Assembly: GCA_018060625.1 (NCBI GenBank) | Contig: JAGOVS010000008.1 | Location: 1-42,890, forward strand | From: Bacteriovorax sp. | GTDB taxonomy: Bacteria; Bdellovibrionota; Bacteriovoracia; Bacteriovoracales; Bacteriovoracaceae | Reading direction: 5' to 3' | Length of the DNA: 42,890 nucleotides | Part shown: positions 1 through 42,890 of the stretch, piece by piece | How the letters are laid out: every line of letters starts with the position of its first letter | Numbering within the stretch: position 1 is the first letter of the stretch | Notes under the pieces: model-generated | The model's database searches: none | What the model saw: only the letters and a program-made list of their open reading frames with translations | Told to the model about the DNA's origin: nothing | Position numbers and translations under genes: made by a program

Positions 1-2
1 AA

Positions 3-200
3 AACCGGTTAACGTCAACTATTAATAATTTACAATCTTCGAGTGAAAACTTATCAGCAGCAAACTCTCGCATAAGAGATACTGACTTTGCCGCAGAATC
101 AGCAAAAAATACGAAGATGAATATTTTGACAGCAGCTGGTACTTCAGTATTGTCTCAGGCCAATTCTCAAGGACAATCAGCACTTAAGCTTTTAGGTTGA
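3..200 (+). CDS. Flagellin, C-terminal end (partial)
   Basis: This is the last 65 codons of a flagellin, the filament subunit; the rest lies before the window. The reading frame is open from base 3 to the TGA at 198-200. Visible residues include the conserved C-terminal helix pattern [13 protein letters not shown], then a hydrophobic stretch and [15 protein letters not shown], the classic D0-domain tail with Gln/Ala/Leu heptads used in filament packing. The gene is followed by a strong intrinsic terminator, so it ends its own transcript. The chemotaxis-type genes begin about 150 bases downstream. Paralogous flagellins are common in such genomes, so which copy this is cannot be told. Confidence 0.93.
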
Positions 201-225
201 TTTTTTTTAAAACCACAAGTCTTTG

Positions 226-254
226 GGCCTTCACTTTGGTGAGGGCCTTTTTTT
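226..254 (+). terminator. Rho-independent terminator of the flagellin gene
   Basis: A 9-bp stem (GGCCTTCAC / GTGAGGGCC, one T-G wobble) with a four-base loop is followed by a run of seven T from 248. It lies 26 bases after the flagellin stop codon. No other gene lies between, so it should end flagellin transcription and separate it from the sensory operon. Confidence 0.9.
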
Positions 255-352
255 ATTCCGACTGTTTTGCTTTTGAGCAAGATGCTCATTTTCCTTGATG
301 ATTAATTCTTAAGATATGTTAAGCTAAAATAAAGATTAGTTTTAGAGGTTGT

Positions 353-607
353 ATGGATAATTTTAGCAATAATGGCCCTACATCTTATGATGAAAGTGAA
401 GAGTACAAAAAACTCAGGACACTTATGCATGATATGATTAATCAGATTACGAAGTTAGATCAGATTAATTACAAGGTGCAAAAAGGATCTCCTTTTACAG
501 CTGAGCAAGTTGAAATTTTCAATGATACGATCGTTAAATCTAAGAAATTAGTCTCTGAATTAAGGGACAAAATTCATTATATGGAAAAGAACTCTAAAAA
601 AGAATAA
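353..607 (+). CDS. Small DHp-like phosphotransfer protein (84 aa), putative
   Basis: I do not recognise a named family. The 84-residue product is highly charged and predicted all-helical. Residues 20-36 contain LMHDMINQ, which matches the H-D-x-x-N phosphoacceptor box of histidine-kinase dimerisation helices, with His26, Asp27 and Asn30. After a short linker (KGSPFT), residues 50-80 form a second amphipathic helix resembling DHp helix 2. There is no ATP-binding domain, so it could be a stand-alone phosphotransfer hairpin of the Spo0B type. The start ATG follows AGAGG at a normal distance. It lies 39 bases before an HPt-domain gene and upstream of a CheA, so a phosphorelay role is plausible but inferred. 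Confidence 0.55.
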   Translation: MDNFSNNGPTSYDESEEYKKLRTLMHDMINQITKLDQINYKVQKGSPFTAEQVEIFNDTIVKSKKLVSELRDKIHYMEKNSKKE

Positions 608-646
608 AGAAAAAAAGAGAAATTAGGAAAAAGGACGGACAAATCC

Positions 647-1381
647 ATGAGTTTAGATCAAGGTTTATTAGATGAATTTGCAATTGAGGCCAATGAACTA
701 CTAGATGAAGCAGAGGAAGCTTTGCTTAAAGTTGACCATGAAGCGGACATCAAAAAAATGTATGACTTAGTCTTTAGAACCTTTCATTCATTAAAAGGTT
801 CTTCAGGGATGGTTGGATTTGATGAACTTCAGAGACATCTGCATCTTTTAGAAGATTATTTGCAGAAATCAAAAGGGGATTTTGATCATTTTAGGGCCTC
901 CGCTGACTATTATCTCAAAGGGGTCGATGCTGCTAGGAAAATTTTAGGAGGAGAAACCGTTCAATTTGTCTATGAAGTTATGGGTCCTAAAAAAACGGCA
1001 GTAGCGACAGACGCCCCTGTAGAAGTTAAAAAGAAAAAAATAATCTATCTCTCAAATTCACGGATCAAGCCTTTAGGAGAAGAAATTTTAGGATTTGAAG
1101 GATTACTTCATTTCTATTTAAAATTCTCTAGCGTGGATGAGTTAGAAAATCAGAATCTTTTTAATGAGGAGTACGATGTTCTCATCAGCGATTTGAGCTT
1201 AAGTTCACTGAGCAGTATTATTTCTCCTAAAAAGAGTAAATATCCACTCATTTTGATTGTTGATGAAATTATTGAAGAAAAGAGTACTCAGAAAATATTT
1301 CAATTAATGAAAAAATCAGACGAGCGCTTAAGAATTCAATTGGCACTAGAATCAGCTTTAGATGCGCGAATGAATATATAG
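647..1381 (+). CDS. HPt-receiver chemotaxis-type protein, 3' end interrupted by IS630
   Basis: Residues 5-105 form a CheA-type HPt domain with the phosphoacceptor His47 in the box FHSLKGSSGMVGF. Residues 131-240 fold like a receiver domain (strand IIYLSN, strand YDVLISDLS, strand YPLILIVDE), but it is degenerate: the acidic pair after strand 1 is missing, while Asp182 remains. The reading frame stops at a TAG created by the first base of the inserted IS (1379-1381). Without the IS the frame continues into the CheW remnant at 2482 and would give about 290 residues. It sits between the DHp-like protein and CheA, so it is part of the same signalling cluster. The phosphotransfer part may still work; the C-terminal function is lost. 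Confidence 0.8.
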   Translation: MSLDQGLLDEFAIEANELLDEAEEALLKVDHEADIKKMYDLVFRTFHSLKGSSGMVGFDELQRHLHLLEDYLQKSKGDFDHFRASADYYLKGVDAARKILGGETVQFVYEVMGPKKTAVATDAPVEVKKKKIIYLSNSRIKPLGEEILGFEGLLHFYLKFSSVDELENQNLFNEEYDVLISDLSLSSLSSIISPKKSKYPLILIVDEIIEEKSTQKIFQLMKKSDERLRIQLALESALDARMNI

Positions 1382-1399
1382 TGATGCCGGTTTAAAATT
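1381..1399 (+). repeat. Left terminal inverted repeat of the IS630 element
   Basis: The sequence GTGATGCCGGTTTAAAATT abuts the TA at 1379-1380. It matches the reverse complement of 2461-2479 at 17 of 19 positions. The transposase stop codon lies at its inner edge. Confidence 0.9.
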
Positions 1400-2412
1400 C
1401 AAGTGCCAATGGGTGTAAAATTATCTGTTATTAAAGTCTCTAGCTCGGCTCGATATTTTCTTATACCTCTAAAAAATTCCATCAGTGTTTTTCTAAAATC
1501 GTCAAACTCTTCAAAATACCTGTTGGCCGTAACTTTTTTCTTCATAAACTTCCAAAGTCGCTCAATGGGATTTAGATTTGGTGAGTATGGCGGCAAATAT
1601 AAAATTCTTATACCCAGTGCTTTGGCCAGCTCTCTGACCATCTTCGAGCGATTGTATGCTGCTCCATCAAGTACGAAATAAATTTTTTCTTCGTTCGGAT
1701 TTTTACGCCGAATTGACCTCAAAATTTCGCAAACAGATTGTTTATTAATTGTCTCAAATGATCTTGCGATTACATCTAATGAATTTATCTCAATTGCTCC
1801 ACAAACGTTTACTCTTTTTCTCCAGCCGGAGTTCGTTTTTACTTCAAAGTTTTCTCCTGTTTTGATCCACCCATAGGTAATGGTTGGCGCAAACTCAGGG
1901 TGAGTAGAATCCCCAAAGTATACTAGTCCATGAGACTTAATTCCATTGTACTGACGCAAAAACTTCTCTTGCTCACTACGCTTTGCCTTACCTGGTACAG
2001 GTGTTGCCTTCTTAAAAGAGAAACCTAGACGGTGAAGAAGCTCAGTAACTCCTCCTCGTGAATATTCAATTCCAAATTTCTTTTTAATGTGAGCAACGAC
2101 TGACTTTGTAGAGGGAAATATTTTTAACTTTAGATCGGCAGAAAGAATTTTTTGCTCTCTTGGTGATAAAAAAGCAGATCTTCCACCATAGAAATCATTG
2201 ATTAACTCTTCAATGCCTCCATTTTTATAACGCTTACGGTAGTTGGCAATTGTTCCTTCATCAAGGAATAAAAACGTCGCAATGTCTTTATAGGTTTTTT
2301 CGTCATCAAGTAGAAGTATGACTCGGATTCGATCCGCGTACTTGCGACTACGCTCAAGCCTGAGTTCCTCAAGAAGTTCTGTACGATCAGATGGTGATAG
2401 AAATTTTCCCAT
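1399..2412 (-). CDS. IS630-family transposase
   Basis: This 337-residue DDE transposase mobilises the surrounding element by cut-and-paste into TA. The N-terminal third holds a helix-turn-helix (TYKDIATFLFLDEGTIANY, about residues 41-59) and a second winged-helix region, as usual for IS630 proteins. The catalytic domain shows Asp in VYFGDSTHPEF, Asp in FVLDGAAYN and Glu in LPPYSPNLNPIERLWKF, with normal spacing. The length agrees with full-size family members. No frameshift or internal stop is seen, so it is probably functional. It runs opposite to the interrupted host gene. Confidence 0.95.
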   Translation of the reverse strand: MGKFLSPSDRTELLEELRLERSRKYADRIRVILLLDDEKTYKDIATFLFLDEGTIANYRKRYKNGGIEELINDFYGGRSAFLSPREQKILSADLKLKIFPSTKSVVAHIKKKFGIEYSRGGVTELLHRLGFSFKKATPVPGKAKRSEQEKFLRQYNGIKSHGLVYFGDSTHPEFAPTITYGWIKTGENFEVKTNSGWRKRVNVCGAIEINSLDVIARSFETINKQSVCEILRSIRRKNPNEEKIYFVLDGAAYNRSKMVRELAKALGIRILYLPPYSPNLNPIERLWKFMKKKVTANRYFEEFDDFRKTLMEFFRGIRKYRAELETLITDNFTPIGT

Positions 2413-2460
2413 GAAAAATTTTAAAATAAATTTAACGATAGGCCAAATGTTTTTTACTGG

Positions 2461-2479
2461 AAATTTAAACCGGGATCAC
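2461..2479 (-). repeat. Right terminal inverted repeat of the IS630 element
   Basis: Read on the minus strand it is GTGATCCCGGTTTAAATTT, matching the left end apart from two bases. The TA at 2480-2481 is the second copy of the target dinucleotide. The transposase start codon is 49 bases inside this end. Confidence 0.9.
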
Positions 2480-2481
2480 TA

Positions 2482-2620
2482 TATTATCGATATTGATTCT
2501 GAATCTATCGAGCAATGTCCTGAAGTCACACCAGAAGAAATAAAAAACTTTTTTTTAGGAATTGTTAAAAGAGAAGATCGCATTATTACAATTTTAAATA
2601 TCGGTGAAATAAAATATTAG
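2482..2620 (+). pseudogene. C-terminal remnant of a CheW domain, cut off by the IS
   Basis: Reading in the frame of the upstream HPt-receiver gene, the bases just outside the right IS end encode about 46 residues (YIIDIDSES ... FFLGIVKREDRIITILNIGEI, then stop). This is the usual closing part of a CheW domain: the helix after the VDxV-type strand, the GIVKxxDRxITILNI strand pair and the end helix. A full CheW domain is about 135 residues, so the first two thirds are absent on both sides of the IS. The remnant lacks its own start and lies six bases before cheA. It is probably not translated, or only through IS-derived read-through. Confidence 0.7.
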
Positions 2621-2626
2621 GATATT

Positions 2627-5164
2627 ATGAAAAAATACAAATTGCTGTGTATTGATGATGAGCCAGTTATCTTAGATTTGTATGAGTTGATGTTTGAAGA
2701 TCTTTATCCAATATTAAAGGCCACATCTCCTGAAGAGGCCATTGATTTATTGAAAAATCACCACCAAGAAATCATTTATGTTTTCTCTGATTTTACTATG
2801 AATGGCATGAATGGCCTGCAGTTTCGAGAAGAGATGATCCGCTGTGGTTTTGAAATTCCATTTTCAATGGTTACTGGAAATTATGATTTAGAAATGGCCG
2901 AGCAAGGAATGAGTCTTAGGATAGATTCTTTTTTACATAAGCCCATTGAGAAAGAAGAACTTCTAAAGCTTGTACAAAACCTTGGAGAAAAAAGAAGGAT
3001 TCAGCTAGTTGATGAAACCGAGATGGTCACGAGCTTCATCTCAGAATCTTTACCGATGCTGGAAGAAATTGAAAATCTTATTCTGGTCTTAGAAAAAAAT
3101 CCCAAAGATATGAATGCCCTTAATACTTATTTTCGTCTGCTTCATACAATCAAAGGAACTGCTTCTTGTGTTGGGCTAAAGTCACTCCCTAGCTTTACTC
3201 ATGCATACGAAGATCTTGTCTCTTTGGCGAAGGAACAGAAAATTGCCATTACGCCGGGGTTTGTTGATTCACTTCTTTTTGGATTAGATCGATTAAAATA
3301 CATGTATTCAAAAATTTCAGATGAAGAAGTTTTTGAGTTTGATATCTCTGAATGGCTTGTAACGATTAAATCTTATGAAAATTTAAAAACGGAATGCCAA
3401 GCAGGAGCTGGAGCGGCCGATGGCCATCAAGAGTCCCGAGTCCACTCAGAAAAGCTCGCCATCCCCCTAGAGACGCTGGATTCCTTTTTGGAATTAAGTG
3501 GTAGTATGACCATCTTGCGAAATACAATCTACAAAGCAATCTCTCGCGTAGAAATAAAGCAACCAAACGATAAAGACGTCGAGTTTTTATCAAGTTCAAT
3601 CGAAGAACTCCATAAAATCACCTCTATGGTACAAAAACAGATTTCTGAAATGAGAAAAATCAGTGCAGATAATATCACTCGACCCCTTAAAAGAGTTGTG
3701 CGAGATACTTCTAAAGAGCTTAATAAGGAAGTTGAGATTATTATTCATAATGAACACTTAAAGATAGACAATACAGTGGCCAAGATCATTTCGAATTCGT
3801 TGGTACACTTAGTAAGAAATAGCATTGATCATGGTATAGAAATGCCGGAAACGAGACAACTCTTGCACAAAGAACGCAAAGGCGTAATTGAGCTTTCATT
3901 TTACGAAGATGGCGACAGCAATATTGTAGTTTTAAAAGATAATGGGGCAGGGATCAACAAGCGCCGTGTGCTTGAAAAGGCGATTGAAAAAAATATTATT
4001 ACTGAAAAAATGGCCAGTGGACTTAGTCATCATGAAATTTTAGCACTTATATTTGAGTCAGGATTTTCCACCTCCCAAAATGTTTCAAGCATTTCTGGGC
4101 GAGGAGTGGGGATGGATATGGTTAAGTCTTCTGTGGAGTCCATTGGTGGAAAGATAAAAATCGATTCTACAGAGGGACTTGGTTCTTGTTTTACTCTCCA
4201 TCTACCCCAACCAAAAAGTGTCTTAATTAATAAAACTCTTATGGTTGAGGAGCAAACGGAATTTTTTTCTATTCCTATAGATGATGTAGTGGAAGTTGTT
4301 TGTATTGAACGGGAGGACTTTCCTGAATCTCTTTTTCATGTTGGAGGGTATCCCGTCATTAAGCGCTATGAAGAACTCATTCCTGTTTTTAAATTATCGA
4401 ATTGCTTAGTGGGTAAAGAAGGCGAAGATTCATCAGATGATTTATTAAAATTAAATGCACTGGTGACCATTATTCTCAAACATAATAATACAAAGTTTGG
4501 ATTAATCGTCGATAAAATTCATGATATTGAAGAATCTGTTGTCCGAAAGATCAAACCCGTTTTAAATGCTTCTGATCTTTATGCGGGAGTGACTTACTTT
4601 GGAGACGATGACTTGGCACTCGTTTTAAATGTGGAGAGTCTTGCTAAAGAAAAAATGAAAGCGACGGAGAGAATTGAGAAAGAAAAAGTCAAATTGCATA
4701 CGTTATCCAAAACAGAGGTCGTGAATGAACCTTATGAATTATTCACTTTTACCATACAAGATCATCAATACGGAATTGCTAAAGAAAAAGTTTTTCGTTT
4801 TGAAATATTGGCCTCAAATCTCATCCAATGTTTCAACGGGAATTATTTCTTCAAATACAGGGAAGGCATTGTTAAAATTATAGGCCTTAATCCAATACAT
4901 CTATCCTTAATGGCAGAAAAGGAAATGGTGAATCTTATTATTATGAAGAGTGAAGAGCTTTTTTATGCCTTTCATGTTGACGAGATTCGTGAATTCATTA
5001 CTTCTGATTTTCCCATAGAGTCCTATTTTAGCAAAGGGGATAAAATTCGAGGAAGTATTATCTATCAGGAAGAAATTATTTATCTATTAAATGAGAGTGA
5101 ATTAGACAAAATGGCCCAGGCCTTAATTGAAACCCCATTGAAAGAAATAAAGGAGGCCGCTTAA
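2627..5164 (+). CDS. cheA: CheA-type histidine kinase with N-terminal receiver and two CheW domains
   Basis: This 845-residue cytoplasmic kinase phosphorylates itself on an HPt histidine and passes phosphate to response regulators. Domains in order: receiver (1-120; acidic pair Asp10/Asp11, phosphoacceptor Asp55, Lys105); HPt (135-245; His173 in LLHTIKGTASCVGL); linker and dimerisation helices (280-345); ATP-binding domain (355-528; N box LVRNSIDHG, G1 DNGAG, G2 GRGVGMD); CheW domain 1 (530-660); a second, more divergent CheW-like domain (about 700-835). Ordinary CheA lacks the N-terminal receiver and has one CheW domain. The stop codon overlaps the start of the globin gene (TAATG), implying translational coupling. 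All kinase motifs look intact. No cheY, cheB, cheR or receptor gene is in view. Confidence 0.93.
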   Translation: MKKYKLLCIDDEPVILDLYELMFEDLYPILKATSPEEAIDLLKNHHQEIIYVFSDFTMNGMNGLQFREEMIRCGFEIPFSMVTGNYDLEMAEQGMSLRIDSFLHKPIEKEELLKLVQNLGEKRRIQLVDETEMVTSFISESLPMLEEIENLILVLEKNPKDMNALNTYFRLLHTIKGTASCVGLKSLPSFTHAYEDLVSLAKEQKIAITPGFVDSLLFGLDRLKYMYSKISDEEVFEFDISEWLVTIKSYENLKTECQAGAGAADGHQESRVHSEKLAIPLETLDSFLELSGSMTILRNTIYKAISRVEIKQPNDKDVEFLSSSIEELHKITSMVQKQISEMRKISADNITRPLKRVVRDTSKELNKEVEIIIHNEHLKIDNTVAKIISNSLVHLVRNSIDHGIEMPETRQLLHKERKGVIELSFYEDGDSNIVVLKDNGAGINKRRVLEKAIEKNIITEKMASGLSHHEILALIFESGFSTSQNVSSISGRGVGMDMVKSSVESIGGKIKIDSTEGLGSCFTLHLPQPKSVLINKTLMVEEQTEFFSIPIDDVVEVVCIEREDFPESLFHVGGYPVIKRYEELIPVFKLSNCLVGKEGEDSSDDLLKLNALVTIILKHNNTKFGLIVDKIHDIEESVVRKIKPVLNASDLYAGVTYFGDDDLALVLNVESLAKEKMKATERIEKEKVKLHTLSKTEVVNEPYELFTFTIQDHQYGIAKEKVFRFEILASNLIQCFNGNYFFKYREGIVKIIGLNPIHLSLMAEKEMVNLIIMKSEELFYAFHVDEIREFITSDFPIESYFSKGDKIRGSIIYQEEIIYLLNESELDKMAQALIETPLKEIKEAA

Positions 5165-5592
5165 TGAATCCTAATGATAAAGAATTTTATGATCTCATTT
5201 TTGCCGTGAATCAGGATTTTTATGAGCAAATCTATCAGGATCAATGGTTTAAACAAGTTTTTAAAAACATCACTCAAGAAGTGATCACTTCCCAGCAAAC
5301 TGATTTCATGGTGCAGGCCTTTGGAGGCCCCAGTCGATATTGCGGGCGTATGCCTGGAGATGCCCATCCTCATATCTATATAGATGAATACATGTGGGAT
5401 TTACGGGAGAAATACTTAAAGAATTCTTTCAAGAAACATTATGTTCCACAAGACATAGCTGAAAGATGGCTAAAAATTGATAACGCCTTCAAAAATAAGA
5501 TTATAAAAAAATCAATTGAAGATGTGATTCCTCGATTTACAACGGATGAACCAGTTATTGTCTTAAGAGATCAATTGAAAAAAGCTTCTTAA
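5164..5592 (+). CDS. Truncated-hemoglobin-like globin, coupled to CheA
   Basis: The 142-residue soluble protein resembles bacterial truncated hemoglobins (heme proteins that bind O2 or NO). Visible features are the N-terminal B-helix region (FYEQIYQDQWFKQVF), the central FGGPSRYCGRMPGDAHPH with His68/His70 as candidates for the proximal heme ligand, and ERWLKIDNAFKN with Trp102 in the place of the conserved G8 tryptophan of group II proteins. It starts on the last base of the cheA stop codon, so the two are co-translated. That suggests the globin works with the kinase, for example as an oxygen or NO input, but this is inference. It ends convergently with the GST gene, both stops lying in one TTAA. 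Confidence 0.78.
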   Translation: MNPNDKEFYDLIFAVNQDFYEQIYQDQWFKQVFKNITQEVITSQQTDFMVQAFGGPSRYCGRMPGDAHPHIYIDEYMWDLREKYLKNSFKKHYVPQDIAERWLKIDNAFKNKIIKKSIEDVIPRFTTDEPVIVLRDQLKKAS

Positions 5593-6194
5593 AAAACTTT
5601 TGCCCTAATGGCCGCTTCTCTCTTCATTAATCGTTCCATGTAAGCTTCAAGTGAAGGATTTCCAAGGACTAAATAGTCATGGGCCCCAGGGATAATAGAC
5701 CCCAGCATGATATCTGCCGCAGAAAATCCAGAGGATAAAATATAGTCTTGCTTTTCTAGTAGTGGAGTGAGGGCCAAAGATAAATTGGCCGATTCTTTTT
5801 TGACAAATTCTCTCGTGGTTTTTTCTTCCTCAGGGGAGTTCATATGAGTGAACATTCTGGCCACTACACACTCAAGACTTCCGACAGAAAAGACCATCCA
5901 TTTAAGGTAGTCGGCGCGAAGTTGCTCATTTTCTTTTGTGGGGGCCAGAAGGCCGTAGGAGTATTTATCTGCCAGGTAAAGACAAATGGCCGCCGACTCA
6001 AACATGTGGATTGGTCCATCAATAATACTCGGGACTCGGCCCATAGGATTTATTTTTTTATACTCAGGAGTATTTAATTCTCCATTTCCCTTTTTTAAAA
6101 AGTTGTTTTGGTAAGGGATATTCATCTCCTCTAATAACCAACGAACGCGATCACTTCTGTCTTGGTAGGCCATGGAATAAAGTTGTATCGTCAT
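5589..6194 (-). CDS. Glutathione S-transferase family protein
   Basis: The 201-residue protein has the two-domain GST layout: an N-terminal thioredoxin-like domain (1-78) with SDRVRWLLEEMNIPY, the cis-Pro segment GRVPSII and the glutathione-binding pair ES in MFESAAICLYLADKY, then a helical domain (90-200) with the N-capping box SGFSAADIMLG. It would conjugate glutathione or isomerise a small electrophile in the cytoplasm. It is the last gene of the minus-strand degradation cluster, 25 bases after the aldehyde dehydrogenase stop, so it may detoxify reactive epoxide or aldehyde intermediates. The exact substrate cannot be read from sequence. Confidence 0.88.
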   Translation of the reverse strand: MTIQLYSMAYQDRSDRVRWLLEEMNIPYQNNFLKKGNGELNTPEYKKINPMGRVPSIIDGPIHMFESAAICLYLADKYSYGLLAPTKENEQLRADYLKWMVFSVGSLECVVARMFTHMNSPEEEKTTREFVKKESANLSLALTPLLEKQDYILSSGFSAADIMLGSIIPGAHDYLVLGNPSLEAYMERLMKREAAIRAKVF

Positions 6195-6219
6195 AGTGAA
6201 TCATCCTTAAATAAGAGAT

Positions 6220-7707
6220 TTAAAAAAGAGCATCAAACCAAACTTTCTGTGAACGTTCATCACAATCAGATTCCCAAATATGGCGGACTTCTAGATAACT
6301 CATAATTCCTTCTTTCCCCATTTCTCGACCGAGACCCGATTCTTTAAGACCACCAAAAGGCATTCCTGGATTAAGGAGGTGATATTCGTTGATCCAAATA
6401 GTTCCGGCCTCTAGATTTTGGGCCAACAGAAGAGCTCTCTTATGATTTTTAGACCAAACGGCAGCGGCAAGTCCATATTTTGAATCATTGGCCAAGGCAA
6501 TCGCCTCATCCTCTGTTTTAAAAGATGTTATTCCTACTACTGGGCCAAAAATTTCTTCTTTGAAAATGGTGTGAGCTGGAGTGATTTCAAAAACAGTGGG
6601 TTCAATAAAATAGCCTTTGGCAAATTCACCTTCTGTTATCCTTTTTCCTCCTGCTAGAAGTTTGGCCTTTTCAGCTAGTGATTTATCAATAAAAGCGAGT
6701 ATGGTATTCATTTGCTTTTCGCTGATAACAGGTCCAAATCCAGCATTTGGATCTGTGGTTGGGGCCACCTTGATATCTTTGATTCGGGTTAGAAATTTCT
6801 CCATGAAAGCGCTGTAGATGCCTTCTTGGATGAGCAGTCTTGTTCCTGAATCACAGGCCTGACCAGAGTGGTATAAAAAGGCGTAAAGAGCGCCGTCAAC
6901 GGCAAGTGAGAGATCAGCATCGTCTAAAATAATATTGGCCGATTTCCCGCCAAGCTCCATTGTGGCATTGGTAATGTGAGGGGAGACACTCTTCAAGATT
7001 TCGGCACCAACAGGCGTTGATCCAGTGAAGGCCACTTTTTTTATTTCTGAATGCTTAAGAAGTGCTCTTCCAACATCGGCCCCACCGGTTATAATATTGA
7101 CGACTCCAGCAGGTACTCCTGCCTCTCGAATAATTTCGGCCAGAATTGAAGCAGAGGCCGGAGTTTCCTCGGCCGTCTTTAGAACAGTTGTGCATCCAGT
7201 GGCAAGGATCGGCCCAATTTTCCATCCGGCCATAACTAAAGGGAAATTCCAAGGAATAATTTGAGCACAAACTCCTATGGGGGTGTAGGAGCGATAGTTT
7301 TGCGAAAAACCTTTTCTAGAAGCGGCCTCATCTTGTTCATAAAGATTTAACTCCCTTGCGACTTTGCTCATGACTTTAAAAAAAGCAGCTGTGTTGTGAA
7401 CATCGGCCTTTGCTTTTCTTAGAGTCGAGCCGGAATCGCGAAGTTCTATATCCACAATTTCTTTTGCACGCTCTTTAATCTTTTCTGAGATTTTTAAAAG
7501 GAGATCAGCGCGGTTTTCTTGAGAGAGATTTTTCCAAGAAGCATCGTTAAAAGCATTTTTTGCAGCTGTCACGGCATCATCAATATCCTTTGCGCCGGCC
7601 ACATGATAGCTCGCAACCACTGCTCCATTTGAAGGGTCGTAAGAAGTTTTAATGATTTGTTCACTAGATTCTCTAAATTCACCATTGATAAATAATTTGA
7701 TTTCCAT
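6220..7707 (-). CDS. NAD(P)-dependent aldehyde dehydrogenase
   Basis: This 495-residue enzyme oxidises an aldehyde to an acid. It shows the Rossmann features IIPWNFPL (oxyanion Asn) and FTGSTPVG, the general base Glu251 in ELGGKSAN and the nucleophile Cys285 in GQACDSGTR, with family-typical length. It follows the thiolase gene by 17 bases in a run of acyl-CoA degradation genes. One role would be oxidation of the ring-opened semialdehyde, normally done by the dehydrogenase half of PaaZ. Another is conversion of phenylacetaldehyde to phenylacetate. No hydratase domain is attached, so it is not PaaZ itself. The family is certain; the substrate is not. Confidence 0.92.
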   Translation of the reverse strand: MEIKLFINGEFRESSEQIIKTSYDPSNGAVVASYHVAGAKDIDDAVTAAKNAFNDASWKNLSQENRADLLLKISEKIKERAKEIVDIELRDSGSTLRKAKADVHNTAAFFKVMSKVARELNLYEQDEAASRKGFSQNYRSYTPIGVCAQIIPWNFPLVMAGWKIGPILATGCTTVLKTAEETPASASILAEIIREAGVPAGVVNIITGGADVGRALLKHSEIKKVAFTGSTPVGAEILKSVSPHITNATMELGGKSANIILDDADLSLAVDGALYAFLYHSGQACDSGTRLLIQEGIYSAFMEKFLTRIKDIKVAPTTDPNAGFGPVISEKQMNTILAFIDKSLAEKAKLLAGGKRITEGEFAKGYFIEPTVFEITPAHTIFKEEIFGPVVGITSFKTEDEAIALANDSKYGLAAAVWSKNHKRALLLAQNLEAGTIWINEYHLLNPGMPFGGLKESGLGREMGKEGIMSYLEVRHIWESDCDERSQKVWFDALF

Positions 7708-7724
7708 ATTGTTTCCTTTTTTTA

Positions 7725-8921
7725 TTAACAGTTTCTAAAACTCACCGCAATGCCTTGACCCACTCCAATACACATGGTTGCCAATGATTCTTTTATGGTT
7801 TTATTTTTTTTCATTTGATGAGCGAGGGTTGTCACTATTCTTGTTCCCGAGCTTCCCAGAGCATGCCCTAAAGCGATCGCCCCACCACTAAGATTAACGA
7901 GCAATGGATCTAGATCAAGACCTTTGATACAACCCAGAGATTGAGCTGCAAAGGCCTCATTGAGTTCGATGCATTGGAAGTCCGATATTTTTTTCTGATG
8001 GCGCTTGAGAAGAACTTTTACGGCTTCAACTGGACCTAGTCCCATTGTGCTTGGGTGAAGTCCTCTTACTGCGGCCCCTGTGATCTCGATCATGGGAGTG
8101 AGTTTATGAGTTTTTAAGAACTCTTCGCTGACAATTAAAACGGCAGAGGCACCATCATTCATTGGACTAGAGTTACCCGCAGTGACTGTTCCTGGATTTC
8201 TGAAAACAGGACTTAATCGAGCAAGAGATTCTAGTGTAGTATCAGAGCGAACGCATTCATCTTTACTAAAAAGATAACTTTCTTTTTTTAGTTCGACAGT
8301 AATGGGTAAAATTTCATCTAAAAAATCGCCGCGCTCCCAAGCGGCCGCGGCCTTTTTATGGGAATTAAAAGCAAAAAGATCTTGCTCTTCTCTGGAGATA
8401 TTAAAAAGTTTAGCAACTTCTTCTGCCGTTTCTCCCATTCCCATAAGTGGAAACATTTTTTCCATCTTAGGGTTAGGAAAACGCCAACCAAAAGTTGTGT
8501 CATACATTTTTTGCTCACGATCATAGGCCGATTGTCCTTTGGAGAGTACATAGGGGCCTCGAGACATGCTCTCGGCACCTCCGACAATAAGGCAGTCTGC
8601 AATTCCAGATTGAATGCGGGCATGGCCATCGATCAATGCATCCAGAGAAGAGCCACACAAACGATTAATCGTTGTTCCTGGAATTTCGAGAGGAAGTCCA
8701 GACAGAAGCACTGACATGCGTGCCAGATTTCGATTATCTTCCCCCGCCTGGTTAGCACAACCGACGATAACATCATCGATTAAGAGTGGATCAAAACCAA
8801 GATTCTCTCTTATATCTTTTAAAACATGAGCTAAAAGGTCATCAACTCTCATGGGGGCAAGTTTTCCGGCCAATTTTCCGACAGCTGTTCTTTTTGCATA
8901 AACGATAAATGTGCGTTTCAT
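7725..8921 (-). CDS. paaJ: Thiolase, probable 3-oxoadipyl-CoA/3-oxo-5,6-didehydrosuberyl-CoA thiolase
   Basis: The 398-residue protein is a degradative thiolase. Cys89 in INRLCGSSLDAL is the acyl-accepting nucleophile, GGAIALGHALGSSG carries the catalytic His, and TMCIGVGQG carries the second Cys. The segment ESMSRGPYVLSK is like that of PaaJ/PcaF thiolases, and the surrounding paa-like genes support the same assignment. It would release acetyl-CoA from 3-oxoacyl-CoA products of ring cleavage. A general acetyl-CoA acetyltransferase or FadA role is the alternative. It follows the split hydroxyacyl-CoA dehydrogenase genes by 19 bases and runs in the same operon. Confidence 0.87.
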   Translation of the reverse strand: MKRTFIVYAKRTAVGKLAGKLAPMRVDDLLAHVLKDIRENLGFDPLLIDDVIVGCANQAGEDNRNLARMSVLLSGLPLEIPGTTINRLCGSSLDALIDGHARIQSGIADCLIVGGAESMSRGPYVLSKGQSAYDREQKMYDTTFGWRFPNPKMEKMFPLMGMGETAEEVAKLFNISREEQDLFAFNSHKKAAAAWERGDFLDEILPITVELKKESYLFSKDECVRSDTTLESLARLSPVFRNPGTVTAGNSSPMNDGASAVLIVSEEFLKTHKLTPMIEITGAAVRGLHPSTMGLGPVEAVKVLLKRHQKKISDFQCIELNEAFAAQSLGCIKGLDLDPLLVNLSGGAIALGHALGSSGTRIVTTLAHQMKKNKTIKESLATMCIGVGQGIAVSFRNC

Positions 8922-8940
8922 TATTTTTCCCCAAAACTAT

Positions 8941-9606
8941 TTAAAGGTATTTAAACACCAAAAATTTTAACTCTTTTGAAAGACGATAGCGATCGTCTCT
9001 GGTAATTGTATTTAATTCTTCTAGAAGTTGAGCAATATAATGCAGCCCAATTTTTTCCCCCCACTCAATTGGACCCAAGGGGTAATTCACTCCATTTTTC
9101 ATGGCGAGATCGATATCTTCAGCTGAGGCCAGTTTTTCACCAAGAGCAAAATAAGCTTCGTTAATAATCATGGCGATGCTTCGTGGGTAGTGAAAGGTGA
9201 GTTCCAGCTTTTTGTGCTCTACTGGTGTTAAATTGATGAGCTTGCCAAACTCCTGGATGAGGTCAAAGGATTCATTATCATCAAGATGGCGAAGAGAGTA
9301 TTCAAAGGCATTGGTTGGTGAATAGAAAAGTGTCGAGAGGGCGGCGGTGACCTGTGGGCAATATTTTAAAATCCATTCCCCCCAACATAGGGTAAGATCT
9401 GTTATGATTTTTGCCTTAGATGTTTTGGACAATTCTTTTAAAAAAAGAAATTTCTTTTGAGTTCTAAGGGCCGTGAGATCAATGATAATATCATAGTTCT
9501 CATAACTGTTGAGGGCCTCATCAATCGTTCGAACGGTATAATGGGCAATGAGTTTTTTATAGTGAGGGTGGTCGGGGTGGGCGACAACCATAATATTAGG
9601 AATCAT
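8941..9606 (-). CDS. Second half of a split 3-hydroxyacyl-CoA dehydrogenase (PaaH C-terminal part)
   Basis: The 221-residue product has a degenerate Rossmann-like N-terminal half (PNIMVVAHPDHPHYKKLI, no glycine-rich loop) and a C-terminal 3-hydroxyacyl-CoA dehydrogenase helical domain at about 145-221 (PRSIAMIINEAYFAL, MKNGVNYPLGPIEWGEKIGL). Full-length PaaH enzymes of about 475 residues carry a first NAD+ domain, a helical domain and then such a second helical domain in one chain. Here that tail is a separate gene. I chose the ATG at 9606, which overlaps the end of the upstream gene by 11 bases, rather than earlier ATGs inside it. It probably associates with the upstream product. Confidence 0.78.
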   Translation of the reverse strand: MIPNIMVVAHPDHPHYKKLIAHYTVRTIDEALNSYENYDIIIDLTALRTQKKFLFLKELSKTSKAKIITDLTLCWGEWILKYCPQVTAALSTLFYSPTNAFEYSLRHLDDNESFDLIQEFGKLINLTPVEHKKLELTFHYPRSIAMIINEAYFALGEKLASAEDIDLAMKNGVNYPLGPIEWGEKIGLHYIAQLLEELNTITRDDRYRLSKELKFLVFKYL

Positions 9607-10462
9607 ATGTGTAAAACCCCTTTTTCGTTTTTTTGCCAAGTCGCCCTGCTGCGACCATGTCTCGTTGTAAACGGTGAGGTTTAAAACGGGCCTCATGATA
9701 AAAGGCCTGATAGACAGACTCAGTGACACTTAAATTAATATCGATACCGATAAGATCCATTAATTCAAATGGGCCCATTTTAAATCCACCGACTTCTCTC
9801 ATGACGGTATCAATTTCTCGGCATTTATTGAGATCATAATTTTCGCAGGCGCGGAGGGCCTCGCCATAAAAATTGCGGGCGATGCGATTGACGATAAATC
9901 CAGGAGAGTCAGAACATTCACAGGCAATCTTCTTTCTTTCCTGAAACCATTTAATGAGATCTTTGATGAGTATTGGATTGGTTTCCATTCCACCAATGAC
10001 TTCAACCAATTTCATAACAGGCGCGGGGTTAAAGAAGTGCAGTCCGAGGAATTGCAATTTTCTTTTTTCACTTAATCCTTGTGCCAGATGAGTGATTGGA
10101 AAGGAAGAAGTATTGGAAGCAAAGATTGTCTCTTCATTCATTTTTTGGTCAAGATCCAAAAAGAGTCTTTTTTTAATTTCCAGGTTTTCAACAATGGCCT
10201 CAACGATGAGATCAGCATTAGGATCTAGTTGGTCCAGCTTTTTGACAGAGAGATTTTTTTTGAAGGATTGAATCTCTCCGTCTGTGTATTTTCCATTTAA
10301 TTGGAGCTTGTCAAAACTTTGATGAATACGTTCTAAACTAAGTAATGCGAATTCAACATTTTGATCAACCATTTCTACCATGAGGTTTTGCTGAGTAAAC
10401 CATTGGGCAATTCCTTGCCCCATTGTTCCAGCGCCAATGACAACAACTTTTTTTAGTTTCAT
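9596..10462 (-). CDS. paaH: 3-hydroxyacyl-CoA dehydrogenase, NAD-binding part (PaaH-like)
   Basis: The 288-residue enzyme oxidises 3-hydroxyacyl-CoA to 3-oxoacyl-CoA with NAD+. The N-terminus gives the NAD-binding loop VVVIGAGTMGQGIA. ASNTSSFPI and LGLHFFNPAPVMKLVEVI contain the catalytic Ser and His of the family, and Glu follows in the VEVI segment. The helical domain begins at DSPGFIVNRI and ends with GRLGKKTKKGFYTYDS. Length and ending match monofunctional 3-hydroxybutyryl-CoA dehydrogenases. The gene order (paaJ, second dehydrogenase part, this gene, PaaA-like) points to the phenylacetate pathway. It starts two bases after the PaaA-like stop. Confidence 0.9.
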   Translation of the reverse strand: MKLKKVVVIGAGTMGQGIAQWFTQQNLMVEMVDQNVEFALLSLERIHQSFDKLQLNGKYTDGEIQSFKKNLSVKKLDQLDPNADLIVEAIVENLEIKKRLFLDLDQKMNEETIFASNTSSFPITHLAQGLSEKRKLQFLGLHFFNPAPVMKLVEVIGGMETNPILIKDLIKWFQERKKIACECSDSPGFIVNRIARNFYGEALRACENYDLNKCREIDTVMREVGGFKMGPFELMDLIGIDINLSVTESVYQAFYHEARFKPHRLQRDMVAAGRLGKKTKKGFYTYDS

Positions 10463-10464
10463 AA

Positions 10465-11286
10465 CTATTTTGCATCTCTTTTTGGTTGATCAGCTTCATT
10501 GTATTCTGGAATAGTGAGACCACACTCTGCACACATTTCTTCAATTTCTTTGACAAAGACTTCACGAATTTCCCCGTTGGTTCTTTGCTTTAGACCAAGG
10601 TTGACATAAAGATCATTACTGGCCCCTGAAGTAGATCCAAAAACATTCATCACTCTTGGCCACCAAAGATTGAGACGCTCTTGCAGAAAAGATTTTTGTT
10701 CAGGGTCTTTGGAGAGAATTTTAACCCACTTATCACCGTGAGCAAGGTGCATGACTTCTTCTTTGTAAATGCCTTCAATGGCCTTTTTCCAAGGAAGGTA
10801 GCTGGAGTTGAAAGTATCTTGCAGCTGATGTCCGGCAGCGCGGTCCATAAGAAAGTTAAAAAGAATATAGTCGGTCCAGTATTTAATATCGTAGTAAAAA
10901 ATATTGACTCGGTAATCATCTTTAATTCTTTTAAAACCAATATTGATTTGGTCTTCTGCTAGTTTGAATCCTAGATTTGTTTTTTGGGTATGTTCTGTCG
11001 TGTTTTGTCCCAATTCTTCTAAGAGGCGATAAATGACTGAAGCGTGTCTCATTTCATCTTTGACCATTTGGGCGACGATGACTTTTTCTTGAACGGTAGG
11101 GGCCTTTTCAATCCAAGGCATATAACCTAAGGCGCCCGAATATTCTGAGTCTCCTTGCATCCATAGAAGATTGAGAAGGTGTTTGCGATAAAAAGCAGGC
11201 ATATCGTCTGTGGACTCAAATGTTTTTCCTTTTTTGATATCAGAAAAAAGAGTGAGTTCTTCAGGTGAGTAAGTATGTGTTGTCAT
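10465..11286 (-). CDS. PaaA/PaaC-family di-iron protein (phenylacetyl-CoA epoxidase-like subunit)
   Basis: The 273-residue protein has the ferritin-like four-helix layout of the PaaA/PaaC family. Likely di-iron ligands are Glu48 (GDSEYSGALG), Glu78 and His81 (KDEMRHASVIYRLLEELG), Asp139 (YWTDYILFNFLMDRAAG), and Glu177 and His180 (EEVMHLAHGDKWV). In known systems PaaA is the catalytic subunit that epoxidises phenylacetyl-CoA, together with PaaB, PaaC, PaaD and the reductase PaaE. None of these partners is visible here, and the protein is somewhat shorter than standard PaaA. It may be an epoxidase subunit with partners elsewhere, or a related oxygenase. A good ribosome site (AAGGAG) precedes the ATG. 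Confidence 0.78.
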   Translation of the reverse strand: MTTHTYSPEELTLFSDIKKGKTFESTDDMPAFYRKHLLNLLWMQGDSEYSGALGYMPWIEKAPTVQEKVIVAQMVKDEMRHASVIYRLLEELGQNTTEHTQKTNLGFKLAEDQINIGFKRIKDDYRVNIFYYDIKYWTDYILFNFLMDRAAGHQLQDTFNSSYLPWKKAIEGIYKEEVMHLAHGDKWVKILSKDPEQKSFLQERLNLWWPRVMNVFGSTSGASNDLYVNLGLKQRTNGEIREVFVKEIEEMCAECGLTIPEYNEADQPKRDAK

Positions 11287-11313
11287 AAGGATCTCCTTTT
11301 AAAAAATAAATAT

Positions 11314-12105
11314 TTATTGGCCAGTAAAGTTTGGTTCACGTTTAGCAAGAAAGGCAGTGAGGCCTTCTTTGTAATCTGAACTATTGCCTAAAAAGCGTTG
11401 GGTATAAGTTTCGCGCTCCATGGATTCATTAAAAGAAGAATCAAGTGATGACTTAATATTTTTTTTAATCATTTCACTTGTGAGTGGAGAGAGTTTATTA
11501 AGCCTACTCGCATACTCCAGTGCAAGAGTTAGAACATCTTCGCTTAGTTTATTGACGATTCCGCAGGCAAAAAGCTCTTCACTGGTTAATGGGGTACCCA
11601 ATAAAAAAAATTCCATGGTTTTTTGATAACCTAAGGCGCGACTAAAAATATAAGTAGAGCCTGCATCGGGTGCAAGACCAATTTTACTGAAGGCCCCCAT
11701 AAATTTAATCCCCGGGCAAGCAACGATGAGATCACTGGCCACGGCCACCGAAATTCCAGCTCCCGCGCAAACTCCGTTAACGGCCGCAATCACAATTTTT
11801 TTAGAATCGCGAATGGCATTGACGAGTGGGTTCCATTCTGTTTGGAGAGTGTGTCCTAAATCGATGGCCCCATTTTGCGCTTGAACACTTCGATCGTTGA
11901 GATCTTGTCCTGTACAAAACGCTTTACCGACGGCCGTGAGGATGATGGATAAAACTTGAGGGTTTTTATTGGCCTCGCGAATGGCCTGGATAATTTCCAT
12001 TTTAGCTTCAATATTAAGAGCGTTGTAGACTTCTGGGCGATTGATTTTAATGATCGCAGTACGATTTTCTTCGGTGTATTCTAAAAAACGAAAAGCAGAT
12101 GCCAT
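11314..12105 (-). CDS. paaG: PaaG-like 1,2-epoxyphenylacetyl-CoA isomerase (crotonase family)
   Basis: The 263-residue crotonase-fold protein contains GKAFCTGQDLNDRSV, very close to the GxxFCAGQDLNDR signature of PaaG, and GLAPDAGSTYIF with Asp147 at the position of the PaaG catalytic aspartate. VNGVCAGAGISVAVASDLIVA forms the oxyanion hole. PaaG turns the ring epoxide into oxepin-CoA and also moves double bonds later in the pathway. I chose the ATG at 12105, one base after the paaF stop and preceded by AAGGAAAT, over an upstream ATG inside paaF. Fatty-acid enoyl-CoA isomerase is a weaker alternative. Confidence 0.87.
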   Translation of the reverse strand: MASAFRFLEYTEENRTAIIKINRPEVYNALNIEAKMEIIQAIREANKNPQVLSIILTAVGKAFCTGQDLNDRSVQAQNGAIDLGHTLQTEWNPLVNAIRDSKKIVIAAVNGVCAGAGISVAVASDLIVACPGIKFMGAFSKIGLAPDAGSTYIFSRALGYQKTMEFFLLGTPLTSEELFACGIVNKLSEDVLTLALEYASRLNKLSPLTSEMIKKNIKSSLDSSFNESMERETYTQRFLGNSSDYKEGLTAFLAKREPNFTGQ

Positions 12106-12106
12106 A

Positions 12107-12886
12107 TTAATTTCCTTGATACTGAGGATTGCGTTTTTCAAGAAAGGCCTTCATCCCTTCTTTTTGATCGAGAGAAGAAAAAGTGAGATAAAAATTTCTT
12201 CGCTCAAAATCCATTCCATCTTTGAGGGTCATTTCAAAGGATTTATTTACTGATTCTTTGGCCAGTCGAATGGCGACTGGGGCACGATCAGCAATGGTCT
12301 TAGCGAGCTCAAAACTTTCTTGAAGCAGGGTTTGAGCTGGAACAACTTTGGCCACAAGACCCCAGTCACAAGCGGTGTGAGCATCGATCATCTCACCAGT
12401 TAAGACCATCATCATGGCCTTGGATTTACCAATGGCGCGAGTGAGTCTTTGTGTGCCGCCGGCCCCGGGGATGGTGCCAATTTTAATCTCGGGTTGAGAG
12501 AATTTGGCATCGTCACCAGCAATAATAAGATCACAAGACATGGCAAGCTCGCAGCCTCCACCAAGAGCAAAACCATTAACGGCCGCAATGATGGGCTTGG
12601 TGATGAGTTTTAACATCTCCCAGGTGCGAAAGCGCTGATCGTTGATTTGATCAACGGGGGTGGCCGACACCATTTGGGCAATATCTGCACCAGCAGCAAA
12701 AGCGCGCTCGTTTCCGGTCAGAATGATCACTCGTACGTCTGGGTTTTTATCTAAAGCAAGAAAGCAGTCAACTAACTCTTGCATGAGATCAGTTGAAAGT
12801 GCATTTAAAACTTTCGGGCGATTAAGGCGCACGAGAGCGATATGAGCGTGGTTATTATAGGGGAATTCTAAAAGAATATTTTCCAT
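12107..12886 (-). CDS. paaF: Enoyl-CoA hydratase (PaaF-like)
   Basis: The 259-residue crotonase-fold enzyme hydrates a 2,3-dehydroacyl-CoA. The two catalytic glutamates of classical hydratases are present: Glu113 in GGGCELAMSCDL and Glu133 in FSQPEIKIGTIPGAGG. The substrate-binding segment NERAFAAGADIAQM is also typical. The start was set at 12886, where AGGTCA precedes the ATG. An in-frame ATG farther upstream would overlap the EthD gene and add a Lys/Arg-rich tail not seen in the family. In the pathway it works with PaaG, PaaH and PaaJ. Confidence 0.9.
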   Translation of the reverse strand: MENILLEFPYNNHAHIALVRLNRPKVLNALSTDLMQELVDCFLALDKNPDVRVIILTGNERAFAAGADIAQMVSATPVDQINDQRFRTWEMLKLITKPIIAAVNGFALGGGCELAMSCDLIIAGDDAKFSQPEIKIGTIPGAGGTQRLTRAIGKSKAMMMVLTGEMIDAHTACDWGLVAKVVPAQTLLQESFELAKTIADRAPVAIRLAKESVNKSFEMTLKDGMDFERRNFYLTFSSLDQKEGMKAFLEKRNPQYQGN

Positions 12887-12896
12887 TTTTTTTGAC

Positions 12897-13205
12897 CTAC
12901 GCTTTAAGGATTTCTTCTTCAGCAAAATGCACAGAGACTATGTCTTTGTAGTTCGTGAAGGCATCTTTGCCTGCGGCCATATTTTCAGGAGAGCTCATGG
13001 CCGTTTTAAAATCTTCTTTGGAAGCAAAAACAAGTTCGGCCATAAAATGCAAATCACTAGCTCCTCTTGGTCCTCCGGTGATTTTACTAAAACGAAATTC
13101 TTTAACGAGTGGAACTTTTTTGGCAATCTCAGTATGCCCTTTATACCACTCGCTGAAGGCCGAAACATCTGCTGGCATTTTGTAGATTGCAATCATTTTG
13201 TACAT
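12897..13205 (-). CDS. EthD-family small protein
   Basis: The 102-residue protein has the dimeric alpha/beta-barrel pattern of EthD-like proteins: strand MYKMIAIYKMP, then FSEWYKGHTEIAKKVPLVKEFRFSKI, a middle strand LHFMAELVFASKEDFKTAM and the ending VSVHFAEEEIL. EthD proteins are often encoded beside oxygenases and catabolic enzymes, and some act on lactones or reactive intermediates. As the first gene of the minus-strand degradation operon, eleven bases before paaF, it may handle a pathway intermediate. GAGG stands at a normal distance before its ATG. No catalytic residue can be assigned. Confidence 0.8.
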   Translation of the reverse strand: MYKMIAIYKMPADVSAFSEWYKGHTEIAKKVPLVKEFRFSKITGGPRGASDLHFMAELVFASKEDFKTAMSSPENMAAGKDAFTNYKDIVSVHFAEEEILKA

Positions 13206-13315
13206 AATTTTTCCTCATTAATTCTATTGGTAATTTCACTTTTTAAGATGGAGAATGGTAACATTACAAAGGGATCTTTAGCAAACGTGGAAGGCATCTT
13301 TTTTAAGGAGTTATC

Positions 13316-13681
13316 ATGGGCGTTATTCAAAATATTTTAGTGCTTTTGGTGGCCATCTTACATTTGTTTTTTTGTTATCTTGAAATGTTCCTTTGGAAGA
13401 CTTCTAAGGGGCAAAAGATTTTTCGCATTGACGCTGACTTCGCTGAGAAAAGTGCAGTCTTAGCGGCGAATCAAGGTTTGTATAATGCCTTTTTGGCCAG
13501 TGGATTGATTTGGTCTGTATGCGCTAAAAATGATGAAGAATCGCTTCATTTGAAATTCTTTTTTTTAGGTTGTGTGATTATCGCCGGCCTCTATGGTGCT
13601 TATTCTGCGAACAAAAGAATTTTTTTTATGCAGGCCTTGCCAGCGATAATCGCTCTGGGGGCCATCTTTTTGACTATTTAG
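13316..13681 (+). CDS. DUF1304 family membrane protein
   Basis: The 121-residue inner-membrane protein has four hydrophobic segments (about 5-25, 48-66, 75-93 and 101-120). The polar stretch FLWKTSKGQKIF and the segment NQGLYNAFLASGLIW are hallmarks of DUF1304 proteins. The function of the family is unknown. AAGGAG precedes the ATG at 13316. It is transcribed divergently from the degradation operon across about 110 bases, so the two may share control elements. Confidence 0.87.
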   Translation: MGVIQNILVLLVAILHLFFCYLEMFLWKTSKGQKIFRIDADFAEKSAVLAANQGLYNAFLASGLIWSVCAKNDEESLHLKFFFLGCVIIAGLYGAYSANKRIFFMQALPAIIALGAIFLTI

Positions 13682-13773
13682 CTTTCTTATTAAAAATACG
13701 TCTAAAGTATAGACACCCTGTAAGTTATGCTCTAAAGATTTGAGAAAAATTTTACATCTGATAAATTACCAAT

Positions 13774-15411
13774 ATGAAAAACACACAATTTTCAGCGAAG
13801 ATTCTTCGCCCTTATTTTCTTGCCTTTTTTATCCTCACTTTTCTAGGGCAGAGCGCTTATGCCGGTCCTAAGAATAGAGGGCTTATTGCCGCCTCAAAAC
13901 ATACAGTTCAAGTTAGGTGCTCTGATATTATCAAACGCTTTCTCACAGTCGTTAATAAACTCGAGCGTCTAACCCAGTTTGACAACAAAGATGAATTTGA
14001 TGTCATTCATAATCAAGTGATGCCAGACATAGAAATAAAGGCGATAGCAGAAGCTAAGAAAATTGGTGGAATTGCCGGTGGAGTTCGCTTTAATGAAGTC
14101 ATAGATGAGTCTCTAAGGGAGATGCCTGAAGTGAGTAAGTACCTCTTGGAGCTGGCCCTAAGAAGATTGCCTTATTTAGCTGATCAAGAATTTAATATTA
14201 TCCTTTCTGGTGGTGTGGCCGATGTTTGGGGAAATGTACTTCAGCAGAATATGCATGAAATTGAGCGCAGGATTCATCAAAAATTAAAAATTAACATTAT
14301 TAAATTGCCTGGTGGGCTTTCTTTTGCTCGCAAAGACAGAAATCAAGTACCGGCCTTTGATGAAACGACTCGCAAGCTGATAAAAGAATTTCCAACGATT
14401 TTTTTAGACGATACTTACTCAAATGGGGGAACTTATTTAGCAGTAAAGCAAGAAATTGAAAAAAATAAAGGTAAAATGCACGGCGGGTTTGTCGTTTATG
14501 ATGGTGGAAAAGGAGATGTTTCTTCGCTCTACAAATCAGCAAGACTCAATACACGCACGGAGAGTATGGGCGTTTTTGATTTAGCACCACTTGACTGGGA
14601 CCCTAAGGGCGTAAAGAAAGTGGCCATTGATGTGACTGGTACATTGATGCTTGCTAATTTTGACAAAATTTCAGGCCAAGCAGGCGTTTTACTTAAGTGG
14701 ATGGAAGATAAAAAAATTGAGATTGTTCTAGTTAAAAACGGTTCACTTAGCAAGGACGTAGAGCTAGAGCAAAATATTAAGAAGGCCTTTCCCTATCTTT
14801 TTTTTAGTGATGATTTCAGCGATGCCTCTGTTCTTCTGGGAAGCTTTGGCCGTTTTTTTGTTGGGGATAAAAATTATAAGGGACCAAGGTTTAAAGGCGC
14901 AGTTGTCCAAACCATTTACCTTGGTGATTTTACGACTCACGGACAATTTGGTGAAGATCAGTTGGATGCTAAGTATTTTCTTAATCGCTTGTCAGAAGCA
15001 CAACTCATTCGTCCCCTTTATGATTCAAAATTTTATTCAAAAGTTGAACAAACATCTCAAGGTGTAGCGGTTTATGATTTGCGATTTAAAAAAGTGAAGG
15101 GCGACACGACCGTTGATTTAGTGGGGATATATAAAACCAAAGATTCTAAAGAGATGGTGGAAAAATTAAAATTAGTTCAGTGGGTTCATTTATCAAATGA
15201 TGAAAAAACTCTCATGATCGAGCGGGCCATTCGCTCAAACAATTCGCATGAAATTGGGGCCTACCTAGAAATTGCTAAAAATTCAGACGATGCAAACTCT
15301 TGGCGGTCGGTACTTCTCAGTTGGAAAGAGTTGTGGGGTGAAGCGGATAAGGGGTGGCAGAAGTACTTGAAGTCTCCGCTGGTACAGGCAATTTATCGGT
15401 TGGGTCTTTAG
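13774..15411 (+). CDS. Exported protein with phosphoribosyltransferase-like and HAD-like halves
   Basis: The 545-residue protein starts with a Sec signal peptide (cleavage expected after residue 30, QSAYA). Residues 208-222 read TIFLDDTYSNGGTYL, resembling the PRPP-binding loop of type I phosphoribosyltransferases (two acids, then a Thr/Gly turn). From residue 282, KKVAIDVTGTLML looks like HAD motif I with the nucleophile Asp286, although the usual second Asp is Thr. LVKNGS fits motif II, and FFVGDKNYKG (Asp365) fits motif III. Such a pair of folds outside the cytoplasm is unusual. The pairing is my reading from motifs and may be coincidental. The C-terminal 140 residues are unassigned. Confidence 0.6.
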   Translation: MKNTQFSAKILRPYFLAFFILTFLGQSAYAGPKNRGLIAASKHTVQVRCSDIIKRFLTVVNKLERLTQFDNKDEFDVIHNQVMPDIEIKAIAEAKKIGGIAGGVRFNEVIDESLREMPEVSKYLLELALRRLPYLADQEFNIILSGGVADVWGNVLQQNMHEIERRIHQKLKINIIKLPGGLSFARKDRNQVPAFDETTRKLIKEFPTIFLDDTYSNGGTYLAVKQEIEKNKGKMHGGFVVYDGGKGDVSSLYKSARLNTRTESMGVFDLAPLDWDPKGVKKVAIDVTGTLMLANFDKISGQAGVLLKWMEDKKIEIVLVKNGSLSKDVELEQNIKKAFPYLFFSDDFSDASVLLGSFGRFFVGDKNYKGPRFKGAVVQTIYLGDFTTHGQFGEDQLDAKYFLNRLSEAQLIRPLYDSKFYSKVEQTSQGVAVYDLRFKKVKGDTTVDLVGIYKTKDSKEMVEKLKLVQWVHLSNDEKTLMIERAIRSNNSHEIGAYLEIAKNSDDANSWRSVLLSWKELWGEADKGWQKYLKSPLVQAIYRLGL

Positions 15412-15437
15412 GTTATTTGATAAGGATATTTTTGAAT

Positions 15438-16115
15438 ATGAGATTATCAATTTATTTATCACTTATATTTTTAATTTGCTCAAATCTACAGGCCAAAGAG
15501 AGGCCTACGATTTTGTTTATTGGTGACTCTCATAGTTACGGCAAACTTGGTTTGATAATTGAGACGCATTTATTAACTGTTTCTGATCACGTAATTATGG
15601 AATCAAGCTGTGGGGCAACTCCTAAAACTTGGTTGGGATCAAATGGTTATGAAAAAACAGTTTGTGGTTTTTGGAAAAAAGACGGTTTAAGCGAAGTGCG
15701 TTCAAGTGAACATGTGACTCCTAAACTTATCGATGAGGTAAGGAATTACAAACCTCAAATCACGATTATCCAATTAGGGACTAATATTGCTGCCTCATCT
15801 TCTCCAAAAAATTTCAAGACATCTATTGAAACGATGATGAATTTAATCACTGAAGCCAATAGTCTTTGCGTTTGGATTGGCCCTCCAGATGCAAATTCCA
15901 ATATTGTTACAAGAGACAAATTATTAGAAACAAATATTTTGATCAGAAATTTGGCCCAGGACAATCACTGCTATTATATCGATAGTTTATTATTAACAAA
16001 ATTTCCCGAAAATAACAAAGAGGGCATTCATTATCCACCAGGTCTATCTGCAAAATGGGGTGAGAGTGTTAGTGAAATTCTTTTAAACTACATAAGAAAT
16101 TCCGATTTATTATAA
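15438..16115 (+). CDS. Exported SGNH/GDSL-type hydrolase
   Basis: The 225-residue protein begins with a short signal peptide ending in LQA. The mature part opens with PTILFIGDSHSYGKLG, the GDS block I with the nucleophile Ser. IIQLGTNIAAS supplies the block III Asn, and EGIHYPPGLSAKWGE supplies the C-terminal catalytic His. The fold is that of SGNH esterases and acyl- or acetyl-hydrolases acting on lipids, polysaccharides or peptidoglycan. I chose the ATG at 15438 (TAAGGAT upstream) because a farther ATG inside the preceding gene would bury the signal peptide. Cysteines at CGAT, VCGF, LCVW and NHCY may form disulfides. Confidence 0.83.
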   Translation: MRLSIYLSLIFLICSNLQAKERPTILFIGDSHSYGKLGLIIETHLLTVSDHVIMESSCGATPKTWLGSNGYEKTVCGFWKKDGLSEVRSSEHVTPKLIDEVRNYKPQITIIQLGTNIAASSSPKNFKTSIETMMNLITEANSLCVWIGPPDANSNIVTRDKLLETNILIRNLAQDNHCYYIDSLLLTKFPENNKEGIHYPPGLSAKWGESVSEILLNYIRNSDLL

Positions 16116-16205
16116 TACCTGAGCGAAACATTTCCTTTTCTTGACAGTTATTTCCAATACTAGACATTAGTTTAATTTTTTTCACTTAGTGTCGATAAGA
16201 AAGGT

Positions 16206-17831
16206 ATGAAATTTCTAATTATTTTAATTTTTTTTGAATCCATTCAAGTACAGGCAGAATTGAAAAAATTCGACCCTATTCCTGATAGGCAAACATCACT
16301 CATGCTGGATATCAACAAAGATGGAAAGATTGATCGCATAGAGCATAGAATAGGAGATAGAATAGTTAGAATCGAAGAAGATAAAAACTTTAAAGGTAAA
16401 ATTAACCAATGGACAAGTTATTTTATTTTTAAAAATGAAAAGATACCTGTTGAAATTTCTGAACTGGATACTAATTTAGACAGCAAAGTAGATAGAAAAA
16501 ATTTTATTTATCATGATTTAAAGCATCGATTCAGAATCACAACTACTGAGGTGGATGCTGATTTTAATGGGAGTTTTGAAAAAAAATTTACAACTCACAC
16601 CAGTTTGAGAGAAATAAAAGAGCAATTCAACTGTGCAGATGGACAGCCTTATATTGACGAACCCTTAATCAGTCTTTTTTCTGACTCGACAAAAGCAAGT
16701 GATGGTATTTTCGCAGGAGATTTTTTAAAAACAAAACTTGGGTACGACATTCAAAAATCGTGCATGGCTAAATGGGGTGTGGGATTTCCCGATATCTTAA
16801 AAGATTCAATCGGAACTGGACTTACTTGTTTGCAAAATTTGGCAAAAATTAATATTGAAAACAAAGTTAATCCAAATGGAGCTGCAAATAATCTGGCCTC
16901 TCTAAAGCATCTACTTCAAAATCAAAGACCGACGATTATCTGTGACCAAAAGACCAGTTATGACTGGAACGGTACTTCAGCACATGCGTCAGCTGATTTG
17001 AGTAGCGAATTAAAAGATGATGGTATTAAACATCCCTATATGTCGATAAATCCAAATGATCCTAAGATAAATAATAACGCAACCAAAAGCGAAATTGATG
17101 AATTAAAAAAAACTATATTTCATGAACAGCTTCACAATTTAGGGATAAGGCATAATGAGGGAATTGAAATTCCCTACACATGTGAAACATGCTGTCTAGG
17201 AGATAATGATCCTAAGAAAATGAATGAAAAAAAAATCGCCTGCAAAATCTGTGGCGGTGGATATAAAGATAAAAACGATAAAGAGTATCTCAAAGACTAT
17301 ATTTTATGGGGAAAAGAAACATATAGAAAAGATCTGGTCTCTGAAGCAATAACTAATTATCAAAAAGAGTTTCCCAGAGATCGATTCGCACTTTTTTCCT
17401 ATGTAGATCTCAATTCAGGGGTTTTTAATCCGGTAGCTCTTCAAGTCGCTAATATATTCAAAAATAAATTCCCCGATCTAAGTGAAGATGAAAAAAACAA
17501 ATTTAAAGCAATAGAATACATCGAGAAAGAAAAAGGCTTACAACAATTACATGTGGTTAATTATTCTAAGGTCGTAGCGAATGCACTGGTCGCTAATAAT
17601 TATGACCATGATCCAAAAGTCGCATTGGCCTTTCTTAAAACGAATAAAGATATGATTAAGGATCTTGATCTTAAGATTAAATCTGCTAATGAAGAAGACA
17701 AGTGGATTATGCAAGACATTCGTAAAAAATACTTTTCTCTTGTCAAAGACATTTGGATGCGAAGCTACCCAGAAGAACTGCCGGAAAAAATTGAAGCCTA
17801 TGATCTTTTGGAAGAACTTAATTATTTTTAG
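16206..17831 (+). CDS. Exported metzincin-type zinc protease with calcium-loop-like N-terminus
   Basis: The 541-residue protein has a short signal peptide (residues 1-17). Residues 306-316 read HEQLHNLGIRH, an exact HExxHxxGxxH zinc site of metzincin proteases, with Glu307 as base. The N-terminal region carries EF-hand/dockerin-like loops: DINKDGKID (35-43), DTNLDSKVD (88-96) and the partial DADFNGSFE (117-125). Just after the zinc site, CETCC and CKICGGG may form disulfides or bind metal. The C-terminal 190 residues are helical and unassigned. No S-layer or type I secretion signal is seen. GGCC is rare here compared with neighbouring genes (two by eye), hinting at transfer. A role in degrading external protein is inferred. 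Confidence 0.75.
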   Translation: MKFLIILIFFESIQVQAELKKFDPIPDRQTSLMLDINKDGKIDRIEHRIGDRIVRIEEDKNFKGKINQWTSYFIFKNEKIPVEISELDTNLDSKVDRKNFIYHDLKHRFRITTTEVDADFNGSFEKKFTTHTSLREIKEQFNCADGQPYIDEPLISLFSDSTKASDGIFAGDFLKTKLGYDIQKSCMAKWGVGFPDILKDSIGTGLTCLQNLAKINIENKVNPNGAANNLASLKHLLQNQRPTIICDQKTSYDWNGTSAHASADLSSELKDDGIKHPYMSINPNDPKINNNATKSEIDELKKTIFHEQLHNLGIRHNEGIEIPYTCETCCLGDNDPKKMNEKKIACKICGGGYKDKNDKEYLKDYILWGKETYRKDLVSEAITNYQKEFPRDRFALFSYVDLNSGVFNPVALQVANIFKNKFPDLSEDEKNKFKAIEYIEKEKGLQQLHVVNYSKVVANALVANNYDHDPKVALAFLKTNKDMIKDLDLKIKSANEEDKWIMQDIRKKYFSLVKDIWMRSYPEELPEKIEAYDLLEELNYF

Positions 17832-18129
17832 AATTGAATGAATTTCCCTTTAGAAAGTTTTAAGAATACTAAATTTTTCAAAAAATTACAGAGTGATTCT
17901 TGATTTATCGCTAACCTTTCGGCCAATTTCTCCGAAAGCCTACTAGTGTAGTTTTATTTACACCAACAAAAAGACTTATCTTTTCTTCTAACGATAAAAC
18001 CTAGCTTTATACATCCGACCTATCTTGTTTGGTTCTAAAGAAAAAGCAATAAACTCGGTTTAAGTTAAATTCTTAACAATTTTTATTTTCAACCGATCAA
18101 TCTACTATAAACAATAACAAGGATTAATT
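17832..18129 (+). promoter_or_regulatory. Intergenic region with a small hairpin, probable promoter region
   Basis: These 298 bases hold no convincing gene. A perfect 7-bp stem (CTTTCGG / CCGAAAG, 17916-17938, nine-base loop) lies in the first half. It has no immediate T-run and so is a weak terminator at best. The second half is AT-rich and presumably holds the promoter of the exported Lys/Glu-repeat gene, whose ATG follows AAGGATTA at a normal distance. Confidence 0.35.
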
Positions 18130-18753
18130 ATGTCTATAAAGATCTTGATCACTCTTTTTACTCTTTCAAGTTTCCAGACCTATGCAGAAGAGACTAAGGA
18201 AGTCGCTAAAGAAGCTACGAAAGAAGTAGTCAAGGGACCAGAAAAAGAAGCAGTAAAATCTCCTAAGGCCTTTAAAAGGCCACAAGAATGTGTCTATCAA
18301 ACCAATGCCCTAACGCATGTTGCTTTTGATAAGTTTGATGATGAAGTCAAAAAAATACAAGGAAATTTTGAAAAATGTGAAGAGTCTTTGAAGATTAAAA
18401 AAGAACAAGAAAATATTGCTCAAGAGTGTAAAAAGTCTTTTGGGGAAGTAAAAGGTAAGCGCGCTATCGTTGCCGAACTTGTTTCGAAGTCAGTAAACCT
18501 TAAGAGCAAAGAAGAATTTGAAAAAGCAGTTGCGAGTATTAAACTGGCCAAAGAAGACGCTCAAAAATTAGAGATGAAACATCGTGGGTCCTGTCCAGCT
18601 AAAGTGGCCATAAAATCTGAAGTTAAAATTGTCGAAGAGAAGAAGGCGGAAGTGAAAGCGGTGGTTGAAGAAAAGAAGGCCGAAGTGAAAGCGGTAGTTG
18701 AAGAAAAAAAAGCGGAAGTAAAAGCATTGATAGAAGATAAAAAAGCGAAATAG
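18130..18753 (+). CDS. Exported Lys/Glu/Ala-rich repeat protein
   Basis: The 207-residue protein has a signal peptide (cleavage after QTYA, residue 19) and a mature chain dominated by Lys, Glu, Ala and Val, predicted to be long helices or coiled coil. Four cysteines (ECVYQ, KCEES, QECKKS, SCPAK) lie in the middle. The last third consists of 11-residue repeats of the form VEEKKAEVKAV. No family is recognised. It might be a periplasmic or cell-surface spacer, or a sticky structural protein. It stands alone between a protease gene and a convergent ATPase gene. Confidence 0.75.
   Translation: MSIKILITLFTLSSFQTYAEETKEVAKEATKEVVKGPEKEAVKSPKAFKRPQECVYQTNALTHVAFDKFDDEVKKIQGNFEKCEESLKIKKEQENIAQECKKSFGEVKGKRAIVAELVSKSVNLKSKEEFEKAVASIKLAKEDAQKLEMKHRGSCPAKVAIKSEVKIVEEKKAEVKAVVEEKKAEVKAVVEEKKAEVKALIEDKKAK
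18628..18750 (+). repeat. 33-bp tandem coding repeat (three full units and a partial)
   Basis: Units at 18628-18660, 18661-18693 and 18694-18726 each encode an 11-residue block like VVEEKKAEVKA, followed by a 24-base partial unit. The units differ at a few, mostly synonymous, positions. Such a tract can gain or lose units by slippage, changing the length of the helix without a frameshift. Confidence 0.9.
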
Positions 18754-18806
18754 AGTTGAGAATATGGGTCTTGCAAAACCTTTTTTGAGGGAATTGTAAG
18801 GCCCGA

Positions 18807-19943
18807 TTAGATATCATCGAGTGATATTCCAGTAATCCTCTCACCAATTTTCATTTTTTTTGTTTTTGGAACGACTACATACAAATGATCTAATTTTAAA
18901 TCATCAAAAGCAATTTTCATTGAAGTGGTAAGTGTTGGGATGTCAGAGTATTTAAATTCGTAACCAATACGCTTTCCATTTTGAAATGTGAGCAAGTCAA
19001 TCTCTGCAGAACTATGAGTTCCCCAAAAAAAGCATTCTTCATTTCTAATTCCAAGAGTAGAAATGATTTCTTCCATTGCAAATCCTTCCCATGATGCACC
19101 AATTTTGGGATGATTTTTTAAGTCGATCTTATTGCTTACTCCTAAAAGAGTATGAAAAATTCCTGTATCTCTAAAAAATAATTTTGGTGCTTTTACCTGG
19201 CGCTTCGAAATATTCTCATGCCACGGATGAAGTAGGCGTATCATAAAAGTTTGAGTGAGAATTTCTAAGTAATGCCGAACAGTCATATCAGATACGCCAA
19301 ATGATCTTGAAAGTTCTGAATAGTTCAGTATTTGGCCATGATAATGAGTTAACATCATCCAAAAGCGCCGCATGGTCTGAGGTGATATTTTAAATCCAAA
19401 CTCGTATAGGTCTCGTTCTAAGAAAGTTGTGATATAATCATTTCTCCATTTTAAGCTAATTTTTTCACTCGAAGCTAGGTATGAAAGTGGAAATCCACCT
19501 CGAAGCTGTAATTTATTAATATCTTCAACTTCATTCAACTGAAAGGGAGTTAGTTCAATATATGAAATTCTGCCGGCCAAAGATTCTGAACTCTGTTGTA
19601 TTAAGTCTCTTGAAGCAGAACCAAGAATGAGTAATTTAATTTGTCTTTTACGTTGATCTACAAAAGAGCGCAAATAGGGAAACAAATTTGGCGCTCGTTG
19701 TATTTCATCAATGACAATAAGTCCCTTGAGATCTTCCAAAGCTAATATTGGATTTTCCAATTGATATTGATCTCTTGGATTTTCTAAATCAAAAAAATGA
19801 ACTTCTTCCTTAAGTTTGCTTGCATAATCGCTGGCAAGAGTGCTTTTACCACATTGTCTAGGTCCAAGCAGGGCAACGACAGGGTTTACTTTGAAAGCCT
19901 GAGTTATTTGGGCCAGTGAATGACGAACAATATTCTTCTTCAT
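18807..19943 (-). CDS. AAA-type ATPase with DUF4143 C-terminal domain
   Basis: The 378-residue protein has an N-terminal ATPase with Walker A LLGPRQCGKST (about 25-35) and Walker B GLIVIDEIQRAP (about 74-85). A sensor-like Ser lies in LLILGSASR. Then follow a winged-helix segment (LNYSELSRSFGVSDMTVRHY) and a DUF4143 domain whose AEIDLLTFQNGKRIGYEFK resembles a PD-(D/E)xK nuclease core. This family is widespread in bacteria and archaea, is often scattered singly, and has no settled role; a toxin or defence link has been considered. The gene stands alone, convergent with the repeat protein. GGCC is sparse in it (three by eye), which fits a mobile origin. Confidence 0.9.
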   Translation of the reverse strand: MKKNIVRHSLAQITQAFKVNPVVALLGPRQCGKSTLASDYASKLKEEVHFFDLENPRDQYQLENPILALEDLKGLIVIDEIQRAPNLFPYLRSFVDQRKRQIKLLILGSASRDLIQQSSESLAGRISYIELTPFQLNEVEDINKLQLRGGFPLSYLASSEKISLKWRNDYITTFLERDLYEFGFKISPQTMRRFWMMLTHYHGQILNYSELSRSFGVSDMTVRHYLEILTQTFMIRLLHPWHENISKRQVKAPKLFFRDTGIFHTLLGVSNKIDLKNHPKIGASWEGFAMEEIISTLGIRNEECFFWGTHSSAEIDLLTFQNGKRIGYEFKYSDIPTLTTSMKIAFDDLKLDHLYVVVPKTKKMKIGERITGISLDDI

Positions 19944-20008
19944 TTATCTTTTATATCATATGAAATATCATAGTCCAACTATGAATTTTCATACCAGATG
20001 TCTAGCTA

Positions 20009-21085
20009 TTATTTTAAATAACCCCTTTTTACTTGATCTAACTCAATGGCATCAAAAAGTGCCTGGAAATTTCCTTCACCAAATCCCCAATGTTTTTTTC
20101 TTTGAATGGTCTCAAAGAAAAGGGGACCGACATACGTTTCAGTAAAGTTCTGCAATAAATAACCTTCTGAATCGCCATCAACGAGAAGTTGTCTATTTTC
20201 AAGAATCTCTAAGCTTTCTTCAACTTTAAATGGGCGTTTGGAAATATTTTGGTAATAGGTCGAAGGGATGGCGAGAAATTTAATTCCTCGCTCTTGCAAA
20301 TCATAAACTGACTTCGTGATATCGGCCGTCATAAGGGCAATATGTTGAACACCTGGGCCTTTATGCAAATCAAGGAATTCTTGAATTTGAGATTTAGAAT
20401 TATTTTCAGCAGGCTCATTAATGGGAATAATAACAGCGCTGTTAGCAAGCTGGACGACTTCAGATTCTAATCCCGTCTTTTGTCCTTTGATATCAAAGTA
20501 GCGAGTGACTTTCATCCCAAAAATTTGTTTATAGAATTCAACCCATTTTTTCATTTCGCCTTTAGGCACATTATTAGTTAAGTGATCGATGCGCGAAAAG
20601 CGTTGAGAGAGAGGGCGTGCTAATGGATCACTTTCAAGCTTTGTAAAGTGGGGACGAAAATACGTCTTTGGGCGCTCAACGAATTCATTATAGACATCGC
20701 CGAATCCCTGAATAGATCCATATCGATAAAGACCATGCTCGCTCTCAATGGTTGTGAGGGGAACATTTAATTCAGCACCTCTTTTAACGGCCTCTAGCAG
20801 GGCATGCTCGGCATTTTCCACCAAAAAAGAGATCTTAGAGACTCCTTCGCCATGCTTTTGAAAATAGACTGCAGAATGATCCGTAGGATCTGGATGGGCA
20901 ATGACTAAAAAACGGATGGAGCCTTGAGTGAAGAGTTCAGCCTTTTCTTTAGGACAGGTATAAGATTTTTCAAAACCAAATTTATAAAACGTATCAATCG
21001 TTGCTGTTTGGAGTGAATTGGTACAAAACTCTAAATGGTCAATGGCCTCAATTCCTAATGGATTCTCAGCTGAAATAATTGACAC
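20009..21085 (-). CDS. hppD: 4-hydroxyphenylpyruvate dioxygenase
   Basis: The 358-residue enzyme converts 4-hydroxyphenylpyruvate to homogentisate using Fe(II) and O2, the second step of tyrosine breakdown. It has two vicinal-oxygen-chelate halves. The iron ligands are visible as His168 (RIDHLTNNV), His248 (GVQHIALMT) and Glu325 (PLFFETIQRK), and the C-terminal gate helix region ends GEGNFQALFDAIELDQ. The GTG start at 21085 is preceded by AAGGTAGG six bases away. It is divergent from the indolepyruvate-type oxidoreductase, which acts on related aromatic 2-oxoacids. Homogentisate dioxygenase is not in the window. Confidence 0.95.
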   Translation of the reverse strand: MSIISAENPLGIEAIDHLEFCTNSLQTATIDTFYKFGFEKSYTCPKEKAELFTQGSIRFLVIAHPDPTDHSAVYFQKHGEGVSKISFLVENAEHALLEAVKRGAELNVPLTTIESEHGLYRYGSIQGFGDVYNEFVERPKTYFRPHFTKLESDPLARPLSQRFSRIDHLTNNVPKGEMKKWVEFYKQIFGMKVTRYFDIKGQKTGLESEVVQLANSAVIIPINEPAENNSKSQIQEFLDLHKGPGVQHIALMTADITKSVYDLQERGIKFLAIPSTYYQNISKRPFKVEESLEILENRQLLVDGDSEGYLLQNFTETYVGPLFFETIQRKKHWGFGEGNFQALFDAIELDQVKRGYLK

Positions 21086-21167
21086 AAGTAACCTACCTTG
21101 TTTGTAGAATTCGTTGAATTATAGGGGAGAATTTAATCATTCTTAAATACTAGTGAGCAAGATAAAA

Positions 21168-24100
21168 ATGACATCAAAAACTACGCATAACCATTCGCAA
21201 ACTTCGAAGGTTCAGATACAAAATGGTAACGAGCTCATCATTCAAGGGGCCCTGGAAGCGGGATTTCATTTATACACAGGGTATCCAGGGTCACCACTGG
21301 CCGATTATTTTAATATTCTCTATGAGAAAAAAGAAGAATTTAAGCAGAAGGGTCTTCGAGTCGTCATAGCTAACAGTGAGGCCAATGCTGCAGCGATGGC
21401 CAGTGGAGCAAAGCAGGCCAATAAAAATACGCTAGTGGCCATGAAGTCCATGGGACTGCATGTGGCCGCAGATGCTCTCTCCGTTGGAAATTTTGCTAAT
21501 CCAGGTTCTGGTGGTGTCGTGGTTGTGGTGGGCGATGATCCTTGGTCTATTTCAACTTCTAGCCCCGCGGATTCGCGCTATCTTTTTAAGCATCTTCATA
21601 TTCCTTTTCTAGATCCATCCACTCCTCGCGAATTAAAAGATTGGATGAGTGTGGCGCTTGAAATCTCACTTAAGAGCACTGTTTATCAAGGATTACTACT
21701 CACCACTTTTATGGCGGAAGGAGGAGGAAGAGTTGAAAATGGGGAAGAAATAAAAATTGAGAGTGCATTGATTGAATTAGATCCTGTGACTTTTGATCTC
21801 ACCAAAAATGTCATGGTTCCACCAAACTCTGCTCGTGCCGATGGGGCAATGATTAATGAACGTTTTCCAAAAGTGTATGAAGTTTTGGCCCAGTTTAAAT
21901 TAGATAAAATATTTGGGGAGAAGGATTCAAAAATTGGTTTTATTACCAGCGGGGCCGTTTTTGAGATTTTAAAACATGTGCTCGATGATAACCGCGCGCT
22001 GGAGAGATTTTCGCTCTATAAAGTTGCGGCCCCTTATCCACTTGTCTCTGAACTTTTAGTGCCCTATTTAGAAAAGCTAGACACACTTATTGTCGTCGAA
22101 GAAAAACGAGGATTTTTAGAAACTGAAATTTATGAACTTTGTGCTCGCCATGGATTAAAATGCAAAATTTTTGGAAAAAAAATAGGTAATAGTGAAGGTT
22201 TTCCCATTTACGGGGGACTTAATTATGAAATTGTTTTAGAAAAAGTTTCACAAGTTTTTACTCTGCTTGGATTATCGGCCTGCCATCCCATAGCTCAAGG
22301 TGTAACACTCGCAGAAGCTCTTCCAAGAAGACTTCCTACTTTTTGTCCAGGATGTCCCCATAGGGAGACGCTTTCACTTTTAAAAGATTTGCGCTCACAT
22401 TTAAAAAGACAAAATATTAATTTGATCTCTCATGGAGATGTAGGGTGTTACTCACTTTCTTTTTTGGAACCATTTAAAGAAATGCATAATCTCTCGGCCA
22501 TGGGGCAAGGGGGAGCTCTCGGTGCAGGAGTGGATCTTTTTACGACAAATCCATCCGTCGTTCTTATGGGGGATTCGACTTTTTTTCATTCAGGTGTGAC
22601 GGATATCTCCAACTCTGTGCAGATGAATCATAATATAACTTATATAATATTAGATAACGATAATACGGCGATGACAGGACATCAGTTCACTCCGCGCACA
22701 GGAGAGTCAGTTGAAGGATTCAAACGTCCTTCTCAAGACATGCTCAATATGGTAAAGGCCCTTGGAGTGAGTGAGGCCGTTGAGGTCAATCCGAGTGACC
22801 GGTATTTTTATCAGAATCTTTTACGTGAAATAATTGTTAAGAAAGGTACCAAAGTTATTATTTCTAACAAAGAATGTGGCCTAACTTTTCATGGAAGAAA
22901 AAAAGCAGAAGAGAGAAAAATTCTTGGAAAAAATTTAACACTCCCTAAACAGAGTTTTTATCAAATCAATACCGATGCTTGTGAAGACTGTCGAGCATGT
23001 GTGGAAATGACTGGTTGTCCAGGTCTTTCGCAAACCTTTGATGCCTATGGAAGTAAAGTTATGATCGATCCACAAATTTGTGTGGCCGATTCTTATTGTA
23101 CTAAAATAAAAGTTTGTCCGAGTTTTGAATTAGTTGAAGTGTCCCATTTTCATCCGACACTTTATAAGTCAAAGGAGAAAAAGAGGACTCAAGTTGATTT
23201 TCCTCTTCCTGAAATTAAAAAAAGCTTAGACGATATAGCTTCAGGAAGAGATTATCGCCTGGTTGTGACCGGCGTGGGAGGATCGGGGGTGACAACTATT
23301 TCTCGAGTTTTGGCAGAGGCCGCTCGCAATATGGGGGGAAGAGACGATATCGATTTTAAATTTGTCGATCAAAAAGGTCTTGCCCAAAGAAATGGAAATG
23401 TCACAAGTCACTTGGCGCTTTATAGGCTTGGCAACTCTCACTCTCAAATTACTCCCCTTGGAGGAGCAGACTTATTGCTCTCGACAGACCTTTTAGATGG
23501 GCCTTTACACTTGTCTTTTTTAGGCCATGAGGGCACGGCCATTTTTGATGATACTTTTCAAGTTCCACTGTCAATTCTATTAGATAAAGGCGAAGAAAAA
23601 GAAGTGGTGAATGCTGCTTTTTTAAAAAAGCAATGTGAAGAACTATTGCAAGAAAGAGTGACAATTATTCCCCTTAAGAAATCTTGCGAAGAAGAATTAG
23701 GGAAATCCGTTTATGCCTCTGCCATGATTTTAGGGGTCGCATTTCAAAAAGGTCTACTACCTTTTGAGCTCAGCGATTTGGAAGAAGCTTTTGCTCACAC
23801 CATGAAAAAAACAGAATTGGAAAATAATCTCCTGGCCTTTCGATTAGGCCGCGCACTTGTTTTAAATGGGCCAGTTATTCACCCAGTGAATAATAACTCA
23901 ATGATCGAGCTCTTTAAACAATCGATTGCTGAGAGCGCTTTGTTTCGTGTGGGTGACTTATTGGAATTATTTGATCAAAAATATAAAGAACTTCAACACT
24001 TATTACCCCATTTTACAGAAAATTATTTGGGTCAATATCTACATGATCTTATCATTTATGATCGAGGTGTGGGGCTTGAGAGCTTTATTACAAACATCAA

Positions 24101-24530
24101 AACACTGAAACTGCTTTATGAAGGTGAGATGCAAGTCTCGGCCGTAAGAACTTTGGCCAAAACCTATTTTATTAAAGATGAAGTCTTCATTGCTCATGTG
24201 ATGATTTCTCCGATGAGAAGAAAAAACGATGAAGAGTTATATGGAATGCTAGGACAATCCTATAATAAAACATTTATCAATCGTCCCAGTTTTGTGATTG
24301 GTTCTCGTAAAGTTGAATTTGATTTTTCTCCTAAAGAATGGATGCTTAAAATGATGAGACATGCGCGCTTTCTAAGGCCTATGCTTAAGCAGTGGCACAA
24401 AGAAGAGAGGGCCATCGCCCAAAAGATTCGGCAGAAACTACTTGCTGAAAAGCTATCGTATTCGGAGTTAAAAAAACTTGAGAATATAAAGGGGTACCGA
24501 GATACTCGGTATGAAAAAGCGAGTAGATAA
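21168..24530 (+). CDS. Indolepyruvate-type ferredoxin oxidoreductase, fused subunits
   Basis: This protein of about 1120 residues converts an aryl-2-oxoacid plus CoA to aryl-acetyl-CoA, CO2 and reduced ferredoxin. In order it shows: pyrimidine-binding domain (GYPGSPLADYFN, NSEANAAAMASGAK); thiamine-diphosphate domain (SHGDVGCYSL, VVLMGDSTFFHSGVTD); ferredoxin-like Cys cluster (CEDCRACVEMTGC, then CVADSYCTKIKVCPSF); gamma-type domain (VVTGVGGSGVTTISRVLAEAA); and a long C-terminal extension seen in the aerobic single-chain family. I took the ATG at 21168; a GTG at 21153 is possible. The divergent dioxygenase gene, and the phenylacetyl-CoA genes 8 kb away, suggest phenylpyruvate or indolepyruvate as substrate. 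Confidence 0.9.
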   Translation: MTSKTTHNHSQTSKVQIQNGNELIIQGALEAGFHLYTGYPGSPLADYFNILYEKKEEFKQKGLRVVIANSEANAAAMASGAKQANKNTLVAMKSMGLHVAADALSVGNFANPGSGGVVVVVGDDPWSISTSSPADSRYLFKHLHIPFLDPSTPRELKDWMSVALEISLKSTVYQGLLLTTFMAEGGGRVENGEEIKIESALIELDPVTFDLTKNVMVPPNSARADGAMINERFPKVYEVLAQFKLDKIFGEKDSKIGFITSGAVFEILKHVLDDNRALERFSLYKVAAPYPLVSELLVPYLEKLDTLIVVEEKRGFLETEIYELCARHGLKCKIFGKKIGNSEGFPIYGGLNYEIVLEKVSQVFTLLGLSACHPIAQGVTLAEALPRRLPTFCPGCPHRETLSLLKDLRSHLKRQNINLISHGDVGCYSLSFLEPFKEMHNLSAMGQGGALGAGVDLFTTNPSVVLMGDSTFFHSGVTDISNSVQMNHNITYIILDNDNTAMTGHQFTPRTGESVEGFKRPSQDMLNMVKALGVSEAVEVNPSDRYFYQNLLREIIVKKGTKVIISNKECGLTFHGRKKAEERKILGKNLTLPKQSFYQINTDACEDCRACVEMTGCPGLSQTFDAYGSKVMIDPQICVADSYCTKIKVCPSFELVEVSHFHPTLYKSKEKKRTQVDFPLPEIKKSLDDIASGRDYRLVVTGVGGSGVTTISRVLAEAARNMGGRDDIDFKFVDQKGLAQRNGNVTSHLALYRLGNSHSQITPLGGADLLLSTDLLDGPLHLSFLGHEGTAIFDDTFQVPLSILLDKGEEKEVVNAAFLKKQCEELLQERVTIIPLKKSCEEELGKSVYASAMILGVAFQKGLLPFELSDLEEAFAHTMKKTELENNLLAFRLGRALVLNGPVIHPVNNNSMIELFKQSIAESALFRVGDLLELFDQKYKELQHLLPHFTENYLGQYLHDLIIYDRGVGLESFITNIKTLKLLYEGEMQVSAVRTLAKTYFIKDEVFIAHVMISPMRRKNDEELYGMLGQSYNKTFINRPSFVIGSRKVEFDFSPKEWMLKMMRHARFLRPMLKQWHKEERAIAQKIRQKLLAEKLSYSELKKLENIKGYRDTRYEKASR

Positions 24531-24644
24531 GGTCTTTTTTAACACTCCCTGTAAAAAATTCAATTTTTGACCTGAGAAATTTTGAGATGGTAAATTCATT
24601 CAATCATTATTTTTCAGCGATTGATGCTTTAACCAGGAATTTGC

Positions 24645-27600
24645 ATGAAATTAACAACGCTTTTTCTCTTTTCCTTGTCCTTACTCTGTGCCTTTGTTTC
24701 CCAAATAAGTCTCACTATAGCTGGAGAAATACCTGGTTATATTGGACAGCAAAGCTTTCGGCTCGATGAGGATCAGCGCCTTTTTGAGCTTGGACGACGA
24801 GCAGATGAGGCCAAACGTGATTTAGTCAAAATTGATGAAGTTAAAGCGCAAATGAGTGAGCAAGTCCGAATTCATACCGAATCTAGAGATGCCATTTTAA
24901 ATCGCATGAATACTTTGCAAGGAAAAATTGAAGGAGCAAAGAGCACCAAGGTGTCTCAATTGGCCAAACTAGAAGAGTTAAAGAAGGCTCCAGATACTAA
25001 TAAAGAACAAATTGATCTCATCCAAGCTCAGTTACTTGAATTAGAAAAAATGATTTTAGAGACTTCAAAACTTGCAGGGGCCACAAAACTTGATTTGGCC
25101 AATCAAAACATTCGTCTTGATCAGGCCCTGCATTCTTTAGAAATTGTTGCTCAAAACTCAGGGAATGCGCAATCTCGATTACAAAGTATCGCCCGAGAAA
25201 GAGAGCTTTACCGCCAAGGACTGATTGGGGCCCTCTTAGTGATTAATGCTGAAGGGGCCAACCGAGGACAAGTTGATGGTGCTAATGATGGAGCAGGCCT
25301 TGCTGGTAAATTGGGGCAAGACATAGGATCGCGCGATGGAGAAGCAGACGGTTATACCCAAGGAACGATCGAGGGACAAAATCGCTCGTATCGACGTGGG
25401 GCCGATAAAGGTCAAAGAGATGGGGCTGAAAGAGCGAGAAGCCTAGGTCTTAGAGATGGGACTCAAGAAGGAATAGATAAAGGAAATACCTCTGCTGGAG
25501 TTCGTGAAGGAATGACGGCCGGAAATAAGCGAGGAGATGAGAGTAACGCTGCTGTTGTGGGCGTGGAGCTAGGAAAAAAAGCGGGACTCTCTCGAGCTGA
25601 AACGACTGGATCAGTTGATGGAAATAATAAAGGGGAAAGTGAAACGGTTCAAAAATTTGAATCAGGAGATTTAAAATCAGTCATTATAAATGGAGCTTTT
25701 ATTGGATCTTTTTCCAGACGTTCTCCGGAGTATCCTGGGGATTTTAATGGCCCGTCTTTTAATCCTAGAACTTTTAATAACAGAGAATTGATGAAGAGAG
25801 CGTATACAGATGGCTATACTGCCAAGTATCGTCAAATGACTCGATATGAGTATCTTCGTCAAATAGATTCTTATTATAACTCTGCCTATGACAATCGTTT
25901 TGCCAGCACGTTTGATACACTTGCCAATAGAGAGTTTGCTGATTACTACGATCGTGGAAGAATAGAGGCCGATGCTAGAGCGTTTGGCCATGACTATCCC
26001 ATTGCTAAGGCCGCTGCTTTAAGGATCGCATTTGAAGAAACAAATGAAAAACCAATTCGTTCGTCAGAGCAATACGTTCAATCCTTTAAGAGTTCAGAGT
26101 TAGAGGCATTCAATACAAGATATGCGCAAATAAAAAATGCTCATTTTGATCGCACGGAGCTTGAGACGTTTCAAAATAACATAGGGGCCCAAACAGAAAA
26201 ATACCGTCAAAAACGCATTGGAGAGGTAAGTACTGTTTATACTAAAAATGCGGTTCTCTCGTTTGTCGATTCAGAAATGTTGGATGCAGGGATTAATGGT
26301 ATTGCCAAAGGTGATGGGATTTACCAGCCTTCTGAGGCCACTTTACACTCTGTTACTTTAAGAAATTTCGGAATGATGCCCGCTCAAGAAGTCTCACTTC
26401 AATTAGATAATGGGTCAGTGATCAAGTTGCCTGAAATTCCAGCGAGAAGTTTAGTGACAATTAAAGGCGCAGGACTTTCAAAGATTGCCGATTCTGCGGC
26501 CATTGGCTCAACGGCGAGAATATCGTTAAAAGTATTATCAAAATTAACAAGTAATGATGTTGTTGAAGCGGCCCATTTTGATTCAATTGGCGGAGGCATT
26601 TTAAAAAATGCTGATAAAAAAGCAGTAAGGGTTGATTATCCACTTACTCTTTCAGGTCTTGCTTTAAATTCACAACTTCTTCAAGGGGTCTCCAATAAAT
26701 TAAGTCTAACGGTGTCGAACCAATCTAAACGTCCATATAAGGGGGATCTAAAAGTTGACGTGAGTGTAAATTCAGAATCCCTTATACTCAAAAAATTGTT
26801 TTCAACTTTAGCAAGTGTTGAGAGCTCTGCTCAATTAAGTGATGCTGAAGTCCTTGTTACCGATGAGGCCGACTTATATCGCACTCTTAATTTCTCGGCC
26901 AGCATTTCTCAAAATGGTGTCACTCTAGGGGTCTTAAGCTCTGATATGCAAACAATGGCCAAAGCAGCTTATAGTGACAAGGTTAAAAGACCGGTTCTCG
27001 TTGCAAATTCAGATAAAGATTTAATTCAATTAAAAGATGCTCTTGATGTCTTGGGCGGAGTGAAAAATGCTTCAGTTCTCGATTTAAGTCTTGCCTCGCA
27101 AAATGCCAATGTTCTTGCTAATGGATTGAATCAAAAAGTTCTTCTCATTGTTGATGACCGCAAAGGATCTAATATTAATTCGCTTAATCCATTAATGACA
27201 AAATCAAAAAGTTCTACTTTTGTTTTTATTGATGAATATGCTTCTGGCCTAGAAAATGCCTTGAATTTAGCTGCCACGAAAGACGCTCAGAAATTACGTT
27301 GGGGCAAAAAATTAGTGGCCTTTACGAATCCTCATCGCGCTTTGGGTGTCGAGAAATCGTCGGCCCTTATTCAATCTTCACTTAGAAGTTTCTCTAAGGA
27401 TTTAACACTTGCCTCTGATCTTACGATGTCGGCCAATGATCTCATCGCGAGATTTAAGTCTACTGTAAACCGCGAGAGTTTCTTTACTCCTAATGACGCC
27501 ATTAAGATGTACTCACTTAAGGCCATGGCCGAAGTTATGTGTCTTAATAAAGCTTATGATGAATCAGGTGGGATTTTCACTCGTAATAAAAAATGGGCCC

Positions 27601-27923
27601 AAATCATTAGCGATGATGAAACTCTTTTCATCAATGTTCTAAAAGCGGCCAGCAAAGGGTCTGTTAATGAAGAAAAATTGAGTGTTGTGCTTCCAGCAAT
27701 CGCGATGAAAGATACTTTGTCGAATGCCATGAATGATGAAGATCGCATTTCTCATGACATTAAGCGCGAAATTCAAAAGACGACTAATAAAGTTTTAAGT
27801 AATATGGAAGAGGGTTTCAATAAAAGTTTGAAATCTTTTAATCGAGACCTGTATAATAAGGTTTATGAAAAAGTTTCTATCCATCGTCCATTCCCAATTG
27901 ATTCTTCAGACTCAGATAATTAA
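24645..27923 (+). CDS. Large exported protein with coiled coil and GX3 repeats, unknown function
   Basis: The 1092-residue protein is not recognised. It has a signal peptide (about residues 1-26) and a Gln/Glu/Lys coiled coil (about 45-190). At 204-330 there is a tract in which Gly recurs every fourth residue (GANRGQVDGANDG, GEADGYTQGTIEGQ, GTQEGIDKG). A Tyr/Arg-rich part follows (380-450), then beta-rich segments (about 560-760) that look like Ig- or CARDB-type modules (EATLHSVTLRNFGMMPAQEVSLQL, NKLSLTVSNQSKRPYKGDL). The C-terminal half is alpha/beta (VLLIVDDRKG, STFVFIDEYASGLE). A perfect terminator follows its stop codon. A surface or periplasmic structural role is a guess. Confidence 0.8.
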   Translation: MKLTTLFLFSLSLLCAFVSQISLTIAGEIPGYIGQQSFRLDEDQRLFELGRRADEAKRDLVKIDEVKAQMSEQVRIHTESRDAILNRMNTLQGKIEGAKSTKVSQLAKLEELKKAPDTNKEQIDLIQAQLLELEKMILETSKLAGATKLDLANQNIRLDQALHSLEIVAQNSGNAQSRLQSIARERELYRQGLIGALLVINAEGANRGQVDGANDGAGLAGKLGQDIGSRDGEADGYTQGTIEGQNRSYRRGADKGQRDGAERARSLGLRDGTQEGIDKGNTSAGVREGMTAGNKRGDESNAAVVGVELGKKAGLSRAETTGSVDGNNKGESETVQKFESGDLKSVIINGAFIGSFSRRSPEYPGDFNGPSFNPRTFNNRELMKRAYTDGYTAKYRQMTRYEYLRQIDSYYNSAYDNRFASTFDTLANREFADYYDRGRIEADARAFGHDYPIAKAAALRIAFEETNEKPIRSSEQYVQSFKSSELEAFNTRYAQIKNAHFDRTELETFQNNIGAQTEKYRQKRIGEVSTVYTKNAVLSFVDSEMLDAGINGIAKGDGIYQPSEATLHSVTLRNFGMMPAQEVSLQLDNGSVIKLPEIPARSLVTIKGAGLSKIADSAAIGSTARISLKVLSKLTSNDVVEAAHFDSIGGGILKNADKKAVRVDYPLTLSGLALNSQLLQGVSNKLSLTVSNQSKRPYKGDLKVDVSVNSESLILKKLFSTLASVESSAQLSDAEVLVTDEADLYRTLNFSASISQNGVTLGVLSSDMQTMAKAAYSDKVKRPVLVANSDKDLIQLKDALDVLGGVKNASVLDLSLASQNANVLANGLNQKVLLIVDDRKGSNINSLNPLMTKSKSSTFVFIDEYASGLENALNLAATKDAQKLRWGKKLVAFTNPHRALGVEKSSALIQSSLRSFSKDLTLASDLTMSANDLIARFKSTVNRESFFTPNDAIKMYSLKAMAEVMCLNKAYDESGGIFTRNKKWAQIISDDETLFINVLKAASKGSVNEEKLSVVLPAIAMKDTLSNAMNDEDRISHDIKREIQKTTNKVLSNMEEGFNKSLKSFNRDLYNKVYEKVSIHRPFPIDSSDSDN

Positions 27924-28680
27924 ATCTCTAAAGCTGCTGTTCTTCATTTTAGGAACAGCAGCTTTTTTTTCTCCTCCAACACTTTTTACTGAAATAAAAA
28001 TGGCCGTCGTAGATACAGGTTTTTGTCCAAATCAGTTAAAGCAAAAAATGAGAATTGAATCTGTTATTGATCTAACTAAAAGTGTCGTGCTTGATTGCTC
28101 AAAGGTTGATCCAAAAAATCCTCGAATGCATGGTCAACTTGTTCTCGAAGAGTTTCTGCAATACTTAGATCTAGAAAAGCATTCAGTGCATCTTTACCCC
28201 CTTATCGTCTTTGATAAAGATGGCCTGCAAAAAAAAGACTATTGGACCTCGGCGATTGCATGGATTAAAAAAAATAAAATTGATTTTGTTTTGAGTGCCT
28301 CAGGGCTGATCACTAATGAAAAAATTCAAAAGGAATTGCCGGGTATTTGGTTTGTCCCTTCTGGCAGACTTGCTCCTGGTATAAAAGAAGACACATCACT
28401 GTTTCCACAGAACCTTGCTCCTTTAGAAAATCTTTTTCTCATCGGAGATTTTTATGACGGTCGTGAAATACTCTATGATCAGGCCCTGCTTTATAAGGAC
28501 AAGATTGATTATTATTTTTCTTCAGGTATAAAGGGTTTTCAAGGGACTTCTAGGGCCGTGGCCCATGCAGCGGCAAGGGCAATAAATTTATGTCCATTGG
28601 CCAATATGCGCGAGTGTTTAAAAAAAGGGCGACAAGAAAAAAAAGATCAAGTCAGTCAAAAAGTATTTTATAGCTATTAA
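27865..28680 (+). CDS. Small exported subtilisin-like (S8) peptidase, divergent
   Basis: The 271-residue protein shows a minimal subtilase triad in the right order: Asp50 in MAVVDTGFC, His89 in RMHGQLVLEEFLQY and Ser229 in GFQGTSRAVAHAAARA. Between them, AIAWIKKNKIDFVLSASG matches the helix and strand before the oxyanion site. It is small for the family and the His motif is altered (HGQLV rather than HGTxVA). Starting at 27865 (AAGG seven bases upstream) gives a basic N-terminus and a hydrophobic core (LLFFILGTAAFF), i.e. a signal peptide, and overlaps the previous gene by 59 bases. A start at 28000 would leave no signal peptide and no ribosome site. Confidence 0.7.
   Translation: MKKFLSIVHSQLILQTQIIKSLKLLFFILGTAAFFSPPTLFTEIKMAVVDTGFCPNQLKQKMRIESVIDLTKSVVLDCSKVDPKNPRMHGQLVLEEFLQYLDLEKHSVHLYPLIVFDKDGLQKKDYWTSAIAWIKKNKIDFVLSASGLITNEKIQKELPGIWFVPSGRLAPGIKEDTSLFPQNLAPLENLFLIGDFYDGREILYDQALLYKDKIDYYFSSGIKGFQGTSRAVAHAAARAINLCPLANMRECLKKGRQEKKDQVSQKVFYSY
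27930..27970 (+). terminator. Perfect intrinsic terminator inside the next gene's signal-peptide codons
   Basis: The arms AAAGCTGCTGTTC (27930-27942) and GAACAGCAGCTTT (27953-27965) form a perfect 13-bp stem with a ten-base loop, followed directly by more T to 27970. It starts seven bases after the stop of the large exported protein. It also lies within the open reading frame of the subtilase gene, where it encodes hydrophobic signal-peptide residues. Confidence 0.92.
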
Positions 28681-28695
28681 GCAGGATCAAGCTTC

Positions 28696-30048
28696 ATGAA
28701 AGAGTCAGTCTCAGCAGTTTTTGTAACTAAATCTTCAGTGTTTTTTATTAAACGCCAAAACTATTTACCAGTTTTTCCTGGGTATTATGCAACACCTGGT
28801 GGAAAGGTAGATAAGACAGATGGGGAAGAGAAGCTCTCTGAAGATCTCTGGCCAACAACTATTCGGCCTCAAATTCTTCATGCGCTTATCAGAGAAGTGA
28901 GAGAAGAGTTAAATTATGATTTATTAGAAGGAATTAAAAAAGGAGAAGTTCTCTCCATTGATGATATCGGTGTGGCGATCACTCCAGAATTTAATCCTTA
29001 TCGATTTAAAAATTATTATTTTAAGATTACCCTAACTCATGAAATTGATTTTGATATCGATGTTAATGAAGCGGAGTTTGGAGAGTGGAATTTACCGGTT
29101 AATCTTCACAATAAATACAAGGAAGGACATGTCCTTGCTGTTCCTCCGGCCATTACTCTTCTTAAAACTTTTAGTGAAAATTTAGGACATCACTCCCCAA
29201 TTAATATGAGCTTACCTCATGACCCGGAAATGGAAGTCCCGATGATTGAATCCATTCATGGAGTACGTCAGTTTTTGCCTCTTTCGAATACATTTCCCCC
29301 GGCCAACCGAACCAATGCTTTTATCATTGGCGATGGCCTGGATGAATCATCTCCTAAGTACCTTGTCGATCCTTCTCCAAAAGATGAGGTCGAATTAAAT
29401 AAATTTCTAAAATCAGTTAATAAGATTGGTTTTGAGGCCATTTTTCTTACTCATCAGCATCCAGATCATTATCAGTATTCCGCTGAAATTGCTCGCCAGT
29501 ATAAAGTCGGAATAGAGCTATCAGAGTACACTCTAAAAAATATTTTAGAGCGAAATGGAAAAGATTATTTTGAGGGCATCAGCTTAACGATAAGAAAAGA
29601 AGGTGATGTCATAACGAAGAGTTTAGGTAAGAAAGTTTCAGTTTACGAAGTGCCAGGTCACGATGAAGGTCAATTGGCGCTTGCTCCCGAAGGATTGAAT
29701 TGGTTTTTAGTAGGGGATCTTATTCAGACTATCGGGACAGTTGTGATTCAGGCCCCTGAAGGGGATATGAAAAAATATTTTGCTACTCTCGAGCGAGTGA
29801 TCGCTTTGAATCCTAAAAATATTATTCCAAGCCATGGGATTATTATTGGGGGGATTCATAAATTGCAAGAGACTCTCAAGCACCGAATAATGCGAGAAGA
29901 GCAGATTTTAGCGATGGTGAAAGAGGGAAAAGGTTTGCATGAGATCGTGTCAATTATTTATGCCGGACTTGCTGAGAGCTTGATTCCTTATGCCGAGAGG
30001 ACTGTTGAAGCGCATTTAAAGAAATTGAAAGAGGAATGCAGGATTTAA
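28696..30048 (+). CDS. Nudix hydrolase fused to LACTB2-like metallo-beta-lactamase-fold domain
   Basis: The 450-residue cytoplasmic protein has an N-terminal Nudix domain (about 1-165): [10 protein letters not shown] followed, after an insertion of about 20 residues, by [12 protein letters not shown], the helix with the metal-binding glutamates. The C-terminal part (190-450) is a metallo-beta-lactamase-fold hydrolase: THQHPDHY (metal motif HxHxDH), [17 protein letters not shown] and PSHGIIIGG. It ends with a winged-helix-like tail ([16 protein letters not shown]) as in LACTB2-type endoribonucleases. A coupled role in nucleotide and RNA clean-up or in CoA-ester hydrolysis is possible; the substrate is unknown. 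It lies 15 bases after the subtilase gene. Confidence 0.85.
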
Positions 30049-30400
30049 TTATTAATTTTTATTTTAGGAAGTAAGTTTTCTACATTCAAAATAAGAGCAG
30101 GCACTTCATTTTGAACAACTTTCAAAATTTGACTTGCACTTGCGCTTTCATATTGATGAATTAAAACATCTCTAAGTCCAGCAATTTTTTTCCATGGAAC
30201 GTTTGGGTTATCATCCCTGAATTTTGTCGGAATTCTTTTAGCAGCTTCGCCAATTATCATTAACTGATGTTGTACGGCAAATAAGGTTTTCTGTCATTTT
30301 CAAATTGATTGAGGGTCATTCTATCAACAAATTGCAAAATATTTTTAGCGGCCATTAAAATATCAAAAAGGGATGTTTGTGGATCACGCGGCTTCGTCAT
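30045..30400 (-). pseudogene. hepT: HepT-family toxin (type VII TA), frameshifted
   Basis: Two overlapping frames together make one HepT/DUF86 protein. The first part (MTKPRDPQTSLFDILMAAKN ... FENDRK) runs out of frame at an A4 run (plus strand TTTT, 30288-30291) and stops soon after. One extra A would restore the frame, giving [20 protein letters not shown] and then the active-site motif [10 protein letters not shown] (Rx4H). HepT is an HEPN RNase toxin normally neutralised by MntA. The loss of one base removes the RNase motif from the product, so the toxin is probably dead. A sequencing error or slippage at the A-run is the alternative. The start overlaps mntA by 17 bases. Confidence 0.82.
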
Positions 30401-30710
30401 AAATGACCTTGAAATTTTCGAGAATTTCTTTTTTGCGATATGGGTTTTTACTTTTCTCAATAGACTCTTTATTTACAATATCAACTTTTCGCTGATACAA
30501 ATTTTCTAGTTCTTCTTTCATTTTAATCATGTCAAATAAGCTTATATTATTGCCATTAATAAAAGAAACGAGAATATCAATATCACTTTCAATTGGATTA
30601 AAGTCGTCTCTTAAAATTGATCCAAAGAGTGCAAACTCTTTTATTTTCCATTTAAGGCAAAAATCTCTAACTTTATGAAGTGAAATTTCTATTGGCAAAT
30701 TTTGATTCAT
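30384..30710 (-). CDS. mntA: MntA-type minimal nucleotidyltransferase antitoxin
   Basis: The 108-residue protein is a minimal nucleotidyltransferase. The motif ALFGSILRDDFNPIESDIDILVSF contains the GSxxR loop and the paired acidic residues (SDIDI) that bind metal and ATP. In type VII toxin-antitoxin systems this enzyme adds AMP units to HepT and so silences it. I chose the ATG at 30710, preceded by GAGAGGGG, over an upstream in-frame ATG without a ribosome site. Its partner gene follows with a 17-base overlap but is frameshifted, which leaves this antitoxin as an orphan. GGCC is scarce in the pair, unlike in the housekeeping genes. Confidence 0.9.
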   Translation of the reverse strand: MNQNLPIEISLHKVRDFCLKWKIKEFALFGSILRDDFNPIESDIDILVSFINGNNISLFDMIKMKEELENLYQRKVDIVNKESIEKSKNPYRKKEILENFKVIYDEAA

Positions 30711-30994
30711 AAAACGGCCCCTCTCTTTTTTAACTGACCAAAAGTAGTATATCACATGAGATGAAAAAAATAAGAAGTGCTTCAGGTATTTATTTGATCA
30801 CATTTATTTATGAATAAAAGTTTTCAAAATTTTGGAGTTGATCTGCATGAATTTAATTTGTTTTTTCTCTTTTTGCGGTGAGGTTAAAGTTATTAGAAGT
30901 GTGAGTTTTTGTCATTTTTTAACTTAAAAGACAGTAAAAACATATAGATACGAATTTAATCGGTATTAGCTCTAACTTATGTTTCGAAAAAATG

Positions 30995-31849
30995 TTAGGA
31001 CAAAAAATGAGCGCAGTTTTTCTGCAATTCTTGAAGGACTCGTGACATCACCTTTGAGAAATATGGCCTATCATAGTAGTGCATTGTCACGGGACGAACA
31101 TATTTTTTATATCCTTCTTTGATAGTGACAGCTTTGTTTTGAGCAATAAGATGTTTACTCATTACGGCCATTCCAAGTCCTTTTTCTACTCCATCAATAA
31201 TTCCATAAACATCACCCATGAATGAGCGTCTTAATATCTTAGGAGATCGAGATTGGTGACGGAAAAATTCTTCAGTCGCATTATCTTCTGGCCCATGGTC
31301 TAAGTAAATATCAGTTGCAGATGGGAATTTAGTGCTCTCGATAACGACAAACTTTTCATGTCCACATTGATGGTTTATGATTCCATTTTTTTCCCAGAGA
31401 TAATCTGTAAAAATAATATCTGCCTTGGCCGTTTTTAAAATATTGGGAAGTTCCCCCATCTCATAAGATTGAAAAGAAATCTGAATTTTTGGATTTTTTC
31501 TTAAAAAAGGAGAAAGTGCCGGGATAATGACTGATCTCATAACTGAGGAGTAACCGGCCAGGTTAATGGTTCCGGCCAATTCTACGGAGGAGCTTTTAAA
31601 ATCATTTAAAAATTCTTCTTCAAGCTTTTGGTTAAGAAGAGCAAATTGCAGCAACTTCTCACCCCGTTCAGTCAGCTTAAGTCCTCGTGCTTCACGAATA
31701 AAAAGGGTGGTCTCTAAGGCATCTTCTAAAAGCGCAATTCTTTGAGAGAGAGCTGATTGAGTAATACCCAGCTCTTTGGCCGCTGCCGTAATGTTTAGTA
31801 TAGAGGCCGTTTTGATGAAGGCGCTAAGACCAGTATTAGATATTTCCAT
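30995..31849 (-). CDS. LysR-family transcriptional regulator
   Basis: The protein of about 284 residues has an N-terminal winged helix-turn-helix (FIKTASILNITAAAKELG, then ITQSALSQRIALLEDALE) and a two-lobed effector-binding domain from about residue 90 (GTINLAGYSSVMRSVIIPAL). LysR proteins usually control the divergent neighbour and bind a small molecule. Here the neighbour is an exported protein followed by a di-heme cytochrome, and a perfect dyad lies in the gap. Starts at 31849, 31855 and 31876 are all possible; none has a clear ribosome site. The effector cannot be predicted. Confidence 0.92.
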   Translation of the reverse strand: MEISNTGLSAFIKTASILNITAAAKELGITQSALSQRIALLEDALETTLFIREARGLKLTERGEKLLQFALLNQKLEEEFLNDFKSSSVELAGTINLAGYSSVMRSVIIPALSPFLRKNPKIQISFQSYEMGELPNILKTAKADIIFTDYLWEKNGIINHQCGHEKFVVIESTKFPSATDIYLDHGPEDNATEEFFRHQSRSPKILRRSFMGDVYGIIDGVEKGLGMAVMSKHLIAQNKAVTIKEGYKKYVRPVTMHYYDRPYFSKVMSRVLQELQKNCAHFLS

Positions 31850-31924
31850 AGACATTAAATATATTAATGGATGCATTAAAACAATTAATTTTTATAATAT
31901 CTTGTTTTTTGTTAAAAAATACTC

Positions 31925-31938
31925 ACTCGAGATCGAGT
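31925..31938. promoter_or_regulatory. Perfect 14-bp dyad, candidate LysR operator
   Basis: ACTCGA-GA-TCGAGT is a perfect inverted repeat with a two-base centre. It lies between the LysR gene and the exported-protein gene, 20 bases before the latter's ATG and just before its ribosome site (GGAGG, 31950-31954). Binding by the LysR protein is inferred from position only. Confidence 0.45.
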
Positions 31939-31958
31939 CATTTATTTTTGGAGGTATT

Positions 31959-32342
31959 ATGAAAAAGTTATTGGGAATTGTAAGCATGTTACTGGTTTTT
32001 GGTGGCCCTGCTCAGGCAGATGTTCTTGGCCCAGATCTCATTTGCACTGGTGATAATGGAGAAGCTTTGACAGTTAATTTATTTCAGACACGTACGGAGA
32101 CTGTTTTCGTAAATGCAATTTTGAAAGAGGATAATCTGTCTCAAAATCTTACAGGATCAACAAAACGTGGTCTGACTGAATATCAAATGGATGATTTAAA
32201 TGGTGAGAAAGTTTCCCTATCCATAAAAAGAGTTTTTGACCATGGAGGGCGTTGCGGACGTTGTTCTCCTTCAATCAATATAGAAACATATGCCAAACTT
32301 ATAATTGGACCTGAAGTGAAAACTTTTAATTGTAATTTATGA
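31959..32342 (+). CDS. Small exported protein, unknown function
   Basis: The 127-residue protein has a signal peptide (cleavage after GPAQA, residue 20) and four cysteines in the mature part (LICTG, GRCGRCSP, FNCNL), so disulfides or metal binding are possible. No family is recognised. The ATG at 31959 follows a strong GGAGG; an upstream in-frame start would add a tail without signal character. Its stop overlaps the cytochrome start (ATGA), so the two are co-translated, and it is divergent from the LysR gene. Confidence 0.78.
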   Translation: MKKLLGIVSMLLVFGGPAQADVLGPDLICTGDNGEALTVNLFQTRTETVFVNAILKEDNLSQNLTGSTKRGLTEYQMDDLNGEKVSLSIKRVFDHGGRCGRCSPSINIETYAKLIIGPEVKTFNCNL

Positions 32343-33076
32343 TGAAAATATTTATTTTAAAAATTATTATCTGCATTGGCCTACTTTTTACGGTAGGCCT
32401 TTGTTTTCTCCTCAATTCTCAAGAAATTTCTATTGAATCAAAAGAATCTAAGACAATGAATCTTAAACCCGTCTTCAATAAAATAAAATGGATTGTCTCT
32501 AAAGACCAGGATGTATGGATGATGAATCAAAGTCACCACGGCAGTGATGCCGACAAAATAAAATGGGAGAGGATTGCTATCGTTATCGATAAAACCAAAA
32601 CTCCTTTTCAGGCAAGTTACTATCAATTTCAGCCTGGTGATTTAGAATGGAGTCCTAAACTTTTAAAAAGTCGAAAAACTTATAGAGCTAGTTGTTTTCT
32701 TTGTCATAACAATGGTCCACGTGCCATTCGTCCTCAAAACAATTCAGTTTCATTAAAAGAAGTATTAATCATTGCCGTTTGGAATTTAAGAATTAAGACT
32801 TACGGGCGCATTGTTTATAATCCAATTCATGATCAAGAGGATAAGGCATCCGGAGTTGTCTTTCGCCATCATGAAAAAGGCGATAACGATACTTTACAAG
32901 TAAAAACCTGCATGACTTGTCATAAAGAATCGGGGTTCTTTGCCCGTGGATTACTTTCACGACAGCAGCGTGGAACAATTAAGCATCTAGTTGAAAATGA
33001 ACAAATGCCTCCGAAAGGTTTCAGTCTTAACGAAAATGAAAAAAAGGAGTTACGTAACTTTTTAAGGGGATTTTAA
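32339..33076 (+). CDS. Membrane-anchored di-heme c-type cytochrome, putative
   Basis: The 245-residue protein has one N-terminal membrane helix (about 4-25) and two heme c motifs, CFLCH (119-123) and CMTCH (191-195). Met223 in ENEQMPPKGFSL sits where a class I cytochrome places its axial Met after the second heme. It should be exposed in the periplasm and carry electrons or sense redox state. It overlaps the upstream exported-protein gene by four bases. No oxidase or peroxidase genes are adjacent, so its partner is unknown. Confidence 0.83.
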   Translation: MMKIFILKIIICIGLLFTVGLCFLLNSQEISIESKESKTMNLKPVFNKIKWIVSKDQDVWMMNQSHHGSDADKIKWERIAIVIDKTKTPFQASYYQFQPGDLEWSPKLLKSRKTYRASCFLCHNNGPRAIRPQNNSVSLKEVLIIAVWNLRIKTYGRIVYNPIHDQEDKASGVVFRHHEKGDNDTLQVKTCMTCHKESGFFARGLLSRQQRGTIKHLVENEQMPPKGFSLNENEKKELRNFLRGF

Positions 33077-33128
33077 GAATCATATTATCTGGAATATCAA
33101 ATATCTTCTTAATCATCTCTCTAAAATT

Positions 33129-34994
33129 TTATGTTTTTTTACCTTTAATAATTTCATCCACACATTCTGGATTTAAAAGTGTTGAAGTATCGCCAATATT
33201 TTCTAAATCATTTTCAACAATTTTTCTTAAAATTCTTCTCATGATTTTTCCAGACCTGGTCTTTGGCAAAGAATGCACGATTTGGATTTGATCTGGTTTC
33301 GCAATCGGGCCAATCATTTTTTGGACAGTCTCGCGGATTTCTTTTTCTATTTGTTCATCACTCTCAGCTGGGTTATTGCAAGTGACAAAAGCATAAAGCC
33401 CTTGGCCTTTGATGGGATGGGGAAACCCCACCACGGCGCTTTCAGTGATCAGTGGATGCTCGTTAATGGCCTCTTCAACTTCGGCGGTACCAATTCTGTG
33501 GCCTGAGACGTTGATAACGTCATCCACTCGGCCAGTGATGCGATAATCATTGCCTGCCTCTCGTCGAGCGCCATCTCCTGTGAAATAGAGTCCTTTGTAG
33601 GTTGAAAAATAAGTTTGCTTAAAACGCTCATGATCTCCCCAAATAGTGCGAGCAAGAGAAGGCCAAGGAGTTTTTAGACATAAATTTCCAGAGGCCACGT
33701 CTTCAGTTAACTCTTCGCCTTTTTCATTAACAAGAACTGGCACAATGCCCTTAAGAGGAAAAGTCGCGTGACCTGGTGTTGTCTTGGTTATTCCCGCAAT
33801 GGGCGAAATCATAATGCCACCTGTTTCGGTCTGCCACCAAGTGTCTACAATGGGGCATCGACCTTTCCCCACATGAATGTCATACCAATGCCAGGCCTCA
33901 ACGTTTATGGGCTCTCCAACAGAGCCTAAAACTTTAAGAGATTTCATTGGGTGAGCGTCTGGGATGTCTGCTCCAAATTTTTCGAGGGATCGAATTGCCG
34001 TTGGGGCCGTATAAAGATGAGTGATCTTGTGTCTTTCAATAATTTCCCAAAATCTAGCGGGAGTTGGGTGATTGGGAACCCCTTCAAACATAACGGTGGT
34101 TGTTCCATTTAAAAGAGGGCCATAGGTTAAATAACTATGTCCTGTGATCCAACCAATATCGGCCGTGCACCAAAAAATATCATTTTCTTTAATTTGAAAA
34201 ACATCTTTAAAGCTATTGCCAACGTGAACCATGTAGCCTGCCGTGGTGTGAAGCAGTCCTTTAGGTTTTCCCGTTGAGCCTGAAGTATAAAGTATAAAGA
34301 GTGGGTCTTCGGCCTGCATTTCAGTGGCCGGGCAATAGAGGTCGCAGTCTTTAATAAGGGTATCGTAATAAAAGTCGCGCCCAGATTTCATGACGATTTC
34401 GTTAAGAGTTCTTTTGACAACGATAACCGTCTCTACAGTCTTCAATCCTTCAATCGCTTCATCAACCATCGCCTTTAAGGGAGTGATTTTATCCCCTCGA
34501 AAACTTCCATCATGAGTAACGATGAGTTTTGCCTTTGAGTCCTCAAGCCTTCCTCTGAGTGACGTTGGAGAAAATCCCCCAAAGACGACTGTGTGTATGG
34601 CCCCAATGCGGGCGCAGGCCAAAATCCCAATCATGAGTTCTGGAGTCATGCCCATATAAAAACAAACAACATCTCCTTTTTGAATCCCTTTTTTCTTTAA
34701 AAGATGGGACATACGACAAACACTGATATGCAGTTCCCCATAGGTAAGAAAGCTTGATGATTCATGGGGATTATTGGGCTCAAAAATTAGCGCTTTTTTA
34801 TTTCGTCTATTGACAAGGTGGCGATCGAGACAGTTTTCGGTAATATTGAGGCGGGCCCCATTAAACCATTCCACATTAACATCATCAAAATTTCCGGTTT
34901 GAATACTGTCCCATTTTTTTTTCCACTGAAAGGTATTGGCCACTTCACTCCAATAGGTTTGTAGTTCAGTAGAGAGCATTGTGTTGTGATTCAT
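33129..34994 (-). CDS. acs: Acetyl-CoA synthetase
   Basis: The 621-residue enzyme makes acetyl-CoA from acetate, ATP and CoA. It shows the AMP-forming ligase motifs: LFILYTSGSTGKPKGLLHT, the acetate-pocket region with TWWQTETGG, YFTGDGARR, the hinge ITGRVDDVINVSGHRIGTAEVE and the C-terminal acetylatable lysine in KTRSGKIMRRILRKI. Length and motifs fit Acs well. AAGGA precedes the ATG. It is monocistronic as far as can be seen, with a 236-base upstream gap containing a G9 tract. It would recover acetate and serve the same acetyl-CoA pool as the thiolase operon. Confidence 0.96.
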   Translation of the reverse strand: MNHNTMLSTELQTYWSEVANTFQWKKKWDSIQTGNFDDVNVEWFNGARLNITENCLDRHLVNRRNKKALIFEPNNPHESSSFLTYGELHISVCRMSHLLKKKGIQKGDVVCFYMGMTPELMIGILACARIGAIHTVVFGGFSPTSLRGRLEDSKAKLIVTHDGSFRGDKITPLKAMVDEAIEGLKTVETVIVVKRTLNEIVMKSGRDFYYDTLIKDCDLYCPATEMQAEDPLFILYTSGSTGKPKGLLHTTAGYMVHVGNSFKDVFQIKENDIFWCTADIGWITGHSYLTYGPLLNGTTTVMFEGVPNHPTPARFWEIIERHKITHLYTAPTAIRSLEKFGADIPDAHPMKSLKVLGSVGEPINVEAWHWYDIHVGKGRCPIVDTWWQTETGGIMISPIAGITKTTPGHATFPLKGIVPVLVNEKGEELTEDVASGNLCLKTPWPSLARTIWGDHERFKQTYFSTYKGLYFTGDGARREAGNDYRITGRVDDVINVSGHRIGTAEVEEAINEHPLITESAVVGFPHPIKGQGLYAFVTCNNPAESDEQIEKEIRETVQKMIGPIAKPDQIQIVHSLPKTRSGKIMRRILRKIVENDLENIGDTSTLLNPECVDEIIKGKKT

Positions 34995-35230
34995 TGTTGG
35001 TCCTTAAATCTCTAATATTGTAAAGGCCCTTTTATATTAAGGGAAATGGGGGGGGGCTGACAAATTTTTATTTTCTGGGTTTTTTGAAAGAGTTAGAGTG
35101 ATTTTACATTTTTAAGGTGAAAAAAATGACCCAGGATTTTACTCATTTAATGATTGCGGTGTTTGATTTAGAGTCCGTGAAAATAAGGAAATCATACCTA
35201 TTAACGAATCTTAGTTTTTAGAACTATGTT
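34995..35230. promoter_or_regulatory. Upstream region of acs with a homopolymer G tract
   Basis: These 236 bases separate acs from the hybrid-kinase operon. They contain the acs ribosome site, a short CCCTT/AAGGG hairpin near 35027-35043 and the G9 run at 35048-35056. No gene is seen. The acs promoter probably lies here, so the G run sits 54 bases from the start codon, in or near promoter sequence. Confidence 0.4.
35048..35056. repeat. G9 homopolymer tract
   Basis: Nine consecutive G stand in otherwise AT-rich sequence upstream of acs. Runs of this length are prone to slippage and underlie phase-variable promoters in other bacteria. No other G or C run of this length was noticed in the window. 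Confidence 0.8.
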
Positions 35231-37321
35231 TTAGCTTCTTGGAGGATTTTTACCTATGACACCTAAGATATAATTAGGAATATCAGTGAGAGTAGTAGGG
35301 TCATAACCAGTAGCGAAATAGATTTTTTTAAACCCTTGTTTGAATAAAATATCTGCAACGTCCTGACCCATTATATTGTTGGCCAAGTTAACATCAATAT
35401 AGATCTCAGTATCAATATTGACTTTCATGATCTGCTCTTGAAATGCACTTAGAGAGTCACAAGCTAAAAATTTTATGTTATCTTTTTTAGCTGCCCACTC
35501 CCAAGTCATGCGAACTAGGGCATCATCATCGATAAGGCATCTAGAATAAAAACTATCAATACTTATTTCATTTATTTCTATGGGTACAATTCCAAGCATT
35601 CCTTTAGGAATTATTTTTAGCTTTAAGTCTTCTGAGTGCTTTCTAAGATTTACTTCTTCATACCGACTTGTCACAAGAATAGATTTTTTTTGCAATTGAT
35701 ATTTTTCAACAATATCCAAACCAGTCATCGATTGATTACTCAACTCATAGTCAAAAAGAAAAATCATTCGTTCTATTAATTCGCGATTCTGTAAACTAAA
35801 CCAATTTTCAAACTCTAATGCTGAGGAAAACATTGCAATCTCAATTTTATTATTAACTTGTCCAAATCGCCCTTGCCATGCCTGGTGTATCGTTATGTCA
35901 TCATCTACAACCACAATGAATTGCTTTTCATCAACTATAATTTTTTCTACGAACCATTCTGGTGTTTTCGACCTTGGGAAAATAATGGAAATAGTTGTCC
36001 CCACGCCCTCTTCGCTCTCGATAATCATTTCCCCATGGGCATTTGTAATGACGTTTTTAGCATGTAAAAGACCAATCCCTGATCCGCTATCACTTGATTT
36101 TTCTTTGCCATAAGAAAATGTGGTTTGACCAAGTCTATCGATTATAGTTGGAGGTATTCCTTTTCCATCATCCTTGATCATGATTTTGATTTTATTTTCT
36201 GTTGATCTAACAGATACTTTAACTTTAACACTATCAAGCTTTGAAGCTTCAACTGAATTATTAATTAAATTAGAAATGACTCGCTTTAAATCAGCGGGAT
36301 TAATTGTCGCAAAAGCACCATAAGAATTAAAAAAATCTGTTTCAATTTTTATGCGAGCACGATCTCTGAATTGAACGCGTTTTTCAGAAACGATCGAATC
36401 TAGTAAAGCAGGTACAAGCTCAACTATTTCATCCATCTCAATAATGCCATGTTGTATTTCTCTCTTTTTTGACTGTGAAAGTAATGTGTTTGCAATATCA
36501 TTAATTCTGCTAACTGAATTTCGTATAAGTATACGTTTATCATCTGCAATATTCCCTAAATCGCTAACGACCATATTAAGCGCAGCGAGAGGACTTCGAA
36601 TGTCATGAGAAACCTGCTTTGCAATATCAGATGTTTTCTTAGTGATAATCATTTCAATTTCTTTTTCTTTGAACTCATTGAGTTTTGTTTTCAAAGACCT
36701 CAGTGCATTAATTACAGGTGTTACTTCTGGAAAGCTTGGAAAATAAGGAATCCCATCTGTTGCTGCTAATTCAGAAAGTTGGATACTAAATTCCTTAAGA
36801 GATTTTCTAGTAAGAAGGTATGTTGATATCGAAACAGAAAATACTAAAAATGAAACGAGAAGTAATGAAACAAACAGAGCCGTTTCTAATATTTTATTAC
36901 TACTCAGTTTTAAATCTTGCCAAATATATAAAAGCCTTAATTTCTTACCTGAAACATCTACGAAAATATAGTTCTTATGAATAGGGCATTCTTCTAATTT
37001 TAATGTGGATAATATAAGTTTGTTATCATCACAGATTAAAAGCGTTACCAATCCCAACGGTTTTGCTTTTTCAATAATAAATCCGCGTGCATTTACTAAG
37101 TCACCAAATCGAGCATGAGTTTCAAAAATATTTGTTAGAATGCTTTCATTCGCAATTCGCTGTTCTTCATTTTTATGCATCTCTTCTTTTGCAAGATAAT
37201 TCCAAGTTAGGACATAGCCAGGAATTGCAAAAAATATCCACAATACAATTCCCAATATGATGCTTTTCCTAAAAAGAGGACTAGCGAATATTGACTTTAT
37301 AGTAGTTAACTGTTTCATCAA
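35231..37321 (-). CDS. Membrane hybrid histidine kinase with two receiver domains
   Basis: The 696-residue inner-membrane sensor has TM1 (about 20-42), a periplasmic domain (43-146), TM2 (147-170), a linker, and a HisKA domain with His239 in QVSHDIRSPLAALNM. The ATPase domain shows NLINNSVEA, DDGKGIP and SGSGIGL. Then come two receiver domains: 468-580 (Asp473-475, phosphoacceptor Asp524, Lys573) and 592-696 (Asp598-600, phosphoacceptor Asp643, Lys691). No DNA-binding output is attached or adjacent. Its start lies 41 bases inside the binding-protein gene, so it is coupled to it and probably senses the state of that protein. GGCC is almost absent, unlike in the flanking genes. Confidence 0.93.
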   Translation of the reverse strand: MMKQLTTIKSIFASPLFRKSIILGIVLWIFFAIPGYVLTWNYLAKEEMHKNEEQRIANESILTNIFETHARFGDLVNARGFIIEKAKPLGLVTLLICDDNKLILSTLKLEECPIHKNYIFVDVSGKKLRLLYIWQDLKLSSNKILETALFVSLLLVSFLVFSVSISTYLLTRKSLKEFSIQLSELAATDGIPYFPSFPEVTPVINALRSLKTKLNEFKEKEIEMIITKKTSDIAKQVSHDIRSPLAALNMVVSDLGNIADDKRILIRNSVSRINDIANTLLSQSKKREIQHGIIEMDEIVELVPALLDSIVSEKRVQFRDRARIKIETDFFNSYGAFATINPADLKRVISNLINNSVEASKLDSVKVKVSVRSTENKIKIMIKDDGKGIPPTIIDRLGQTTFSYGKEKSSDSGSGIGLLHAKNVITNAHGEMIIESEEGVGTTISIIFPRSKTPEWFVEKIIVDEKQFIVVVDDDITIHQAWQGRFGQVNNKIEIAMFSSALEFENWFSLQNRELIERMIFLFDYELSNQSMTGLDIVEKYQLQKKSILVTSRYEEVNLRKHSEDLKLKIIPKGMLGIVPIEINEISIDSFYSRCLIDDDALVRMTWEWAAKKDNIKFLACDSLSAFQEQIMKVNIDTEIYIDVNLANNIMGQDVADILFKQGFKKIYFATGYDPTTLTDIPNYILGVIGKNPPRS

Positions 37322-38753
37322 GTTCTCTTATGTTTTTAAAGTCAAGATTCTTGTGACCGACAGACAAGGTAGAGAAGTGAAAAAGAGGCAAGTAATTTCC
37401 TTTTTCATATGACTTTCTTAAAAGATCCTTAAAACCAAGCACTTCTTTTTCAATGTTAGAAAGATGAGAAGCTTTTTGAAAGTTACTTATATCCTCTTTA
37501 TCTAAATGTATAAACGAATTCGTTGTAATGATGCCAATCCATGTAGAAGGCTCAGGATCTGCTACTCCAAAGTCGAATAAAACAAAATCATACTTATTAT
37601 CTTCATAAAATAATTTCACAAAATCTGACTTGATTTTGATGTCCCAATTCACAATAACATCTAATTCTTTAAATATTGGTGTTAGTAATTTCTTTTGCTC
37701 AATGGATGATTCCGAATTTGTAATCAAAATTTTTATTTGGGCAGGAAGTTTACCTTGGTTTTTCAAAGCTGGCAACTGATCAAATAAAGGATAACCTAAA
37801 GGTTGCAGACTTGTAGCTTTTTTTACGTTCAGAGGCAATCCTTCAATTTTTTTTGAATGCATTTTCTCACTTAAAGCAAACAAGACTCTTCTTGAAGTCT
37901 CTAGCGTCTTAGTGTTATTTGGTTTCAAAAGAGATACTCGATCATGACCTCTCGTCCAAAGAGGTAATTTATTCTTAAGGATTAATTGTGCCGTTTCTTC
38001 GCTTAAAAACGTATTGACTTGAACAATGTTTTCCCATGTATTTTCATTTAAAAATGTACTCAGTTGAAAATCTTTTGTAACAGGCTTAATTCGAATTATT
38101 GACGGTGCTAAATTATTAGCTTTAGGGTAATGAGCATTAACTTTCAACTCAAGACCACCAGGATCAACTTTCGAAATAAAATATGGTCCTATTGAAATGT
38201 TGTTTGATTTCAATTCAAGTGTTTTAGGATTAACCTCATCTGGATGTATTACGGCCATTGGTTGGCCACCCATTCTTTGAAAAAATGACTCAGATATTTT
38301 ATGATCTTTTGTTTTTAAGATGATTATTTCATCATTTGGAGAACTAATTGAGTTAAGATCCACTAATGCTGCTATCGCTAGACCATATTGCGTTTTAAGT
38401 CTATACGCTCTTTGTATATTCCAAATTAAATGAGCAGCAGTTAATTTTTCACCGTTTGACCACTTTCTGCTTGTGTTAACTAAGAATTTATAAAATCCAT
38501 TTTTTTCGTCAAAACTCCATTCCCTAATGAGGTTTGCTTTAGCTTTTCTAGAATCGTCATAATCAAACCAAGTGTCGGATAGGCAAAGAGCAAGGTCGTA
38601 GTCTGCCATTGATTTTATGGCTAATGGATCAACAGGTAATTGATAAGAAAGGCGTACTCGCAAATCTTTTTCCATGGGCTCCCTTGCCGAAATAGCTACA
38701 ACAATGATCATTGTCAGAATTGTAAAAATAATTTTTTTAATTTTCAATTTCAC
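37281..38753 (-). CDS. Periplasmic family 5 solute-binding protein (oligopeptide-type)
   Basis: The 490-residue protein starts with a lysine-rich signal peptide (about 1-23, ending ISA). The mature part follows the SBP_bac_5/OppA plan: FKFLVN-type strand before SRKWSNGEKLTAAHLIWNIQRAY, then SIGPYFISKVDPGGLELKVN, and late YDFVLFDFGVADPEPSTW. Such proteins bind peptides or other ligands for ABC import, yet no permease or ATPase gene is nearby. The next gene is a hybrid kinase, so it likely acts as a sensor receptor. The start is a GTG that overlaps the small-peptide gene by 17 bases. Some residues of a classical OppA may be missing; this cannot be judged by eye. Confidence 0.88.
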   Translation of the reverse strand: MKLKIKKIIFTILTMIIVVAISAREPMEKDLRVRLSYQLPVDPLAIKSMADYDLALCLSDTWFDYDDSRKAKANLIREWSFDEKNGFYKFLVNTSRKWSNGEKLTAAHLIWNIQRAYRLKTQYGLAIAALVDLNSISSPNDEIIILKTKDHKISESFFQRMGGQPMAVIHPDEVNPKTLELKSNNISIGPYFISKVDPGGLELKVNAHYPKANNLAPSIIRIKPVTKDFQLSTFLNENTWENIVQVNTFLSEETAQLILKNKLPLWTRGHDRVSLLKPNNTKTLETSRRVLFALSEKMHSKKIEGLPLNVKKATSLQPLGYPLFDQLPALKNQGKLPAQIKILITNSESSIEQKKLLTPIFKELDVIVNWDIKIKSDFVKLFYEDNKYDFVLFDFGVADPEPSTWIGIITTNSFIHLDKEDISNFQKASHLSNIEKEVLGFKDLLRKSYEKGNYLPLFHFSTLSVGHKNLDFKNIRELDETVNYYKVNIR

Positions 38754-39018
38754 TCAACAAAGTTACAATTCTTTCACGCATTTCTTCTTTTTGGTCTGCA
38801 CTAATGTCTGATAAGTGAATTCTTATATCATCAATAGCCTGTATTGCTTCTTCATTTGTCATTTTATTAGCGAAGCATGTTGCTCCACCATTGCCTATTT
38901 TACTGATTGCTATATGTGAAGTCTTTACTCTTAATGAGTCTATATTTGTATCGGCCATAATTGTTCTAGACAAAAGCGTTGAAAATAAGATTGTAACTAC
39001 ACTAATTATTTGTTTCAT
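38737..39018 (-). CDS. Small exported peptide, candidate substrate of the adjacent YcaO enzyme
   Basis: The 93-residue product has a hydrophobic N-terminus (KQIISVVTILFSTLL) with a likely signal-peptidase site after residue 22 (TIMA-D). The rest has a short Gly-rich segment GNGGATCFANK with the only Cys, then an acidic amphipathic helical tail (EEAIQAIDDIRIHLSD, EEMRERIVTLLSEIEN). No family is recognised. It lies seven bases after the YcaO stop; its ribosome site (TAGGAAAA) overlaps that stop, and its end overlaps the binding-protein gene. Position makes it a candidate modified-peptide precursor or signal, but it could equally be a small accessory protein. No modification is visible from sequence. 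Confidence 0.7.
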   Translation of the reverse strand: MKQIISVVTILFSTLLSRTIMADTNIDSLRVKTSHIAISKIGNGGATCFANKMTNEEAIQAIDDIRIHLSDISADQKEEMRERIVTLLSEIEN

Positions 39019-39025
39019 TTTTTTC

Positions 39026-39979
39026 CTAAGGTATTGGGTGTGGAATAACCTCGTTATTATTATATTGTTCAGTCATATCACGCCCAGTTTTTAGGCGCAA
39101 TAGGTCAATGTCGTCTTTGCAAGGAAACCCCATTTTTAATGTAAAAACTTCAGAGAGCTGAACACCTGAGATACATATGGGCCCCGTTTTACTGTTAAAA
39201 TGATTCATCACTTTGGGGCTAAGTAATTTTGGAACTTCGATACTCAAATCAGAAAAATCATTTAATATCCATTCGGGGATGACATTTTCATGCAACCAAT
39301 ACGTTCTGTGATTTTTTAAACTACTAAGCCCTTTCTCATGAAGGTCTGATAAAAGTTCACTTGAATTTTCCCCTTGGTTTCCTAAAAAATAATTAATGAT
39401 GGCCTCAGAGAACGCTTTAAAAAGATCGAATTGATTATTTGAAAGTCCAAGAGCAAATCCGCCAGTCTCTTCGTTTACCAAGAAACACGCAACAGTTTTT
39501 TGATGCCCTAGAAAAGTGATTCGAAAAAGTGTTTTAATTTTTAAATCAGATAGCTCTTTTATTACTAACTCAATTTTTGAATCTTCGTTAACAATTTTTA
39601 AAAATGGGATCTGGGAATACCAATGGCATAAAAATGAATCTCGTTCATAAATCTCAGCAATCGCCGCTTTTTGTGCTAAAAAATGAAAACGATGACCGGC
39701 AATTCCATTTGTTGATGAAAACCCCCGAATAATTCCAATGTCAAAGAACGCTTTCCTTTCGTAAAATTCAACTACTGCCTTTATATAGGCTAATTTTTCA
39801 TTAGAATCAGCGCCTAGTCCATAATAATCAATATTCAAGTATGGAAATGAATAATGTACCATATGCAACCATTTTAGTGTCTCAAGTGGGGTTATGACTT
39901 TCTTAAATTCGGCGCCTTTTTTAATTTGAGACTCAATAAATGATCCCATAAAAACGTTGCTGATAATTTTATTAATCAC
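39026..39979 (-). CDS. YcaO-family ATP-dependent peptide-modifying enzyme
   Basis: The 317-residue protein shows the two YcaO glutamate-arginine blocks: KAVVEFYERKAFFD (68-80) and, after GFSSTNGIAGHRFHFLAQK, AAIAEIYERDSF (105-116). The segment SSTNGIAGH matches the S-N-G-x-A-x-G part of known family members. FKAFSEAIINYFLG looks like the third ATP-binding helix. The chain ends in IPHPIP, the PxPxP C-terminus typical of azoline-forming YcaO proteins. These enzymes use ATP to activate backbone amides, making azolines, thioamides or amidines in peptides. It is shorter than usual and lacks a partner (E1-like, TfuA or ocin-ThiF protein). It heads the four-gene operon. Confidence 0.88.
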   Translation of the reverse strand: MINKIISNVFMGSFIESQIKKGAEFKKVITPLETLKWLHMVHYSFPYLNIDYYGLGADSNEKLAYIKAVVEFYERKAFFDIGIIRGFSSTNGIAGHRFHFLAQKAAIAEIYERDSFLCHWYSQIPFLKIVNEDSKIELVIKELSDLKIKTLFRITFLGHQKTVACFLVNEETGGFALGLSNNQFDLFKAFSEAIINYFLGNQGENSSELLSDLHEKGLSSLKNHRTYWLHENVIPEWILNDFSDLSIEVPKLLSPKVMNHFNSKTGPICISGVQLSEVFTLKMGFPCKDDIDLLRLKTGRDMTEQYNNNEVIPHPIP

Positions 39980-40309
39980 TCGTTCAAACCTCTTTAGCTG
40001 GTTACCTGAGAAGATCTCTTTATAAAAGCGAAAAAATTTAAAAATCTTTTTTTATTATATTCTCTTACGATTTTAATTCAATCTTTATATCAAAAAATGC
40101 TTCAGCTCCTAATTAACAAACACAATTATAAAAACAAACAGCTTTTTTAGAAAGCTAGTTTGATGCTTTATGATTTTTTAGTTACTTGTCGTCGTGATGT
40201 CCGTCCAATTTTTTTACACTTTATTTCCCACCATGTAATTATTGGAAATTCTCAGCAATCGCTCTCAAATGTCTGCATAATGTAAAAAAAGCAATTTAGG
40301 GAGGCACTG
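39980..40309. promoter_or_regulatory. AT-rich divergent intergenic region
   Basis: These 330 bases separate the YcaO operon from an exported-protein gene on the other strand. The region is very AT-rich with many A and T runs, and it must hold the promoters of both units. A perfect 6-bp stem (AGCTTT/AAAGCT, 40140-40156) stands near the middle. GGGAGG before 40310 is the ribosome site of the plus-strand gene. I see no small gene or clear operator. Confidence 0.4.
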
Positions 40310-40771
40310 ATGAAATTTTTAATCTTTATTATTTTTAGTTCGCTATCACTCGTGGCCCATGCAGGTTGTATGGCAGAATTTGAGGAAGGAAAGGTGAATA
40401 TCAACAAGGCAGTTGCAGCTAATAATGATTTTCATCAAACTTATATAGAGCTTCGCACCTACTTTGAGGAGTGGGTTATTATACCAAAGGAAGCTTGTCT
40501 TAAAGGTGCTGAGGCATTGAAGTTGGCATGGAATGCCTCATATTATAATTATGCGTCCTATTTGAATGGACGAAATATGATCGAAATGGATTGTTCGTAT
40601 GGTCCAGAAATTTCTTATACAGTAAAGGGAATTAAATACGATACTGAAGGAAGATATAAAAAAATGTACGCCAATTACCTAAAGTTGAGACCCAGAATAG
40701 CACATGATTGTACAATGCATATGAATATTCCTGAAGTTGCTGATCCATCTACCCTTTTTTATCATTACTAA
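40310..40771 (+). CDS. Small exported protein with four cysteines, unknown function
   Basis: The 153-residue protein has a clean signal peptide (cleavage after VAHA, residue 18). The mature part has cysteines at GCMAE, EACLK, MDCSY and HDCTM, which could form two disulfides. The rest is helical with many Tyr and Asn. No family is recognised. GGGAGG precedes the ATG. A large hairpin follows its stop codon. It is probably its own transcription unit, on the strand opposite to the YcaO operon. Confidence 0.8.
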   Translation: MKFLIFIIFSSLSLVAHAGCMAEFEEGKVNINKAVAANNDFHQTYIELRTYFEEWVIIPKEACLKGAEALKLAWNASYYNYASYLNGRNMIEMDCSYGPEISYTVKGIKYDTEGRYKKMYANYLKLRPRIAHDCTMHMNIPEVADPSTLFYHY

Positions 40772-40779
40772 TGATTGAA

Positions 40780-40860
40780 AGACGGCCTCATTTAAAGGAC
40801 TTTTAAACGCCATGACCATTATTTGGGGCATCTTAAAAGTCCTGATTGAGGCAATCGTCT
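40780..40860 (+). repeat. Long imperfect inverted repeat, possible terminator or structured RNA
   Basis: The arms 40780-40806 and 40833-40860 pair as AGACG/CGTCT, GCCTCA/TGAGGC and a perfect 11-bp AGGACTTTTAA/TTAAAAGTCCT, with small internal loops and a 26-base apical loop. A T5 run follows at 40866. It lies between two exported-protein genes. It could be a terminator for the first gene, a remnant of a small mobile repeat, or a folded untranslated leader of the second. Confidence 0.7.
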
Positions 40861-40946
40861 CACTATTTTTAAAGAGTTGTTTTACTTCAAGCGTTTTTCT
40901 CAAGTAATCCCTCGAAAGGTCGATAAGATCTTGGATGAGGTAGATT

Positions 40947-42890
40947 ATGACGAGAGTATGGCAAATCATTTTTTTGGTTTTTTTCACACAAAGTGTCTTC
41001 GCACAAATGTATGGAGATGGCGTGGGCCCTTTGTTGGCCGCTCCTATTAATTGTCCAAGACCTGTTGTTGAAGGGGATCCCTATTCAAGCGTGTATTCAA
41101 AAACAGGCGTGGCAATTAATATTGGAAATGAGTTGGCATGCTCTCAAATTGATCGCGATTATTATTCTCGCTTTACGACTGTCAATTGTAGTCTTTTAAA
41201 AACCTGCAGCAATCATAAATTTAGTAAAATGTCGACCAGTCTTGTTCTTACCTCCGTTGTTGGTAAAATTTTAGGTGAAGATTACGCAGAGATGATTTTA
41301 ACTGAAAAAATTTCCGAAATGGAAAAAGTTGAGACTTTAAAAAGATATGCAGAAAAAAACTTTAAAGACCTTATTCCTAAAAATTGTGGTTCTACCTTTA
41401 ATTACAACTCCAAAAATATTGACGACCAAAAGAGTTGTCGCTCTGATTTAATGGATGAAGGCTTTTTGCGTTACCAGAAAAAATGCCTTGATGGAAAAAA
41501 TTGTTATAATATCAAAGGCGAATACGACTTATTTTTAAGTAAAAACTCTCCGCTTTCCCATGGAGAGAGTGGAGTTCATCGATACTTCAGTCAAGAAATT
41601 GACCAGAAACTTAAGAAAGCATCAGGAAAAGAAAATGAAATAATGAAAGAAATTTTTTCCCTTATGAAGTCCAAAGAGAGTAAGGAATCTAAAATAACCA
41701 AATTGTTTATTAAACTAGGTCAACTTAAGGAAAAGGGTCAATTAGATCCGGTTTTGTCCTTCGGGGACTCATTTAATTATTTTGATAGTGAGCACTTGAA
41801 TAGTTCAAAACATTATGCTTTTGTCGTGAAACTTTTTTCAACTCCGGCCCTAAAAGAAGATCAGGCCCGTGAACAGTTTATGAATTACCGCAAAGCTTAT
41901 GTGCAAAAATCCCTTGATCATAGTTGTAGCAACTCACCAAGTTATATGGATATTTGTAAAATGGCGACAGAAGCCTCTTTGTTTAAAAAAGTTTTTTTAA
42001 AAGAAAGATCAAGTACTCTTCATCTTGAAGTTTTAGCAAGTGATGAGCGCTTGAAGGCCTTACAAACGGCACTTCCAGGGCATAATATCAGTCCGGATGA
42101 TTATAATCTTTATATGGACGCAAAACGCTGCGATAGTTATTCCTTGGAGGCAAAGAGAAAGACAGATGATATTTCAGATGATTCTGAAACCATGCTGTCA
42201 TATAGCGAAATTGCTCGCAATAAAACTTACAGTGTCTTTCAAAACATCGATATGAAAGTCTCATCTCAGGTGATTGATTCACTACAATTACCAGTTGTAT
42301 CTAAAGCTCTTATAGAGCAAAGCTCAGAAAGTCTAAGTGCGGTTGAAAGCAAAAGTAGCAGCAGTCGAAATACTAACGAAGAAAAAAGTCAAGAGGCCGA
42401 TGCCGAACCCGAAACAGCGCCAACAGAGACCACCAATGGCTTTTCTGATTTTGCCCATTCGGCCAAAGAACAAGCTTCTCAAAGTCCTTTTCCCTCAAGT
42501 GATTATACTCATTCCATCCCAGCAAGTTTACCAGAGATCAAACCATCTCTACCACAAGCACCAGACAAGTCTATGGTAGAAGGAATGAGTGGAAATGCCG
42601 CTCTCAATGATAAAATTTCAGATTTAACCAAACGACTCAATACTGCTGAAGAGAATTTGGCAAAAATGAAAGAAGAAAAAGTTCAAGAGGACAAAGACCA
42701 TGAGCATGAACAAAAATTGGCCGCAGAAAAAGCGAAAGTGACCGAACTTAGTAAGCAGATAGCAGAAGCGAAGGCGCAAGCACAAAAAGAAAAAGCTCAG
42801 GCCATCTCCTCTGCGTCTTCAAAGGCCGCGTCTTTTGCCCCAGCGGTCTCTATGCCGACAAATCGATCAAGTGCTTATCAAGAGCAAAAG
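40947..42890 (+). CDS. Large exported coiled-coil protein, unknown function (3' end beyond the window)
   Basis: The frame is open for 648 codons from the ATG at 40947 to the window edge, with GATGAGG six bases before the start. The signal peptide reads MTRVWQIIFLVFFTQSVFA. The mature chain has a Cys-containing N-terminal domain (INCPRP, ELACSQ, VNCSLLKTCSN), a helical middle, a Ser/Glu/Pro-rich disordered linker (about residues 460-550) and a Lys/Glu/Ala/Gln coiled coil near the end (LTKRLNTAEENLAKMKEEK). No family is recognised. It may be a periplasmic or surface protein. It starts about 85 bases after the long hairpin. Confidence 0.82.
   Translation, partial: MTRVWQIIFLVFFTQSVFAQMYGDGVGPLLAAPINCPRPVVEGDPYSSVYSKTGVAINIGNELACSQIDRDYYSRFTTVNCSLLKTCSNHKFSKMSTSLVLTSVVGKILGEDYAEMILTEKISEMEKVETLKRYAEKNFKDLIPKNCGSTFNYNSKNIDDQKSCRSDLMDEGFLRYQKKCLDGKNCYNIKGEYDLFLSKNSPLSHGESGVHRYFSQEIDQKLKKASGKENEIMKEIFSLMKSKESKESKITKLFIKLGQLKEKGQLDPVLSFGDSFNYFDSEHLNSSKHYAFVVKLFSTPALKEDQAREQFMNYRKAYVQKSLDHSCSNSPSYMDICKMATEASLFKKVFLKERSSTLHLEVLASDERLKALQTALPGHNISPDDYNLYMDAKRCDSYSLEAKRKTDDISDDSETMLSYSEIARNKTYSVFQNIDMKVSSQVIDSLQLPVVSKALIEQSSESLSAVESKSSSSRNTNEEKSQEADAEPETAPTETTNGFSDFAHSAKEQASQSPFPSSDYTHSIPASLPEIKPSLPQAPDKSMVEGMSGNAALNDKISDLTKRLNTAEENLAKMKEEKVQEDKDHEHEQKLAAEKAKVTELSKQIAEAKAQAQKEKAQAISSASSKAASFAPAVSMPTNRSSAYQEQK

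Follow-up and report, generated by a model that had tools for sequence, protein, structure and literature searches.

A YcaO, binding-protein and hybrid-kinase operon of Bacteriovorax as a probable member of a Bdellovibrionota-wide modified-peptide self-signalling cassette

What brings a YcaO enzyme, a small protein with a signal peptide, a solute-binding protein (SBP) and a hybrid kinase together in a single operon? The question is raised by a locus in the window, the whole stretch of 42,890 nucleotides of a Bacteriovorax sp. contig (JAGOVS010000008.1) that was analysed. A sequence-only reading had proposed that the small product is modified, exported, captured by the SBP and reported by the kinase. 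The four minus-strand ORFs, their arrangement as one operon and the gap and overlaps between them, all taken from that reading, were confirmed. The features used below are as follows.

40054..40081, minus strand: weak candidate for a sigma-70-type promoter (TTGAAT-16-TATAAT) ahead of ycaO; sites of this kind are no commoner than in shuffles
39026-39979, minus strand: YcaO ORF, 317 aa, GTG start, C-terminus IPHPIP
39029..39043, minus strand: C-terminal PHPIP of YcaO, His314 conserved in 75 of the 82 relatives having that column
38737-39018, minus strand: small ORF, 93 aa, 7-base gap after YcaO, AGGA Shine-Dalgarno
38863..38898, minus strand: predicted core IGNGGATCFANK, residues 41-52 of the small protein, inferred by comparison with IGDGGATCYSPA of locus L097 and GEGSGGSSTCGVV of locus L106
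37281-38753, minus strand: SBP ORF, 490 aa, 17-base overlap with the small ORF
35231-37321, minus strand: kinase ORF, 696 aa from TTG, 41-base overlap with the SBP ORF

For the kinase, an in-frame ATG at 37318 (overlap of 38 bases) is a likelier start than the TTG. Two other features of the window were noted by eye. At 30045-30755 (minus strand), a nucleotidyltransferase-like ORF precedes a pair of short ORFs, each in its own frame, that look like one broken HEPN/DUF86-type partner, and at 1399-2412 (minus strand) an IS630-like transposase ORF adjoins chemotaxis-type genes with Hpt/CheA features.

Recurrence of the gene set in Bdellovibrionota

When the genome collection was scanned with the window YcaO as a single protein, no relatives came up. 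The window YcaO alone recovered weak relatives in 10 of 57 genomes, including its own, and several of these carried the same four parts. With a 10-row YcaO profile, members were found in 42 of the 129 genomes of the order, and at E ≤1e-8 the profile matched in 88 of the 369 genomes of the phylum; the named records with family members are Bdellovibrionales, Bacteriovoracaceae and Bdellovibrionaceae assemblies. Neither tblastn against plasmids nor a scan of viral contigs detected relatives.

The 90 loci analysed, window included, were picked from the better-scoring matches, and the fractions given here describe this set rather than the whole phylum. An SBP was counted as a partner when it lay no more than three genes from YcaO on the same strand, as it did in 72 loci; YcaO, SBP and kinase shared a strand in 66 of the 90, a same-strand kinase being missing in 6 of the 72. 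The neighbourhood search that had been suggested as a check thus found this association beyond chance, in a family defined by a YcaO search inside one phylum and with related loci counted as independent. The commonest gene order was SBP-YcaO-kinase (30 loci), followed by regulator-SBP-YcaO-kinase (15) and YcaO-SBP-kinase-regulator (14). The order of the window, YcaO-SBP-kinase, was found in 6 loci, and one other order in a single locus.

The L097 cassette comes from another family of the phylum than the window genome, and its identity to the window is 53% for YcaO, 54% for the SBP, 46% for the kinase (partial) and 31% for the precursor. Because the closest cassettes were found outside the window's own genus, these sequence comparisons suggest that the cassette has moved horizontally.

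Seventeen YcaO loci were without an SBP, some of which instead encode SagB-type dehydrogenases, glycosyltransferases or B12 radical SAM enzymes. In L073, L076, L079, L083, L084 and L085, which are without an SBP, family YcaOs adjoin B12-binding radical SAM genes; these are possibly other RiPP clusters. In L087, L088 and L089, two SBP-like ORFs precede the YcaO and the kinase is on the opposite strand. SagB-type dehydrogenases also occurred in L133 and next to a few other relatives. In L133 (673-7950), a precursor (..SIQPTCL), a YcaO, an acetyltransferase-like protein, an SBP, a SagB-type dehydrogenase and a long hybrid kinase are encoded in a row; this is a cassette with peptide-maturation enzymes inside it and the best biochemical entry point. 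The cassette is widespread in Bdellovibrio-like bacteria, its gene set is non-accidental, and it is apparently undescribed: we found no account of it in the open-access literature, in agreement with the earlier statement that no described system is known to have these genes.

The YcaO enzyme and its small partner protein

The window YcaO scored just below the Pfam YcaO cut-off (24.1 against 25.7 bits), and its best family match was TOMM SagD (6.5e-7). Its AlphaFold2 model, made with an alignment from its own family only, reached a pLDDT of 90. The top PDB match of this model in Foldseek was E. coli YcaO with AMP (1.9e-7), and further matches were methanogen YcaO, LynD and McbD. The predicted fold secures the assignment to the YcaO superfamily. 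Among 90 aligned YcaO sequences, E71, G92, E109, E112 and R113 are invariant and E74 and R75 nearly so. The window residues E109, E112, R113 and E192 align with E199, E202, R203 and E290 of E. coli YcaO, which we take to be ATP/Mg-binding positions, and an ExxER motif is found at E71/E74. The YcaO call was therefore borne out by fold and ATP/Mg residues in spite of the weak Pfam score. Missing ATP-site residues had been named as evidence that would speak against the sequence-only reading; E71/E74/R75 and E109/E112/R113 are kept in practically all 90 relatives, and a degenerate ATP site was rejected. The C-terminal ends across the family are of the form (P/L)HPxx, and the PHPIP end of the window enzyme resembles the PxPxP terminus of YcaO enzymes that form azolines.

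No E1-like/Ocin-ThiF (cyclodehydratase-C) partner was found with the one model used (TIGR03882) in the genome of the window (about 91% complete), nor among the recurrent neighbour families of the YcaO loci, and searches of the same genome detected neither a SagB dehydrogenase nor TfuA. The absence of the usual YcaO partner, already noted from the window, is thus a family-wide trait and not peculiar to this copy. Because searches of the genome found no E1-like partner, SagB or TfuA, a lone cyclodehydratase forming an azoline is our first choice, with an amidine or thioamide as less likely products. The same genome encodes a second YcaO (L001, G000:C235:12484-13479), a full-scoring one of 225 bits within a 754-codon open frame; its location elsewhere, on contig C235, makes the window YcaO a distinct enzyme.

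The 93-aa small protein has a Sec-type signal peptide, called with a crude hydrophobicity score and not with SignalP, a Gly-rich patch with one Cys and a charged C-terminal tail. Its nearest homologue, in L097, keeps the patch IGxGGATC(F/Y), which reads IGNGGATCF in the middle of the window protein and IGDGGATCY in L097. In both precursors the core is internal, not C-terminal, and Cys48 of the window protein is the predicted modified residue.

Small ORFs at the other loci were called by a rule: an ATG, Shine-Dalgarno-like bases, a positive residue followed by a hydrophobic stretch at the N-terminus, a length of 40-180 aa and a stop ≤130 bases from the SBP start. Such a coupled signal-peptide ORF was found before the SBP in 57 of the 72 YcaO+SBP loci, compared with 24 of 568 control genes (4%; Fisher 8e-48), the controls being other genes of the same loci and related loci being taken as independent. 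A chance ORF was rejected on these counts. Of the 15 loci outside the rule, four lie at the end of a contig; by eye, at least 7 have a candidate that fails one criterion. Loci that keep the other three genes and lose the small one, which would have spoken against the sequence-only reading, are not the pattern, and the signal-peptide-bearing small gene was confirmed as part of the operon with the crude predictor.

The C-terminal ends of the 57 small proteins are enriched in Cys and Gly. A Cys falls within the last 15 residues in 33 of them, against 13.2 expected from shuffles (none of 1000 reached 33), and the same stretch holds 126 Gly, against 69 in shuffles. Typical ends are PSCWTEPI, NPTCWTK, QPTCWGH, QPSCIE, GGTICF, GTVCI, GASGASCG and GHGGSCE, the residue before the last Cys being mostly S, I or T. 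Gly-rich patches with one Cys, such as GGATC, PSCW and GTIC, recur across the family, with the Cys sometimes replaced by Ser: in related precursors the leader is kept while the core differs (PSCW, PTCW, PSCI, PSSI), and Ser is found at the Cys position in QPSSIGG and APSSIGMS. The small proteins reach about 170 aa in length (f12 family). The precursors of L014, L019, L070, L075, L086, L087 and L094 are without Cys, so the residue to be modified would not be the same throughout. A Gly-rich patch with Cys or Ser is as expected for a cyclodehydratase substrate, and a leader followed by a Cys/Ser/Thr core is of the TOMM type; by these features, the small protein would be the substrate.

Putative receptor proteins, regulator and mobile DNA

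The SBP matched Pfam SBP_bac_5 (PF00496) with 42 bits (8.5e-11; cut-off 32.4). It is a family-5 (OppA-type) periplasmic SBP with no transporter nearby, as had been read from the sequence. Its profile matched OppA3, MppA, OppA and PrgZ in the PDB, the peptide binders at 1e-31 to 1e-18; the pheromone receptor PrgZ was matched at 1.7e-18, with nickel binders scoring similarly. Family-5 SBPs bind nickel, heme and sugars as well as peptides, and this profile is closest to the oligopeptide binders. The kinase consists of TM1, a periplasmic domain of about 100 aa, TM2, HisKA/HATPase (HATPase 1.6e-21 in Pfam; His box SHDIRSPL) and two C-terminal receiver-like regions. For the earlier call of a hybrid kinase with two receivers, the HisKA/HATPase part stood, while both receivers fell below the Response_reg cut-off and are recognised by D/T/K residues and homologues. 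The sensor-domain model reached a pLDDT of 87 and a pTM of 0.58, and a search of the PDB gave no significant match to its fold (best E 0.76, LuxQ at rank 50).

An NtrC-type sigma-54 activator with a Fis-type HTH is encoded near 31 cassettes, about half. Of these 31, 15 have a near-consensus -24/-12 site (score ≥14 of 16) immediately before the operon; the figure is 13 of 586 among control genes (Fisher 1.8e-14) and 2 of 41 among cassettes without the regulator. A regulator combined with such a site before its own operon implies autoinduction, and the pattern has the expected look of positive autoregulation in the regulator-bearing cassettes, not in the window copy. The neighbourhood and promoter scan of the window cassette found no NtrC-type regulator, sigma-54 site or conjugation genes, and sigma-54 or conjugation control of this copy was not supported.

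About 13 cassettes (11 + 2), a minority, are beside conjugation or recombinase genes, given here as plain counts. VirB4/VirB2/TraL-type conjugation genes lie within about 7 kb of 11 cassettes and are mostly divergent from them (conjugation-type T4SS in L018, L077, L078, L094, L096, L100, L103, L113, L116, L122 and L130), and sigma-54-like sites precede leftward genes in L078 (a perfect site) and L096. A site-specific serine recombinase adjoins two further cassettes. One of these, from the window's genus (L015:11293-18001), carries its recombinase gene together with genes for VirD4-like and VirB10-like proteins immediately upstream of the cassette. In L146 and L149, a coupling or FtsK-type protein, a VirB10-like protein and a recombinase/integrase are encoded around the same T4SS.

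A proposed signalling loop and its alternatives

The operon is probably a member of a Bdellovibrionota-wide modified-peptide self-signalling cassette, judging from gene content and conservation, since such a loop best explains a small gene that is a constant, coupled and fast-evolving partner. The modification, chemistry, export, trimming, binding and signalling that we infer would proceed as follows. Three parts would make up the ribosomally made small protein, namely its Sec signal peptide, a segment for recognition and, as the core, a short Gly-rich stretch holding a single Cys (or Ser/Thr). YcaO, working without a partner, would spend ATP to activate the backbone amide before the core Cys/Ser/Thr, most likely forming a thiazoline or oxazoline in the cytoplasm, and the modified precursor would then be exported by Sec and trimmed. 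As for the exporter reported as missing, no dedicated peptide exporter recurs among the neighbour families, and the Sec-type signal peptide would explain this lack. The released peptide would be caught by the family-5 SBP, and the loaded SBP would dock onto the hybrid kinase at its periplasmic domain, altering how the kinase is phosphorylated. In cassettes with a sigma-54 activator, the targets would include their own operon (autoinduction) and, in some cases, conjugation genes nearby.

Several known systems resemble parts of this loop. The autoinducing two-component systems nisin NisRK and staphylococcal AgrBDCA of Gram-positives also rely on a ribosomal peptide that is modified, exported and sensed by a histidine kinase inducing its own operon, as proposed here; the cassette has a YcaO in place of lanthionine or thiolactone enzymes, a Sec signal peptide in place of dedicated export, Gram-negative hosts and an SBP as presumed first receptor. 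LuxP-LuxQ, ChvE-VirA and TorT-TorS couple a periplasmic binding protein to a membrane kinase, as is proposed here, but with other SBP families, non-peptide ligands and no biosynthetic enzyme in the operon. The TOMM/azol(in)e clusters (SagBCD, McbBCD, LynD) share the YcaO fold and ATP residues, a PxPxP-like end, a Cys/Ser/Thr core and, in a few relatives, SagB. The window cassette is without their E1-like C protein or dehydrogenase, its leader is a Sec-type signal peptide, and SBP and kinase are constant partners. A SagB-type dehydrogenase is needed only for azoles. The enterococcal pheromone is unmodified and is imported to a cytoplasmic regulator. The pheromone-responsive plasmids (PrgZ/pCF10; reviewed in PMC7117660) share the family-5 OppA-type protein, here the presumed pheromone receptor, and the link to conjugation, the latter with a minority of cassettes, whereas the cassette has a kinase and no permease. 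The ItfB-type YcaO of Bacteroidales similarly acts near the precursor C-terminal end, but its partners are radical SAM enzymes and a transporter containing a peptidase, with no SBP or kinase (PMC10352776). As the TOMM-defining partner was not found and the sensor fold was unmatched, the cassette is not assigned to the autoinducing RiPP systems or to the SBP-coupled receptors.

Antibiotic RiPPs such as nisin double as autoinducers, and the cassette could be a RiPP antibiotic (bacteriocin) cluster, with SBP and kinase sensing the product or damage for self-protection or induction and the peptide serving primarily as a weapon against competitors or prey. The SagB dehydrogenase and acetyltransferase-like gene of L133 and the strong core variation between related precursors fit this, as does the fact that antibiotic RiPPs are the best-known setting of YcaO enzymes (e.g. 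PMC4603692). We consider it unlikely: SBP and kinase recur among the neighbour families, whereas exporter, immunity protein and peptidase transporter do not, and a Sec signal peptide with an SBP without permease points to sensing. There is also only a slim chance that the small protein stays unmodified and serves in the periplasm as an accessory or adaptor to an SBP/kinase receptor for outside peptides (nutrient or prey debris), the YcaO modifying the SBP, the kinase or another target. Free-standing E. coli YcaO does modify a folded protein, uL16 (PMC13063428), some small proteins are without Cys, and the larger ones of about 170 aa could be structural subunits. The Cys/Gly enrichment at the C-terminal end and the Cys-to-Ser exchanges at one position argue against an adaptor, as does a precursor that diverges fastest of the four (window against L097: 53, 54, 46 and 31%) and yet keeps its core patch.

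The same loop might also run on a backbone amidine, macroamidine or thioamide instead of an azoline, a sub-question of the self-signalling reading whose confidence overlaps with it. ItfB makes a C-terminal amidine (PMC10352776), thioamidation by E. coli YcaO needs no TfuA, and the own genome yielded neither an E1-like partner nor a dehydrogenase. This chemistry is conceivable but doubtful, given the C-terminal PHPIP with TOMM SagD as best family match, the SagB-type dehydrogenases beside some relatives, the Cys/Ser at the core position and the absence of TfuA from the own genome.

Modified-peptide quorum sensing is known from Gram-positives. As far as the open-access literature shows, there is no described case of a YcaO product serving as signal, or of Gram-negative bacteria reading a pheromone with an oligopeptide-binding protein plus a kinase. 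Tentatively, and at somewhat less than even confidence, the self-signalling reading extends to a phylum-wide class of Gram-negative pheromones, with a lone YcaO, Sec-exported precursors, reading by SBP and hybrid kinase, sigma-54 autoinduction, many specificities and, on integrative conjugative elements, control of DNA transfer among Bdellovibrio-like bacteria. If true, Bdellovibrio-like bacteria would communicate through a system whose specificities, dozens in number, can be read from the genes, YcaO enzymes would gain a novel function along with a partner-free substrate set, and pheromone sensing would be joined to conjugative elements by a testable link.
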